64,000 nt of DNA from an uncultured bacterium. Its GTDB lineage: Bacteria > Planctomycetota > UBA1135 > UBA2386. Every line of letters starts with the position of its first letter. Within the stretch, counting starts at the first letter, position 1. The DNA lies in contig CALCZA010000114.1 of the NCBI GenBank assembly GCA_937906475.1, positions 80,024 to 144,023 on the forward strand, in the 5' to 3' direction. Below are positions 1-64,000 of the stretch, piece after piece. Under the pieces are notes generated by a model, which was not told the DNA's origin, searched no databases, and was given only the letters and a program-made list of their open reading frames with translations. The translations under genes and the position numbers were made by a program.

Positions 1-55
1 CAGTTGGCGCAAGCCTATGGCAGTCGCGCCAGAACTGCGTGTCCCGGCGACGCCT

Positions 56-1405
56 CTACCGAATTAGGCGCGAGTAGCGGTAGTAGGCTTCGAGCGACAG
101 GATCGACATTGCGGTCGAGTAGACGCGTCCACCTTGCTCCCCCCAGACACCAGCCGGATCCCACGAGCCGGCTTGGTTACCTTCGTCTTGTTGCGTTGGC
201 AGCAAGGCAGTCTTCAGGTGGGCACTCCAATTCTTCCAGCCGTGACCACCGGCTTGGAACATCGCGTAGGTACCGTAGTACCAGTAGTAGTGGTCAATCG
301 TACCGGCCGTGGTGTCCCAGCGCGGCGGCTTCTTTGTCAGTAGGTTGGCGGCGGCTTTCATCACTGGCTTGCTGTCAGGGTCCTGGCCCATGAAGTAGCG
401 GCAGAACAGGCCGGCGGCGGTCAGCGTTTCGCACTTATCGATCGGGAACCGCGTCGAGTGGTCACCTGGCATGCGCGAACTGCGTTCGCCCTGCTTCGTA
501 TAGCCGTGGCGGCCATCCGGCGTGCTGACCTGGTCAAGATAGACTTCGGTGAGCTTGATGGCGTTCTTGTTAACCTCAAGCTTGAAGAGCTCGGCGGACG
601 CATACGCCATCAAGCACCAGGACGTCACCGACAGGTCGTTGTCGCCGTCGCGCGGCTGATAGCGCCACACCGCGAACGGGTTGCGGTGGCTCTCGATGTA
701 GTTGATGCCCTTCTGTGCGGAATGCTTGATCAGCTTGTAGTTCGACAAGCCGTAGGCCTCGCACATCGCGTAGGTCGCAATTGCGTGGTCGTAGATGAAG
801 TCGTGCGACGCGTTGCTGCCAAAGCGGCCATTCGGGCTTTGTTGGCCCTGGAGCCACTTGGCAGCGAGCTTCAGTTGGCTCTTGTAGGGACCGCTGCGCA
901 GTGTGCTGCCATCGCCGAGCATCGCCAACATCGCGAGGCCGGTAACGCCGACATCGTGAACGGCGCTGCCGGCGCCATCACTGGCCGTGCCCAACGTGTC
1001 GTGCTTCATGAACCCGTCGGCATCCCACCGACCGTTCTCATCTTGGTGCTCGGCGAGCCACTTCAGGCCTTGACCGATGGCTGTCGCGGTCGGCTTATCA
1101 CCGCCCTTGCCGTTGCGACCACCGGCACCGTTCGTAGGCGACTTCTCTTTGAGGACCTCGGCGCGCGCCGGCTTGCGGCGGTCGGGCAGTCGTGTCGAGG
1201 GTCGAACCGATGCTCCAGTCGGGATCCCTGCGCGGCCCATCAGCAGCAGCGTGTCGACGTTGTATTGGTAGACCCAGTCGCCTCGTATGATGAATAGGTA
1301 CTGCGAGGTCGCCAGCATGACTGGTGGCTCCTGGCAGGTGAGGTCCGCTGAGAGCACGGCCGGGGCTACGGTCAGTCCCGCTGAGATAAGGGCGCGAAGG
1401 ATCAT
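56..1405 (-). CDS. Prenyltransferase/squalene-oxidase-repeat-like secreted protein
   Basis: ORF 56..1513; likely start at internal ATG 1405 (MILRALISAGLTVAPAVLSADL, signal-peptide-like). Repeats such as GLKWLAEHQDENGRWD, AAKWLQGQQSPNGRFG, YSTAMSILSLEAYYRY resemble alpha/alpha-toroid terpene cyclase repeats. Confidence 0.75.
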   Translation of the reverse strand: MILRALISAGLTVAPAVLSADLTCQEPPVMLATSQYLFIIRGDWVYQYNVDTLLLMGRAGIPTGASVRPSTRLPDRRKPARAEVLKEKSPTNGAGGRNGKGGDKPTATAIGQGLKWLAEHQDENGRWDADGFMKHDTLGTASDGAGSAVHDVGVTGLAMLAMLGDGSTLRSGPYKSQLKLAAKWLQGQQSPNGRFGSNASHDFIYDHAIATYAMCEAYGLSNYKLIKHSAQKGINYIESHRNPFAVWRYQPRDGDNDLSVTSWCLMAYASAELFKLEVNKNAIKLTEVYLDQVSTPDGRHGYTKQGERSSRMPGDHSTRFPIDKCETLTAAGLFCRYFMGQDPDSKPVMKAAANLLTKKPPRWDTTAGTIDHYYWYYGTYAMFQAGGHGWKNWSAHLKTALLPTQQDEGNQAGSWDPAGVWGEQGGRVYSTAMSILSLEAYYRYSRLIR

Positions 1406-1534
1406 GGGTAGGATTCTAGGGTGAATCCCGCCGCGCCGTGGGGTTTCGGGCACCTGTGCAGTGAAAATTGGCTTGGTGCGGCCCGTGCTACGAGTTGCCG
1501 CTGCGAGCGGCAACTCGTTGGCTCGCTAGACGGC

Positions 1535-4351
1535 TTATTGCGGCTTCGGCCACAGGTCGCGCCAGTCGCCACCGGCCGTGCCACTTTGTTGACGTAGCAC
1601 CGACATGGCTTCGGGATGCAGTTCGACCTGCTCCATCGCTGTCTCGCTGAGGATCTGGCCGCACGCGTCGACGATGCCCTCGGCGTGCATGCCGTGGTAT
1701 TCGAAGATGTGCTTGATGGTGCCGGACTTGCTGAACTTGGTGACCGCCTTGGCCAACTGTGGCACGCCGAGCAGCGAACCGATGTTGTCAAGTAAGCCGA
1801 TCTCGCCGTCGTGCACTGATACGACTGGGACCCGGCTGCCAGCCAGGTTGACGACGTCGGTGGCGCCGAGTGTCTGGCCGCTCGCACCGCCGGCGGGGCG
1901 CAGGTGTAGGCGACCGTCGACTTGCAGCGTTTGCTTGAGGTGGGCGAAGCCGTTCTTGCGCGCCAGTTCGCCGATTAGCAGGTCCGGCGATGAGACCACG
2001 GTGACGTTGGCGTAGATGCCGCGGTCGAGCAGTTGTTGCGCGGCGTCGAGCGCTTCCGGAACCAGAGCGCCCATGACGAACAGTTCGACGACGTTCTCAC
2101 CGGGCTGGTAGCCGCGGTAGCCGCGCCAATCGATCAGGCGATAACCGCCGGCCAGTGCGTGCTGCTTGACGGTCGCGAGGATCTCGTCCTCGGTCTTGGT
2201 CGTGACTTCGGCTTCGTGCAAGCCGCCGTCTTCTGCCGTCATGCCGAGTTGCGCGTTGGCTGGCATGTTGGTCTTGAACGTCAGCTGCTTCTTCAGCCAG
2301 AACATCAGGTCCTTCTGGACCAGGCCACGCGTCACAGCGCGCACCAAGACACCGGTGCGGCCCTTGTTGTCCTGAGTGAAGTGGCGCTTGATCGAATCAC
2401 ACAGGATCCACTCCATCTCGATTGCGTAGGCAGGTTCCCACGTGATCAGGTTGGGGATCTGGATGTCGCTCTTCCAGCTATGCTGCGCGCCTTCCGGTGC
2501 GAGTGTGATGCCTGATGGCGTGCCGACGAGTACGAACGAACTGCCCCAGTAGAGGTTGTAGTAGAGCTGGTCGAGTGCGCGTTTGATGAAGAAGTCGTAG
2601 ACCGTCATCATCGGCAAGAACGGGATGCCGGCGCAGTCGCCCATCTTGCCGAAGCTGCCGACCGCGGTCATGCAGTTGGCTTCGGCGATTTCGAAGCGGA
2701 TGTGGCGCGTCCAGGCTTCGTCGGTCGGCGCGAGTTGGGGGCGTAGGCGCTCGTGTAGGTCGAGCTTCGACTCCCAGTTCTCGTCGTGCTTCGGGCCGAA
2801 GATCTTCTCGTCCATCGCCGGATTGATGTTGGTCGAAGTGCCAACGTCGGGCGCCATCGTCATCATCAAGTCGGCGAGCGGGTTCCACTTTGTCTCGTCG
2901 GCGGTCAGTTCCTTGCCGGCCTTCTTCTCGTGGCCGCCCTTACGCAGTTCGTCATAGACGCCGATGCGTACCAGTTTGGAGGCGAGCTGACCCCACATCC
3001 ATTGTGTGTGCGTGATGGGCGAGAGCTTCAGATTGATGTTGAGTGCATCCGGCAGGCCGCCGTGTTCTTCAATCTGGTCTACGATGCGCTGGCGGTTGGC
3101 GTCGGCTTGCGCCTCAAGCGCTTCGATGCCGAGGCGGAGTCCCGCACCGCGTTGCATCGCAAACTTGGCCTCTTCGCTGTTTGCGTCCAGACGCTCGAAT
3201 GGGCGATCCAGCGACAATCCATGCTCTTCGAGGATCGCGACGACCTCCTTCTCGCTCGGCATCGCGGAGTGGTTGCCGTTGGCGGCGACGCACTCGAGGC
3301 CACGGCCCTTGATCGTGTGTGCGACGATCAGCGTCGGACGCAGCTTGTTGACCTTCGAAGCTTCGAACGCCTCGACGATCGCCTCGTAGTCGTGACCTCC
3401 GGTGTCGAAGTAGAGCTTGATGACGTCGTCATCGCCCAACGAATCGAGCAGCTTCTTGGTCGACTTGTCCTTGGCGATAATCGCTTCGCGCATCAAGTTC
3501 GCATCGCGCTTCCAAAGCAGGGCCTGGTAGTGGTAATCCGTCAGGCCGTCTTCGATCACCTTGCGCAGCGCATCGCCGCCCTTCTTCGCGAACACCGATT
3601 CGCGGAACTTGCCGTGACGAAGCTGAATGACTTCCCAACCGTTGGCGATCGCGGTGCCTTCGATGCGGTCAGCATCGGTGCCTTGCAAACCGCGGTTGTT
3701 CGGGATGCGGGTGCCGTCGAGGTTCTGACGGTTGTAGTCAACGATCCACGTGACGTTGCCCAGTTCGCGTTCGGCGACTTCGGGCAGCACTTCGAGTAGC
3801 GAGCCTTCGCGGAACTCGCTATCGCCCATCATGCACCAGAAGTGCGGCTCGTCGATGTCCCAGCCGTGCTGTTGCGCGTAGCGGTAGGCGAGTGCCTGGT
3901 AGACCGCGACGACCGGCGGAATACCAACCGATCCCGACGGCAAGAAGTGCCAGCTGTCCGGGTCGGCCTCGGCGTGGTAGCTCTGGAAGACCGGCTTGCC
4001 GTCGTGCGAGAAGCTGCGCAGTCGATGCATGACCGCTTCGGCTTCCTCTTCTTTAAACCACTTGCCGTCGGGATGGCGGAACATGCCCATCGCGTGGTGC
4101 AGCGAGTGGTCGATCGGCGACGAGTGCGGCTTGCAGCAGATGAAGTCACCCGGTTCGCGCACGGCGAGGTGCAGCGCCGACATGAAGTCGAGGCTCGATG
4201 CACACGCGGCGGGGTGGCCGCCAACCTTGGGGTCGGTCTTTAACTCGTCGTCGCGATGGTTGGCGACGTGAATCATCGCCACCATGTGGGCGAATGCGCG
4301 GCGCGCGACCTTGTTGATCAGGGCGAAATCGGGCTTGGTGGCGGACATCAT
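1535..4351 (-). CDS. Homodimeric pyruvate dehydrogenase E1 (AceE)-like, transketolase-fold enzyme
   Basis: Start MMSATKPDF at 4351. Motifs WCMMGDSEFREGSLLE, VDYNRQNLDGTRI, GTPSGITLAPEGAQH..IPNLITWEPAYAIE resemble AceE (GDGE.., NLQRLDG, GTSGRTTLNGEGLQH..DPAYAYE). Confidence 0.8.
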   Translation of the reverse strand: MMSATKPDFALINKVARRAFAHMVAMIHVANHRDDELKTDPKVGGHPAACASSLDFMSALHLAVREPGDFICCKPHSSPIDHSLHHAMGMFRHPDGKWFKEEEAEAVMHRLRSFSHDGKPVFQSYHAEADPDSWHFLPSGSVGIPPVVAVYQALAYRYAQQHGWDIDEPHFWCMMGDSEFREGSLLEVLPEVAERELGNVTWIVDYNRQNLDGTRIPNNRGLQGTDADRIEGTAIANGWEVIQLRHGKFRESVFAKKGGDALRKVIEDGLTDYHYQALLWKRDANLMREAIIAKDKSTKKLLDSLGDDDVIKLYFDTGGHDYEAIVEAFEASKVNKLRPTLIVAHTIKGRGLECVAANGNHSAMPSEKEVVAILEEHGLSLDRPFERLDANSEEAKFAMQRGAGLRLGIEALEAQADANRQRIVDQIEEHGGLPDALNINLKLSPITHTQWMWGQLASKLVRIGVYDELRKGGHEKKAGKELTADETKWNPLADLMMTMAPDVGTSTNINPAMDEKIFGPKHDENWESKLDLHERLRPQLAPTDEAWTRHIRFEIAEANCMTAVGSFGKMGDCAGIPFLPMMTVYDFFIKRALDQLYYNLYWGSSFVLVGTPSGITLAPEGAQHSWKSDIQIPNLITWEPAYAIEMEWILCDSIKRHFTQDNKGRTGVLVRAVTRGLVQKDLMFWLKKQLTFKTNMPANAQLGMTAEDGGLHEAEVTTKTEDEILATVKQHALAGGYRLIDWRGYRGYQPGENVVELFVMGALVPEALDAAQQLLDRGIYANVTVVSSPDLLIGELARKNGFAHLKQTLQVDGRLHLRPAGGASGQTLGATDVVNLAGSRVPVVSVHDGEIGLLDNIGSLLGVPQLAKAVTKFSKSGTIKHIFEYHGMHAEGIVDACGQILSETAMEQVELHPEAMSVLRQQSGTAGGDWRDLWPKPQ

Positions 4352-4997
4352 GGCTGGGCTTCGGTCGGGGCGCTGGGATGGCTCCGCTGGGTCGATCAAA
4401 GTAGAACACCGTGGGCGGCGATGCCACAGGCGGGGCCCAGGTCCGGTCGGGTTCCTGGGTGGAAATCGCGCCTTTGGGACGTTCGCGCGGGACACTGGCC
4501 GCCACCGGAGCTGAGTAGGCCGGCTCGCAAGCGGGAATCGGTCGCCTTCTTTTGGTGCGGCAGGTAGTGCTTCAGGTCGACAGGCAAAGGCCTTCACGCC
4601 CTGGATTCGGGCCCAATTCATCCGCTCAGTAGCGTCACTGGTCGCTTGCCACGGACAGCGTGGTCGCACCGGCGGTCATTTCCAACGCTTACCGCATTCG
4701 GGTTGCTGCTTCAGACTGTTGTTGGTGGGCACGTGGCTTGGCGGTGAATAGATGCTTGCGACGGTGCGTCTCGCGAGGCGCGACTAAAGGCAGCGCCGCC
4801 AGCACCTTTACGGCCGCTCCGACCGCCTCGGGAGCTCGGCAGATTCGCGGCACGCAGGGTTTCGCATTCCCCGTAATTTTGCGGGAGCTAAATCCTTGAG
4901 TTCTTGGCTAGTGTTGGTCTCCGGGATTACTTCGCAACGGTGTGTTCGGGATCTCGCTCTCGGATGTTGAAATCCAGATTTTTAGACTTCCAAGAGT

Positions 4998-5486
4998 ATG
5001 AAGTTCACATCACTTGCCATCGTTATTCTCGTGCTGTCCATGACATCTTGCGTGATGCGCAGTCACACCTTCGCCGATCGCAATGGCGCCCCCGACGTGC
5101 AAGCGCTCGAGAAGATGCGCCAGGAGCAGCTGGCAAAGAAGGTCACTGGTGGCCTCGGCGACTTCGCCTGGTATCCGTTGCTGTCGATGAGTTTCGAGGG
5201 CTACAACGTCAGCAATCCGCCGCTGCCGAGTGGCACGACCTACGCCGAACTGGACGCCTTCGGTCCGCTGCTCATGTTTGCCGACGGGGACGCGTTCCAC
5301 TACGACGAGAAGCAGGAACTTTACGAACGCAACATCGAGCAGTCTTACCTCTGGGGGCTCTACCGCTATGAGCGTGATGACGTTCGGGTGCCCTACGGTT
5401 GGCGCTACAGGGAAGAGACGAGCATCCTGTTCGGGTTGTGGCGGTGGCCGAGCAAGGTCTATATCTCGGACCAGACCGACGGCTAA
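4998..5486 (+). CDS. Putative lipoprotein, hypothetical
   Basis: N-terminus MKFTSLAIVILVLSMTSC gives a signal peptide with lipobox-like Cys; no recognised domain. Confidence 0.65.
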   Translation: MKFTSLAIVILVLSMTSCVMRSHTFADRNGAPDVQALEKMRQEQLAKKVTGGLGDFAWYPLLSMSFEGYNVSNPPLPSGTTYAELDAFGPLLMFADGDAFHYDEKQELYERNIEQSYLWGLYRYERDDVRVPYGWRYREETSILFGLWRWPSKVYISDQTDG

Positions 5487-5504
5487 CGCACCTCGCCTTG
5501 CGGG

Positions 5505-5864
5505 CTAATCAGCAGACGCAGCAAACACATGGCGCCGCTCGGTAAAGTGGCGCACGCGCAGGTTGCGCACCTCAATACCTTCTGCCATCAGGTGCGCTGC
5601 CTGTCGTTCGGCTGCGCCCGGCAACTGCGATAGCCGGCCGCCAGCAGCCACGACCCGCCACCACGGCACTTCATGACCCTCGGGTAGTGCCGCCATCGCA
5701 TAGCCGACGTGGCGCGCGACGTTCTTGTTGCCTAGTGCCGCGCCAAGGTCGCCGTAGGTTGTGATCGATCCTTCCGGCACCGTGTGCACGAGTTGGTGCA
5801 CTTGCTCGTGAAAGCCGGGACCCACGATGCGCTTCGGGCCGTGCTTATGTGGATCGTAGGGCAA
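5505..5864 (-). CDS. Alkyltransferase-like (ATL) protein, MGMT DNA-binding domain family
   Basis: VPEGSITTYGDLGAALGNKNVARHVGYAMAALPEGHEVPWWRVVAAGGRLS matches the MGMT helix-turn-helix/active-site region, with W in place of the catalytic Cys. Start uncertain: TTG 5864 is the nearest candidate after the ispG stop. Confidence 0.75.
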   Translation of the reverse strand: MPYDPHKHGPKRIVGPGFHEQVHQLVHTVPEGSITTYGDLGAALGNKNVARHVGYAMAALPEGHEVPWWRVVAAGGRLSQLPGAAERQAAHLMAEGIEVRNLRVRHFTERRHVFAASAD

Positions 5865-5872
5865 GGCGCGAA

Positions 5873-7084
5873 CTACTCCATGCGAGCTACATAGGCTTCG
5901 ATGCGCTCGAGGAAGTCCTTTGACAGCGTTGGCCCTTCGAGCGTGCCGACTTGTTCGCCGTCTTCGTAGAGTGGCGCGCGCGGCGATTCGCCGGTGCCCG
6001 GCAGCGAGATGCCGATATGCGCGGCCTTGCTTTCGCCAGGTCCGTTGACGACGCAGCCCATCACGGCAACCTGCAGGTTGGCCACGTGTGGCTTCTCCTT
6101 CTTCCACTCCGGCATACGCGCGATCAAGAACTGTTCGACTTCCTGGCTGAGCACCTGAAAGTAGCTCGACGTCGTGCGGCCGCAACCGGGGCACGCGGTG
6201 ACCTGCGGCAAGAACGGGCGGATGTCCATCGACTGCAGAATCTGTTGTGCGATGCGGACCTCTTGCGTGCGCGCACCGCCTGGTTCGGGAGTCAGCGAAA
6301 CGCGAATGGTGTCACCGATACCTTCCTGTAGCAGAATCGAAAGGCCGGCCGTGGAACTGACGATGCCCTTGCTGCCCATGCCTGCTTCGGTCAGCCCGAG
6401 GTGCAACGCGTGGTCGGTGCGATCGGCGAGCGCGCGGTAGACGCGTACCAGTTCTTGCACCTTGCTGATCTTGCAACTGAGGATGATCTGCTCGCGCTTC
6501 AGTCCAAGTTCTTCCGCCGCATGCGCCGAGCGAACCGCGCTCTGCACCATCGCCTCGAGGAACACCGTCTGGGCATCCTGCTTGATCGAAGACTTTGCGT
6601 TGGTCTCCATCAGATCGTTGAGTAGATCCTGATCGAGCGAGCCGGCGTTGACGCCGATGCGCACCGGCTTCTTGTGGTCGACGGCGCACTGCACCATCGT
6701 CGCAAAGTTCTTGTCGTGGTTGGCACCCTTGCCGACGTTGCCGGGGTTGATCCGATACTTGGCGAGGATCTCGGCGCACTCCGGGTACTTTTTCAGCAGG
6801 ACGTGGCCATTGTAGTGGAAGTCCCCGATCATCGGCACGTCGAGGCCGAGGTCGTGCAAACGCCGTTGGATCTCGGGGACGGCTGCCGCCGCTTCCTGGG
6901 TGTTGACCGTGATGCGCACGAGTTCGCTACCGGCGTTGTAGAGCTCCGCGACTTGCACAGCGGTACTCTCGGCGTTGGCGGTATCGGTGTTGGTCATCGA
7001 TTGCACGACGACCTGATGGCAACTGCCAACCTGGACGGGACCGACCGGAACTGAGACGGTCTTGTGGCGCTGGGGCACGAACAT
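5873..7084 (-). CDS. ispG: 4-hydroxy-3-methylbut-2-en-1-yl diphosphate synthase (flavodoxin)
   Basis: [58 protein letters not shown] are characteristic IspG motifs including Fe-S cysteines. Confidence 0.97.
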
Positions 7085-7187
7085 GGGGCGAAGACGATAG
7101 CAGACGGGGTCAGATCGGTAAGCTGTTGGCTCGCACCATGTGCACTTTCCTCGCTCTGATGATCCCTGGGCCGGGTGACCTCGCGTA

Positions 7188-8393
7188 ATGCGTGATCAAC
7201 TGCTCAGTAATGGCCGCGGCCGCGTTCTGCTGTTTTGCTGGCTCGGTTGGGTTTTCGACTTCTACGACCTGATCCTGTTCAGCTTTTCGAAGCGCAGCAT
7301 CGCCGCGGATCTCGGTCTCGACTTGTGGCCCGATTTATCATGGATCGAAGGCTGGTCTTTGCTGGCGACAGCCGTTGGCGGCTTCGTGTTTGGCCGCGTC
7401 GCGGATCTCGTGGGTCGTCGTTCGGCGATGATCTGGAGCATCGTTACGTTCTCGATCGGTGCCGCGTTGACCGGCATGGCGGAGGGCTATTGGTCGCTGT
7501 TCGTCGCCCGCTTCATCACTGGCCTTGGCGTCGGTGGTGAATGGGGGATCGGGCACGCCGTGGTCTCGGACTACTGGTCTGGCAAGCAGCGGGACAAGGT
7601 GCATGGCATCTTGCAGGCTGGCAGTCCGGTTGCGATGGCGCTGGCTGCTGCGGTTGCATGCTTCCTCGCGCCGCTACCCGATGTTGGTTGGCGCGCGGTT
7701 TTTTATGGCTCGAGTGTCTTGGGCGTGCTGGCGTTGGCGGGGCGATGGGCGATGCCTGGACCTGATCGCGCCGTGCAGCGAGAGGCGGCCATGCCCGTAC
7801 GCGCACTGCTCGCGCCGGCCTATCGCCGCACCACGCTTGTGTTGTTGAGCATTCTGTCGCTGCACATGGTTGGCTTCTGGTGTGTTTACGCGGAGTTGCC
7901 AAGTGCGTTGATGCAGATGCATCACGTGTCGACGGCCGACGTCGGTTGGTTTCAGATTCAGGTGAACGCCGTTCACGTGGTCGCCGATGTGTTGTTCGGA
8001 TTCCTGGCGGCGCGACTCGGGCGCATCAAGGTTTTCGTCGCGTTCTGCTTGGTGTTCGCCGGTGGGCAGGCCTTGGTGCTTGGGCAGTTGGATTCGCTGC
8101 AGGACAACTTCGCGTCGTTCACGATCGCGATTGCGGCGATGGGACTCGGCGCGGGGACTTGGTCGTGTTTCGGGGCCTTGTTCGGGCAGTATTATCCTGC
8201 CGCGTTGCGCGCCACGGCCGCGGCCCTCTGCTACGCGTTGGCGCGCGGCTTTGTTTTGCCGGTGAAGGGTAATATGGGTGAAGTCTTCCAGAAGACCGGG
8301 TCGTTTGCGCCGGCCCTGTGGGTCGGCATCGTCTGCGCATTGCTGTCCGCAGTCATGGTGATTTGGTTACCAAGACGACACGCGGAGATTTAG
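7188..8393 (+). CDS. MFS transporter (metabolite/sialate:H+ symporter-like)
   Basis: About 12 hydrophobic segments; [13 protein letters not shown] and [18 protein letters not shown] signature motifs. Confidence 0.85.
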
Positions 8394-8464
8394 CACAAGC
8401 GGTGGGTGTTCGGGGAGACTGTGCGTCTCGCTGATAACTGCAACCTCTCACCACTAGATCTCCG

Positions 8465-9448
8465 ATGAACACACGCTTTGCCACTGGCGCATTAGGTATG
8501 GCCATTTTCGCAACGGCGATGACGGCGCAGACGCAGCCATGCATTTCTGCCAACGATGCCAACAACAGCACGACGGGGGCGATCTCCTCTTTCTCGTTTG
8601 CCGGTCCCAATGGTCATGGCTGGCAGTTCACGCCAACCCAGACGTTGGTGCTGTTCTCGGCTGAGGTCTTCACCGAGAACCAGTTCTTGACGAACCGCGG
8701 CTTCATGACGCTGGAGATCTGGGACACGAACTTCATCTTCCAGCCGGGGCAACGGCTTGGCAGCGGCACGTTTGAAGTCGACCCGTCGCTCGGCCTTGAG
8801 TGGCACGGCGCCAACTTCGATGCACCGATCCCGTTGTTGTCGGGCCAGACCTATTGGTTCGTTTGGATTGAGCCGGGTGGCAGCGAATTGCCGATCGAGC
8901 CAGGTGGCATTACCGCAACCTACGTGAAGCGTTCGGGCAACAGTTGGTTGACCCAGCCGACGTCTACGGCGCCGAAGTGGCGTGGCTACTGCACGCAACT
9001 CGACAGTGCTGCGGTGGTGCCGGTTGGCTTTGGTTGTCCGGCCTCGACCGGTTCGCTGCCGGGCATGATGACGAACTACGAGCCGACGGTCGGCAACAGC
9101 GACTTCCAACTCGAAGCCTCAGGGTTCCTGCCGGGGACGATCGGCTTGGTGATCTTGGGCACGAACCCGGGCTTCGTCGGCCTGCCGGTGCCGGGCGCGC
9201 CGGGTTGCTCACTGGTCACGGATGCCTTGGCGACGTTTACGGTGGCCACCGGAACGGGCGACGAGGGATCCAACCAGTTTCCAGCCGGACCTGGATTCGC
9301 GGGGCACTGCGTCTTCCCGTTTGCCATCCCGGCGAACCCTCTGTTGAGTGGCACGGTCATCGGTTCGCAGTTCGCGATGTTGGATCTGGCGATCGGCACC
9401 CCGCTGCCGCTGGTGTTCAGCAACGGCCTACAGTTCACGATCCAGTAG
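8465..9448 (+). CDS. Secreted protein, hypothetical, with shared C-terminal segment (ends SNGLQFTIQ)
   Basis: Signal peptide MNTRFATGALGMAIFATAMTAQTQ; C-terminal FGCPAS...LSGTVIGSQFAMLDL...FSNGLQFTIQ resembles C-termini of the ORFs ending at 23748 and 26003. Confidence 0.7.
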   Translation: MNTRFATGALGMAIFATAMTAQTQPCISANDANNSTTGAISSFSFAGPNGHGWQFTPTQTLVLFSAEVFTENQFLTNRGFMTLEIWDTNFIFQPGQRLGSGTFEVDPSLGLEWHGANFDAPIPLLSGQTYWFVWIEPGGSELPIEPGGITATYVKRSGNSWLTQPTSTAPKWRGYCTQLDSAAVVPVGFGCPASTGSLPGMMTNYEPTVGNSDFQLEASGFLPGTIGLVILGTNPGFVGLPVPGAPGCSLVTDALATFTVATGTGDEGSNQFPAGPGFAGHCVFPFAIPANPLLSGTVIGSQFAMLDLAIGTPLPLVFSNGLQFTIQ

Positions 9449-9485
9449 CGGCCAGGCCAATACTGGCATGGGCATAGCAGAAGGG

Positions 9486-9540
9486 TGCCCGGCTTAGCCC
9501 GGCGTTGGCTGCCAACGCCTGGCGCTATTATGGCCGGGCA
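9486..9540. terminator. Nested inverted repeats between convergent genes, bidirectional terminator candidate
   Basis: Outer arms TGCCCGGC (9486-9493)/GCCGGGCA (9533-9540); inner perfect hairpin GGCGTTGG-CTG-CCAACGCC (9501-9519). Lies between + gene ending 9448 and - gene ending 9568. No T-tract. Confidence 0.55.
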
Positions 9541-9567
9541 GTTCCGTGGGCTGTTCGGGTGACGCGA

Positions 9568-10761
9568 TCAAGCAGCCTTGCGCGACTCGCGAAAGGCAAC
9601 CAGGAACAGCAGCAGGATGGCTGCGGCACCGACACCTGGCCAGAACCAGATTTGGCTCCAGTCCGGGACCGTGTCGACAGTGTTGCTTTCGACGATGCCG
9701 GTCACGATCTGGGCGCCGAGGAACATGCCGACGCCTTGCGTCATGATGACCAGGAAGCTCTGCGCCTGACCGCGAATCTCGGGACGCGCTTGCTGGTCGA
9801 CGTAGATCTGGCCAGTGACGAAGAAGAAGTCGTAGCAGATGCCGTGCAGCAGGATGCCGCCGAGCACCATCCAGGCGATCGAGTCCGGTGCCCCGAAGCT
9901 CCAAAGTCCGTAGCGCACGACCCAGGCCGCCATGCCGATCGCGAGCATCTTCTTGACCCCGAGGCGTCGGAAGCAGAGCGGCATGATCAGCATGAAGCCC
10001 ACCTCGGCCCATTGGCCAAACGACATGTAGAAGCCGGCTTCAGGCCAGACCGTCGCGGCGAATTGGTTGCCGTAGCTGTAGTAGCCGGCGAGCGGGATGC
10101 AGATTAGGAACGAGCACAGCATGAATACTGCGAACGCCGGGCGCTTCAGCATTACGAGCGCGCCGAGTCCCAACGTCTCTGCGATGCTTACCTTCTTGCC
10201 AGCCAACGGTGGCGGCGTGTGCGGCAGAACCCAACTTAGAAACGCCATCGCGACCGAACTGTAGCCGGCCACCTGGAACATGATTGGCAGGGTGTCTGCC
10301 TGCAGTCCCTTGCTGACCAGAGTCACGGCGGCGATCCAACCTAGGGTGCCAAACACGCGCGCGATCGGGAACTGCTTCTCGGGGTTCTCGATGTGCGTGA
10401 ATGCGATGGTGTTCGATAGCCCGAGCGTGGGCATGTAGCACAGCATGTAGATCAGCACATACCATTCGAACGAGTTCGCGTCCTTGGTCTCGATGGCGCC
10501 CGGCACGAGCACCAGCATGACGATGGCGCCGAGTGCGTGCATGACCGCTAGAACTCGCTGGGAGGCGAAGAAGCGGTCCGCGATCAGTCCCAAGAACAGG
10601 GGCGTGATCATCGCGGCGATCGGACCGGCGGAGTAGATCCAGCCGGTCGTGCTTTGGTCCCAGCCCATTGGTCCCACGAAGGTGCCGGCTGTTACGTACC
10701 AACTTCCCCAGACGAAGAACTGGAGGAACATCATTGCGCACAGCAGAGGGAACTTCGGCAT
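9568..10761 (-). CDS. MFS transporter, nucleoside:H+ symporter (NupG)-like
   Basis: MPKFPLLCAMMFLQFFVWGSWYVTAGTFVG, GPIAAMITPLFLGLIADRFFASQRVLAVMHALGA are typical of NupG/XapB-like MFS. Confidence 0.8.
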   Translation of the reverse strand: MPKFPLLCAMMFLQFFVWGSWYVTAGTFVGPMGWDQSTTGWIYSAGPIAAMITPLFLGLIADRFFASQRVLAVMHALGAIVMLVLVPGAIETKDANSFEWYVLIYMLCYMPTLGLSNTIAFTHIENPEKQFPIARVFGTLGWIAAVTLVSKGLQADTLPIMFQVAGYSSVAMAFLSWVLPHTPPPLAGKKVSIAETLGLGALVMLKRPAFAVFMLCSFLICIPLAGYYSYGNQFAATVWPEAGFYMSFGQWAEVGFMLIMPLCFRRLGVKKMLAIGMAAWVVRYGLWSFGAPDSIAWMVLGGILLHGICYDFFFVTGQIYVDQQARPEIRGQAQSFLVIMTQGVGMFLGAQIVTGIVESNTVDTVPDWSQIWFWPGVGAAAILLLFLVAFRESRKAA

Positions 10762-10812
10762 GGGCCCAGGATGATGGCCCCGCCGGTCCGCTGGCGCTAG
10801 CTGATTTGGGGC

Positions 10813-11904
10813 TTAGGCGTAGTACTTGCCGAAGCGGTTGGCGAGGAACTTGTCGTAGTCGACATCTTCCATCTTCAACAAGCCGTTATCGGGCAGTTCG
10901 CCGTTGGCCAGCATGTCGACGATCGCCGTGATCCCGGCGGCTGTTGTGATCTGGATGCCACTCCAGTTCTTGCCGTCGATCTCTTCGTGGTAGATCGTCT
11001 TGGCGTAGGTGCGCTCGGCGAGGCGGCCGCGGTATTGGCCCGTCGCGCTGACGAAGATCACGATCTGATCTTGGAAGGTTGCCGGCAGCGACTTCTCGAA
11101 CATGCGACCGAGGCCTTCTTGGTCTTCCTGCATATGTAGGTCCTGCAGCAAGAACTTCATCAGCTCGCAGTGGCCCGGGTAGCGCATCGTCTTGTAGTTG
11201 ACGTTCTTGACCTTGTCCTTGAGCGTGATCGCGAGCGTGCCGAGGCCGCCCGACGTGTTGAAGGCTTCGTATTCGACGCCGTCGATCGTCATGTGCTCGA
11301 GCTGCTCCATTGGCGGAACGGTCGTCAGTTCGCCGTTCTCAACCGACTCGCATGGTTGGCAATACTCATTGATCAGGCCCGCCGTGCTCCACGTCAGGTT
11401 GTACTTGAGGCGGTTGGACGGGTAGCGCGGCAGTGCACCGACACGCAGATGCAGATCGGACACTTCGGTCATCGACTGCATCAGGTGGTTGGCCGTGATC
11501 GTGATGAAGCCCGGCGCGAGACCGCACTGCGGCGCGAACAGGGTCTTTGCACCCTTGGCGAGTTCCTTGACCTGGTTGGTGACTTCGACGTCTTCGGTCA
11601 GGTCAAAGTAGTGCACGCCGAGGGCTTTCGAGCGCTCGGCGATCACCGGGTTGCAGTGGAACGGCGCACAGCTGATGACGGCCCAGGCACCCTTGAGGAT
11701 TGCCTCGACACTTGCCGCGTCGCTGAAGTCGACGACTTGGCCATCTACATCCGGGAACTCCTTCTTGATGTGGTCGATCGCGCCTTGCGCTGCATCGCCA
11801 ATACGAACGGAGTAGGTGGGGGCCGATTCGTCCTTTGCGTGGGACATGAAGTGGCAGACCATGCGACCGATCTTGCCGGCGCCGAGGATGACGAGTTCTT
11901 TCAT
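10813..11904 (-). CDS. Saccharopine dehydrogenase-family (NAD-binding) oxidoreductase
   Basis: Start MKELVILGAGKIGRMVCHFM (11904) with Rossmann motif; GAWAVISCAPFHCNPVIAERSKALGVHYFDLTED and GLAPGFI match the Lys9-type/saccharopine dehydrogenase family. Confidence 0.85.
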   Translation of the reverse strand: MKELVILGAGKIGRMVCHFMSHAKDESAPTYSVRIGDAAQGAIDHIKKEFPDVDGQVVDFSDAASVEAILKGAWAVISCAPFHCNPVIAERSKALGVHYFDLTEDVEVTNQVKELAKGAKTLFAPQCGLAPGFITITANHLMQSMTEVSDLHLRVGALPRYPSNRLKYNLTWSTAGLINEYCQPCESVENGELTTVPPMEQLEHMTIDGVEYEAFNTSGGLGTLAITLKDKVKNVNYKTMRYPGHCELMKFLLQDLHMQEDQEGLGRMFEKSLPATFQDQIVIFVSATGQYRGRLAERTYAKTIYHEEIDGKNWSGIQITTAAGITAIVDMLANGELPDNGLLKMEDVDYDKFLANRFGKYYA

Positions 11905-12089
11905 TGTGGGCAGGGTGCTAGGTGGCTGGATTCCCATCGGCAAATGAGTCATTGCCGAGCCACGATTTGGGGCGAGCATTGTCGGGGAATGCCCCAAATG
12001 CGCAATACCCCGCAGCCACATCCGCGCGGCATACTCGCGCCAACCAGCGGTAGCGCCGGGGTTTGGCGTGCCGAAGAACTCTGCTGCGG

Positions 12090-13061
12090 CTACTTCTTCC
12101 GGCCGACGACCATGCTGATCCAGGCCTCGTCCATGTCGCCGACATCCTTGCGCCGGAAGATGCCGTTGCCGCTCATGGTCTCCTTATCCGTGCCTTCCCA
12201 CATGACGTGCGCATCGTCAAAGCCTGCCTCGACCATTAATTCGAGCAGTTCGGGCAGCGTCCACATGCGCCAGTCGTAGATGAACGCGTTCTTCTTCATC
12301 GTGCCGTCTGGGAACGAGAAGTGGATCGCGCAGACGAAGCGGTGGCTGATCGGGTCGAAACTGCGCTGCTCCCAATGGTAGGTGAAGCCCTTGTGCTTGG
12401 TGCGGTCGGTTTTTGCCTGCATCACATCCGGGCCGCCGAGCGCATCAAGGTAGAACACGCCGCCTGGCTTTAGCGACTTGTAGACCTGCTTGAAGTACTT
12501 GCCGAGCGTCTGGCGGGTGTTGAAGACCTGGTAGCTGAAGTTCAGCGCCAGCACGCAGTCGACCTTAGGCGCCGTGACTTTGAGCACGTCGCTCTCGATC
12601 AGCGTCAGGCGCTTCTTCTGCTCGTCGTCGAGCAACTCGTTGACGTTGTTCTTGATGCCCCAGTCGAGCGTCGGGCGGTGGAAGTCGACGCCAACAGCGG
12701 TGTTGTCCTTGTGGTTCAACAGGTGGTGACACGACAGCACCGAGGTGCCGCAGAAGTCTTCGCGCCACGCGCGCAGGTCGCGACCGGTGTATTTCTTGAA
12801 CCAGCGCGCGTAGGCCCTCGAGTCGGCCGCTGGCGCTTGCACAGACATCTGGTAGAGGATGTGCTTGTCGGCGGTTCGTGCCGTCAGTGCCTTCTTTGCC
12901 GCCCGTGCCTTCTTCACCGGTGGGGCCTTCTTGGCAACTGGGCTCTTCTTGGCGACAGGAGCCTTCTTGGCCGCCGGACGTTTCGCTGGGGCCTCATGGG
13001 TCACTCGCTCCGAGGTGTCAGTCTTCGTTGGGGAGCGTTCGGTTGCAGTACTCGATGCCAT
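12090..13061 (-). CDS. Class I SAM-dependent methyltransferase with Lys/Ala/Pro-rich histone-H1-like N-terminal tail
   Basis: AKRPAAKKAPVAKKSPVAKKAPPVKKARAAKKAL tail, then RAWREDFCGTSVLSCHHL..NTAVGVDF..., CVLALNFSYQVF, KPGGVFYLDALGG. Confidence 0.8.
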   Translation of the reverse strand: MASSTATERSPTKTDTSERVTHEAPAKRPAAKKAPVAKKSPVAKKAPPVKKARAAKKALTARTADKHILYQMSVQAPAADSRAYARWFKKYTGRDLRAWREDFCGTSVLSCHHLLNHKDNTAVGVDFHRPTLDWGIKNNVNELLDDEQKKRLTLIESDVLKVTAPKVDCVLALNFSYQVFNTRQTLGKYFKQVYKSLKPGGVFYLDALGGPDVMQAKTDRTKHKGFTYHWEQRSFDPISHRFVCAIHFSFPDGTMKKNAFIYDWRMWTLPELLELMVEAGFDDAHVMWEGTDKETMSGNGIFRRKDVGDMDEAWISMVVGRKK

Positions 13062-13136
13062 GTGCCCTTGTTACCGCACTTGCGTCGCTATCTCCCGCCA
13101 TTCCTGTAAGAACCTGCGGCCCGCAACCTTCGAGAG

Positions 13137-14408
13137 TCACGCCGGCGTTGCGGCCCTGCTTGCCGTTAGGCGCATCAGAATTGCGATCGTCGCGCCGACG
13201 ACGGCGATCGGCCAGTAGATGCCTGCCTGGTTTGCATCTCCGCGGCTCGTCGCATCGATCGCGAAGCCAAACAGGGGCGCCAATACGATGGTCGCCATGC
13301 GCCTGGCCTGGCTTTCGACGGACAGCGTTACTGCTGAGTTCGCATTGTCGGTTGCTAGATCGATGCGGCTGATCAGGATCGGCCGCCACAGGTTCTGTAC
13401 GACGTGCAGTAAGACAAACGCGGCGATCGAGACGGCGACTATTTGCGTCAGTTCGCCGACCAGCAGGCCAACGAATAACCCTGCGGTCAGGCTCCATAGG
13501 AGTCGCGCGGCCCGAGACTCCTCGCCGCCGACTGCCGTGACCAGCCGGTGCGCCCGCCGACTTGCAATTGCCGACAGTAGGTGCAGGCACAGGTAGACCG
13601 GCGCGATCAGTAACGTCGTTCGCTGCAGTTCGGACCAGCCACTCGTCACACTTGGCTCTGTGTCCAACTGCACGGCGAACCACGCCGTTGCCGCCGCCGC
13701 CAACAGCGGTTGCAGGTAGTCCTTGCTGGCATGGAACACGCCTTCGAAGCTCATCGACTCGGTCATCAACCGGCGCAGTTGTGGTTTTTGCACCGCTTCG
13801 ACGATGGCTGAGCGGCTGTGTTGCCACACTTTCCGCCAACCGACGGCCGCCACCGGTTCGCCGTCGAGATACTTCGGGTAGCTGCCGAGGTTGATCAGGT
13901 TGAGCGCCGTTGGCACCGCGGAGAGCAAGAACACCGCCGCGTAGCTGTCGAGCCAGAACACCAACCCGGCACCGATCACCACCGATGCTGCCGACCCGAA
14001 CTTGCTCCAGGAGCGTGTGTGTCCGTAGATCTTGGTCTTCTCGTCACTGCGCCCTTCGCGCCGCAACCACTCGAAGATCATCGACTTGTGGGTGCCGGTG
14101 CGGAACGCTTCGCCGATCGCGAACAAGAACATCGCCGGCCACAAGAGCCACTGCTCGTCCGCCAACCAGAACACGACGAAGCTACACAGATACGCGCCGA
14201 ACGACAGCAGCATCGACCGCCGCCGGCCCAGCAGATCCGCGATCGACCCCGACGGGATCTCCAGCACGTTCGTCGCGATCTCTCGGCAGGCGATGAGCGC
14301 GCCGATCGCGAAGAACGACATGCCCTTCTCGACGAACGCGAGGATCAGGAACGGCTCAAAGTACCGTTGGTTCTTGAGGAACCCGTAGAGGCTGAAGCGG
14401 AACAGCAC
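13137..14408 (-). CDS. MFS transporter
   Basis: Multiple TM segments; EIPSGSIADLLGRRRSMLLSF resembles the MFS motif A loop. Confidence 0.8.
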   Translation of the reverse strand: MLFRFSLYGFLKNQRYFEPFLILAFVEKGMSFFAIGALIACREIATNVLEIPSGSIADLLGRRRSMLLSFGAYLCSFVVFWLADEQWLLWPAMFLFAIGEAFRTGTHKSMIFEWLRREGRSDEKTKIYGHTRSWSKFGSAASVVIGAGLVFWLDSYAAVFLLSAVPTALNLINLGSYPKYLDGEPVAAVGWRKVWQHSRSAIVEAVQKPQLRRLMTESMSFEGVFHASKDYLQPLLAAAATAWFAVQLDTEPSVTSGWSELQRTTLLIAPVYLCLHLLSAIASRRAHRLVTAVGGEESRAARLLWSLTAGLFVGLLVGELTQIVAVSIAAFVLLHVVQNLWRPILISRIDLATDNANSAVTLSVESQARRMATIVLAPLFGFAIDATSRGDANQAGIYWPIAVVGATIAILMRLTASRAATPA

Positions 14409-14609
14409 GGCTGCGACTCGACGTCAGGTGGGCGTGTGAGTCAATGGTGTGTATTGCGGCGTGTGTTATTGCCTGGTTGGCAGCGTGCCACAATCGCTTG
14501 CGGAGAGGCGGCCCTGATGCCGTCCATGCACCTGAATGCGTGCCTGCGATGTGCAGTGTGGATCATCCACATGTTGGCGTCAACTTGCGCCGCTGCGAGG
14601 GATCCTTCG

Positions 14610-16580
14610 TTACTTGCGGTCCGAAACGGTGCAGTGGGCGCTGCCGATGCGGCGCGGATGCGAGTGTTGTTTGGATCGATCGATTGTCCACGGACCGAAG
14701 TCGCGGTCGCACGGAATCAGCAGCACGGTGTCCTCATCGGGAATGTGCTTGGCCGGTGGAACGAACGAGTCGCCGACGTAGCGGGCGACCTTCGACAGGC
14801 GGACCTCGTCGATCAAACCGGCGAAGTGTGACGTTGGTCCACCGTTCTTGTCGGTGTCGGCGCCGAGGAACAACGGTAGTTGGTTGGTGCGGCGGCGGCC
14901 CTTGCCTGGTTGCGACGCGACGAGTTTGCCGTCGACGTAGACGCGCACCTGCTTGCCGTCGAAGACGCCGGCGACGTGATGCCACGTGCCGGGGCGAAGC
15001 ACTGCGCCAGTGGCGGATGCCGATGCGTAGCGGTCGCCGAGCAAGACCGAGAAGTCGATTGTGCCATCGCTGCAGAACAGCCCGTAGTCGCTCATCTCCG
15101 TCTTGGTGACAAGGCCCCGGCGGCCGGTGAAGTTGTCGCCGCGCAGCCAGCACTCGAGCGTGATCGGACCGTCTGGCAGTTGGATCTGTTCATCGGTGAT
15201 CTTCAGGCAACCTTTGCCGTCGAGCACGAGCACGCCGTTGTGTTCTTGATCGGCGCTGCCCAGATTACTTGGCGGCGGTAGCTCGATCGTTACTTGGCGG
15301 GATGGAATGGCGACGCGTCGGTCGACGGCCAGGTAGTCGCAGAGGACTTCGAGTGTCGGCAGCGTGAACGGTTCCTGCGTCGCTGTGCGATGCAGTAAGA
15401 ACGTGGTGAAGCCATCGCTGTTGGGCGCGACGATGACATGCTGGTGGTCCGGCCCGTACGTCCACGGCTCGCCTTCTTGTGGAATCAACTCGAGTTCGAT
15501 GGCGCGCGAACCCGGATTGTGGCAACTCAAGGTGATGACGGCGTCGACCGTGCCATCGACATCGACGGCGGCATCATTGCCAGCGGGGACGACCATACTA
15601 GTCTTGATGCGCAAGCCGCGATGAATTGCCAACACGTCGTCGACGAGCGCGTCGGGGATGCTCTTGGGGTCGATCACCGTGCCAACCGGAACGGCGGCAA
15701 CCTTGATGCCTTCGGGGCGCACCGTCACGACGTGGTATTGATGCAGGAAGCCAGCTTGGGGCGCATCGAGTCCCAAGTGTGCGCCAACCGATGCGACGGT
15801 GTAGTACTCGATGTCGTCGGGGGCGCCGCCATAGCGCATGTGATGGATGTGACCGGCAAACACCGCGCGCACGTTGCCATTGGCGGCGAGCATCTTGTGC
15901 ACCTTTGGCCAGTCTTCGCCGTAGCGCTTTAGCCAGCGTGGGTGGTGGAGAAACACAAATACATGTGGCGCATCGCTCGCCTGTTTGAGAGTCGCCGATA
16001 GCCAATCCAGTTGCTCTTGGCTGATGCGTTGGCACTCGGGTTTGCTGAAGTTCTTCTCGCCGGTTTTGGGATCGCCTTCGTCGGAATACAGCACGATGAA
16101 CCAACACTGCTTGTGTTGCACGGCGTACCAGAGCGGGCCAAACACCGTCTCGTAGTTGCCCTCGTGTTCGCCGGTTGGCCGGCCCTTGCCGCGCCAGTAG
16201 ATGTCGTGATTACCCGCGACCGGGAACCACGGCATCCGCAGTTTGCTCATTGAGGCTTTGAACTCTTCTGCCTGCTCCAGCCATTGCTCGGTCGCGTTGT
16301 AGCCATTGATAAGGTCGCCAACGGTCATGACCAGATCCGGGTCGAGCAGATTGGTGTCAACCACGGCTTGGTCGAGCACCTTGATGCCTTCGGCAGGTCC
16401 GCCGGTGCGGTCGCCGAACACGATGAACTCGAACGAGTGTTCTTCCTTGGGCAGTTTCAGCAGTTGTTTGCCGGCTTCGCGATTGGTCAGCAGTCGCGGA
16501 CCAACGGATTGCTGGGCAGTTGCCGGAAAGAAGGCGGACGTTGCTAGCGTCAGCAGCACGGCGAGGGTGCGGTAAGCCAT
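14610..16580 (-). CDS. Secreted metallophosphoesterase with C-terminal LamG/concanavalin-like domain
   Basis: Start MAYRTLAVLLTLATSAFFPATAQQ (16580). VFGDRTGG, MTVGDLING, VAGNHDIYW, VFLHHP, FAGHIHHMRYGG are calcineurin-like phosphoesterase motifs; FTGRRGLVTKTEMSDYGLF..GTWHHVAGVFDGKQVRVYVDGKLVA is a LamG motif. Confidence 0.9.
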   Translation of the reverse strand: MAYRTLAVLLTLATSAFFPATAQQSVGPRLLTNREAGKQLLKLPKEEHSFEFIVFGDRTGGPAEGIKVLDQAVVDTNLLDPDLVMTVGDLINGYNATEQWLEQAEEFKASMSKLRMPWFPVAGNHDIYWRGKGRPTGEHEGNYETVFGPLWYAVQHKQCWFIVLYSDEGDPKTGEKNFSKPECQRISQEQLDWLSATLKQASDAPHVFVFLHHPRWLKRYGEDWPKVHKMLAANGNVRAVFAGHIHHMRYGGAPDDIEYYTVASVGAHLGLDAPQAGFLHQYHVVTVRPEGIKVAAVPVGTVIDPKSIPDALVDDVLAIHRGLRIKTSMVVPAGNDAAVDVDGTVDAVITLSCHNPGSRAIELELIPQEGEPWTYGPDHQHVIVAPNSDGFTTFLLHRTATQEPFTLPTLEVLCDYLAVDRRVAIPSRQVTIELPPPSNLGSADQEHNGVLVLDGKGCLKITDEQIQLPDGPITLECWLRGDNFTGRRGLVTKTEMSDYGLFCSDGTIDFSVLLGDRYASASATGAVLRPGTWHHVAGVFDGKQVRVYVDGKLVASQPGKGRRRTNQLPLFLGADTDKNGGPTSHFAGLIDEVRLSKVARYVGDSFVPPAKHIPDEDTVLLIPCDRDFGPWTIDRSKQHSHPRRIGSAHCTVSDRK

Positions 16581-16853
16581 GCTGTAAGCTTGGCGGTGTG
16601 TTGTTCGCGAAGCTAGCGAGTGGCGCATGAAGAACGTCACACTGTCGCATCGCCGCCCCTTCGAGGAGGTGGCGCCTTCGGTCGCGACATTTTCCAACCA
16701 GTGATGTCTTTGTTGTTTGCGTGCGTTTTGGTTGCAGCAATCTCTGACAATTGGCCATTGTCATGCTTGCGATGGCAAGCATCGGGCCAACCGCTACGGG
16801 CGGTGCGAGCGTCACGCGGTTCTGCGAAAAATTCTGAGAATTGGTGAGCACGA

Positions 16854-17810
16854 GTGAGGCAGACAGTGAACTTCGAAAAAACCGCTCCTGCGGTAGGCAT
16901 CCTAGGTGCCGGTCGGTCGAGGCATGGTCTCGGTCCCTTCCTGGCGCGTTGGTTTGAAAAGTCCGGTGCTCGCATCACCGGAATCGCCGGTCGCGACCAC
17001 ACGCGCACCCGTAATGCGGCTGTGGCGATGTCGAAACAATTGGGGCACGACGTTTCGGCCTACGCCAACCCGGTGGAACTCGCCAAAAGCGTCGAGGCAT
17101 TGGTGGTCGCCTGCCCGGTCGAAGGTCACCTGTCCGGACTCGATGCTGCCTTGGCTGCCGGGGTCGCTTGCTTGTGTGAGAAGCCGTTCGTGCCAGTCGC
17201 CGATGTTGCGCTTGGCTTGCAACGGGTCGAGGCCTTTCGTGAGGCGGGACTGCTGTTGGCTGAGAACTGCCAGTGGCCCTACGTGCTGTCGGGGTTCGAC
17301 GCGCTGCATCCGGGTCTGCGCGAACAGCCCGTGCGTTCGCTGACCATGCGGCTGTCGCCAGCAGACCCTGGGCGCGTCATGGTTGAGGATTCGCTATCCC
17401 ATGTGCTCAGTTTGCTACAGGCTCTGGTGCCGTTGCCGGCAGATGCCGAGTTGCGCTCGGTTGTGCAAAGCGATGCTTCACCGACGGCTCGTAAGAACGT
17501 CGTCCGGTTCGAAGTCGTCGGTGGCATCGGTAACATCGCTGTGGAATTGCACCTGGAATGTTGTCCCCAACAGCCGCGTCCGGCGTGGTTGGCGGTCAAT
17601 GGCGTGCGCATTGACCGCCAACTGGGTGAGGACTACGCGATCTCATTCGCCAGTGAGGACGGACGGGTCGTGAAGGTTCAGGATCCGCTGGGCCTGCTCG
17701 TGTATGATTTTCTCGCAAACCTAAGAGCTAAGCCAAGTGAACGAATCAACGCCTTCGACGCCATCGCCCTCCGGATCCGGTTCTACGCCAGTGTCCTTGC
17801 CCAACTGTGA
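16854..17810 (+). CDS. Gfo/Idh/MocA-family oxidoreductase
   Basis: GTG start; GILGAGRSRHGLGPFLARWFEKSGARITGIAGRD and VACLCEKPFVPVAD typical of the family. Confidence 0.8.
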   Translation: MRQTVNFEKTAPAVGILGAGRSRHGLGPFLARWFEKSGARITGIAGRDHTRTRNAAVAMSKQLGHDVSAYANPVELAKSVEALVVACPVEGHLSGLDAALAAGVACLCEKPFVPVADVALGLQRVEAFREAGLLLAENCQWPYVLSGFDALHPGLREQPVRSLTMRLSPADPGRVMVEDSLSHVLSLLQALVPLPADAELRSVVQSDASPTARKNVVRFEVVGGIGNIAVELHLECCPQQPRPAWLAVNGVRIDRQLGEDYAISFASEDGRVVKVQDPLGLLVYDFLANLRAKPSERINAFDAIALRIRFYASVLAQL

Positions 17811-19053
17811 GCAGGATGCCGCTCAGCAGGGAAGTAAGCAGGTCGAGCGTGTCCACGACTTCGCCGGCAAGCTGCAGCAGCCGAGCATGTGGCCGAAGGT
17901 TGTCGACTACGTGAAGTGGCAGCGCGCGCTGCGCAAGGCGCAGGCGGAAGGCAAGCAGTTGCCGGAGATGCCGGACCTCGCGCCGCTCTCGATCAACCTC
18001 GACCTGACCACGGCGTGCAACTTCGCGTGCGACCACTGCATCGATTGGGACATCCTTAACGGCAAGGAAAAGCACGAGGACGAACAGCTTCGCGTGTCGA
18101 TCGAACGCATGGCCGAACGTGGTCTGCGCAGCGTGATCTTGATCGGCGGCGGCGAGCCGACGCTCTACCCCGGCTTCGTCAACTTCGTTGCGTTCTTGAA
18201 GAAGCTCGACCTGTCGGTGTCGGTCGTCACTAACGGCAGTCGCGGTGACCGCATCTTGCAAGCTGCACCGCACTTCACTAAGGGTGACTGGGTGCGCTAT
18301 TCGCTCGATTCGGGCAGTGACGACGTGTTCCAGCGCATGCATCACCCGGCGAAGAAGTCGCTGACGCTCGATGAGATTTGCAGTTGGACTCCGAAGATCA
18401 AGGCCGCGAACCCCGATCTACAGATGGGCTTCTCGTTCGTTATCACGTGGGTTGGTGGCAGTCGTGGCGAAGTGAAGATTGTCGAGAACATCCACGAGAT
18501 GGTCTTGGCGAGTAAGCGCGCCTCTGATGCGTTGTTCGACTACATCTCCTTCAAACCGTTCCTCGAACGGCAAGAGGATGGCGCCGAGGTTATGGATCCC
18601 AACAAGACGGAGGCCGAACTGCAGGCGGTTGTGTCGCGCATCCAGGCCAACCTCGAAGAAGCGCGAGCATCGGTTCGCGACGACTTCCGCGTCTTGGCGA
18701 GCACCAACCTGCGCGTGTTGATGAGTGGCACTTGGCAGGACTACACCAAGCAGCCAAAGGTGTGCCACATGCAGATGCTGCGCCAGGTAGTTACGCCACT
18801 GGGCACCTACAACTGCCCAGCGCACCGCGGCGTGCAGAAGGCGATGCTCGGCGACAAGGATGTCTGGGCCGTGCCGCCAGCCGCTCAGCACAAGACCACT
18901 CGCTTGCTCGATACGTTTGATGCGAGTGTCGAGTGCGGCGAAGTGACGTGCCTTTACAACAGCACGAACTGGTGGCTGGAAGAACTCGTCAACGCCAGCG
19001 CTGACCTGCCAGAGGTTGCGCCGGGTCCTGAACAGCGCGACTGGTTCTTGTAA
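17737..19053 (+). CDS. Radical SAM protein
   Basis: LTTACNFACDHC (CxxxCxxC), ILIGGGEPTLYPGFV, extra Cys motifs near C-terminus (VCHMQML..YNCPAHRG..CGEVTC). Overlaps previous CDS by 74 bp from GTG 17737; alternative GTG at 17791 leaves 20 bp overlap. Confidence 0.9.
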   Translation: MNESTPSTPSPSGSGSTPVSLPNCEQDAAQQGSKQVERVHDFAGKLQQPSMWPKVVDYVKWQRALRKAQAEGKQLPEMPDLAPLSINLDLTTACNFACDHCIDWDILNGKEKHEDEQLRVSIERMAERGLRSVILIGGGEPTLYPGFVNFVAFLKKLDLSVSVVTNGSRGDRILQAAPHFTKGDWVRYSLDSGSDDVFQRMHHPAKKSLTLDEICSWTPKIKAANPDLQMGFSFVITWVGGSRGEVKIVENIHEMVLASKRASDALFDYISFKPFLERQEDGAEVMDPNKTEAELQAVVSRIQANLEEARASVRDDFRVLASTNLRVLMSGTWQDYTKQPKVCHMQMLRQVVTPLGTYNCPAHRGVQKAMLGDKDVWAVPPAAQHKTTRLLDTFDASVECGEVTCLYNSTNWWLEELVNASADLPEVAPGPEQRDWFL

Positions 19054-19239
19054 GCCGGTTTCGTCCTTGCGGCGTTGCCATGCGTGCTCGCGTTGCTTGG
19101 CAGTTGCCGCGCCGCGGTCGTGTTTGTTGCGACCTGCAGGCTCCCGTGGCGAAGTTTGACCACGCTGTGGGGCTCCCAATACAGGGAGCGGGCGGCGATG
19201 ACTTCGCCATTGTGGCTAGGCCATCGCTCTTCGTCGCGA

Positions 19240-19290
19240 CTAAAGCGTGCCGAAGAACAGCTCGACGCCGTTCGCGGTCAGCATGTTGGT
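19240..19290 (-). pseudogene. Fragment resembling the C-terminus of the adjacent secreted protease (TNMLTANGVELFFGTL*)
   Basis: Translation of minus strand 19290-19240 gives TNMLTANGVELFFGTL*, closely similar to ANIVTSNGLELSIGDV* at the end of the CDS at 19358. Confidence 0.5.
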
Positions 19291-19313
19291 ACTGTGCTTG
19301 GCACAGTACCAAC
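19285..19313. terminator. Perfect 13-bp stem hairpin between convergent genes
   Basis: GTTGGTACTGTGC-TTG-GCACAGTACCAAC; lies between + gene ending 19053 and - gene ending 19358. No T-tract. Confidence 0.55.
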
Positions 19314-19357
19314 AAACTCGAGTTCCGCCTTAGCGGGGAGCTTGGCGGTCGAGTTGT

Positions 19358-21724
19358 CTAGACGTCACCGATCGACAACTCGAGACCATTCGAGGTGACT
19401 ATGTTGGCTGCGTTGATGTTCAGCGCTAAGACAGCCGACTGGTTGAACACCTTCGAGCCGACCAAGGTGACAGTGTTCGGGACCGTGAGCGGCGTGAAGC
19501 CAGTGCCACCGATGACTGGAATCGAAGTTGCCACCGTCAATTGTTGGTAGGCACGGCAACCAGGCATGCCGAGGAAGGTCAAGTCGATCCCGCCGATGAT
19601 TGGGTTAAGCGACAGGATCGACAAGGCCGCGACCGTCCCGGTGGGGACATTGGTCGTGAGCAGGGTGATGGTCGAGCCGAGAACCGGACGCGCTGTTGAG
19701 TTGAGCGTGACGTGCGGTGTGCCTGACGCGCCGTTGCAGACCGAAACGCTGCCGTTCAGGTTGGCTGAGATATCCATGCTGCCTGGGTTGGCTGCACCGC
19801 TGCCTAGCGAGAAGCCAACGAGATACGCGTTGCCACCCGAGGCCACCGATTGGTAGATGTAGTGGACATCACCGTTGGCCCAGAATTGGGCCTGGAACGT
19901 CGCCGTCGAGTTGCTGTTGTAGTACTCAACGCCGTTCCAGGTGATCACCACGCGGCTTGAATTGGCATTAACGTGAACGTCACCACTGCCAGCCTGGTTG
20001 GGGCTCAAATCGTGCCACATGGGGCACCAGCGCGTTGCATCAGCGAGCAGGTCGGCAACATCTGGAGTCCATGCAGTTCCGTTGCTTACCGTCGAGATGA
20101 ACCCGTTGGAGCACACGTGCAGGGTGTTGGCTGTGCCGCCCGGGTATGGTAGCGAGAACGGAATCGACTGTGCGACTTCATCATCATCACCAAGGGAGAT
20201 GACGCCACCCGACGGCGCAATCCAACTGCCTTGGCCGGAGACCAGTGAGTAGGACGTGCCATCGAAGTCGAGCGTGAGTGACGAGTTGCCAAGGTCGAAG
20301 CCGGGCGTTTCGTAGAATGCCTCGTCGCATGCGATGGCGGTTCCGCCACAGCCACTGCCGATCGCGGTAGACGTGGCCAACGTGCCGGATCCCGAGGTGT
20401 CGAGCGTCAATTGGCCAGTGCCGATCGGATCGAGCCAGTTTGATAGGCGGTTGGAGTTGCTGCCGCCGCCGGTCCACGACGTGCGCAGGCGACCGTACCA
20501 GTCGGACGCGTTGTTGCCACAAGCGGCACCGCCGCCGTGCAGTTGGCCGATGATGCGGTGGTCTTGGTCAAACAACGGCGAGCCTGACGAACCGGGTTCG
20601 GTCGTGCCGGTATCCCAGTCGACCACGCGCACGTGGTTGGCGTTGGCGTTCTGGGAGTTGCTGCCGTAGGAGGTGAACTGCACTGGAGCCGTCTCGAACG
20701 AGATCTTCTTGGAGTCACCGCTCGGGTGGTGGATGGCGACGGCCGAGGAGGCGGTCGCGGCGCTGCGGTTCCAGCCAGCGTAGGTGACGCCCCAGGCTGC
20801 GTTCGGCGTGCTGTTGAGTTCGACCAGCGTGAAGTCCGACGTGTTCCAGCCGGCACGCAGGGTCGAGCCGACCGTGAATTGGTTCAGCGGCGCGGAGTTG
20901 CTGCCGCAAGTTACGGCATCGTAGTTCCAATAGCAGACCAGCGAGCTAGCCTGTGACGAACCGACGCCACAGTGGTAGGCCGTCAGGAAGAAATTACGGC
21001 CATCGTTGGCCGTGTTGTTGATCATGCTGCCGCTGCAGAACAGCGAACCGCCGGTCGAGATCGCGGCGGAGGCGGAAATCTCACCCGCCCAACCAGCGCC
21101 CTGCGGGCAGTTGACGTCGACATTGCACGAGCCACTGCCGTCGTTGTTACTGAGTGCGGTCGCGCCGGCACCGAAGAAGCGGTAGCCGGAACCAATATGG
21201 CTCATGTTGAGCAGCAGTTGCGGCTTGAGTGCGGTTTGCACGTAGACCTCACAGATGATCCCGGCACCAATGACAACCGGAGTCCAGAACTGGCCGGTCG
21301 GTTGGTGGTCGGTGCTGTCGAACGGCCGCACGATGCTGCGGTAATCGGTGCTGTAGACCTGCATACGGGCACCGGCCGGCATGAAGAAGGCCGTGAAGCC
21401 AAGGTTGACGTGCTCGGCGTCCGGAGACTTGATGCGCAAGCGCCACAGGGACCAGTTGTCGTCGAGTTGCTCCCACGTGCCGTGCGTCAAAGGCGAGATA
21501 TTGACGGCATTCGGTACCGCATAGCGGGCCGGTTGGCCGTTGGCCGCGCGGTTCGTGTCTTCGATGGATAGCGTGTTGCGGTCCAGAATTGGAACGCCGT
21601 AGCTGGCGACCGTGCCAATGGGGAGGGCGTTTGGATGGATCCTGCCGACGGGTTGGGCCGTTTGAGCAAAGGCGGGAGAAACGAGAAGAACCGCCAGGAG
21701 AGCGGCAGGCGAGTGGCGATGCAT
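19358..21724 (-). CDS. Secreted lysyl-endopeptidase-like (trypsin-fold) serine protease with C-terminal beta-sandwich segments
   Basis: Signal peptide MHRHSPAALLAVLLVSPAFA; catalytic His (FLTAYHCGV), Asp (NTSDFTLVEL), Ser (EPGSSGSPLFDQ); ends ANIVTSNGLELSIGDV. Confidence 0.88.
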   Translation of the reverse strand: MHRHSPAALLAVLLVSPAFAQTAQPVGRIHPNALPIGTVASYGVPILDRNTLSIEDTNRAANGQPARYAVPNAVNISPLTHGTWEQLDDNWSLWRLRIKSPDAEHVNLGFTAFFMPAGARMQVYSTDYRSIVRPFDSTDHQPTGQFWTPVVIGAGIICEVYVQTALKPQLLLNMSHIGSGYRFFGAGATALSNNDGSGSCNVDVNCPQGAGWAGEISASAAISTGGSLFCSGSMINNTANDGRNFFLTAYHCGVGSSQASSLVCYWNYDAVTCGSNSAPLNQFTVGSTLRAGWNTSDFTLVELNSTPNAAWGVTYAGWNRSAATASSAVAIHHPSGDSKKISFETAPVQFTSYGSNSQNANANHVRVVDWDTGTTEPGSSGSPLFDQDHRIIGQLHGGGAACGNNASDWYGRLRTSWTGGGSNSNRLSNWLDPIGTGQLTLDTSGSGTLATSTAIGSGCGGTAIACDEAFYETPGFDLGNSSLTLDFDGTSYSLVSGQGSWIAPSGGVISLGDDDEVAQSIPFSLPYPGGTANTLHVCSNGFISTVSNGTAWTPDVADLLADATRWCPMWHDLSPNQAGSGDVHVNANSSRVVITWNGVEYYNSNSTATFQAQFWANGDVHYIYQSVASGGNAYLVGFSLGSGAANPGSMDISANLNGSVSVCNGASGTPHVTLNSTARPVLGSTITLLTTNVPTGTVAALSILSLNPIIGGIDLTFLGMPGCRAYQQLTVATSIPVIGGTGFTPLTVPNTVTLVGSKVFNQSAVLALNINAANIVTSNGLELSIGDV

Positions 21725-22110
21725 TGAGATGAGCTTGTGGCGGTGGTTGGGGGGGGCGACGATTATGACGGTGCCAAGCCCGGGTCAGGTTCCGTTGAGG
21801 TCGTTACCAGTGCGACAACGAGTAGTCGCTAAGACCCTGATTCTACTAGCACAAGCGTAACTCGTCGATGTGGGCCGCTGTGTGGTATGCGGTCGGGCGG
21901 GGCCCTTTACCGTGTTCCTAGGCCGGTTGCAGGTTGTCGGCGTTCGCCCAGGCGGCCTGTTCGCCCAATCACATCGGGGCTGGAGTCGGTTGCCCTGCAG
22001 GCTGTAGATCGAATGCGTCGGCCAGTGCGAAACGAGACAGATGCTCTGGATCCGGCTGGCCAGGGTCGCTTCCGCGCGCCTGGTCGCTACGGTGTTCCGC
22101 CCGATCGCTC

Positions 22111-23508
22111 ATGAGCTACCCCCAAGTCGTTCGCGTCTACAGTACTTACCAGGACCCCGACTATGAGTGTCCGTGGCAGAGCGTCGCTCCGCGCGGCAGC
22201 ACTGGATCTGGGGTCGTAGTCGGCCCCGGACGGATCCTGACGGGTGCCCACGTGGTGGCCAATGCCACCTTCGTGCAGGTTCAGAAGCAGAGCGATCCCA
22301 AGAAGGTCACGGCGCGCGTCTTGGCTATTAGTCACGACTGCGACTTGGCATTGCTTGAGATTGTCGACAAGTCGTTCGCGCGCGGCATCAAGTCATCCGT
22401 TGTCGGGGACTTGCCGAAGCTGCGCGATGCCGTTCAGGTGGTTGGCTATCCGATCGGCGGCGAAGAGGTGTCGATTACCGAAGGCGTCGTGTCGCGCATC
22501 GAGGTGCAGCGCTACGAGCACAGCCAGCGGCATCTGTTGGCGGTGACCGTTGACGCCGCGATCAACGAAGGCAACAGCGGTGGACCGGTGTTCGCGCGCG
22601 GCAAGATCGTTGGTATTGCGTTCCAGGCGATGCCCGATGCCGAGAACGTTGGCGAGATGGTGCCGGCGTCGATAATTCGTCGCTTTCTCGATGGCGTGAA
22701 GAAGAAGAAGCTGCCGGACGTTCCCGGCATTGGCATCACGACCCAGCCACTCGAGAACCCGGCGCTGCGCAAGTATCTGGGCATGAAGACGCGTGATAGC
22801 GGCGTGTTGCTGACGGCTGTGCAATACGGATCGAGTGCCTGGGGCAAGTTCGCCGAGGGCGATGTATTGATGGAACTCGATGGCCATCGCATCGCCGACA
22901 ACGGCACGATTCGCTACCGCGGCCGTCACCGTTGCCAGTTCGATGCGGTGATCGGCGACTACCACTGCGGAGACGTCATCAAGGCGCGTGTGTTGCGCGC
23001 CGGCAAGTCGAAGAACGTGGCGTTGACGATGCAGCCGATGAAGTGGTTGGTGCCGCGCACCGAGTATGACCGGCGTCCAATGTGGTTCTTGTTCGGTGGC
23101 TTGGTTTTCCAACGCCTGACCGCCGAGTACCTACGCAATTGGGGCGAGCACTGGTGGGACAAGGCGCCCAAGGAACTGCTGCACAGTTACTACCACGGGT
23201 TGCGCTTGCCTGAACAACAGGAAGTCGTCGTGCTGGCGCAAGTGCTCGCCGATGCGGTCAATGTCGGCTACGAAGCGTTCCACAATGACAGTGTGGCCAG
23301 CGTCAATGGCGTGCCACCGGTCGACATGCTCGACTTCATCAATCGAGTCGATAAGGCAACCGGTGATGTCGTCATCAAGTTGTCGAGCGGCTCCACTGTG
23401 CTGCTCGACGCCGATCATGCGCGGGAAGCGGAAACCAGGATCGTGGATCTCTACCACGTGCCAGGAGACCGTTCGGTCGATCTGCCCAAACGTCGCCGCC
23501 GCCGCTGA
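22111..23508 (+). CDS. Deg/HtrA-type serine protease with PDZ domains (resembles plant Deg9-like architecture)
   Basis: GSGVVVGPGRILTGAHVV, HDCDLALLEIVD, NEGNSGGPVFARGKIVGIAFQ triad; C-terminal WFLFGGLVFQRLTAEYL ... VVVLAQVLADAVNVGYE resembles the terminal PDZ-like domain of Deg9-type proteases. Start MSYPQVVRV at 22111; ORF open from 21934. Confidence 0.88.
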   Translation: MSYPQVVRVYSTYQDPDYECPWQSVAPRGSTGSGVVVGPGRILTGAHVVANATFVQVQKQSDPKKVTARVLAISHDCDLALLEIVDKSFARGIKSSVVGDLPKLRDAVQVVGYPIGGEEVSITEGVVSRIEVQRYEHSQRHLLAVTVDAAINEGNSGGPVFARGKIVGIAFQAMPDAENVGEMVPASIIRRFLDGVKKKKLPDVPGIGITTQPLENPALRKYLGMKTRDSGVLLTAVQYGSSAWGKFAEGDVLMELDGHRIADNGTIRYRGRHRCQFDAVIGDYHCGDVIKARVLRAGKSKNVALTMQPMKWLVPRTEYDRRPMWFLFGGLVFQRLTAEYLRNWGEHWWDKAPKELLHSYYHGLRLPEQQEVVVLAQVLADAVNVGYEAFHNDSVASVNGVPPVDMLDFINRVDKATGDVVIKLSSGSTVLLDADHAREAETRIVDLYHVPGDRSVDLPKRRRRR

Positions 23509-23747
23509 CGTGCCAAGGGCAAAGCTTCGCTGCGTTGATTCGCGCATGTCCCGCCTCGGCTTGGCTATATCGGTCGACGCGCACCTGCCGAGTTCGATCT
23601 ACCAGGCAGTGGCGATGCCCCGCGATTGTTGATGAACCGTGCCTTGGCGTTCACGAACCTGAAGAAGCTGAGGGCAGAGACGTCAGCTTCGTTGCGTTCC
23701 TGGACTGTGGCCACAACGCCGATCTTTCGGCGGTTGAGTCTCCGTAG

Positions 23748-26003
23748 CTAGAAGATTACCAGTTCGGTCGCGTTGCTAGTCGTGAACCCAGTCGCGGCAC
23801 CGGGATCCAATAAGAACGCCTGAGCGGTCAACGTCGATGGTGGCAACGTCGCCGGTAGTGCGAGCGGCACGTCGAAGCTGCCGTTGCCCGCACCATTGCC
23901 GTGCATGACGAACAACGGCAACGTGCCGAGTAGTGGTAACACGTGAACCGTGCATGGGCCAAGTGGCGCCGTTCCGACCCCCGTGCCAAGGCCTATCGTC
24001 GCGAGTGTTGCGCCAAGACCCTGAGACAACTGCAGCGTTACGACGCCACCTGGAGTTGGGCAGCCGTAGGTGCTCAGCGTTGGGGCGAATCCGCCCGAGC
24101 CAGCGCAACCGCTGCCGTAGAGGCTGCCGTGCGCGCCGTTGCCGAGGCAATCGCGATGATCGCTGAGCCATTCCACTGTCATCGCCGTGAACGCAATGCG
24201 CGAGTAGCCCGATGCCTCATACAACAGCCCGAGCCGATGCTCATCGGCGAGTGCGAGGCAGCTGTAGGCATAGAAGCCGACGTGGATCATTTTGGATTCG
24301 GTCCATGTGGCACCGTCGTCGTAGCTCAGATGCACCGTGCCGTTGCTGCGGCTGCCCTGTGAATTGGGGCCGGCGTAGGCGATGCGGTTGCGATAGCCGT
24401 CGAGCGGATCGGTGAAGCGCAGCACGCTCGCCATTACCTGCGGTTCGTTGAGCTTCGCATCTTCGCTCATGGGCATGAAGGTGGCGCCGCCGTTGACGCT
24501 GACCGCCGTCTTGCGATGGCGCGTGCCGCCGTTGCTGCGCGAGTTGAGTAGCACTGAACCATCGCTGCGTTCGACAAACTGTACTTCGTTACCTTGGCCG
24601 GGAGTCTGCGTGTCATCCACTAACGTGCCGTAGTTCCACGTGGCGCCGCCGTCATCGCTGAAGACGGCGTAATTCCACCAGTGACCCGAGGTGTCGAGTT
24701 GGTTGAACGGGAACAGGATGCGGCCAGCGTGCGGTGCGCGGCGTTTTTGGATGCCGATGCCCGGGCCACTTGCGACCGCTCTCGCCTGCGTCGGTCGCTT
24801 GACCTGCGCCGTGATCTCAACAGCTGGTGACCAGGTCAATCCGTCGTCGTCACTGTGCATGAGGAACGAACGGCAGATGTTGTTTCCGGTCAGGCCTGGC
24901 ACGACGCAGTTGGTGTGGCAGCCGGTCGGAAAACGTTGATACATCAGCAGCACTCGACCAGCGTTCGGCCCCGATTCAATCTGCACGCAGCACGGGTTGT
25001 TGAGGCTGTTGGTGCCGTCGTCGTGCAATACCTGCAGTGCATTCCAGGTCTGACCGGCATCGGTGCTGCGTCGCAACACCATGTCGTTCTGAGAGTGGTC
25101 GTTGAGGCTTTGCCGGCCTTCGGCGAACGCTAGCAGCACCCCGGATTGCGTGCGCAGTAGTGCCGGAATACGAAACGCTGGGTAGCCGTTGCCGCCAAGG
25201 AAAACATCGGTCGCCGCTGGTTCCGTTGGGGGTGTGACTACTGGATAACGAGCCAGTAGATAGCCCTCAATGTCCTGTTGTTCGCTCGTCGTCAGTGCAC
25301 GCGAGTAAACCAGCATCTCAGCGATGTCGCCGATCAACGCATTGCCAAGCGTGTAGCGCGCGCCAAGCGTCAGGCCACCCCATGGCGTGATAGCGCTTGG
25401 GCCTGCATAGATCGATGTGCCGTTGACGAAGTGCTCGAGTTGGCCTGCGGCAAACGTCACGCTGTGCACCTGGAACACGTCGTGATCGACGCTTGGCCCA
25501 GTCGCTGCCGCTCCCGCGTAGGTGTGCCACTGGTTGAGGCTGGACGTCTGGCCGGTGAAAACCGCGTTGCGATTGGTGGCGGCCGTGCCGTCAAATACGT
25601 AGCCGCCATCTGCCGAGCGCACCCGTGCCACGAAGAACACCGTTTTTGCGCCGGCTAGCGTGCCGAACTCGTTGCTGTCGTTCGACCAAAGATAGTCGTT
25701 ACCGTCGAACTCGACGGCTGGTGGGCGATGTGTTTTGCCAAGACGGAACGTCGGTTGGCGCAGACTGCTTGCGTCGGCGCGCACGAGGTCGCGCTGGTTG
25801 CTTGATAGGTCATCCCATCGCACGACCGCGCTGCCGTCGATGGGAGTCATCAGCGAACTGACTCCTTGCCATGCTGCATACCATGCGTAGAGATCGGCGT
25901 GCGCGGCATCCGGTTGCCCGTTCGCCGCGAGTAACCCCTGGCCACGCAGGATTCCTCCCATCGCGGCGATCACTAACGCGCACAGCCAAATCGAGACCCG
26001 CAT
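23748..26003 (-). CDS. Secreted sialidase-like (BNR/Asp-box) protein with LamG domain and shared C-terminal segment
   Basis: Start MRVSIWLCALVIAAMG (26003). FRIPALLRTQSGVLLAFAEGR (FRIP motif) plus Asp boxes RSTDAGQTWN, HSDDDGLTWS, SDDGGATWN, SYDDGATWT; C-terminus GSGCAGSGGFAPTL...TTSNATELVIF. Confidence 0.9.
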   Translation of the reverse strand: MRVSIWLCALVIAAMGGILRGQGLLAANGQPDAAHADLYAWYAAWQGVSSLMTPIDGSAVVRWDDLSSNQRDLVRADASSLRQPTFRLGKTHRPPAVEFDGNDYLWSNDSNEFGTLAGAKTVFFVARVRSADGGYVFDGTAATNRNAVFTGQTSSLNQWHTYAGAAATGPSVDHDVFQVHSVTFAAGQLEHFVNGTSIYAGPSAITPWGGLTLGARYTLGNALIGDIAEMLVYSRALTTSEQQDIEGYLLARYPVVTPPTEPAATDVFLGGNGYPAFRIPALLRTQSGVLLAFAEGRQSLNDHSQNDMVLRRSTDAGQTWNALQVLHDDGTNSLNNPCCVQIESGPNAGRVLLMYQRFPTGCHTNCVVPGLTGNNICRSFLMHSDDDGLTWSPAVEITAQVKRPTQARAVASGPGIGIQKRRAPHAGRILFPFNQLDTSGHWWNYAVFSDDGGATWNYGTLVDDTQTPGQGNEVQFVERSDGSVLLNSRSNGGTRHRKTAVSVNGGATFMPMSEDAKLNEPQVMASVLRFTDPLDGYRNRIAYAGPNSQGSRSNGTVHLSYDDGATWTESKMIHVGFYAYSCLALADEHRLGLLYEASGYSRIAFTAMTVEWLSDHRDCLGNGAHGSLYGSGCAGSGGFAPTLSTYGCPTPGGVVTLQLSQGLGATLATIGLGTGVGTAPLGPCTVHVLPLLGTLPLFVMHGNGAGNGSFDVPLALPATLPPSTLTAQAFLLDPGAATGFTTSNATELVIF

Positions 26004-27862
26004 TAGTTCTGGATGAGGATCTGGTAGGCGTTCGATAAGCGAAACGGCAACGCCGTGGTTTGGCTTGGATCGAGGCAAAGCCATTGGGCGAATGCTTCGA
26101 CGCCCAGCAGCATCGGGTTGGCTGGTAGCGGCAACAGGAACGACGAATTGCCCAAGTTGTCGGCGATCGTCAAGATGCTAACGTCGTTCGATTGCAGCAG
26201 CGTGCAGCCTGCCGGTGCGCCGATCAGGCCGACGTCGAGCGGCAAGGGCCCAAACATCGACGTCGTACTGCTGAACCCGGTAAACAACACCGCGATGTTG
26301 TTGGGCGTGCCGCTGCTGAGTTGCAGCGTGGTTCCGGAGCCAATCACCGGGCGTCCCGTAGCTTGGATTTCTGCACCGAGGCAGCCCTGTCCATAGGCGA
26401 GTCGTACCACCGATTCCCAACTCGAACCCATCCGGATTTCGTCGAGTTCGATCCGGTTGTTGCCAGTCGGCGTTAGCCACAACGTGGACATGTCCGCGTT
26501 GGAAGCGTAGCCGGGTGACTGTGCTGTCCACTGATTCGCGCCAGTGCCTACCGTCGTGATACCGGCGTCATCTGTCGGCACGTTGGCGCCTGGTGCGAAT
26601 ACCTTCAGAGACGCCACATCGATTGCGCCGGATTCGATGCGCAGCACACAGAAGTAGTCGGTGTTGGCCTGCATGACCTCAGCGCCAGTGGTTGCCCCGA
26701 CGCCACCAACAACCCAGTTGCCGGTGCCATCCCAACCAAATAGGCCGCGCGTCGCGCCGCTGTCCGTGAACTCGAGCAACGCGCTCTCAATCGCGGCATT
26801 GCTGTCTTCTCGGCGCAGCGTGCAACTCAGGTAGTAGGTGCTCGCCTGCGTCAAGTCCCAGCGATCGGAGAAACTTCTGCCAGCGCGCGCCGACGTCTCA
26901 CTGACGATCTTATTGCCGTCCGGAATGATGCCGTTGCTGAGCAGGGCCGAGTTCACTAGGTTGCCGGTCGCCACCATCGGCCCGACTGGCACTGTGGTTC
27001 CGGCGAACCCTGCTGGTGGCAGGCTACCCTGCGCCAGCAACGCAACATCGGCTGCGGTCAATGGTGAGGCCCAGATCGCGAGGTCATCGATCAAACCGTC
27101 GAAGTACCACTGCGGTCCGCCCGAGTCGACGTTGCGACCGATTGACATCGAGTCGAGGTCGAACACGTAGCGGAAGAATCCTTGGTGTCGCGTGTCGACG
27201 GCGACGCCGTCGATGTAGAGCGTCGTCACTCCGTTGCCTTCCGATACGGAACACATGTGGTGCCACGTGCCATCGTTGATTGTCGTCGCGGTGAACACTT
27301 GCTGATACGAGTTCAGGTCGCCGCGCACATCGAACCAAGGCTTGCCGTTTGATAAACTCAACGCGATTTCATGCGATGGATCCGAGCTGTCCGACGCGCC
27401 GAGCACCGTCAGTGCGCTGCCCGTTGAGGACTTCAACCAAACGGCAATGGTCCCGTGGTTGAGGTCGGCGTATTTACTGAGGTGTTGGGTCAAGTCGACG
27501 TGGTCTTGATTGGCTGCGACCAACGACAGCGACATCGTCGACCACGCGGCGATGGCCGATGGCACATCGACGCTGTAGGTGGGGCCGTTGTTGATGCCGT
27601 GACTTTGCATTGGACCGACGTCGATGACGTCGTTTTCGAATTGCCACCAACTGCCCAGTGCAACCGGGTGGTTGGCATCGACACCTAGCCAGGCACTTGC
27701 CCAGTTGGCGCCGGCATCTTGACCGTGCAACGCGACGGGTGCCGCGCCGTAGGGCACGGTGTCGATGGTGCGAAGGTTCTGGGCACCGATCGCCGGGGTG
27801 AGGGAGAGGGCGAGGGCTAGCAAGGCACTTGGTTGCCACGGCAAGAACGAGAGCGAAGGCAT
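26003..27862 (-). CDS. Secreted LamG-domain protein with shared C-terminal segment
   Basis: Start MPSLSFLPWQPSALLALALSLTPAIGAQ (27862); INDGTWHHMCSVSEGNGVTTLYIDGVAVDT is a LamG motif; C-terminus YGQGCLGAEIQATGRP...RLSNAYQILIQN. Stop and next start overlap as TAATG. Confidence 0.85.
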   Translation of the reverse strand: MPSLSFLPWQPSALLALALSLTPAIGAQNLRTIDTVPYGAAPVALHGQDAGANWASAWLGVDANHPVALGSWWQFENDVIDVGPMQSHGINNGPTYSVDVPSAIAAWSTMSLSLVAANQDHVDLTQHLSKYADLNHGTIAVWLKSSTGSALTVLGASDSSDPSHEIALSLSNGKPWFDVRGDLNSYQQVFTATTINDGTWHHMCSVSEGNGVTTLYIDGVAVDTRHQGFFRYVFDLDSMSIGRNVDSGGPQWYFDGLIDDLAIWASPLTAADVALLAQGSLPPAGFAGTTVPVGPMVATGNLVNSALLSNGIIPDGNKIVSETSARAGRSFSDRWDLTQASTYYLSCTLRREDSNAAIESALLEFTDSGATRGLFGWDGTGNWVVGGVGATTGAEVMQANTDYFCVLRIESGAIDVASLKVFAPGANVPTDDAGITTVGTGANQWTAQSPGYASNADMSTLWLTPTGNNRIELDEIRMGSSWESVVRLAYGQGCLGAEIQATGRPVIGSGTTLQLSSGTPNNIAVLFTGFSSTTSMFGPLPLDVGLIGAPAGCTLLQSNDVSILTIADNLGNSSFLLPLPANPMLLGVEAFAQWLCLDPSQTTALPFRLSNAYQILIQN

Positions 27863-28103
27863 ACGGTGATCATAGGTGCCAGAGCACCTTTGGTTTGCTC
27901 GGCACAAACCCGAGACATGTGTGATTCCGTTCGGTTCGCGGTCGACCCAGCAGGGGCCTTCGCAGCACCGACTTCGGGCACGGAAGTCCCTATAGCACTG
28001 GGCATTCGCCCCTCGCGCCGAACTTTGTGGGGCACTCCCTTGCCAGTAAATGAGCAATAATCTCCCCGCTAACTATTGAGAACGCGTCTCAGTAGCGATA
28101 AGG

Positions 28104-29180
28104 GTGAAGGCCTACATGCGAGATTTCCTGACCATCTGTGTCCTGATAACTGCTTCCGCGGTGGGGACTGGGTGTGTCTCGCGGGGGTCTCACAGCGAGG
28201 CGGACGTGGCCATCGCGGCCTCGGCAAGCGTCGAACGCATGGTCGTCGCGATGGCAACCAATCTGCATCTGCAGGTGACGGCGGCATCGCGCGCGCAGGC
28301 GCTGCATGCTTCCGAAGCGGGGTTGCAAGCGATGGAAATCGTCAACGCTCGCTTGTCGACGTGGCGTGACGACTCCGAACTATCGCGACTCAACTGCCTG
28401 CGCGTCGGCAGCTATATGAACTTGTCGGGCGCGTTGCTCGAAGACTTGCGCAAGGCACGTTGGTGGCAGCGCGCGACTGGTGGTGCTTTTGACCCTGCGG
28501 TCGGCGCGTTGGTCGATCTGTACGAGTTGCGCGATGGTGGCCGTTGGCCAACAGACCAAGAGGTCTGGGCGTGCTTGCCGCACTGTGATCTCGACCAGTT
28601 GCAGATCATCTACGGCAACACTGGCCGGCGCACTGCGAAGTTGCGCCTCGAAGAGGGCGGCTTTGGCAAAGGTGCTGGTCTCGACGCGGCGGCGCGTGCG
28701 ATCTTCGAAGCTGGCGCGACTGCGGTCGCGATCGACTTCGGTGGTCAGGTGTTGCGGGCGGGGGAGCACGATGCGCCTGGCAACTACGAGATTGCCGATC
28801 CGAACGAACGCTTACGCGGTGTCGTTCGCGTGCGCATCGAAACCGGCAGCTTGGCGACGACGGCAAACAGCGAACGCCGCATCCTTGTTGGCGATCAGAG
28901 CCTTGGCCACATCCTCGATCCGCGCACCGGCCGCCCGGCGAAGGACTTTGGCTCGATCACCGTTTGGGCGCTCGATGCCTTCGCGGCCGACTGCTTATCG
29001 ACCGGCTTGTTCGTCATGGGCCCGGCAGCTGCGCTCGCTTGGGCAGAGCAGCAGGAAGGCATCGAAGTGCTTGCGCTGGTGGCGAGCAACGATGCCGCCA
29101 AACCACAACTCACCGCGCGCATGACCTCCGGGATGCGCGATCGGGTCACGGCCCTGGTGCCGGACATCAAACTCCAATGA
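28104..29180 (+). CDS. apbE: FAD:protein FMN transferase (ApbE family), lipoprotein-like
   Basis: Lipobox-like VGTGC; MEIVNARLSTWRDDSELSRLN, FDPAVGALVDLY, GFGKGAGLDAAARAI, AIDFGGQVL, SLGHILDPRTGRPAKDFGSITVWA, DCLSTGLFVMG. Alternative ATG start 28116. Confidence 0.95.
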   Translation: MKAYMRDFLTICVLITASAVGTGCVSRGSHSEADVAIAASASVERMVVAMATNLHLQVTAASRAQALHASEAGLQAMEIVNARLSTWRDDSELSRLNCLRVGSYMNLSGALLEDLRKARWWQRATGGAFDPAVGALVDLYELRDGGRWPTDQEVWACLPHCDLDQLQIIYGNTGRRTAKLRLEEGGFGKGAGLDAAARAIFEAGATAVAIDFGGQVLRAGEHDAPGNYEIADPNERLRGVVRVRIETGSLATTANSERRILVGDQSLGHILDPRTGRPAKDFGSITVWALDAFAADCLSTGLFVMGPAAALAWAEQQEGIEVLALVASNDAAKPQLTARMTSGMRDRVTALVPDIKLQ

Positions 29181-30466
29181 ATCGTGTCTGTTTCGCCACT
29201 CGTTCAGCGTGCAGCTTGGCAGCACTCGCTATCTCTCCTGTACTACTGGCGCAGGAAACCGTTGAGCAACGCCTCCAGCGCCTTGAGCAGCAAAACAAGC
29301 AGTTGCAAGAGCAGGTCGGTGCCCTGTCCTCCGATGTCGAAAGCATCGACCTCGGCGGCCTCGTGCCGCCGCTTAGTACCGCCAAGCGCGGTGTTGGCCA
29401 GGGTGCCGCTAAGGTCTACGACGTTGCGCAAGGGCTTTCGATCGGTGGCTACGGCGAGTTCGTCTTCCAGCAGCGCGATGGTCGATTAGACCAGGCCGAT
29501 GCGCAGCGCGCGATTCTCTACGTCGGCTACAAGTTCGACGAGAAGTGGGTGTTCAACTCGGAGATTGAAGTTGAGCATGGCTCGACGTCCAACGCGGGCA
29601 GTGTCTCGCTGGAGTTTGGCTATCTCGAGTATCTCGCCAACGACGCCTTCAACCTGCGCGGTGGTCTGTTGCTGTCGCCGTTAGGTTTGATCAACCAACT
29701 GCACGAGCCAACAGCGTTCCTGCCGGCTAGCCGCCCGCAGACCGAGAACCGGATCATCCCGACGACTTGGCGCGAAATGGGCATCGGTGCCTATGGCGAC
29801 TTCGGCGACTTCAGCTACCAATCGTACCTGATGACTTCGCTCGATGGCGCGAACTTCAGCAGCAACGGTCTGCGCGGCGGCCGCCAACGCGGCAGCAAAG
29901 CCGAGGCCGACGATTGGTCGTTGCTGACGCGCCTCGACTACGTTGGCGTTCCGGGCCTCATCGTTGGTGGCGCCGTCGGCTACGGCGACGCGGGCCAAGA
30001 CAACCTCGACGATACGCCCACCACGGCGATGCAGCCTGGCCCGTATGCCGTGCCCTCGATGCGCACGACGATCCTTGAAGCGCACGTCGACTACCGCACC
30101 GGTCCGTGGCAGTTCCGCGCGCTATATGCGACCGCCAGGGTGCAGGATGCCGCGGCGTTCAATACGTCGACCGGCGAGAACCTCGCCGATCGCATGACGG
30201 GCTACTACGGCGAAGTTGGCTGTGACGTGCTGAGTTGGCTGCACCCGGAGTCGGGCGCGCAGTTGACGCCGTTCGTGCGTTACGAGCACATCGATACGCA
30301 GGACAGCATGCCGACCGGCTTCACCACCGAGCGCAGCAAGGACAATGAAATCCTGACGCTCGGTATCAATTACAAGCCCATCCCGCAGGTTGTCATCAAG
30401 CTCGACTATGAGAACTGGGACAACAGCTACAACCGCTTCAACGTTCTGTTCGGCTACGTCTTCTAG
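29177..30466 (+). CDS. Outer-membrane porin-like beta-barrel with N-terminal coiled coil
   Basis: ATG at 29177 overlaps apbE stop (ATGA). Signal peptide; EQRLQRLEQQNKQLQEQVGAL coiled coil; alternating beta-strand pattern; C-terminal aromatic residue (NVLFGYVF). Confidence 0.75.
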   Translation: MNRVCFATRSACSLAALAISPVLLAQETVEQRLQRLEQQNKQLQEQVGALSSDVESIDLGGLVPPLSTAKRGVGQGAAKVYDVAQGLSIGGYGEFVFQQRDGRLDQADAQRAILYVGYKFDEKWVFNSEIEVEHGSTSNAGSVSLEFGYLEYLANDAFNLRGGLLLSPLGLINQLHEPTAFLPASRPQTENRIIPTTWREMGIGAYGDFGDFSYQSYLMTSLDGANFSSNGLRGGRQRGSKAEADDWSLLTRLDYVGVPGLIVGGAVGYGDAGQDNLDDTPTTAMQPGPYAVPSMRTTILEAHVDYRTGPWQFRALYATARVQDAAAFNTSTGENLADRMTGYYGEVGCDVLSWLHPESGAQLTPFVRYEHIDTQDSMPTGFTTERSKDNEILTLGINYKPIPQVVIKLDYENWDNSYNRFNVLFGYVF

Positions 30467-30475
30467 GCACTATCG

Positions 30476-31078
30476 ATGCGATCTGTGATCACGTGCTTGC
30501 TGGCCTGCCTGCTGACCACCGCGATGGTGTCAGCGCAAGGCAAGGTGTTCTTGACGACCGACGAAGCGCTCGCGTTGGCGTTTCCCAAGTGCAAGGTCGA
30601 ACGCACCAAGCACGTGCTCGATGCCAAGAAGAAACAGCGCGTGTTGCAGTTGTCCGGCCATAAGGCGTGCCGCTCGATGGTGTATGCCTACGAAGCGCGA
30701 CGCGATGGCAAGTTGATCGGCACCGCCTACTTCGACCGCCATCGTGTGCGTTCGAAGCAAGAACTGGTGATGGTCGTGGTCACTCCGGAGAGCAAGGTGC
30801 TGCGCATCGAAGTGATTGCGTTTGGCGAACCGCTCGACTACTTGCCACGCGGCAATTTCTACCAGCAGTTCCTCGGTCGTGGCCTGAAGGACAAGCTGAC
30901 CACTAAGGGCAATGTGCGCAGCGTGGTCGGTGCGACTTTGACTGTCAACGCGACGACTGCTGCCGTGCGGCGGCTCTTGGCGACGCACCAAGTTATCTTC
31001 CCCAAGCAGGTCGAGAAGGCCAAGCAGAACGTCGGAGGCAAGAAGAAGCCGAAGACCAAGCCTCCGATCACGTCGTGA
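30476..31078 (+). CDS. FMN-binding domain (FMN_bind/RnfG-like) secreted protein
   Basis: Signal peptide; TAYFDRHRVRSKQELVMVVVTPESKVLRIEVIAFGEPLDYL...QFLGRGL..SVVGATLTVNATTAAVRR with GATLT acceptor-like motif. Confidence 0.8.
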   Translation: MRSVITCLLACLLTTAMVSAQGKVFLTTDEALALAFPKCKVERTKHVLDAKKKQRVLQLSGHKACRSMVYAYEARRDGKLIGTAYFDRHRVRSKQELVMVVVTPESKVLRIEVIAFGEPLDYLPRGNFYQQFLGRGLKDKLTTKGNVRSVVGATLTVNATTAAVRRLLATHQVIFPKQVEKAKQNVGGKKKPKTKPPITS

Positions 31079-31515
31079 GGAAGGGCGAAGCACGCATCAC
31101 GCACCTGTCGGTGCTGTTGGCGGCAGTCAGTGGCTTTGTCTACGGCGCGCTGCTTTACTGCGGCGAAACCGAGGACGATTTTGGCCCTGTTGCGCATCCC
31201 TGGGGGCCGACGCTGCACACGCTGCATGTGGTCACCGTGCCGCTGTTCGTCTTTGCGTTCGGCATGTTGTGGCAGCACCACATCGTGCACAAACTACGCA
31301 GCGGTGCGAAGGCGCGGCGCGCGACCGGAGTGATCCTGTTGTCGCAAGCCATTCCGATGATCGTGACCGGATACTTCCTGCAGGTCGCCGTCGATGACGT
31401 GTGGCGCGACACCTGGATCTGGGCGCACGTAATCACGTCGACGTTGTTTTCGCTCGTATTCGTCGTGCACCTGCTGATGCGGGTTGGTCCGGTGGTCAAA
31501 CCGAATCGAACGTGA
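31075..31515 (+). CDS. His-rich integral membrane protein (DUF4405/cytochrome b-like candidate)
   Basis: GTG start overlapping FMN_bind stop (GTGA). About 4 TM segments with His clusters HPWGPTLHTLHVV, WQHHIVHK, WAHVITSTLF..VVHLLM. Confidence 0.6.
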   Translation: MRKGEARITHLSVLLAAVSGFVYGALLYCGETEDDFGPVAHPWGPTLHTLHVVTVPLFVFAFGMLWQHHIVHKLRSGAKARRATGVILLSQAIPMIVTGYFLQVAVDDVWRDTWIWAHVITSTLFSLVFVVHLLMRVGPVVKPNRT

Positions 31516-31720
31516 CGAACAGGCGGTTATGCGTGCACCTCAAGGCAAACAGCACCCGAAGCGTACCGTCGTCGCAGTGCCGGTGCGGCAGTTCGAGGTG
31601 TTCGGATAGCAGGTCGCAAACGCGCTGTAGCGCCAGCGCATCACCGCCAACACGCACTTGCGCCGCCCAGGATCGAGTCGAATACCTGCCGCTGACTACG
31701 AATCCGAGCGAGCCACGTCT

Positions 31721-32854
31721 CTAGATGTCGTCTTCTTCGTCGCGACCGTCGTAGATCTCGGCAATTTCCTCGAGTGCGGACTGCAAGTCTTCCGGAGTCT
31801 TCATCGGCAGGAAGCGCGTGCGGCGGCCGTTGCGTCGAACCTGTAGGAAGTTGGTCGACAAGTGCGATGTCATTTCGCCGATCAGATGCTCGGCTTGCAC
31901 TGCGTCGCGGTCCTCGACCTTCTTCTCGACATAGTACCAGCCGAGGTCGAAGTTGCGGTCGAGTGCCTTGGCCGAGAACGTGAACGTGTTCGTGTTGAAC
32001 ACATCGACAACGTTCGCATCAAATCCCTCGGGGTAGCGCAACTGTTCGATCAACTGGGTGCGACCGAGGTATTGGAACGGGGAACCACCAACGTCGTCCG
32101 GCCACTTCGGTGCCAACTCGCCAGTTAGGTCGCAGCCGCTCTGGATGTGGTGGCCGAGCACGAGCGGATCGATGCGCGCGCCGAGGTTGTCGACGTTGCG
32201 GACTAGCAAGTAGCGGCCGCCGCCGTCGAGGAAGCTCTTGAGTGCGCCGCTGTTGCGGAACGACGATGCAAAGTCGCCGTGGCCGGGGCCGTATGGCGAC
32301 GGCTCACCATTCTCTAGTTCGAAGATCTTGCCACTCTTGGTCATGCGCACTGCCACCGATTGCGTCAGGTGGGTGATGCAGTCCTTGGTGAGCCCGAACT
32401 GCGCATGATTTTTGAAGTGTGCCTTGGTCGCCTCGTCGGTCGCGAAGCTGTTCATGCAATAGAACGGCACGTTGCAGTTGGCCGTTTTGCGATGCATGAG
32501 CACATCCTCGACCGCCAGGCCCAAGAACGTGCGCGACTTGCCCAATACCGGCACGATGCCCTTGACGACTCCGCCAAAGCGCGTCGCCATGCCGCCGTTT
32601 AGGACGACAACCCCGAGCTCGCCGTTCTTGATTGCGTCACGGCCGATCTGCTCGATCTTCGCATGGGCCTTGGTGTCGACGCTGGGCAGCTTGTGAATGG
32701 TGCCCGATGCGGGCACCAACAAGTCACCACCGACCGCATTGGTAGCCTTCGAAAGGCGACCTTCGGCGATGTCGTTCTGCCACCGGCGCTGCAGTTCGGG
32801 ATTGAAGCCGAAGCGTTGCAGCTCCGAGAGTTGCTTCTCAGTGAGCTCGTTCAA
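31721..32854 (-). CDS. UDPGP-family UTP--sugar-1-phosphate uridylyltransferase
   Basis: GVVVLNGGMATRFGGVVKGIVPVLGKSRTFLGL, RYLLVRNVDNLGARIDPLVLG, FNTNTFTFSAKAL match the eukaryote-type UDPGP family. Confidence 0.82.
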   Translation of the reverse strand: MNELTEKQLSELQRFGFNPELQRRWQNDIAEGRLSKATNAVGGDLLVPASGTIHKLPSVDTKAHAKIEQIGRDAIKNGELGVVVLNGGMATRFGGVVKGIVPVLGKSRTFLGLAVEDVLMHRKTANCNVPFYCMNSFATDEATKAHFKNHAQFGLTKDCITHLTQSVAVRMTKSGKIFELENGEPSPYGPGHGDFASSFRNSGALKSFLDGGGRYLLVRNVDNLGARIDPLVLGHHIQSGCDLTGELAPKWPDDVGGSPFQYLGRTQLIEQLRYPEGFDANVVDVFNTNTFTFSAKALDRNFDLGWYYVEKKVEDRDAVQAEHLIGEMTSHLSTNFLQVRRNGRRTRFLPMKTPEDLQSALEEIAEIYDGRDEEDDI

Positions 32855-32917
32855 GCGCGCACAACCTACCGGACGCGGCGTTCCGTGGCGAGTCGAAGTC
32901 GGCTACACCATTGTTTC

Positions 32918-34897
32918 ATGGGCGGATCTACAGAACGTGAGGCACCAGCTGGCGACGCGACACCAGCGGCGATATTGCGCACTTCCAGCCTCACCCCGGA
33001 TGCTTTGGTCGTAACCGTGCCCGGAATTGGGCCGACCACGGCGAACCGCCTTGCAGACGTATCCGTTACGTCTGTGTTCGAACTGGCAGCGTTCTTTCCG
33101 CGTCGCTACCGGGCGCTCCGCGAACTCGAAGCTCCGGATGAGTCGGCAATCGGCGAGTTGGTGCGCATGCAGGGCGAGGTGCGCAGCGTCTCGATGCAGT
33201 GGTTGCCGGGGCGCCGGTCGATGGTGACCGTGACGTTTGCGTGTGCCGATTCGAGCACTTTCCAAGCGGCGTTCTTCAATCAGCCCTGGTTGAAGAAGAG
33301 CTATACGGCCGGCCAGCATCGCACACTCGAAGGCACGTTGCTAAAGAAGGGTAAGCGATTCGTTATTTCGGCAGCCAAGGTCTTGCCGCAGGGTGCGGTC
33401 GCCGATGGCGAGGTGCAATTGCGCTATCCTGAGGTTGAGGGCATTTCGTCGCCGCGTTTGCAAAAGTGGATTGCGCACGTGCTCGATGAGCTTGATTGGA
33501 ATCTCGTGACCTTGCCGGCGCTACCGAGCGGGTTGGAGGAGATGTCGTTGTCGCCGCGCGAACTGTTGTTGGCGATGCACCGACCGAAGAATGTCGAGCA
33601 ACACGAACAAGCCCGCCGCCACTTCGCCATACGCGAGGCCATCAAGTTGTTCGAGGCCGTCGAGCGGGCCCGTCGAGCACGCGCGCAACGGCCGGCCGCA
33701 ACCTTCGCGGTCGACCCAGAGATGGCCGAACGCATCCTGGCTCGGGTGCCGTTCGAATTGACTGCGGCGCAAGACGCTGCCGTGCAGACCTTGTGGCTCA
33801 AGTTGGCTGGTCCTGGGGCGATGGGGGTGTTGCTGCAGGGCGACGTGGGTACCGGTAAGACGGCCGTCGCGATCGCCGCTGGGCTCGCTGTCTGTCGGAA
33901 GGACGGCATGGTTGCGTTCTTGGCGCCGACCGAACTGCTTGCCGAGCAGCACTACACGACGGTGTCTGGGTGGCTCAAGGGATCCGGTGTCGAAGTTGCG
34001 TTGTGTACCGCGTCGCATCGCCGCAAGTTGCCGCGAAAGGGGCCGCGCATTGTGTTCGGTACGCATGCGTTGATTGCCGGTGATGTTGAGATGCCGGGGC
34101 TTGGTCTCGTGGTCGTTGACGAGCAGCATCGCTTTGGCGTCAATCAACGCATGAAACTCGTCAACAAAGGCGAGAACCCGCACGTGTTGGTTATGACCGC
34201 GACGCCAATTCCGCGCACCCAAGCGCTGGTGTCATTTGGCGACCTGGACGTGGTCACTCTTGCCGCTCGCCCGCCTGGCCGCGAAGCAGTGCGCGCCTTC
34301 CACTTGCCGACGGAAAAGTGGGCTCGGGCGATGCGTAGCATTGCGCGCGCCGTGAAGCGTGAGGGGCGCGTTTTTGTCGTGTGTCCGGCCGTTGGGCAAG
34401 AAGGCGAGAAGGGCGGGGTCGTGCGCGTGCACGAAGCCTTGCAGAAGAAGTTCCGCTGCGCCTTGGTGCACGGTCGCATCAAGCAAAGCGAGCGGCAACG
34501 AGCGTTGGCATTGTTCCGAGAGGGCATCGTCGATGTGCTCGTCGGCACGACCGTTCTTGAAGTTGGCGTCGACGTGCCTGAAGCCACACTGATCGTCGTC
34601 GTCGGTGCCGATCGCTTCGGCATCGCTACGCTACACCAACTACGCGGTCGCGTCGGTCGCGGTCGTCGGCGCGGCATGGCTCTTCTGTGCGGTCCAAGGA
34701 CCGAGCGCGTCGCTGCCATCTGCGCCACGACCGACGGCTTCGAACTGGCCGAGCGCGATCTTGCGTTGCGCGGTAGCGGCGAGTTGCTCGGCACCCAACA
34801 AAGTGGCTTCCAAGAGTTGCTTGCACTTGACCCCGTCGAAGACCTCGACGTGCTTCGGCGCGTTCGCGAAGCTGTGCGCAATCAGGATCCGCAATGA
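32918..34897 (+). CDS. recG: ATP-dependent DNA helicase RecG
   Basis: VPGIGPTTANRLADVSV, LLQGDVGTGKTAVA, FLAPTELLAEQHY, VVDEQHRFGVNQRM, MTATPIPRT, VLEVGVDVPEATLIVV, HQLRGRVGRG. Confidence 0.95.
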   Translation: MGGSTEREAPAGDATPAAILRTSSLTPDALVVTVPGIGPTTANRLADVSVTSVFELAAFFPRRYRALRELEAPDESAIGELVRMQGEVRSVSMQWLPGRRSMVTVTFACADSSTFQAAFFNQPWLKKSYTAGQHRTLEGTLLKKGKRFVISAAKVLPQGAVADGEVQLRYPEVEGISSPRLQKWIAHVLDELDWNLVTLPALPSGLEEMSLSPRELLLAMHRPKNVEQHEQARRHFAIREAIKLFEAVERARRARAQRPAATFAVDPEMAERILARVPFELTAAQDAAVQTLWLKLAGPGAMGVLLQGDVGTGKTAVAIAAGLAVCRKDGMVAFLAPTELLAEQHYTTVSGWLKGSGVEVALCTASHRRKLPRKGPRIVFGTHALIAGDVEMPGLGLVVVDEQHRFGVNQRMKLVNKGENPHVLVMTATPIPRTQALVSFGDLDVVTLAARPPGREAVRAFHLPTEKWARAMRSIARAVKREGRVFVVCPAVGQEGEKGGVVRVHEALQKKFRCALVHGRIKQSERQRALALFREGIVDVLVGTTVLEVGVDVPEATLIVVVGADRFGIATLHQLRGRVGRGRRRGMALLCGPRTERVAAICATTDGFELAERDLALRGSGELLGTQQSGFQELLALDPVEDLDVLRRVREAVRNQDPQ

Positions 34898-34976
34898 CCA
34901 AGGCTGATGAGGTGTGTTGCCAGGCGCGAACAGGTTGTTGCTTGTGCCGTCACCCTGCGGCCAACTTCGCTGGCAG

Positions 34977-35150
34977 TTAGCGCCAGAACTCAGCGACGGC
35001 CGCACGCCAGTGCGCGGCGTCTTCGAGTGGCGACATGTGACCGGTGCCGGGGATTGGGGCCGCCATTTGTTCTGCTTCTGCTCGCGGCGTGATGGTGTCC
35101 TGATCGCCGACTAGCACGAGTGTTGCCTTCTGAAAGTGGGGCAGTTCGGG
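34977..35150 (-). pseudogene. C-terminal remnant of an alpha/beta hydrolase
   Basis: LPHFQKATLVLVGDQDTITPRAEAEQMAAPIPGTGHMSPLEDAAHWRAAVAEFWR* matches the Asp/His end of alpha/beta hydrolases; no N-terminal half present because rlmD-like gene ends at 35215. Confidence 0.6.
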
Positions 35151-35214
35151 GCGGCCGGCGCGCCGTTGTCGGATGGCACCTCGATGCTGCGCGACTCGAT
35201 CATGCGATTGGTCT

Positions 35215-36522
35215 TTACGTGTCTTTGAGGCGCAGTTTTGCGACTGCTTCGACGTGGTAGGTCTGCGGGAACATGTCGACGGCTTCGACACTCTCGAGTT
35301 CGTAGCCGCCGTCAACCAGCGAACGCAGGTCGCGCGCCAACGTCTGCGGGTCGCACGACACGTAGACGATGCGCTTGGCCTTGAGTTCGAGCAGCATCGG
35401 GATCGCCGGTTTGGCGCCGAGACGCGGCGGATCCATGACGACTAGGTCCGGGCGTTCTTTGTTGCTCGCCAAGAACTGTTCGGTCGTCTTGCGCAGGTAG
35501 TGCACGTTGTTGCACTGGTTGGTCTTCACGTTGACGCGACCGAGCGTGCAGGCGCGGCGTTCGTCTTCCACCGAGACAACGCGTTCGAAGTGCTTACTCA
35601 GTGGCAGCGAGAACAGTCCGACGCCGGCGTAGAGGTCGAACGCGAGGCCACCTTCTTCGTTGTTGATGGCACATTCGACCAGCCGTTGCACCAGGTGGCG
35701 GTTGCCTTGGAAAAAGCTTTCCGGTTCGATCAAGTAACGGAAGCCAAGCACTTCATGCTCGACCAGGTCTTTGCGCATGCCGGGTAGATCAGGCGAGTAC
35801 GAAGCGCCGTCGACGCCGCACGAACCTTCGACTTGGTAGGGCCATTCACGGCGCGGCATGCCGGTGATCGCGGTGCGGATTTTCTCGATACCCTTCTCCA
35901 GTTCGGGGGCGAGCACCGGGCACTCCTTGATGTCGAGCACGCGGTCCGAACTGGCGTAGTGATAGCCGACCACAGGTATGCGTGGTGCACCGATCTTCTG
36001 GTCCTCGGCGAGGTCTTTCTCGGCTTGTGCCGCGGCCATTCGCTTGCGGTCGCGCTTGTCGATGCGACCGCGCGAACCATCGGGCCGCGTGCCGGCCGTC
36101 GCCTTCAGCTTCAACTGCGTGCGCGAACGGTAGTTCCACGGCTCTGCGTGGTGCACGACGATCGGCTCCGGCCAGTCGAACTTGCCGATACGTGTCAAGG
36201 CGTCGAACACAAACTCACTCTTCGCCGCAACCTGCGCTTCGTAGGTGACGTGCTGGTAGTTGCAGCCACCGCAATCGCCGAAGTGTTGGCAACGTGGTTC
36301 GATGCGGTCGGGGCCAGCTTCGAGCACTTCGAGCACCTTGGCGCGCGCGAAGGTCTTCTCGACGGCGATGATCTCAACACGCACGAGTTCATTCGGCGCT
36401 GCGAAGGCGACGAACACCGCGCGACCTTCATGGCGGGCCATGGTTGCACCACCAAATGCCAGGCGTTCGGTGCGCAGTTCGAGAGTCTGTCCGGGGGTGA
36501 GTTCGGTAGTCAGTTCGGTCAT
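35215..36522 (-). CDS. TrmA/RlmD-family 23S rRNA (uracil-C5)-methyltransferase
   Basis: TRAM-like N-terminus; Fe-S Cys motif CQHFGDCGGCNYQH; DLYAGVGLFSLPLSKHF; DLVVMDPPRLG; IVYVSCDPQTLARDL. Confidence 0.92.
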   Translation of the reverse strand: MTELTTELTPGQTLELRTERLAFGGATMARHEGRAVFVAFAAPNELVRVEIIAVEKTFARAKVLEVLEAGPDRIEPRCQHFGDCGGCNYQHVTYEAQVAAKSEFVFDALTRIGKFDWPEPIVVHHAEPWNYRSRTQLKLKATAGTRPDGSRGRIDKRDRKRMAAAQAEKDLAEDQKIGAPRIPVVGYHYASSDRVLDIKECPVLAPELEKGIEKIRTAITGMPRREWPYQVEGSCGVDGASYSPDLPGMRKDLVEHEVLGFRYLIEPESFFQGNRHLVQRLVECAINNEEGGLAFDLYAGVGLFSLPLSKHFERVVSVEDERRACTLGRVNVKTNQCNNVHYLRKTTEQFLASNKERPDLVVMDPPRLGAKPAIPMLLELKAKRIVYVSCDPQTLARDLRSLVDGGYELESVEAVDMFPQTYHVEAVAKLRLKDT

Positions 36523-36679
36523 TGGAGGGCGAACAGGTTACCCGAACATGGCCGGAAAGCCGTCCGCGACCATGGCAATCAAGGTTCTTCCGAGGCATTA
36601 CGAGCTGGCGTGGCCGGCGCTTTCGGCGGCTAGGTGCCGAACCTGGGATCTGCTGGCGATACGTGGGGCTGCGGGGCCG

Positions 36680-37588
36680 CTAGTCCGCCTGTTTGGCGCT
36701 GGTCTGCAGCCACAATCCGAAGGCCACCAGTGCCAGTGCTACGTAGAACCGGTGACCAGGGGCCGGTGCGCCCATCGCGTAGTTCAGGCTCGCGGCAACA
36801 ATCGGTTGCACGTTGATGTAGAGCGCTACGTTTGAACTGTTCGTATGCCGCAGCGCCCAGGTGTTGAGCAGATAGGCGAGCACCGTCGACGCGAGCACCG
36901 TGTAGAGCACGAACCACAGGATCGGTGGAAGCACCGCCGCTTCGACGTGCGCCGCTTCAATGCTCGGGCCGCTCCATAGGGCGATCATCAGCGTTCCTTG
37001 CACGAACAGGATCGCGGTCGTCGTCCACGGATCGAGGTTGCGTCCGATCTTGCGCATCATTACCAGATGGATGGCGAACGCGAGTCCGTTCCCCGCCGAC
37101 AATAGGTCACCGACCAGCGTGTCGTTGTCGAAGCCCTTGATCTCGCCGGTCAAGATTCGGTCGAGCCCAAGTAGGTAGAGCACGCCGCAAAGCGCTGAGA
37201 TGATCGCGAGCACCTTGCGTCGCCGGAGGCGTTCCTGGCCGACAATCGTTGCCACGATCAGCGTCCATGTCGGGATGCACGAGTTGATCACGGCGGAGTG
37301 TTCGGGCGTGGTCAGCGCCATGCCCTCGGTGAACAGCACTTGGTTGAGTACTACGCCGAAGAATGATGCGATGGCCAAAGCTATCCACGTGCGCAAACCC
37401 GGCATGCCGCGTTGTCGGCGCAACCACATGGCGAGGGGTACGATCAGTACCATCGCAGCGCCGATGCGGAAGAACACCCACGACGTCGCGGGCACGGCCG
37501 CGAGGATCTGTTTGGTGAAGACGAAGTGGGCGCCGAACAACACCGAAACGGTGATCAGCGCCAGGTGAACTCGCAGCGTGGACGGCAC
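36680..37588 (-). CDS. EamA/DMT-family transporter
   Basis: About 10 TM segments in two repeats; FGAHFVFTKQIL and TPEHSAVINSCIPTWTLIVA typical of EamA. Confidence 0.88.
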   Translation of the reverse strand: MPSTLRVHLALITVSVLFGAHFVFTKQILAAVPATSWVFFRIGAAMVLIVPLAMWLRRQRGMPGLRTWIALAIASFFGVVLNQVLFTEGMALTTPEHSAVINSCIPTWTLIVATIVGQERLRRRKVLAIISALCGVLYLLGLDRILTGEIKGFDNDTLVGDLLSAGNGLAFAIHLVMMRKIGRNLDPWTTTAILFVQGTLMIALWSGPSIEAAHVEAAVLPPILWFVLYTVLASTVLAYLLNTWALRHTNSSNVALYINVQPIVAASLNYAMGAPAPGHRFYVALALVAFGLWLQTSAKQAD

Positions 37589-37889
37589 AGTCTGTCGACT
37601 GTGCCGCGTTCACCCCGTGCTACGCAAGTCGGATCAGACTTCGCTGGTGTCGTTGGCGGTTTGCTCCGGCGCGGTTGGATCGCGCCTGTCGTGGCGTCGT
37701 CCGATTCGACGTTCGGGATGTTGAGAAGGTGTTTTTCTCCGAGAAGATGAGAGTTGTCGAAAATGAATGCGCGCCGAAGGGCGCGAGCAATCGGCACTCG
37801 ATCACTCAGCCATTTCGGGTCAAGGCTCGCCCCGTTGGGCGGGGGGCGCGGATGTTCTGGGCTGAATTGGCTCGAGTAATAACTCGGCA

Positions 37890-37908
37890 GAGCGGTGCGT
37901 CACCGCTC
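37890..37908. repeat. Perfect 8-bp hairpin GAGCGGTG-CGT-CACCGCTC in intergenic region
   Basis: Exact inverted repeat read directly. Confidence 0.4.
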
Positions 37909-38199
37909 GTGTAGAAAGCGGTTGCTAGGATCTGCAAGCCGACTTGCACACTGTGCGCGTTGTCCGCCACAGCATTGCGGACCGTGTCACGCTCTGCCGC
38001 AACGCGCTCCGACGTCGCCATTGCCAAGGCTGCTTCCGCCGTTTCGCTGGCTTTGCGAAGGGATTGGCCGCCGGGGTTGGCATTCGAGATCTGAAGCACT
38101 GCGAGCGGTAAGCAACCGCAGGCCAAGTGAATCGTGATCAACTGCCTTTGTCGTGAGTGATTTTGGCGAGGTTTCTTCTTCGGGCTATCCAGGCTCGTC

Positions 38200-38282
38200 G
38201 ACCCGTAAGCCCCTGCGGCCTGGGCGGGCCAGCGCTGTAGGACAGGGGTGATTCCGGTCTAGGGGTCGCGGTTCTCGACCCC
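38200..38282 (+). promoter_or_regulatory. Possible structured 5' leader upstream of HEAT-repeat gene
   Basis: Potential pairings CCCCTG/CAGGGG enclosing GGCC..GGGCC, followed by GGGGTCG-CGGTTCT-CGACCCC (38262-38282), about 70 bp upstream of ATG 38351. Confidence 0.3.
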
Positions 38283-38350
38283 GCGTTGGCCGCCTGGGGT
38301 TGGCGGGCTATGATTCTGGGACGTCCCTGGCATCGGTTCGACCCCATCGA

Positions 38351-41251
38351 ATGCCTAACCACCCGCGGTCCTGCCTAATGACCCTCGCCGTCACACTTCT
38401 TCTTTCCTTTCTGCCGCAGGTTTTCCCCGGTGGTGACCTCAAGCTTCCGCCAAGAAAAGCTCCGGTCGCAAAAGCTACCGAGGTTCGGCCCTTAGAAGAG
38501 ATTGAGCGCTTCCGTCGTGACCTCCTCGAAATGGTTGGTCCGCAAGTCAAGGTGCAGGCCAAGCTCGAAGAGATGGGCCGCGCCTATCCGAAGATCGAAG
38601 ACCTGATCCTACAGGTCGCGCGCATCGCTCGTTCGAAGGAGATGTGCAACCTGATGCCAGTGGCACGCCGCTTCGGCCGCACGTCTGGTTCTGACCGCGT
38701 TGCTGATGAATTGCTGTTCCAACTACTGGCACGTCCAGTTGGTCCGGCAACGCGTCAAGTCATTGACACCATGGCGGTGCTCAAGGGGGCGCAAGCCAAA
38801 ACGTCGTTGAAGCAGTGCATGCGCGCGAGCATTCCGGCAGTTCGGCGTCATGCCGTGCCGGTGCTTGCTCCGTTGTGCACCAAGGAAGACGCGGCGTTTG
38901 CATTGCAGTTGTCGCGTGAGCAATCGCTTGACTTGCGCTTGCGTGGTGTCGACTTGTTGGAAGCCATTGGTGATGATGCCGCGAACCAACGTTTGGTCGC
39001 GTTGCTCGCCAAGGATCCTGCATTGGCCGCCGCCGCCTGCATAGCGCTGGTCCGAGTTGGCCCGGCAGCGGTGCCCATTCTGCAAAAGCGGGTAAGCGCT
39101 CCGGCCATCGATCGTAGCTATGTCTATGCGGCATTCGCGTTGGCCCAGATTGGCGAAGCAACAGGTGACGACGTGTTGCCTGGGGAACTGCTTGAGCCAT
39201 TGACGAAGCTCTTGCGCGCGCCTGAGGCTTTGACGCGGGTGCTCGCGGCGGTGCCGCTTGCCGATTTGGTCTACCGCACCGCTCCGGCAGAAGGGCAAGA
39301 GTTGCCCGATGCCGGTTTGGTTGAGGCCTTGTTGTTGGTAGTGGAGCCGGGGCAGTTTGTGCCCAATATCGACATGTTGCGCGCCGCTGCCGAGAAGCGG
39401 TTGTTGCGCCACACCGGTCGCGTGATCGCTGTTGAGGATGCTTTGTCGTGGCGCGCCTGGTGGCGCGAGCAGAAGGGCACCTTCCTCGGCGTGCGTTCGC
39501 AGCTTTCCGTGGATATCAGCAATGCCGGTGCGGTGCTGATCACGTTGAGCCAACAAGGTCGCGTGGTCCGCATCATCGGCGAAGACGTTGCGTCCGTTTC
39601 GGCTCTGCCGACAGCGATCGAGGTCGTGCTGACCTCGCAGCAGATGCTGGCATTGGTTAAGTCGCTGGAAGGCGATGGCTACGGCGATGCCGCGGCAATG
39701 CGTGTCGGCAGCGCCCTGCCGCGTGTGCGTTCGCTTGAGGTTCGAGTTGGCCAAGGCCGCAGCAGCGTTGCTGTGACCGAGTCGGCGCACTTCGCCTTCG
39801 ACAGCATGGTCACGACGATCGACAGCACCGTTGGCGATGAATTGTGGCAACTCTATCGGGTTGCCGCGCGCGACTCGGACCGCGCCGCCTTCTGGCGTGC
39901 CGAGCAGAAATGGCGCGCTGCGAACCCGGGTGAAGTTGACCGTGCCCGGCACTTCCTAGGTCACGTCCTGAGTGGCTGGAGCACTTGGAGTGCTGAGTTG
40001 CAGGTGCGGGCCATTGGCTATCTTGCTGGCCATCCGGACCGCAAGGACATCCTTCGTGAGCAGGACGGCAAGGCCATCGTGACGACGCTGTCGTCGTTGG
40101 CGCAGCTTGCCCCTTACGACTTGCAGTTGCTCGAAGTTGCCGCGACGACCCCAGGTGACAATGTCTGGCGTGACTGTGTCGCGCTTGCCGTCAGTGCTGA
40201 AGGCGGAGGCCGCAAGGCAGTCTCGCAGGTCTTCAAGGTGCTGGGGCCAGATGCTGTGCTGAGTGCGCTGAAGGATGATCGTCCGTTGGTGCGCCGGGCG
40301 GCGCTTGATGAGGTCGTTTCTGTGCGTGATGCCCGCGCGGCGCCGTCGCTGATCCGTTTGTTGCAAGATCAGGACTTCGATGTGCAGCGCGCGGCGGTGT
40401 TCGCGTGTGGTCACCTGAAGGTCTCCTTGGCCAGTCGCCCGTTGGTTGAGTTGATCGCTGCTGAGGGCACCGATCCGTTGATGCGTCGTGAGTGCTTGCG
40501 CGCCATCGGCCGAGTTGGTGGCCAGCTTGCGTTCCCAGTGCTGCAGCAAGCGATGGCGTCGCCGTCTAAGGACGATAAGGCCGCCGCCCTTCGTGGCCTT
40601 GGCGAGCTGCGCGATCCGCGTGCCGCGCACTTGTTGGCTGAGTTCATCGTGGTCGGCTACGGCAAGGACTTTGGCAACCTCGCGAAGTTCCACCTGCAGC
40701 GCCAGGGCAGCCAGTTGGCGGTTCCGGCGTTACGCCGCCAGATCCCGCTGGTCACGAATGTGAATATACGCGCCGAGTTGGTGCTGTTGCTTGGGCTCTA
40801 CCAAGATCCCAAGAACGTGCCGGACTTGATGGACCTGTTGCGGATGCCGGATTTCTCGGCGCAGGCGGTGCCGGTACTCGAAGGCTCGACTGGCGTCGAC
40901 CTAAAGAGTGTGCCCGATCGCATCTCCGCCATTGAAGGCTGGTGGCGCGGCAACAAGGACGTGGCGCAGTGGCAATGGTTGCTGGACGGTTTGCGGCGCG
41001 CGGAAGTGCCGGCCAAGCTGACCTTGGATGATTTCGCCAGCGACGCTGGCATGTCGTCGGTGGCCGAACTCGCGCGCCTGATCGTGGATGTCGAGCAACC
41101 GCGTTTGTGGGTGCTCTGCTCGGCCGTGTTGCGCACGGTCACGAAGCAAGACTTCGGCGTGGTTACCGAGCAGACCCCGCCGGACACGCGCCTAGGCATG
41201 GCCAGCCGCTACCGTTTGGTTGCCGAAGCTGCGGCAACTGACAATAAGTAG
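38351..41251 (+). CDS. Secreted/periplasmic HEAT-repeat protein
   Basis: Signal-like MTLAVTLLLSFLPQVFPGG; repeated helical units e.g. DDRPLVRRAALDEVVSVRDARAAPSLIRLLQDQDFDVQRAAVFACGHLK, KDDKAAALRGLGELRDPRAAHLLAEFI. Confidence 0.85.
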   Translation: MPNHPRSCLMTLAVTLLLSFLPQVFPGGDLKLPPRKAPVAKATEVRPLEEIERFRRDLLEMVGPQVKVQAKLEEMGRAYPKIEDLILQVARIARSKEMCNLMPVARRFGRTSGSDRVADELLFQLLARPVGPATRQVIDTMAVLKGAQAKTSLKQCMRASIPAVRRHAVPVLAPLCTKEDAAFALQLSREQSLDLRLRGVDLLEAIGDDAANQRLVALLAKDPALAAAACIALVRVGPAAVPILQKRVSAPAIDRSYVYAAFALAQIGEATGDDVLPGELLEPLTKLLRAPEALTRVLAAVPLADLVYRTAPAEGQELPDAGLVEALLLVVEPGQFVPNIDMLRAAAEKRLLRHTGRVIAVEDALSWRAWWREQKGTFLGVRSQLSVDISNAGAVLITLSQQGRVVRIIGEDVASVSALPTAIEVVLTSQQMLALVKSLEGDGYGDAAAMRVGSALPRVRSLEVRVGQGRSSVAVTESAHFAFDSMVTTIDSTVGDELWQLYRVAARDSDRAAFWRAEQKWRAANPGEVDRARHFLGHVLSGWSTWSAELQVRAIGYLAGHPDRKDILREQDGKAIVTTLSSLAQLAPYDLQLLEVAATTPGDNVWRDCVALAVSAEGGGRKAVSQVFKVLGPDAVLSALKDDRPLVRRAALDEVVSVRDARAAPSLIRLLQDQDFDVQRAAVFACGHLKVSLASRPLVELIAAEGTDPLMRRECLRAIGRVGGQLAFPVLQQAMASPSKDDKAAALRGLGELRDPRAAHLLAEFIVVGYGKDFGNLAKFHLQRQGSQLAVPALRRQIPLVTNVNIRAELVLLLGLYQDPKNVPDLMDLLRMPDFSAQAVPVLEGSTGVDLKSVPDRISAIEGWWRGNKDVAQWQWLLDGLRRAEVPAKLTLDDFASDAGMSSVAELARLIVDVEQPRLWVLCSAVLRTVTKQDFGVVTEQTPPDTRLGMASRYRLVAEAAATDNK

Positions 41252-41658
41252 TGCCAAGCCGGCGCCGTTCATGGCCGGCGCTAATCGCGCTGGCCGTAGC
41301 GTTTGTGCTGCTGTTCTACTGGCAGCGCAGTCGCTCGACGTTCTTGCGTATTGAGCAGGAGCGTCCGGCGGCCGCAGAACTGGCCGGGCGCGCCGGCCTC
41401 GACGTCGCCGATGTGCTCGCGCTGCGCGACATGATTGGGCTCGAGGCTTCGGCGGAGGACTGGAGGGGCGTTGTCGCCGAGTTCTCAGCCGGGTTGCGGG
41501 ACATTCGTGCGGAGCAGAGCCGGCTCGATCGGGGCGCCAGAGGCGTTCGCTCGGCAATGGTGCCAGAGATTTCGTTCGCAGCGAGTCTGGTGGCTCACAA
41601 TCGCTTGGCAGTGCGCCGGTTTATGCTGTTGCGCGAGAGATTCGGGGCGCGGCGGTAA
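41251..41658 (+). CDS. Small membrane-anchored hypothetical protein
   Basis: GTG start overlaps previous stop (TAGTG). One N-terminal TM (ALIALAVAFVLLFYW) plus charged helical tail. Confidence 0.6.
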   Translation: MPSRRRSWPALIALAVAFVLLFYWQRSRSTFLRIEQERPAAAELAGRAGLDVADVLALRDMIGLEASAEDWRGVVAEFSAGLRDIRAEQSRLDRGARGVRSAMVPEISFAASLVAHNRLAVRRFMLLRERFGARR

Positions 41659-41773
41659 TAAGCGTGTCAATAGCGCCCTCATTCGCCGGTGGTTGGGCAG
41701 ATGAGCAAGCTCACTATTGAGGAGTCTTCGGCAGTCTGTATCGTTGTCGGCCGATTTTTGACTCTGGTAGCCT

Positions 41774-42763
<990 letters not shown>

Positions 42764-42801
42764 GGGTTCGCTTTCGCCCGCGATAGAGAGAAGGGACACG
42801 A

Positions 42802-43740
42802 ATGGCCCGTGCACTCGATCCAGAACTACTGGCCGAGGCCCGCCGCATCCAATTGCGAGCGGACCGCATGGTCACGGACGTTATGTCCGGTGGCTACAGT
42901 TCGGTGTTTCGTGGCTCGGGTATCGAGTTTGACGAAGTGCGGGAGTTTGCCGAGGGCGATGAGTTGCGCAGTGTCGACTGGAATGTCACCGCGCGCGTTG
43001 GCCGGCCGTTCGTCAAGAAGTTTGTCGAAGAGCGCGAACTGACGGTGATGTTCTTGCTCGACGTGTCGTCGTCGATGGCATTCGGAACTAAGCCAAACCG
43101 AAACGAGCGCCGCAGCGTGACATCGACGGCCGCGATGTTTGTTGGCTGTGTCGCGTTCGCCGCGGCGCGCAACAACGATAAGGCGGGATTGATTACCTTC
43201 GCGGAAGACATCGAGCGTTACGTGCCGGCCAAGAAGGGCCGCAATCACGTGCTGCGGTTGATTCGTGAAGCGTGCGAAACACCCGCTGCTAACCAGAAGA
43301 CCGACTTCAAGCGAGCGCTCGACTACGCCGGCCGGGTCCAGCGTCGGCGCGCGATCGTGTTTGTCGTCAGCGACTTCCTTGGCGCCGATTGCGAGCGCGA
43401 ACTGCGGCTTCTGTCGCGGCGACACGAAGTGATCGCAGTGCGCCTGCGCGACCCTTTTGCCGCCGGACTCGACCGCGTTGGCGGCGATGTCGCGCAGATG
43501 CCAAACGCGGGTTTGCTGCATTTGCTAGATCCAGAGACCAACGAGACCGTAGTTGTCGACACCACCAGTCGGCGCGTGCGCGACGAAGTGCAGCGCCGTT
43601 GGCTTGCCGAGCGCTCTGGCTTTCGCGATGCCTGTCGCCGCTGTGGCGTCGACCTGCTCGACGTGCCGACCGAAGGCTCGGTCGGGGAACCACTGATCAA
43701 ATTCTTCCGCATGCGTGAACGGCGCGGGAGGCGCAGGTAA
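42802..43740 (+). CDS. DUF58-domain (VWA-like) protein
   Basis: GIEFDEVREFAEGDELRSVDWNVTARVGRPFVKKFVEERELTVMFLLDVSSSM. Confidence 0.95.
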   Translation: MARALDPELLAEARRIQLRADRMVTDVMSGGYSSVFRGSGIEFDEVREFAEGDELRSVDWNVTARVGRPFVKKFVEERELTVMFLLDVSSSMAFGTKPNRNERRSVTSTAAMFVGCVAFAAARNNDKAGLITFAEDIERYVPAKKGRNHVLRLIREACETPAANQKTDFKRALDYAGRVQRRRAIVFVVSDFLGADCERELRLLSRRHEVIAVRLRDPFAAGLDRVGGDVAQMPNAGLLHLLDPETNETVVVDTTSRRVRDEVQRRWLAERSGFRDACRRCGVDLLDVPTEGSVGEPLIKFFRMRERRGRRR

Positions 43741-44738
43741 TGCGGTGTTGGTTGCTGTGCCTGGTGCTGCTGTTGTTCGTTGGTTGCAGCAGCGACACAG
43801 CTGTACCTTGTCCATGGCAGGATCCACCGACGTTGTCGCTCGACCTGCGCGTGACCATGGATCGTACCGAGGTCGGCTTGTTGCAGCCGGTCATGGTCAC
43901 TGTCGATCGCTACCGTAAGGACGGCATTGAGGTGTCGTTCGTGCCGGTGGTTTCCGACAAACTGTTCGTGACCAAGGACTCGAAGACCAGCGAGGAGCGC
44001 CGCTATGGCGATGGCTGGTGGCAGCGCACGACGCTCATCTTGCTGCCGATCGATGGCCCCGGCGAGTTGAAGATCCCGCCGTTCTCCGCTGAGACCGTCG
44101 CGCTCGAAGGCGATGTGGCTCAGGTCGCAACGACGCCGGAGCAAGTTTTGGCCGTCACCACCAATCTCGCACCCGAGCACGGAGCCGAGATCGAGGCACC
44201 CGGCGATCCGTTCCCGACGCCGCCTGGCTACCTGTGGTACTTCGTGGCGTTAGGGCTGGTGTTGTTGCTGTTTGGCATCATGTATTGGGTCAGGTCGCGC
44301 AAGCAACGTCGCTCGCATCCACTGGTCGTCAAGGTGCCGGCACACATCAAGGCACTCAGGGAGTTGCTGCGCTGGAAGGATGCGCCGCGCACCACGCCGG
44401 TCGACATCGATGCGTTCTACGTTGGCGTCTCACACGTCTTGCGCGTCTACCTTGAGGATCGCTTCGGACTGCACGCTCCGGAGCGCACGACCGAGGAGTT
44501 CTTGCACGACCTCGATGGCTCGACGCAGTTGGTACGCGATCACGGCCAGGATTTACGTCGCTTCTTGTCGCAGTGCGATCTCGTCAAGTTTGCCAAGTTC
44601 GTGCCGACGGATGCCGATCATCAGATGACCTATGGCTTGGCGGAGTCGTTCATCGAATCGACCCGCATCGACCGCGCCGCGGCCACGCCACCCGAACTGC
44701 CTGGTGCTCAGCCACCGAACCGGGAGCGGGGCGCATGA
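43740..44738 (+). CDS. Membrane lipoprotein of Bat operon (BatD-like N-terminus, DUF4381-like C-terminus)
   Basis: MRCWLLCLVLLLFVGC lipobox; central TM; HIKALRELLRWKDAPRTTPVDIDAFYVGVSHVLRVYLEDRFGLHAPERTTEEFL. Confidence 0.7.
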   Translation: MRCWLLCLVLLLFVGCSSDTAVPCPWQDPPTLSLDLRVTMDRTEVGLLQPVMVTVDRYRKDGIEVSFVPVVSDKLFVTKDSKTSEERRYGDGWWQRTTLILLPIDGPGELKIPPFSAETVALEGDVAQVATTPEQVLAVTTNLAPEHGAEIEAPGDPFPTPPGYLWYFVALGLVLLLFGIMYWVRSRKQRRSHPLVVKVPAHIKALRELLRWKDAPRTTPVDIDAFYVGVSHVLRVYLEDRFGLHAPERTTEEFLHDLDGSTQLVRDHGQDLRRFLSQCDLVKFAKFVPTDADHQMTYGLAESFIESTRIDRAAATPPELPGAQPPNRERGA

Positions 44739-45715
44739 TCGCCGCATTTGAAGTCGTTGGCTACACGCTGCTCGACCCGTGGTTCTTGCTGGCCGCGCCG
44801 CTGTTTTTGTTGGCCGGTTGGCGGCGCGCAGTGACTCGTCGCGCGGCTTTGCCCACGGCGTCGGCGAGTCTGTTTGCTGGGCTGCCGCGAACCCTCCGCC
44901 AACGCATCGCCTGGGTGCCACTGCTGACGAAGGTGCTCGCCGGGCTTTGCTTAGCTTTGGCATTGGCGCGGCCGGTGCAGCGTGACGTGATCCCCTTGCG
45001 TGAGGATGGCATCGACATTGTGCTGGTCGTCGATACTAGTTCGTCGATGTTGCAGGAGGACATGCGAACGAACGACTCGTATCGGCGCATGGATGCTGCT
45101 CGTGAGCGAGCGATGGAGTTCGCTGCCGCGCGCACCCACGACCGCGTTGGCTTGGTGGCGTTTGGTCGCTACGCCGAATTGCGTTGCCCGCCGACTCTGG
45201 ACGAAGAGGCCTTAGCCGCGTTCTTGCGGGTGCTGGACACTCAGCCACGCGGCAGTGAGTTCGACGCGACTGCGATCGGCACGGCGCTCGCCAAGGCGGT
45301 GCAGGTGCTTGGCAAGAGCACCGCCAAGTCCAAGGTGGTAATCCTGCTCAGCGATGGCCAGAACAACGTCGATGACATCGATCCGGCCGACGCCGCAAAA
45401 CTCGCTAAGGACAAAGGGGTGCGCGTGCATACGATTGGCCTCGGCCAGGGCATCCAGTCGGTATTTGGCTTCCAGGAGTTGTCGTTCGACGAACTGAAAA
45501 CGATCGCCGAGACCACCGGCGGGCTGTTCTTTGCGGCGCGCAGTGACTCGGATCTCGAGAAGGTCTACGAGCGCATCGACGAGATGGAAACGTCAGAGCG
45601 TGAAGACCCGCGCTACCGCACCGTGGATCGGTTCGAGTGGCCGCTTGGTATTGGGCTCGTGCTGATGTTGTTGGCGATCTTGTTCGAAGCGCTGATTGTT
45701 CGGAGGGTGCCGTGA
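44735..45715 (+). CDS. VWA-domain membrane protein (BatA-like)
   Basis: ATG overlaps previous stop (ATGA). DIVLVVDTSSSMLQEDM MIDAS; LLSDGQNNVDDIDP; two TM ends. Confidence 0.92.
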   Translation: MIAAFEVVGYTLLDPWFLLAAPLFLLAGWRRAVTRRAALPTASASLFAGLPRTLRQRIAWVPLLTKVLAGLCLALALARPVQRDVIPLREDGIDIVLVVDTSSSMLQEDMRTNDSYRRMDAARERAMEFAAARTHDRVGLVAFGRYAELRCPPTLDEEALAAFLRVLDTQPRGSEFDATAIGTALAKAVQVLGKSTAKSKVVILLSDGQNNVDDIDPADAAKLAKDKGVRVHTIGLGQGIQSVFGFQELSFDELKTIAETTGGLFFAARSDSDLEKVYERIDEMETSEREDPRYRTVDRFEWPLGIGLVLMLLAILFEALIVRRVP

Positions 45716-46701
45716 GCGATTTCGAGTTTACGCGCGGCGGGTTGTGGCCATGGCTGCTGGCATTGCCGGTGGTCTGGGCGTTGTTGTGGTTGGTTCTCGA
45801 CCGTTCGCGCATGGCGATGCTGCGCTACGGTGCCGAGCCGAACGTTAGGCTGGCGACGCCGCTCTGGCGTTCGTTCCGTCTGTCGATGTTGCTCGGCCTA
45901 GGCTTTGTGTGCTGGCTCGATCCGCGCTGGGGTGACGAGACCGTGTCTGTTGAACGTCGTGGCCTCGACATGATCTTCTGTCTAGATACGTCGCGCTCGA
46001 TGTTGGCTAGCGACATGTCGCCAACGCGTCTCGCCCGCGCCATCGGTGACATCGAATCGGTGCTGCCGTCACTCGAAGGTGGCGACCGCGTTGGCTTGAT
46101 CGTGTTCGCTGGCTCGGCTCGCCTGTGGATTCCGTTGACGCACGACGTCGACTCGTTCGCTGGCTTGCTTGACGAAGTCGACACCAATGTCGTCAAGACC
46201 GGCGGCACCGACCTGAGCAAGGCGCTGCGCAAGGCTCTTGAGATCGCCGATCCCGAGGATGCCGCAACGACGGTTGTGCTGCTGATGACCGATGGCGAAG
46301 ACTTAGCCGGCGCCGGCCAGCAGGCCGCCACGGAGTTGAAGGATCAGGACTTAACGGTCTATACGATTGGTTATGGTAGTGCGCATGGCAGCAAGATCAC
46401 CGTCACCAGGGGCGGTGAGGAAGGCTTCCTGCTCGATCGGCAAGGCAACGAAGTTCTTTCGCTCATGGACCCAGAGAGCCTTCGCAAGGTTGCTGCCGTG
46501 ACCGGTGGGGAGTTTGTTCGGGCCGAAGCCATGGTGCTGCCGTTGGTCGAATTGCATCAAAAGCGGCTCGTGCCAATGCAGAAACGGGCTTACGACTCCG
46601 GTGAAGAGTCGGGCAAGCAGGCGCGCTATCAGTGGGTACTGCTGCCGCTCGTGATCTTGCTACTGTTAGAGATCGCGTATGCTCGAGGACGACAACGATG
46701 A
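45712..46701 (+). CDS. VWA-domain membrane protein (BatB-like)
   Basis: GTG overlaps batA-like stop (GTGA). DMIFCLDTSRSMLASDM; TGGTDLSKALRKAL; MTDGEDLAGAG. Confidence 0.92.
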   Translation: MSDFEFTRGGLWPWLLALPVVWALLWLVLDRSRMAMLRYGAEPNVRLATPLWRSFRLSMLLGLGFVCWLDPRWGDETVSVERRGLDMIFCLDTSRSMLASDMSPTRLARAIGDIESVLPSLEGGDRVGLIVFAGSARLWIPLTHDVDSFAGLLDEVDTNVVKTGGTDLSKALRKALEIADPEDAATTVVLLMTDGEDLAGAGQQAATELKDQDLTVYTIGYGSAHGSKITVTRGGEEGFLLDRQGNEVLSLMDPESLRKVAAVTGGEFVRAEAMVLPLVELHQKRLVPMQKRAYDSGEESGKQARYQWVLLPLVILLLLEIAYARGRQR

Positions 46702-47876
46702 AAATCCTGCTGCTAACAACTGTGCTGTGGTCCGCGATCGCCGGTGGCGATCGGGAGCGAGGCATGCAGTTCTACAAGGCAGGTAAATACGCGGAGGCTC
46801 AGGCTGCGTTTGTTGCCGCGCTAAAGGACGAGCCGGAGTCAGCGGAACTGCATTGGAACTTGGCGTTGGCTGCTTGGCGTGCTGGTGATCTCGCGACCGC
46901 CGAGGTCGCTGCTGAGAAATACGCAGCGAACTCCGACGACGTCAAGGAAGAGATGCATCGCGGCATGCTCGGTGCGATTCGTCTGGCCCAATCGGCAGAG
47001 TTTGAAGCGCAGGCCGATGCGGCGTTGGCTGCTCCGCAACCGCCACCGCCGCAGCGACCGAATGCCGCCGCTAATCCCGATTCCGAAGAGGAGGCGCCCG
47101 ACCCGCTACGCCTGCTGAAGACTGCGTTGCGCAAGGCCGCCACCGCGAAGCGACATTTCGTTCGCGGCGTGCGTGCCAACGCGACGCCAGAATTGCTGCG
47201 CAACACCGAGCGCACATTGCGCAAGATCGATGAGCTGAAGAAGCGCATCGAAGAACTGGAGAAGCAGCAGCAAGAACAGCAGAAGGAGGACGGCGACAAG
47301 AACCCGGACGACAAGAAACCTGACGACAAGGGCGAAGAAGAGGGCAAGGACAAGTCCGACGACCAGAAGGGCGACCAGCAAGAAAGCGACGACAAGAAGC
47401 AGAGCGACCAGAAGGGCGACGAGAAGAAACCCGACGAGAAGCCTTCCGAGGGCGAACAATCCGACAAGAAGGACGAAGGCGAGAAGTCTAACCAGTCGGA
47501 TCCGAAGGAAGGCGAAGGTGACGAGAGCCAGGAAACTCCGGAACCGAAGCCAAACGAAGAGCAAGGCCCCGAGCCCAAACCGTCGCAGGAAGAAGGCAAG
47601 AATGGCGAGTCCGATCCGAATGAGGCTGAGCAGCCTGAGAATCCGGAGCCAGGTTCCGAGGCCGAAGATGCGAAGGATGGTCAACTGCCAACACCACCTG
47701 AGCCAAAGCCCGGCGAACAACGCTCGGATGCGCCAGGCGAAGGCACACAAGGGCTTGAGTTGTCGCCGGAGCAGGCGCAGCGCCTGTTGGGCCGTCTCAA
47801 GAAACTCGATGAGCAACTGAAGAAGGCGAAAGCCCGCCGCACCGCGCGGCGCCGGGCCGTGGAGCGCGACTGGTGA
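46698..47876 (+). CDS. TPR protein with very acidic/lysine-rich low-complexity C-terminal region (BatC-like)
   Basis: ATG overlaps previous stop (ATGA). MQFYKAGKYAEAQAAFVAALKDEPESAELHWNLALAAWRAGDLATAE TPR; long K/D/E/Q/P/S-rich tail. Confidence 0.8.
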   Translation: MKILLLTTVLWSAIAGGDRERGMQFYKAGKYAEAQAAFVAALKDEPESAELHWNLALAAWRAGDLATAEVAAEKYAANSDDVKEEMHRGMLGAIRLAQSAEFEAQADAALAAPQPPPPQRPNAAANPDSEEEAPDPLRLLKTALRKAATAKRHFVRGVRANATPELLRNTERTLRKIDELKKRIEELEKQQQEQQKEDGDKNPDDKKPDDKGEEEGKDKSDDQKGDQQESDDKKQSDQKGDEKKPDEKPSEGEQSDKKDEGEKSNQSDPKEGEGDESQETPEPKPNEEQGPEPKPSQEEGKNGESDPNEAEQPENPEPGSEAEDAKDGQLPTPPEPKPGEQRSDAPGEGTQGLELSPEQAQRLLGRLKKLDEQLKKAKARRTARRRAVERDW

Positions 47877-50335
47877 TTCGCGCCTTTGCTGTTCTGGTTG
47901 CTGCGACCTTGATGGTTGTGCCCGCCGCCGCACAAGAGAAGTTGACCGTTAGTCCGCCAGAACCGGGCACGATCCGACTCAACGACACCGCGATCGTTCG
48001 TATCACGGTGGAGGGCGTTGCTGCCAACCCTCGGTCTCCCAAGATCCCGAAGGTTGATGGGCTGGAGATCCGGCAAATGCCGGCTTCGACATCGACCCAG
48101 ATGGTGCGCGACGGTCGCCGCGTGGTGACCCGCACGAGCGTGCGGTTCGGCCTCGAACTGCGCCCGAAGCGCGTCGGCTTGTTCACGATTCCGTCGTTCA
48201 AACTTTGGACCGGCACCAAGGATCAGAAGACGCCGGTGTTACGGCTCGAGGTGCGCGAAGACCTCGTCTCCAAAGAGATGTCGTGGCTTGAGATCGAACT
48301 CGAACCCAAACGCGTTTACGTGCATGAGCCGGTGCGCGTGAAGATCACCTTTGCCGTGCAGCAAGGAGTGCGACTTGCGCAGGAGATCCACGGCCGCAAG
48401 CGCTACCAGGTGATCGCGATCGCTGCGGACTGGCTGACGAAGTTCCCGGCGGGCGAAGCGATGGAGTTGGCGCAACCGCGCGGCGATCTGCGCCTCGTCG
48501 TTTGCAACGAGGAGCTATCGCTGGCGACGTTCGTTGGAGGCTTCGAGCGCAATGGCGAGAGGTGGCAGCGCTTCCAATTGGAACGTGCGTTTTTGCCGTC
48601 GAAGGTTGGCAAGGTTGTATTGCCGGCTGCTGAATTGAGCTTTCACGCATTGCGGCACACCACGCGGCCACTGCGTAGTGGTCAGGTCGATAAATACGGC
48701 ATCGTCGGCGAACCGATCGAGTTCGAAGTCTTGCCGATTCCTGAAGTTGGGCGTCCGTCGCCATACTTTGGCGCGGTCGGTCGCTTTGATATCACGGCGT
48801 TGCTCGACAAGGATCGCATCAAGTTCGGCGACTCGTTCAAGCTGACGCTGACGGCGACCGGCACAGGCAACTTCGAGTTCTTGCGCATGCCCGAACTCGA
48901 CGATCTCAAGGGCTTCCATAAGCGCGGCACGGCCGAGGTGCAGCGCGACGGCGACCGTGTTGTTGTGACCTACGACCTGACGCCTCTGTCGGCCGACGTG
49001 AGCGAGATCCCGGCGATCGAATGGAACTACTTTGATACGACGCCTGGCGTCGCGAAGTTCGTCGAGGTCGCGACCGAGTCGTTGGCAATCGTCGTCGACG
49101 AACTGAGTAATGCGGAGTCTATCGTGCCGCTGCCGGAAGCCGCTGTCGCGGCGGTGACACCTGGTATTGACGACATTTTTGACCTGCCGTCGTTCGATGG
49201 CCCCGCGCGAATTGTCGAGGCTCCAGCGTCTTGGTTGCGGTGGTTGGCGGTCTTGGCTCCGTGGGCGTTGATATTTGCGATCTTGTCGTTGCTCCGCTGG
49301 CGGAAGCGCACCTCGATGGACACGACTGGCAAGCGTGTGCGTGGTGCTAAGCGCCATTTCGATGCAGTGCTTTCGAGCGGCAGCGACGCGATGGACGCGA
49401 TGGCAGTTTATCTCGGCGATCGCCTCGACGTTTCGGCCGCCGCCGTGATCACTTCGGATCTGGCGCAGCACTTGATCGATAGCGGCCTCGATGAAACGGT
49501 TGCCGCCGACGTCGCTGCGGCGATCGAGCGCGGCACTACGGCGCGCTATGGCGGTGGCCAAGCTTTGACCGCGGAGGAGGCGCGCGGCCTCGTGCGACGC
49601 CTCGAATCCGTGCGCTTCGGTGCGCGCGGATGGTTGCCGTTCTTGCTGATGCCGGCGTTGGCGTTATCTGCTGGAAGCGTTTGCGCCCAACAAGCGGAAG
49701 CGGTCGACGCGTATCGCCAAGGCGACTATGTCGCAGCCGATGCAGCGTTCGCGCGCGCCTACGAGAGTGGTGGCAACCGTCTCTATCTGCGCGCGCGTGG
49801 CAACTGTCTGTATCGCATGGGCGAATTGCCGCGAGCCCTGTGGGCTTTCGAGAGTGCGCGTGTTGCTCTCCCTCGCGATGCAGAATTGCTCGCTAATCTG
49901 CGGGTCGTGCGAACGCGCTTGGAATTGCCCGTAGAGGCTGGTGGCTTCGCAGCCGAAGTGCGTCGCCTACTTGATCGCTACACGCTCCGCGAGCGAACCT
50001 ACGCGTGCCTGCTAGTCATGATTTTGGCAGCCGGATGCTTGGTGTTTGGCTGGCGTCGCATTGGCTGGCGTTGGGTCGGGGCTGTCTGCCTCGCGCTTGG
50101 TGGCATCCTCTCGCTCGATGTCTTGTGGCTAGCCCCGAGTCGCGCGCTGCAAGCAGTCGCGTTGCAGGAGTTGTCGGTGACCGCCGAACCGCGCGCAGGC
50201 ATGGATGCCGTCGCGATCGTGCGACCAGGTGCGCTGGTCGAATTGCTCGGCAGTAGCGTTGGCGAATACGTGCGCGTCGACGCGTCGGGACGCAGCGGTT
50301 ATGTAGCTGCGGATACCGTCGCGGTCATCGAGTAG
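47873..50335 (+). CDS. BatD-BatE fusion: BatD-type Ig-like domains, TM, TPR and SH3-like C-terminus
   Basis: GTG overlaps previous stop (GTGA). LTVSPPEPGTIRLNDTAIVRITVEG; TM near 49240-49290; EAVDAYRQGDYVAADAAFARAYESGGNRLYLRARGNCLYRMGELPRALWAFESARV TPR; C-terminal SVTAEPRAGMDAVAIVRPGALVELLGSSVGEYVRVDASGRSGYVAADTVAVIE SH3-like. Confidence 0.82.
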   Translation: MIRAFAVLVAATLMVVPAAAQEKLTVSPPEPGTIRLNDTAIVRITVEGVAANPRSPKIPKVDGLEIRQMPASTSTQMVRDGRRVVTRTSVRFGLELRPKRVGLFTIPSFKLWTGTKDQKTPVLRLEVREDLVSKEMSWLEIELEPKRVYVHEPVRVKITFAVQQGVRLAQEIHGRKRYQVIAIAADWLTKFPAGEAMELAQPRGDLRLVVCNEELSLATFVGGFERNGERWQRFQLERAFLPSKVGKVVLPAAELSFHALRHTTRPLRSGQVDKYGIVGEPIEFEVLPIPEVGRPSPYFGAVGRFDITALLDKDRIKFGDSFKLTLTATGTGNFEFLRMPELDDLKGFHKRGTAEVQRDGDRVVVTYDLTPLSADVSEIPAIEWNYFDTTPGVAKFVEVATESLAIVVDELSNAESIVPLPEAAVAAVTPGIDDIFDLPSFDGPARIVEAPASWLRWLAVLAPWALIFAILSLLRWRKRTSMDTTGKRVRGAKRHFDAVLSSGSDAMDAMAVYLGDRLDVSAAAVITSDLAQHLIDSGLDETVAADVAAAIERGTTARYGGGQALTAEEARGLVRRLESVRFGARGWLPFLLMPALALSAGSVCAQQAEAVDAYRQGDYVAADAAFARAYESGGNRLYLRARGNCLYRMGELPRALWAFESARVALPRDAELLANLRVVRTRLELPVEAGGFAAEVRRLLDRYTLRERTYACLLVMILAAGCLVFGWRRIGWRWVGAVCLALGGILSLDVLWLAPSRALQAVALQELSVTAEPRAGMDAVAIVRPGALVELLGSSVGEYVRVDASGRSGYVAADTVAVIE

Positions 50336-50359
50336 CTGGGATCAACGAGCGCCAGCTAC
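50332..50359. terminator. Inverted repeat between convergent genes overlapping the bat operon stop codon
   Basis: GTAGCTGG (50332-50339) / CCAGCTAC (50352-50359), 12-nt loop; convergent gene ends at 50374. Confidence 0.45.
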
Positions 50360-50373
50360 CGAGGCGCAGTTCG

Positions 50374-50592
50374 TTAGCCGAGCATGCGCTTGGCGCGCGA
50401 GCCGATCAGCAGCACCAGTCCGCCAAGGGCGATGAAAATGCCGGCAACGAGGTAGCGCAGCAGCCACTCATAAAACAGCAGCAGCAGGCCGAAGCCGATT
50501 AATAGCACGCCGATTATCAGCAGCAACTTCGGCAGGTTTTGCGGGATGCTCGGGATGCCCGGCATGCCGCCGCCTTTCAGATTGATGTTCAT
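50374..50592 (-). CDS. Small two-TM hypothetical protein
   Basis: MNINLKGGGMPGIPSIPQNLPKLLLIIGVLLIGFGLLLLFYEWLLRYLVAGIFIALGGLVLLIGSRAKRMLG; start 50592 overlaps upstream gene stop. Confidence 0.65.
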   Translation of the reverse strand: MNINLKGGGMPGIPSIPQNLPKLLLIIGVLLIGFGLLLLFYEWLLRYLVAGIFIALGGLVLLIGSRAKRMLG

Positions 50593-51749
50593 TGCTTCGC
50601 AGGTTCGCCGACGAGTTTGGCGAGGGATCGTTCGTAGATGCGATACCGCCTGTAGGGCGTGCATCCAAGGGTTTGCAAGGGCCCAAGCATGTCGTGGTTG
50701 TCTTCGAGGATCCAGCTTGCTTCGACGGCGTTGAAGCCAGCGTCGATGCCATCGCTCATGACCCGGTGCATCAGCAGCACGTCGAGGCCGGTCTTGCGAT
50801 ATTCTGGCACGGCACCGAGCGTCAGCACCCGGATCAGATGCTTCTTCTTCATCGCGCGCAGGAATCGCCACCAGCCGAATGGCAGTAGTTTACCGCTGCA
50901 GGCCTTGGCGCCCACGTTCGTATCCGGCAGAGCGAGCACGAACCCGATTGGCTCGCCGTCCTTTTCGGCGATGTGCATGAGGCTCGGATGGCAGACTTTC
51001 TTCAGGTCCTTCGCCTGCGCCAGGAACTCGCCTTCGGTCATCGGCACGAAGCCCCAGTTGCGTTCCCAGATGCGTTGGTAGAGATCCCACAGGATACCGC
51101 ACTCGCGATCGAACTTGCGCAGGTCGACGCGGCGTAGGCGCATGCCAGTGCGCTTCTCGATGCGCTCGGTCAGCTTGTCCATGCGTGGTCGATCGAGCGA
51201 CTCGCTGGTGCCGTGCAGCGCGAGTAGGTCCTTGCACTTGTGTAGCCCGAAGCTCTCAATCCAGTCGGCGTAGTGGGCTGGGTTGTAGGGCATCATCATG
51301 ACCGGCGACCCCGACTTGCCGTCGATCAACAACCCGCAGCGATAGTTGGTCGACATGTCGACCGGGCCGCGCAGGGCCGTCGCCGACCGCGCTCGGCACC
51401 ACGTTGCCGCATGGGCGAGCAGTGCATGAGCGGTGGCTTCATCCTTGGCCTCGAAGTGGCCGAAGAAGCCGATCTGGTCGCCGTGGAAGTCGTCGTGTAA
51501 TTGGTCCCGGCAGGCGCTGATGCGACCGACACATTCTGCGCCGCGATACGCCGCGAACGCCTCGAACTGAGCGTGTTCGAAGAACGGGTTCTTGCTCGGG
51601 TCGAGTTGCCACGCCTCGGCTCTGGTGATCGGCGGCACGTAAAGCGGGTCGCCACGGTAGAACCCCCGCTGCAAGTCGAGGAATTGGCGCGAACAACGCA
51701 CCGGGCGAATAGCCACATCAGGCGCTAGGTCTTTCCGCGGGGCGGTCAT
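50589..51749 (-). CDS. GNAT-superfamily N-acetyltransferase-like protein
   Basis: Start MTAPRKDLAPDVAIRPV (51749); EFEAFAAYRGAECVGRISACRDQ, MHIAEKDGEPIGFVLALPD..., EYRKTGLDVLLMHRVMSDGIDAGFNAVEASWILEDNHDM. Confidence 0.7.
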   Translation of the reverse strand: MTAPRKDLAPDVAIRPVRCSRQFLDLQRGFYRGDPLYVPPITRAEAWQLDPSKNPFFEHAQFEAFAAYRGAECVGRISACRDQLHDDFHGDQIGFFGHFEAKDEATAHALLAHAATWCRARSATALRGPVDMSTNYRCGLLIDGKSGSPVMMMPYNPAHYADWIESFGLHKCKDLLALHGTSESLDRPRMDKLTERIEKRTGMRLRRVDLRKFDRECGILWDLYQRIWERNWGFVPMTEGEFLAQAKDLKKVCHPSLMHIAEKDGEPIGFVLALPDTNVGAKACSGKLLPFGWWRFLRAMKKKHLIRVLTLGAVPEYRKTGLDVLLMHRVMSDGIDAGFNAVEASWILEDNHDMLGPLQTLGCTPYRRYRIYERSLAKLVGEPAKQ

Positions 51750-51767
51750 CCGGTTAGAGGTTAAGGG

Positions 51768-52742
51768 ATGACGTTCTCCGCCGCCACGAACCACGGGCCA
51801 ATGGCACCGCGCTGCTGCCTCGCCATGCTTGCGCTGTTCGCTGTCTCCGCCTGTGGCACGACTGCCAATGACTATTCGCCCGGCCAGCTCAACGACGAGC
51901 AGTTGAAGCGGGTGCGTGAGGTTGTGAAGGCCTTCTTGAATAGCGATGAGAACTATCCAGAGTTGCGCGATGAAGTGCTGAAGGATCCGGTTGCGATCAA
52001 GTGGTTCGTTCGCGACCTCGAGTCGAGAATCGTGCACGCGCGCGAAGGCCAGTCAGAGATGCTTGGCGAAGAGAAGGTTCGTTTGGACCGCGTTAAGGAA
52101 GCGACTCGGCGACGCGGCAAGCCCGCGGAATGGAGCCTTCCGGGCCAGCGACCCGATACCCGGGCCATTGCCCAGATTATTGCGATTGGCGAGCCCGCGG
52201 TAGAGGTCGTCGTCAACGACCTGGCGCTATCGTCTCAGGAGTTCCTGCGCAGCATCGGCATCGAGTTGCTGACCGGAATTGGCGATCCCGCCGTGCCGTC
52301 GCTACTTGAGTTGGCGAATACTGGCGACCAACAGCAACAGCGTGTCGCGGCGCGGGCGCTTGGCGAGATCGGCGCGGTTGGCGTGTCGTTCGATGCATTG
52401 TGCGAGTTGGCGCGTTCGCCGGTCTGGCGGATCCGCAGCGATGCTGCCAAGGGACTCGCCAACGGTGGCCCGGAGGCGCGTGACTTCTTGGTTGAGATGC
52501 TCGGGGATGAGGATCCGTTCGTGCGCCGAAAGGCTGGCGAATCGCTCGCTCGCTACAAAGATCGTATCGCGGCGACGGCCCTCATCGACTACCTCGAGTC
52601 GTGCATGAGTTCGGAAGACTCGGCCGGCGAATTGGCCGCGCAGAAGGCTCTGCAGGCGATTTCCGGCACGAGGATGGTGCGTGCATCATCAGCGTGGCGA
52701 CGTTTTGTTGACGAAATGCCGCCTGGAGAAGGCGGGCGCTGA
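51768..52742 (+). CDS. HEAT-repeat lipoprotein
   Basis: Lipobox-like LALFAVSACG; GDPAVPSLLELANTGDQQQQRVAARALGEIGAVGVSFDALCELARSPVWRIRSDAAKGLANGGPEARDFLVEML. Confidence 0.75.
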   Translation: MTFSAATNHGPMAPRCCLAMLALFAVSACGTTANDYSPGQLNDEQLKRVREVVKAFLNSDENYPELRDEVLKDPVAIKWFVRDLESRIVHAREGQSEMLGEEKVRLDRVKEATRRRGKPAEWSLPGQRPDTRAIAQIIAIGEPAVEVVVNDLALSSQEFLRSIGIELLTGIGDPAVPSLLELANTGDQQQQRVAARALGEIGAVGVSFDALCELARSPVWRIRSDAAKGLANGGPEARDFLVEMLGDEDPFVRRKAGESLARYKDRIAATALIDYLESCMSSEDSAGELAAQKALQAISGTRMVRASSAWRRFVDEMPPGEGGR

Positions 52743-52831
52743 GGCCCTCTTGCGTGCATGCTTAGGGCTGCATGCATCCCAGCATGCTGACGCAACATTG
52801 ATAGTGGTCGCAGCAGAACTGCACGGAATAC

Positions 52832-53404
52832 ATGGCTGACGAGTGGAAGATCCAACGGGACCGTGAGGGCTGTCAGAAGCCCGGGTGTCCCTTGCAGACC
52901 AGCAGGTCGTACTTTGCCGTTCTTGAATGGGCTCCGGTTGCGACGAAGAAGGACCCGGAGAACGAGGTGATGACCTGCGTGCGCCGTGAAATGTGCGACG
53001 CGTGCTTCCAGGATCACGAGAAGACCTGTGACGTTGCGAAGCCGCCAATTTTCTGGCGTGCGATGCGTCAGGTCGCGGGCAAGAAGGATCCGGTGCTCGA
53101 CCTGCAGTCGCTGCGCATGCTGTTCGATCGCCTGGCCAGTGTCGAAGATGATCGCGCCCGCGCGCTGCGCTACTTCTGCGCGTTGTTGCTGCTGCGCAAG
53201 CGCGTGCTGAAGATGGCCAAGGCGAAGACTCGCGAACAGCAGCAGGCCGACTTGGTGCTGCGCGACCCCAAGGTCAAGGACATGGAGCCGGTGTGTCTGG
53301 TTGCGCCGGCGATCGACATCAGCGAGTTGGGCGCCATCAAGGACGAGTTGCTCGCGATGTTGGGCGAGGGATCGGAAGACGAAGCCGTGGACGCGGACGC
53401 GTAG
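52832..53404 (+). CDS. Cys-containing hypothetical protein, possible metal-binding module
   Basis: CQKPGC near N-terminus and TCVRREMCDACFQDHEKTC: Cys spacing compatible with a zinc site. Confidence 0.55.
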   Translation: MADEWKIQRDREGCQKPGCPLQTSRSYFAVLEWAPVATKKDPENEVMTCVRREMCDACFQDHEKTCDVAKPPIFWRAMRQVAGKKDPVLDLQSLRMLFDRLASVEDDRARALRYFCALLLLRKRVLKMAKAKTREQQQADLVLRDPKVKDMEPVCLVAPAIDISELGAIKDELLAMLGEGSEDEAVDADA

Positions 53405-53432
53405 GCACTGGTCGCCAATGCGGGCCCATTCT

Positions 53433-53447
53433 GCCACCAGCGGTGGC
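53433..53447. terminator. Short perfect hairpin between convergent genes
   Basis: GCCACC-AGC-GGTGGC between + gene ending 53404 and - gene ending 53599. Confidence 0.35.
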
Positions 53448-53598
53448 GCCTGTGAGGTCGAGCCGTTCCCAGGCTAGCCCTGTCACGCAGCGGGGGGGGG
53501 CACTAGGTGGGCATTGCTCATGCCACCCGAACCGATGCGCGCCTTCATTCGGGGTCGCCGAGCCGGTACCCTGCCCGGGCCGTCGGCCGCGAGCTAGG

Positions 53599-54201
53599 CT
53601 AGTTCTTGCGCAGCCAGCTGATGTCCCAGACGAACGCATCGCCAGATTCAATCGCGGTGCGCACCGGCATCAGCAGGGTTGCCTTGCTGCCGTCGCGGTC
53701 GGCCTGCACGCCGCGGCCGGTCGGCAGCACGCCAGAGGTGATCACGTTGCCGGGGGCGACGAGTTCGAAGCGCAGCACATCGGCGATCTCCTTGGTGCGG
53801 CCCGAGGGGTCGTAGGCCTTGGCCATCAGTTCGCGGGCTTTCTGGTTGGGCACGAGCGTCTCGATCCACTTGGCCTCGGGGCCGCGTTGGATGTTGACGC
53901 GGAGTCCTGGCCGGTCGCCATCAAGTTGTGGTGAGAACGTCACTTCACCATCGCCCAGCGTTACCGTTTCGACTTCGGAGAAGGTGCCCTGGCTCGAGAT
54001 CAGGCCGGCCCGAATGGTCCAGTTGACGCCCTTGGTGCGGTTCTCTGCGTCGGTGTCCTTGGCGATCGGCATCAGTGCGCGGGTCGTGATCGTGCCCGAC
54101 CCGTCGGCAGCTAGGTTGATGTGCACGCCGACCAGTTCTCCGTTAGAGCAAGCGCACAAGGAGGTTAGGAGCAGGAGCGACAGGATTGAGGAGGTGCGCA
54201 T
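53599..54201 (-). CDS. Putative lipoprotein, hypothetical
   Basis: Start MRTSSILSLLLLTSLCACSNG (54201), lipobox LCAC. Confidence 0.65.
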   Translation of the reverse strand: MRTSSILSLLLLTSLCACSNGELVGVHINLAADGSGTITTRALMPIAKDTDAENRTKGVNWTIRAGLISSQGTFSEVETVTLGDGEVTFSPQLDGDRPGLRVNIQRGPEAKWIETLVPNQKARELMAKAYDPSGRTKEIADVLRFELVAPGNVITSGVLPTGRGVQADRDGSKATLLMPVRTAIESGDAFVWDISWLRKN

Positions 54202-54413
54202 GAGTTGGTTCCCGTGGAGTGGCGCCGGGGGCGCCGAGGCTGTCCCGGGTGCCGCCCCTCGGGCAGCTATCGGGCGACTATTCGAACCATGCCACCGGAG
54301 CCACGTCACCGCCACGTCCACCAGCCAGCAATCCCCACAGTTTTTTTCTGCCGGCCTGATCTCTTGTCGGGGCCTGGACTGGTGCTTTTACCGTAGTTCT
54401 GCCCCTATGGAGT

Positions 54414-54490
54414 GTGGCCTGATCGGGGCTATAGTGGGTAGATGGTGGTTAAAGGTGGTTTCAGGGTGGTGTGCTGTGGTTGACAGTGGT
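54414..54490 (+). promoter_or_regulatory. Phased GTGG repeat array, probable MraZ operator of the dcw cluster
   Basis: GTGG cores at 54414, 54434, 54445, 54455, 54466, 54476, 54486 (plus degenerate CGGG at 54424): 10-11 bp spacing, immediately upstream of mraZ. Confidence 0.75.
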
Positions 54491-54508
54491 TTCTGCCTTT
54501 GCTAGGGT
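54480..54508 (+). promoter_or_regulatory. Candidate sigma70-type promoter for mraZ/dcw cluster
   Basis: TTGACA (54480-54485), 17-nt spacer, TAGGGT (54503-54508); about 40 bp upstream of mraZ ATG. Confidence 0.45.
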
Positions 54509-54550
54509 TCCAAGTGACAAGGGCGCAGGGCGCGACCCAATTTCAGCAAG

Positions 54551-55024
54551 ATGGTGACTTACTTTGGCAGTTCGGAGCACGGCGTGGATGACAAAGGCAG
54601 GATCACCCTGCCTTCGCGCATCCTCGACGAGTTGCCGAAGAGTCTCTGGAAGTTCCACATCACCGCTGGGCTTGACCGCTGCCTGCTCCTGCATGACTCC
54701 GAGGGGTTCCAAGAACTTGTAGACCGGATCGGTCGAGCTGTGCCTGGCAGCCGGGCTCACCGAGCGCTGTGTCGCCGCTTTCTTGGTCATTCCGTTGAGG
54801 TCGTGCCTGATGGCAACCGGCGCATTCGTGTGCCCGAGCCATTGCTCAAGTATGCGGGGCTCGCAGCTAGTCAGCCCGTCACCCTGGTAGGCACCGGCCG
54901 AGTCGTGGAACTCTGGTCGCCGTCGGTCCTGGATGTGGCGCTGGCCGAAGCAAGTCCCGAGGAAGAGCAGCTCTTTTCTAGTTTGGTTGGTTCTGCCACT
55001 CCATCGACTCCCTCGAACCCCTAG
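54551..55024 (+). CDS. mraZ: Transcriptional regulator MraZ
   Basis: GSSEHGVDDKGRITLPSRIL ... RFLGHSVEVVPDGNRRIRVPEPLLKYAGL: two AbrB-like SpoVT repeats typical of MraZ; position at head of dcw cluster. Confidence 0.9.
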   Translation: MVTYFGSSEHGVDDKGRITLPSRILDELPKSLWKFHITAGLDRCLLLHDSEGFQELVDRIGRAVPGSRAHRALCRRFLGHSVEVVPDGNRRIRVPEPLLKYAGLAASQPVTLVGTGRVVELWSPSVLDVALAEASPEEEQLFSSLVGSATPSTPSNP

Positions 55025-55163
55025 TGACGAAGATCGTCGCCGGGTCTTGGTGGTCACGCTGCGATAGGCGTCGCAGCGGGACTGGCGTGACGTGTCTTTG
55101 CTCCCTTGGTCAGGGAGTTCGTTTTTTGCGACTGCTGTCGGGCGGTCCGAGGGATGCAGCGCA

Positions 55164-56117
55164 ATGAATGCGGACGCTCACGCTAGTGGCGACGACGGTG
55201 AATCGCACGGGGATAGGCCCCCGTTGCACTTGCCGGTGTTGCTGCAGTCAGTGTTATCGATCCTCGAACTCCGCTCTGGACTCGTGGTCGTTGATGGAAC
55301 GGTTGGAGCTGGTGGTCATGCGGTAGAGATATCGCAGGCCATTGGCCCTGACGGTGTTGTGGTTGGAATCGATCGTGATCGGGAGATCCTGGTCGCGGCG
55401 CAAGAAGCTTTGGCGGACGCCAAGGATGCCTGCGCCGGGGCCAGTTTCTCTCTTCACCATTCTGCTCACGCCAGTATGCGCGAGGTCCTGTTGGGTGCCG
55501 GTCAGCCCCAATGCGATCGCGTGCTCCTCGATCTGGGAGTGAGTTCCCTACAGTTGGACCAACCCGAACGAGGGTTTTCCTTCATGGCCGACGGGCCGCT
55601 AGATATGCGAATGGATGCGAACGCGCCACTGACAGCAGCTCAGTGGTTAGCGAAAGTGTCCGAAGTCGACTTGGCGAACACGCTCTACCAATTGGGGGAA
55701 GAGCGGTTCAGCCGTCGCATTGCTCGACGCATCGTCGAGGAGCGGTATCGTACGCCAGTCGTTCGCACCCGTCAGCTCTCCGAGTTGGTGGTGTCCGCCC
55801 TGCCTGGCAATAAGAGGCATGGCCGTATTCACGCCGCAACCCGCACGTTCCAAGCGGTGCGCATGGCGGTCAATGACGAGATGGGTGAGCTTGAGCGCGG
55901 CATGCAAGCAGCGCTCGACAGTCTTGCACCTGGCGGCCGTTTGGTCGTGATCTCGTTTCACTCCATTGAGGACCGGTTCGTGAAGCACTGGATGCGCGCG
56001 AACATGGACGTCGTTACCAAGAAGCCGATTATCGCGACGCCGGCAGAAGCTAAGCAGAACCCGCGTTCGCGCAGTGCCAAGCTTCGTTGTGCAGTCAAGC
56101 CGGAGGTTGCAGCATGA
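55164..56117 (+). CDS. rsmH: 16S rRNA (cytosine(1402)-N(4))-methyltransferase
   Basis: LHLPVLLQSVLSIL, VVDGTVGAGGHAVEI, VVGIDRDREIL, CDRVLLDLGVSSLQLDQPERGFSFMADGPLDMRMD, GRLVVISFHSIEDRFVK. Confidence 0.97.
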   Translation: MNADAHASGDDGESHGDRPPLHLPVLLQSVLSILELRSGLVVVDGTVGAGGHAVEISQAIGPDGVVVGIDRDREILVAAQEALADAKDACAGASFSLHHSAHASMREVLLGAGQPQCDRVLLDLGVSSLQLDQPERGFSFMADGPLDMRMDANAPLTAAQWLAKVSEVDLANTLYQLGEERFSRRIARRIVEERYRTPVVRTRQLSELVVSALPGNKRHGRIHAATRTFQAVRMAVNDEMGELERGMQAALDSLAPGGRLVVISFHSIEDRFVKHWMRANMDVVTKKPIIATPAEAKQNPRSRSAKLRCAVKPEVAA

Positions 56118-56368
56118 AGTGGCTCATTGCAGGGTTGTTGTTCGCGTTAGCTGTTGGTCTCGCCGTCGGCACGGCTGGGATTCGCGCCGAGAACGTCGTG
56201 CTTCGCCGCAACATCGAGAAGCAATACCGCGCCATTAACGATCGCCAGAAGGAACTCGATCGCTTGTGGTTCCAGCGGCTGCAGGCAATCTCTCCAGAAC
56301 GCCTGGCGGAGATGCACAATCAGTGGCTGCAGAGGGAAGGCCAGCGCCGCCAGGGTCGCGTGCAATGA
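56114..56368 (+). CDS. FtsL-like small bitopic membrane protein
   Basis: ATG overlaps rsmH stop (ATGA). One TM then coiled coil (ENVVLRRNIEKQYRAINDRQKELDRLWF) in ftsL position. Confidence 0.7.
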   Translation: MKWLIAGLLFALAVGLAVGTAGIRAENVVLRRNIEKQYRAINDRQKELDRLWFQRLQAISPERLAEMHNQWLQREGQRRQGRVQ

Positions 56369-58461
56369 AGGCTGGCGAACTGCTGCGAATCCGCGTCGCC
56401 TTCGGTGCGCTGGGCCTGGTGCCGGTCTTCCTAGCTGGTTGGCTCGGCTGGTTGCAGGTATTGCAGGCAGGCACGATTGATCGTCGCGATGGCACGCCGG
56501 TGCCGCTGAGTGCGGTGACTGCTGATCGCCAAGGTTGGAGGACCGAGGCGATCCCGGCACCGCGAGGCACGATCGTTGATCGCAATGGTGCGACGCTCGC
56601 CTCTGATCGCGCAACTTATGAGGTGCGTGCGAGCATTGGCGCGCCGAGGAAGGTGCGCCAGGACCTGACACTATTCCGCCCGTGGGTGGCGCGTCTCGTC
56701 AATCGTCTCGGGTTGGCGTTGGTTGCCGACCCGGACATGGAAGGGCGCGACGTGCTCTTCGAGAAGCACAAGAAGCGCCTGACGGCGGCGGCGAATCGCG
56801 CCTGGCGGATCAATGAGTTGCCCGCAGTTGGTGTCTGGCCGACTACGCACAGGCGCACTGCCGACTTCTTAGTCTCCGTTGGTGTCGATCGCCTCGCGGT
56901 GATCCATGCGTTGCGTGCCTATGACATGAGTGCGGCGTACCCGACGCTGTCGATGCAGTTCATGCACGGCTTTCGCCGCGTGTATCCCGATCGTGAATTG
57001 ACCCATGGGATCGTCGGCCACCTCAATTCGTTCAGGACGAACCTGCCCAGCGGTGGCGTCAAGCTAGAGACTGTTGGGGTTGTCGGGTTGGAGTCGTTTG
57101 TGGCTCTCGAGCCGCAGGCTGGCGGTAAGCGGCGCTTTCTCGCTGACGGCCTCAGTCGCCCATACTTCGCCGCGCTGGTCGAGAACGCGCCCGAAGGTGC
57201 GGTGCTGCACTCAACCTTAGATCTCGAACTGCAGCGCGCTGCTGTGCGCGAGTTGACGGCTAAGTGCGAAGAGGGGCTGCACAACAGGAAGGGTGAATAC
57301 GCCAAGTGGGGTGCTCTGACTCTCGTCGAGATTGCCACTGGCGATGTGCTGGCGGCGGCTTCGTGGCATCGCGGTGATGCGCCGGCGCAAGCGCGCCCGT
57401 TCGCTCCGTACCAGAACCTGTTTGAGCCGGGGTCGATCGTCAAGCCGCTAGTCCTCAGTTATGCGCTTGAGGTTGGCGCTCTCGACTGGGCGAAGGAATA
57501 CGACTGCAATCCAGGTCACGCCACCTACCGCGAAGTGATTCGTAGCTTGGGTCGGCGCAAGGCCGTTCGTGATGACCACAACTGTGGCTTGTTGACGCCG
57601 CACGGCATCATCGTCAACAGCTCCAACATTGGCGCCGCGTTCATTGGCTTGCAGTTGACGCGCCCGCAATGGCAGGACTACATGCTGGGCTATGGCTTTG
57701 GCCAGTCGCTCGGTCTCAACCTTCCTGGCGAGTCACGCGGTGGCAATCACCATCGCTCGTTCGCCGCCGACATAAACATTCGATCGTTTCGCGCCAATAG
57801 CGCCATCTCATTCAGCTTCGGCTACGAGATGACGGCGACCGTCATGCAAGTCGCGCGTGCTTACATGCGCATGTTCCGCGGCCTCGGTGCAGAGTTGCGC
57901 TTGGTTAAGGCGCTCGAACTCAATGGCGAGTGGTGCGATGTGCCGGTCAAGCTAGATACCGGTCCGCGCTACCGCCCCGAAGTTGTCAACGCCATTCGCG
58001 AGGCTATGGCGGACGTTGTTAGTAACGACTCACATGCAACCGGGCGCTTCGTGCATCAGCAGATGCTGAAGGAAACCGGCGTAGACCTGCAAGGTCTCGT
58101 GGGTGGCAAGACCGGTACCGCAGTGAGTCCAGTTCGCTTGCTTGATGGTTCGAAGGCAACCATGCGCAACGCGAGCTTCGTTGGGTTCTTGCCTGCGGAC
58201 AACCCGCGTTGGCTTGCGGTGTGTGTTCTTCAGAGCGATGTTGTTTCGCGATTCTATGGTGGCAGGTATGCTGCTCCCCCAGCAGTAAAGCTGTTGCTCC
58301 AATGCCAAAAGCAATTGGAGCGGCAGTCCATGCACCAGGCATCGCAATTACGTTCGGGTGGTCAGACCCGGCACGCTCCTTCGGGAGTGGATCTTCGATC
58401 ACCTGGTTCTTCAGGCTGGAGCGCGTCGGTTGGGACCGGCGTTTCCAGGGATACTCGTTAG
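56365..58461 (+). CDS. ftsI: Division-specific class B penicillin-binding protein (FtsI/PBP3-like)
   Basis: ATG overlaps previous stop (ATGA). TM; APRGTIVDRNGATLASD; EPGSIVKPLVL (SxxK), NSSN (SxN), GGKTGTAV (KTG). Confidence 0.92.
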   Translation: MKAGELLRIRVAFGALGLVPVFLAGWLGWLQVLQAGTIDRRDGTPVPLSAVTADRQGWRTEAIPAPRGTIVDRNGATLASDRATYEVRASIGAPRKVRQDLTLFRPWVARLVNRLGLALVADPDMEGRDVLFEKHKKRLTAAANRAWRINELPAVGVWPTTHRRTADFLVSVGVDRLAVIHALRAYDMSAAYPTLSMQFMHGFRRVYPDRELTHGIVGHLNSFRTNLPSGGVKLETVGVVGLESFVALEPQAGGKRRFLADGLSRPYFAALVENAPEGAVLHSTLDLELQRAAVRELTAKCEEGLHNRKGEYAKWGALTLVEIATGDVLAAASWHRGDAPAQARPFAPYQNLFEPGSIVKPLVLSYALEVGALDWAKEYDCNPGHATYREVIRSLGRRKAVRDDHNCGLLTPHGIIVNSSNIGAAFIGLQLTRPQWQDYMLGYGFGQSLGLNLPGESRGGNHHRSFAADINIRSFRANSAISFSFGYEMTATVMQVARAYMRMFRGLGAELRLVKALELNGEWCDVPVKLDTGPRYRPEVVNAIREAMADVVSNDSHATGRFVHQQMLKETGVDLQGLVGGKTGTAVSPVRLLDGSKATMRNASFVGFLPADNPRWLAVCVLQSDVVSRFYGGRYAAPPAVKLLLQCQKQLERQSMHQASQLRSGGQTRHAPSGVDLRSPGSSGWSASVGTGVSRDTR

Positions 58462-58468
58462 GCGGTTC

Positions 58469-60046
58469 ATGACTGATTTGGCTTTCCCATCCGGACTCCC
58501 GTCCGGTCAGGGGTTCGTTCGTTTACGTGAACTTCGCGACTGCTTGCAGCCGCGTGACGTAATGCATTGGCGCGACCTGGCAGTGGACGGATTGGCGTTC
58601 CACTCGGCCGAAGTGCGTCCCGGCAATCTGTTCTTCGCAATCCGCGGCACCAAGAACGATGGCACGGTGTTCGCCCAACAAGCAATTGCGCGCGGCGCCG
58701 TCGCTGTGGTCGCGGATCAACCGTTGTCGTTGTCGGTGCCGGTGTTGGTCGTCGACAACGTGCGTGAAGCGTTGGCGGATGCGGCGCGCTTTTACTACCG
58801 CGATCCGTCGAAGGCGATCTCGGTGGTTGGCGTGACCGGAACCAATGGCAAGACCACGACGGGTCATCTGATCCGCGCCTGCCTGCAGGCCGATCGTCGC
58901 CAAGTTGGTTTGATCGGAACGATCGCCTACGAGTTTGGTGGCCGTCGCATTCCGGCGTCTAACACGACGCCTGATCCGGTGCGCATCCACGGTTACTTAC
59001 GCGAGATGGCAGATCGTTTTGCCAGCGCGTGTGTGATGGAAGTGTCGAGCCACAGTCTCGACCAAGATCGTGTGCGTGGCGTGCACTTCGCCGTCGCTGT
59101 GTTCACGAACCTGTCGCAGGACCACCTCGACTACCACGGCAGCATGGAGTCGTATCTGCAGGCCAAGGCGCGCCTGTTCCGGTCGCTCGGTCCGGGGGCG
59201 ACTGCGGTGCTTAATCGCGATGATCCGGCGTCGATGATGATGGCCGAGGAGTTGGTGACCGGCGTCAACATCATGTGGTACGGCATTTCGCCCGAAGCCG
59301 ACATTCGCGCCGAAGATGTCCGACCTGGCCCCGACGGCACGCGGTTGCGCATCGTCATGCCCAATGGCGCTGCCGAGTTGTTCTTGCCGATCGTCGGTTC
59401 GCACAACGTCGAGAACGCGTTGGCTGCTGCCGCGACGGCGTTGGCGCTCGGCGCCAGTGAGTTGACGGTTGCCTCAGCGCTCGAAGATGCGCGCGCGGTT
59501 CCCGGTCGTTTGGAATTGGTCGAACCACCGGGTGGCTTGATGCGTGGCGGACGTGTGCGCACGTTCGTTGACTACGCCCACACGCCCGATGCGTTGGATA
59601 AGGTCTGTGCGACGTTGGCGGAAGTCTGTGAGGGTGATCTGCACGTTGTGTTTGGTTGCGGTGGCGATCGTGATCGCACCAAGCGTGCACCGATGGCGCA
59701 GGCTGTTGCTCGTCACGCGCGCTACGCCTATCTGACCAGCGACAACCCGCGCAGCGAAGACCCGGCTCTTATCATTCGCGACATGGTCGATGGACTCGGC
59801 GCCGAAGGCGTGGATCCGATGGTCGGCGAAGGCGCAGAGCGTTCGTGCGATCTCTTTGAGGTGATTGATCGAGCCGAGGCAATTCGTCTCGCATGTCGTC
59901 AGGCCAAGCCTGGCGATACTGTCTTGATCGCGGGTAAGGGTCACGAGACCTACCAGGTGTTCAAAGACAGCGTGATTCCGTTCGATGACCGTCTCGAAGC
60001 AGGGCGTGCGTTGGCGGCAAGGGAGGCCGGATGGTTGCACCGATGA
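58469..60046 (+). CDS. murE: UDP-N-acetylmuramyl-tripeptide synthetase
   Basis: VVGVTGTNGKTTTGHLI, MEVSSHSLDQDRV, FVDYAHTPDALDKV, FGCGGDRDRTKR, TSDNPRSEDP, AGKGHETYQ. Confidence 0.96.
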   Translation: MTDLAFPSGLPSGQGFVRLRELRDCLQPRDVMHWRDLAVDGLAFHSAEVRPGNLFFAIRGTKNDGTVFAQQAIARGAVAVVADQPLSLSVPVLVVDNVREALADAARFYYRDPSKAISVVGVTGTNGKTTTGHLIRACLQADRRQVGLIGTIAYEFGGRRIPASNTTPDPVRIHGYLREMADRFASACVMEVSSHSLDQDRVRGVHFAVAVFTNLSQDHLDYHGSMESYLQAKARLFRSLGPGATAVLNRDDPASMMMAEELVTGVNIMWYGISPEADIRAEDVRPGPDGTRLRIVMPNGAAELFLPIVGSHNVENALAAAATALALGASELTVASALEDARAVPGRLELVEPPGGLMRGGRVRTFVDYAHTPDALDKVCATLAEVCEGDLHVVFGCGGDRDRTKRAPMAQAVARHARYAYLTSDNPRSEDPALIIRDMVDGLGAEGVDPMVGEGAERSCDLFEVIDRAEAIRLACRQAKPGDTVLIAGKGHETYQVFKDSVIPFDDRLEAGRALAAREAGWLHR

Positions 60047-61605
60047 AAGGTGTCTTAGGCCAGGACGCTGTCGCATCTTCAGCCGGTGAAGAAGGTGGTG
60101 CGTTGGCTCGGATAGCAGCAAGTACACGGCCTGCACGTGGGTGGTTTACCGCCCGCTCGGTGGCCAAGGCCGTTGGCGGCGAAGTTGTGCAAGGTGGCGC
60201 GACCGGCAATGGCGTCAGCACCGATACGCGTTGCGATTGCACCGGGCAGGTGTTTGTCGCGCTGCGTGGCGACAACCACGATGGTCATCGCTATCTCGAT
60301 CAGGCCTTGTCGCAGGGTGCCGTTGGTTTGGTGGTGGACCGCGAGTTTGATCTCGATTCGTTCCTGCAGGCGGTCATGGGCGCTGGCCGCGTCAGCGGTC
60401 GGCGTGAACCGTTCATCGTGCAGGTCCAAGAGACCGGCCAAGCGTTGATGGATCTGGCCGCCGAACACCGTCGCCGCCATCGCGCGAAGGTTGTCGGTAT
60501 CACGGGTTCGTGCGGCAAGACGTCGACCAAGGAGTGGCTCGGAGCGGTGTTGTCGTCGGTGATGCCTACAGTGCGTTCGCCCGGTAGCTACAATAACCAG
60601 ATTGGCGTGCCGTTGACGTTGTTCCAGTTGCAAGCGGAGACGCGTGCGGCGGTAGTCGAGATCGGCACCAACGCCCCCGGCGAGATTGCGCAGTTAACCG
60701 CCATCGCGCGTCCCGACATTGGCATCGTGACCTGTGTCGCCGCGGCGCATCTTGAAGGCCTCGGATCGCTCGATGGTGTGGCTCGCGAGAAGGCTGCGTT
60801 GGTGCAGGGACTGCCAAAGAATGGGCTTTGCATTCTGAACGGAGATGACGCTGCGTGTCGCGCCATGGCGCAATTGACTTCGGCTGATGTCGAGTTCATT
60901 AGCGTCAACCGTGAGACCGATTGGTTTGCCACCGACGTGCAGTTCCACGTGCTCGGCACGACCTTCTTGCTGCAAGGTTCGCGGCCAGTGACGCTGCCAC
61001 GGCTTGGCACGCACAACGTCTACAACGCGTTGGCTGTGATTGCCGCTGCTCATCGTCTTGGCGTTCCTGAAGAAGTGGTTCTGCGGCAGTTGGGTTGCGT
61101 GCCGTCCGCGGCGCGCCGACTCGAACCCAAGACCGCTGGCGGCGTGACGATCTTTGACGACACATACAACATGAACCCCGAGTCGGCGCGCTCTGCGTTG
61201 CAGGCGATGGCCGGGTTGCGTTCTGGGGGTCTCGACGATGCCGGCCAGCGTGGCCGTTCAATCGCCGTCTTCGGTACGATGCTCGAACTCGGCGCGGACA
61301 GTGTCATGCTGCATCGCCGCTTGGGCGAGCAGGTGTTCGCTAGCGGTCAGGATCACTTGATCTGTGTTGGCCCGGATGCTCATGCGATCGCCGAGGGTGC
61401 GCTTGCCGCTGGCATGCGCAAAGCTTCGGTCGAATGCGTCGGTGATATTGGCGCGGCGCACACGTTGTTGCGTGGTTTGCTCCGTCGGGGCGATCGCCTG
61501 CTGTGCAAGGCTTCGCGGCGTGTCGCGCTCGATCGCCTCGTCGACCTGTTGTTGGTCGACCTGTCTGCTGGTGATGCCGATGGCAGCGCGGAGGCCGGCA
61601 GCTAA
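60043..61605 (+). CDS. murF: UDP-N-acetylmuramoyl-tripeptide--D-alanyl-D-alanine ligase
   Basis: ATG overlaps murE stop (ATGA). GVSTDTRCDCTGQVFVALRGDNHDGH, GITGSCGKTSTKEWL, SPGSYNNQIGVPLTLF, DDTYNMNPESARSAL. Confidence 0.95.
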   Translation: MKGVLGQDAVASSAGEEGGALARIAASTRPARGWFTARSVAKAVGGEVVQGGATGNGVSTDTRCDCTGQVFVALRGDNHDGHRYLDQALSQGAVGLVVDREFDLDSFLQAVMGAGRVSGRREPFIVQVQETGQALMDLAAEHRRRHRAKVVGITGSCGKTSTKEWLGAVLSSVMPTVRSPGSYNNQIGVPLTLFQLQAETRAAVVEIGTNAPGEIAQLTAIARPDIGIVTCVAAAHLEGLGSLDGVAREKAALVQGLPKNGLCILNGDDAACRAMAQLTSADVEFISVNRETDWFATDVQFHVLGTTFLLQGSRPVTLPRLGTHNVYNALAVIAAAHRLGVPEEVVLRQLGCVPSAARRLEPKTAGGVTIFDDTYNMNPESARSALQAMAGLRSGGLDDAGQRGRSIAVFGTMLELGADSVMLHRRLGEQVFASGQDHLICVGPDAHAIAEGALAAGMRKASVECVGDIGAAHTLLRGLLRRGDRLLCKASRRVALDRLVDLLLVDLSAGDADGSAEAGS

Positions 61606-62735
61606 TGATCCATTGGTTGGCGCCCTACTTGTTCTCGGATGATATTTGCCGATTCCTCGGCTACATCTCTGTCCGGGCTGGGGGTGCCGCCGTAACGGCG
61701 TTCTTGTTGTGCCTCGTGATTGGCCCGATGGTCATTCGTTGGTTGTCGCGACAAGGCGTCAGCGAGCGCCTCGACGGCACCGGTTCGCAGCGGCTCGAAG
61801 AGCTGCATAAGGACAAGATCGGCACGCCGACGATGGGCGGCCTGTTTGTGATTGGCTCGATCTTGTTGTCGGCGGCGCTGTGGCTGCGGTTCGATGGCGT
61901 CAATCGTTACTCGTTGCCAGCGATCGTGCTGATCGGTGGCTTTGCCGCAGTCGGATTTTGGGATGACTGGGTCAAGCTGAAGCAAGGTCAGTCAGGCGAG
62001 AAGAAGCGCGGCATCACCAAGCGTGAGAAGCAAGGTGCGCTGACGATCCTGGCGCTATTGGTTGGCCTGTGGCTACTTGGCCCCGCTGCATTGCAGTCCG
62101 GTCAGGGCGGCCCGCACCTCTACATCCCGTTCGTCAAAGACTTCGGTGTCAACCTGAGCGTCTGGTGGGGCGTGCCCTTCTTAGTGATGGCGGTGGTCGT
62201 GCTTACTGGCGCGGCCAACGCGGTCAACTTGACCGATGGTCTCGACGGACTCGCCGCCGGGTGCGTGGCGACCTCGGCGATTGCTTACGCGGCGATCACC
62301 TACGCGGTCGGCCGGGTCGACTGGTCCGAATACCTGTTGGTGCCGCACGTCGCCGGTGCTGGCGAGATGGCCGTGTTGATGGCGGCTTTGCTCGGCGGCA
62401 CGTTGGGCTTCTTGTGGTTCAACGCGGCGCCCGCGCTGGTCTTCATGGGCGATGTTGGCAGCCTTGGCTTGGGCGGGGCGCTTGCCTACGCGGCGTTGAT
62501 TAGTCGCACCGAACTCGTGCTCTTCGTTGTCGGCGGCGTTTTCGTCGTCGAAACTGTGTCGGTGATCCTGCAAGTCGGCTCGTTCAAGATGCGCGGCAAG
62601 CGCATCTTCCGCTGCGCGCCGCTGCATCATCACTTCCAATTTGGTGGCATGCCTGAGACCCGTGTCGTGGCACGCGCGTGGATTGTCTCGGCCCTGCTCG
62701 CCATGTGCAGTCTCCTGCTCTTCAAGGTGAGGTAG
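61605..62735 (+). CDS. mraY: Phospho-N-acetylmuramoyl-pentapeptide-transferase
   Basis: TAATG overlap with murF. HKDKIGTPTMGGLFVIG, GFWDDWVKL, NAVNLTDGLDGLAAG, FMGDVGSLGLGG, CAPLHHHFQFGG. Confidence 0.97.
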   Translation: MIHWLAPYLFSDDICRFLGYISVRAGGAAVTAFLLCLVIGPMVIRWLSRQGVSERLDGTGSQRLEELHKDKIGTPTMGGLFVIGSILLSAALWLRFDGVNRYSLPAIVLIGGFAAVGFWDDWVKLKQGQSGEKKRGITKREKQGALTILALLVGLWLLGPAALQSGQGGPHLYIPFVKDFGVNLSVWWGVPFLVMAVVVLTGAANAVNLTDGLDGLAAGCVATSAIAYAAITYAVGRVDWSEYLLVPHVAGAGEMAVLMAALLGGTLGFLWFNAAPALVFMGDVGSLGLGGALAYAALISRTELVLFVVGGVFVVETVSVILQVGSFKMRGKRIFRCAPLHHHFQFGGMPETRVVARAWIVSALLAMCSLLLFKVR

Positions 62736-62740
62736 TCAGC

Positions 62741-63880
62741 ATGACTGCGATCCCACGACGAACGGCGGCGAACACCAAGTCCTCCGATCATGTGCGCGAA
62801 CTCGACTGGCTGATGCTGGTCGTGATGGCGCTTTGCTGCCTGGGCATGGTGATGGCGGTGTCGGTGCGTGGCTCGCAGATCGAAGCTGGGCCGATGGCCG
62901 TCATGAAGACGCAGGGCCTGAAGCTGTTGATGGGCCTAGTGGCGTTCATGTTTGCGGCGTTGACGCCTATTCGGCTTATCCGTCGTGTGGCGATCCCGCT
63001 GTTCTTGTGCTCCGTGGTTGCCTGCTTGCTGCCACATGTCTTCAACAGCTCATCGCACGGCGCCGCTCGGTGGATTCGCGTCGGTAGCCAGCAATTCCAG
63101 CCAGTAGAGCCAGCCCGTTTTTTCTTGGTGTTGGCGGTGTCTTGGTTGTTGGCGCGCGCTGGCACCGGGTTGTCGAGCTTCCGTCGCGGATTTTTGCCGG
63201 CGATGGGTTGTGCAACGTTGCTGGCACTCGCGCTCGCGACCCAACCTGATAACGGTAACGCGTTGCTCGCCGTGATGCTGGCCAGCTGCATTGCGCTGGT
63301 GGCTGGAGTGCGCTTCATGCACTTTGCGCCGTTCGCGGTGTCGGGGCTTGGCTTGATGGTCTTGCTGGCGACGCAGCACGATTACGTGCGTCGCCGCATC
63401 GAAGACCTATTCCAGACCACGCCAGACTCGCAAGTCGGACTCGGCTTGATTGCCGTCGGATCCGGCGGCACCTTTGGCCGCGGCCTCGGCCAGGGCTGGA
63501 TGAAGATGAATTACGTGCCGGAAGCGCACAACGACTTCGTATTCGCGATCATCGCGGAGGAATTCGGTTACCTGGGATCGTTGTTCGTGCTCGGCTCGTA
63601 CACGATCTTCGGGTATGTGTGTTACCGACTTGTTCGACAAGTTCGGGATCCATTCTTGCGTTACGTCGTGTGCGGCTATGCTCTAATGGTCTGTATGCAG
63701 GCGGCTGTGAACCTACTCGTGGTCAGCGGGTGGGCGCCAGCCAAGGGTATTGACTTGCCGTTCGTCTCGACGGGCGGAACGAGTCTTGTGTTTTGTTTAG
63801 CGGCGGTGGGTTTGATCGGTAACGCAGTGCGCGCAGATCGCGCCGGGTCGTTCCGTACCGCCGACGAAGTGGTTACTTGA
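62741..63880 (+). CDS. ftsW: SEDS-family cell division protein FtsW
   Basis: Polytopic; QPVEPARFFLVLA, ATQPDNGNALLAVMLA, FGRGLGQGWMKMNYVPEAHNDFVFAIIAEEFGYLG, LPFVSTGGTSLVFCLAAVGLIGNAV. Confidence 0.92.
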   Translation: MTAIPRRTAANTKSSDHVRELDWLMLVVMALCCLGMVMAVSVRGSQIEAGPMAVMKTQGLKLLMGLVAFMFAALTPIRLIRRVAIPLFLCSVVACLLPHVFNSSSHGAARWIRVGSQQFQPVEPARFFLVLAVSWLLARAGTGLSSFRRGFLPAMGCATLLALALATQPDNGNALLAVMLASCIALVAGVRFMHFAPFAVSGLGLMVLLATQHDYVRRRIEDLFQTTPDSQVGLGLIAVGSGGTFGRGLGQGWMKMNYVPEAHNDFVFAIIAEEFGYLGSLFVLGSYTIFGYVCYRLVRQVRDPFLRYVVCGYALMVCMQAAVNLLVVSGWAPAKGIDLPFVSTGGTSLVFCLAAVGLIGNAVRADRAGSFRTADEVVT

Positions 63881-63908
63881 TGCAAATCCGAAAGGATTGG
63901 AGGGTGTG

Positions 63909-64000
63909 ATGGGACAACTCGAAAAATACGGCCTCTATGTTCTGTGCTTGGTCATCTTCCTGATTCTGGGGGTGACGATTTGGGGTGATCCTGATTCGTC
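63909..64000 (+). CDS. Partial membrane protein truncated by window end
   Basis: ATG after GGATTGGAGGG; MGQLEKYGLYVLCLVIFLILGVTIWGDPDS..., one TM. Confidence 0.6.
   Translation, partial: MGQLEKYGLYVLCLVIFLILGVTIWGDPDS

Follow-up and report, generated by a model that had tools for sequence, protein, structure and literature searches.

The window analysed here, a 64,000-nucleotide stretch of a planctomycete contig, contains four genes whose products carry different N-terminal parts and end in copies of one C-terminal domain:

8465..9448, + strand: ORF of a hypothetical protein carrying copy 1, with a signal peptide, a weak DUF4082-like N-terminal part and the C-terminal domain
9056..9445, + strand: C-terminal domain copy 1 (independent profile E 8.8e-12; own-genome match G000:C114:89082-89468)
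19358..21724, - strand: protease carrying copy 2, with a signal peptide, Trypsin_2 (Pfam PF13365, E 2.1e-11) and the C-terminal domain
19361..19723, - strand: C-terminal domain copy 2, on the trypsin-like protease (independent profile E 1.1e-11; own-genome profile match)
23748..26003, - strand: sialidase carrying copy 3, with a signal peptide, a LamG-like region, a BNR sialidase propeller (BNR_2, E 2e-21) and the C-terminal domain
23751..24095, - strand: C-terminal domain copy 3, the most divergent, on the sialidase (independent profile E 5.4e-6; AlphaFold pLDDT 89)
26003..27862 (from the likely start), - strand: LamG protein carrying copy 4, with a signal peptide, Laminin_G_3 (Pfam PF13385, E 2.5e-20) and the C-terminal domain
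26006..26371, - strand: C-terminal domain copy 4, on the LamG protein (independent profile E 2.9e-26; AlphaFold pLDDT 92; seven strands)

The DUF4082 match of the 8465..9448 protein (E 3.9e-4) falls short of the Pfam cut-off. The YGQGC lead-in of the LamG-protein copy begins at 26395. The sialidase gene most likely starts at 26003, the first base of an ATG. This start and the stop codon of the LamG gene overlap (TAATG), and therefore the two genes are probably translated together. The C-terminal parts of all four proteins are covered by no Pfam or NCBIfam model.

An earlier, sequence-only reading of this DNA had located the four proteins, quoted their C-terminal strings and described the ends as alike. 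The places were confirmed, the strings are exact, and the last ~115-130 aa of the four proteins do align, over about 125 aa. Its description in terms of short motifs had to be replaced, as the segment is one whole folded domain of ~110-125 residues, homologous in all four proteins. The [FY]G.GC start had been assigned to three of them only; the protease has both cysteines too (VCNGASG ... GMPGCRAY), and the Cys pair is present in 4/4.

The independent profile of the list above was built only from domain copies of other genomes; it found all four window copies and matched none of 200 shuffled C-termini. A single-sequence search yielded one other copy only, at E 5e-4, which was too weak, so that profiles were required. 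This meagre yield would suit a chance or low-complexity resemblance of the C-termini, but the profile searches, the independent profile and the shuffled controls refute such an explanation, and we regard its probability as negligible.

The profile of the four window copies matched 61 places in the host genome (4.85 Mb) at E<=1, and a profile of 38 members matched 87 places at E<=0.01. An iterated search over the fetched loci gave 88 domain-bearing ORFs, 87 of them stop-terminated. In three relatives at least 127, at least 93 and at least 134 copies were counted, all lower bounds with 150 candidates scored per genome. The dozens of copies that the sequence-only reading had expected from an HMM search were thus found, with ~87 in the host genome and even more in relatives.

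In 81 of the 87 stop-terminated host ORFs, 0-5 residues separate the end of the domain from the stop codon. The N-terminal modules of the host carriers are mutually unrelated: besides the trypsin, sialidase and LamG modules of the window, they include FG-GAP, kelch and RCC1 modules, subtilases (S8), M14 carboxypeptidases, sulfatases, CCP_MauG di-haem peroxidases, multicopper oxidases and CotH. Export was judged from a crude sequence pattern alone; in its strict form this signal-peptide pattern was present in 54/76 complete carriers and in 15/35 other window genes (p=0.006). A lenient scan, positive for 68/76 carriers but also for 28/35 controls, did not discriminate and was dropped in favour of the stricter pattern.

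The rule of C-terminal position is strong but not absolute. Three host kelch-repeat proteins (L059, L117, L120) carry a divergent copy straight after the signal peptide, two host copies are followed by 34-38 further residues, and a few appear broken or read through (L047, L109). Some carriers in other genomes have the domain internally or near the N-terminus (L080, L091, L139, L142, L148). The prediction that copies would always be C-terminal on signal-peptide proteins therefore held for the great majority of copies and for the enrichment of the signal-peptide pattern, and failed for this minority. The overall picture is nevertheless the one expected of a sorting domain, with many copies per genome, C-terminal, on unrelated and apparently exported proteins. 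Clustering of the gene neighbours of the host copies revealed no recurring family; if scattered cargoes were served by one machine, no recurring neighbour gene would be expected.

The sialidase allowed the presence of the domain to be compared between homologous enzymes. Homologues of its catalytic part were found in 29 genomes. Among the sialidase loci examined, only the window copy has the domain. It is missing from 28 homologues found elsewhere in the phylum, nearly all of which stop within a few residues of the catalytic propeller. The domain is thus not part of the enzyme but an optional add-on. Domain-less sialidase homologues also occur in two domain-rich genomes (G155 and G112), and these secreted sialidases were counted against a sorting function.

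AlphaFold modelled the LamG copy (27 aligned sequences) as a seven-strand Ig-like beta-sandwich with pLDDT 92 and pTM 0.85. The strands span residues 15-20, 28-34, 41-47, 79-84, 91-96, 107-115 and 125-134 of 137, and the modelled last strand reaches the C-terminus. A similar all-beta sandwich (pLDDT 89) was obtained for the sialidase copy. The sequence-only reading had inferred a folded domain without a transmembrane or Arg tail, and the confident sandwich and the soluble-strand C-termini agree with this. Among the alignment columns, P (96%), Q (93%), S/T (93%), G (91%) and G (88%) rank highest, followed by N/D and D. Conservation is concentrated in the final hairpin, in which Q, D and S-N lie.

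A given copy tends to have both the [FY]GxGC cysteine and the PGC cysteine, or neither. In the host genome both were found in 47 copies, neither in 18 and one only in 16 (p=1e-6); the corresponding numbers in other genomes were 35, 12 and 5 (p=2e-7), and both cysteines are missing from all five sampled members of family f3. Since the two are gained and lost together, a disulfide between them is the simplest reading of this covariation. The probable disulfide and the compact sandwich would fit a folding or stability cap, that is, a C-terminal Ig-like domain that shields secreted proteins from proteolysis and has no receptor. We consider such a role unlikely, as it leaves unexplained both the near-invariant polar Gln and S-N of the last hairpin and the strict C-terminal placement, and close homologues manage without the domain.

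None of the 38 members had a match to any Pfam or NCBIfam model, a PDB sequence search gave no significant match, the consensus domain had no match in plasmids, and no description of it was found in the literature searched. Foldseek against the PDB returned generic Ig-like matches only (TM-score 0.4-0.6, 10-20% identity). The best were SoxZ, transglutaminase and leukocyte-receptor Ig-like domains, which share the beta-sandwich but no common context; weak matches included a Deinococcus S-layer chain and a porphyran-binding CBM. The domain family is new to the resources searched, while the C-terminal Ig-like tag as such is known from Bacteroidota. The findings named in advance as fatal to the idea of a shared tag (no further members, unrelated structures, or a known catalytic or binding domain) were not made.

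The closest functional parallel is the C-terminal domain (CTD) of type IX secretion, which also folds into a seven-strand Ig-like sandwich; the primary recognition signal has been proposed to lie in its final two strands (PMC4804311, PMC10202324). Type IX CTDs (type A, PF18962/TIGR04183; type B, PF13585/TIGR04131) likewise terminate many Sec-exported proteins that are otherwise unrelated, and the modelled planctomycete domain has the general fold published for them. They are shorter, however, at roughly 70-100 aa against 110-125 aa. The planctomycete domain differs further in a long loop between strands 3 and 4 (LPLDL..GAPGC), in its Cys pair, and in having Gln and S-N where the type IX CTD has conserved lysines.

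The broadly shared fold class and a last strand that is long and reaches the C-terminus, as in the RgpB CTD (PMC4804311), could indicate a very diverged true member of the type IX families, served by a type IX machine. However, PF18962, PF13585, TIGR04183 and TIGR04131 had no match among the 38 members, and PF18962, with a Bacteroides control positive, was detected neither in the host genome nor in those members of its order that were listed. SprA_N was found in 0/294 Planctomycetota genomes, in a search in which no control genome gave a match, and PorP_SprF was found neither in the host's order nor in 14 control genomes. The C25 peptidase (PorU family), detected in 145/288 genomes and in none of 14 control genomes, is missing from the host and its two closest relatives, which hold many domain copies. 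Membership of the type IX families is thus largely refuted, and we rate it as highly improbable.

Two other systems, PEP-CTERM/exosortase and GlyGly-CTERM/rhombosortase, also attach a single kind of C-terminal tag to many unrelated exported proteins of a genome. Their tags are short tails with a transmembrane helix and a basic cluster, unlike the soluble, folded planctomycete domain; no such helix and cluster was seen in its C-termini, which are soluble strands ending in SNGLxxTIG-like sequences. An exosortase is present in the host genome, and an association with exosortase was considered and rejected, its frequency being about equal with and without the domain (23/54 domain-positive and 88/240 domain-negative genomes). 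GspD-like secretins occurred in 30/30 genomes tested, domain-positive or not, and because they are universal they are uninformative about a partner. The sequence-only reading had predicted that a specific gene for secretion or processing would co-occur with the domain; this was not borne out for exosortase, GspD, SprA, PorU-like C25 or PorP/SprF.

Because no partner was found and some copies are N-terminal, a surface-, matrix- or glycan-binding module is kept as the main rival. Carriers would leave the cell by a general route, e.g. type II secretion, for which the GspD-like secretins are available, and would then stick to the cell's own polysaccharide, S-layer or particles. Ig-like folds often bind ligands, the weak fold matches to the S-layer chain and the porphyran-binding CBM point the same way, and the N-terminal copies in kelch proteins are easier to reconcile with a binding module than with a C-terminal signal. 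Like this domain, CBMs and Ig-like accessory domains are C-terminal beta-sandwiches on secreted enzymes. The planctomycete domain departs from CBMs in its strict C-terminal end and its conserved polar hairpin, and no Pfam CBM matched any of the 38 members, the structural matches being generic ones only. Moreover, proteases, carboxypeptidases and cytochrome peroxidases carry it as much as glycan enzymes do, and it is nearly always at the extreme C-terminus. We regard a binding module as a serious but rather doubtful explanation.

The domain occurs in many copies behind unrelated N-terminal parts, sits almost without exception at the end of the protein, is conserved in its final hairpin and is missing from enzymes homologous to a carrier; together these traits make up the pattern of a sorting domain. 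This pattern, with the likeness to the type IX CTD fold and the last-strand recognition proposed for it (PMC4804311, PMC10202324), leads us to favour, by a modest preference, a lineage-specific C-terminal sorting or surface-retention domain that acts through a common partner. Carriers would be exported through their N-terminal signal peptide, and in the periplasm their C-terminal ~115 residues would fold into the seven-strand Ig-like sandwich, in most copies secured by a disulfide from the [FY]GxGC Cys to the PGC Cys. The last hairpin would then present an identical face on every carrier, with the near-invariant Gln and a conserved Asp on strand 6 and S/T-N/D-A/G running to the stop on strand 7. 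A candidate outer-membrane or cell-surface partner may read this face and export the carrier, retain it outside, or both. The recognition face, the partner, and the choice between export, anchoring or both are what we infer here.

More tentatively, several Planctomycetota lineages could possess a machine for outer-membrane export or surface anchoring, so far undescribed, that reads a C-terminal Ig-like tag on roughly 90-130 cargoes per genome. Such a machine, if it exists, would be a functional counterpart of type IX secretion made of unrelated parts. Little is known of the means by which Planctomycetota deliver enzymes to the exterior of the cell. With one undescribed domain on about 90-130 proteins per genome, a probable surface proteome can be marked out for annotation. 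The domain also offers a ready reporter tag, and phylogenetic profiling of its presence and absence across genomes is a way to trace the putative partner machine.

A contig scan of 84,980 species gave 17 loci. Almost all were in records with Planctomycetota in the title, and the rest in unclassified bacterial bins and one bin titled uncultured proteobacterium; the scan relied on a single narrow peptide pattern and is no proof of absence elsewhere. Among 294 Planctomycetota genomes, 54 had matches at E<=1e-4, including 20 of the 21 from the host's order. The remaining member of the order (G030) had five copies with a broader profile, which makes all 21 sampled genomes of the order positive, and several Planctomycetota families outside it carry the domain as well.

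Two adjacent carriers of the domain, the LamG protein (26003-27862, minus strand) and the sialidase (23748-26003, minus strand), share a gene junction at which the LamG stop codon overlaps the probable sialidase start (TAATG, window positions 26001-26005). Because of this overlap, the sequence suggests that the two domain-bearing proteins are translationally coupled. The N-terminal part of the carrier at window positions 8465-9448 showed a weak likeness to DUF4082 (E 3.9e-4, under the cut-off), and a paralogue in the host genome (L055, contig 137) has the same C-terminal domain.

The conserved cysteine pair of the [FY]GxGC and PGC motifs was missing from all five sampled copies of family f3 (L069-L073), with GAPGN-like and FGTPG-like sequences at the former cysteine sites and the rest of the domain kept.

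The domain was also found at positions other than the C-terminus. Three host kelch-repeat proteins (L117, L120 and L059) carry a divergent copy immediately behind the signal peptide, and N-terminal placement was likewise observed at L142 and L148, in other genomes. Two very long proteins of family f44 (L080 and L091) contain a mid-protein domain followed by ~500 or more residues.

Two host copies, L047 (ORF at 4936, minus strand) and L109, appear broken or read-through, their features being an in-frame TAG and loss of the usual stop. These are possibly decaying carriers or assembly errors.

The host may have a separate PEP-CTERM-like system in addition, since its genome encodes one exosortase:

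G000:C161:18783-19544 (host genome, contig C161), exosortase (PF09721, E 4e-42)

Reading of the window sequence also revealed an ordinary cell-wall cluster, which is noteworthy for a planctomycete:

55092-63880, mraW-, ftsI-, murE-, murF-, mraY- and ftsW-like genes
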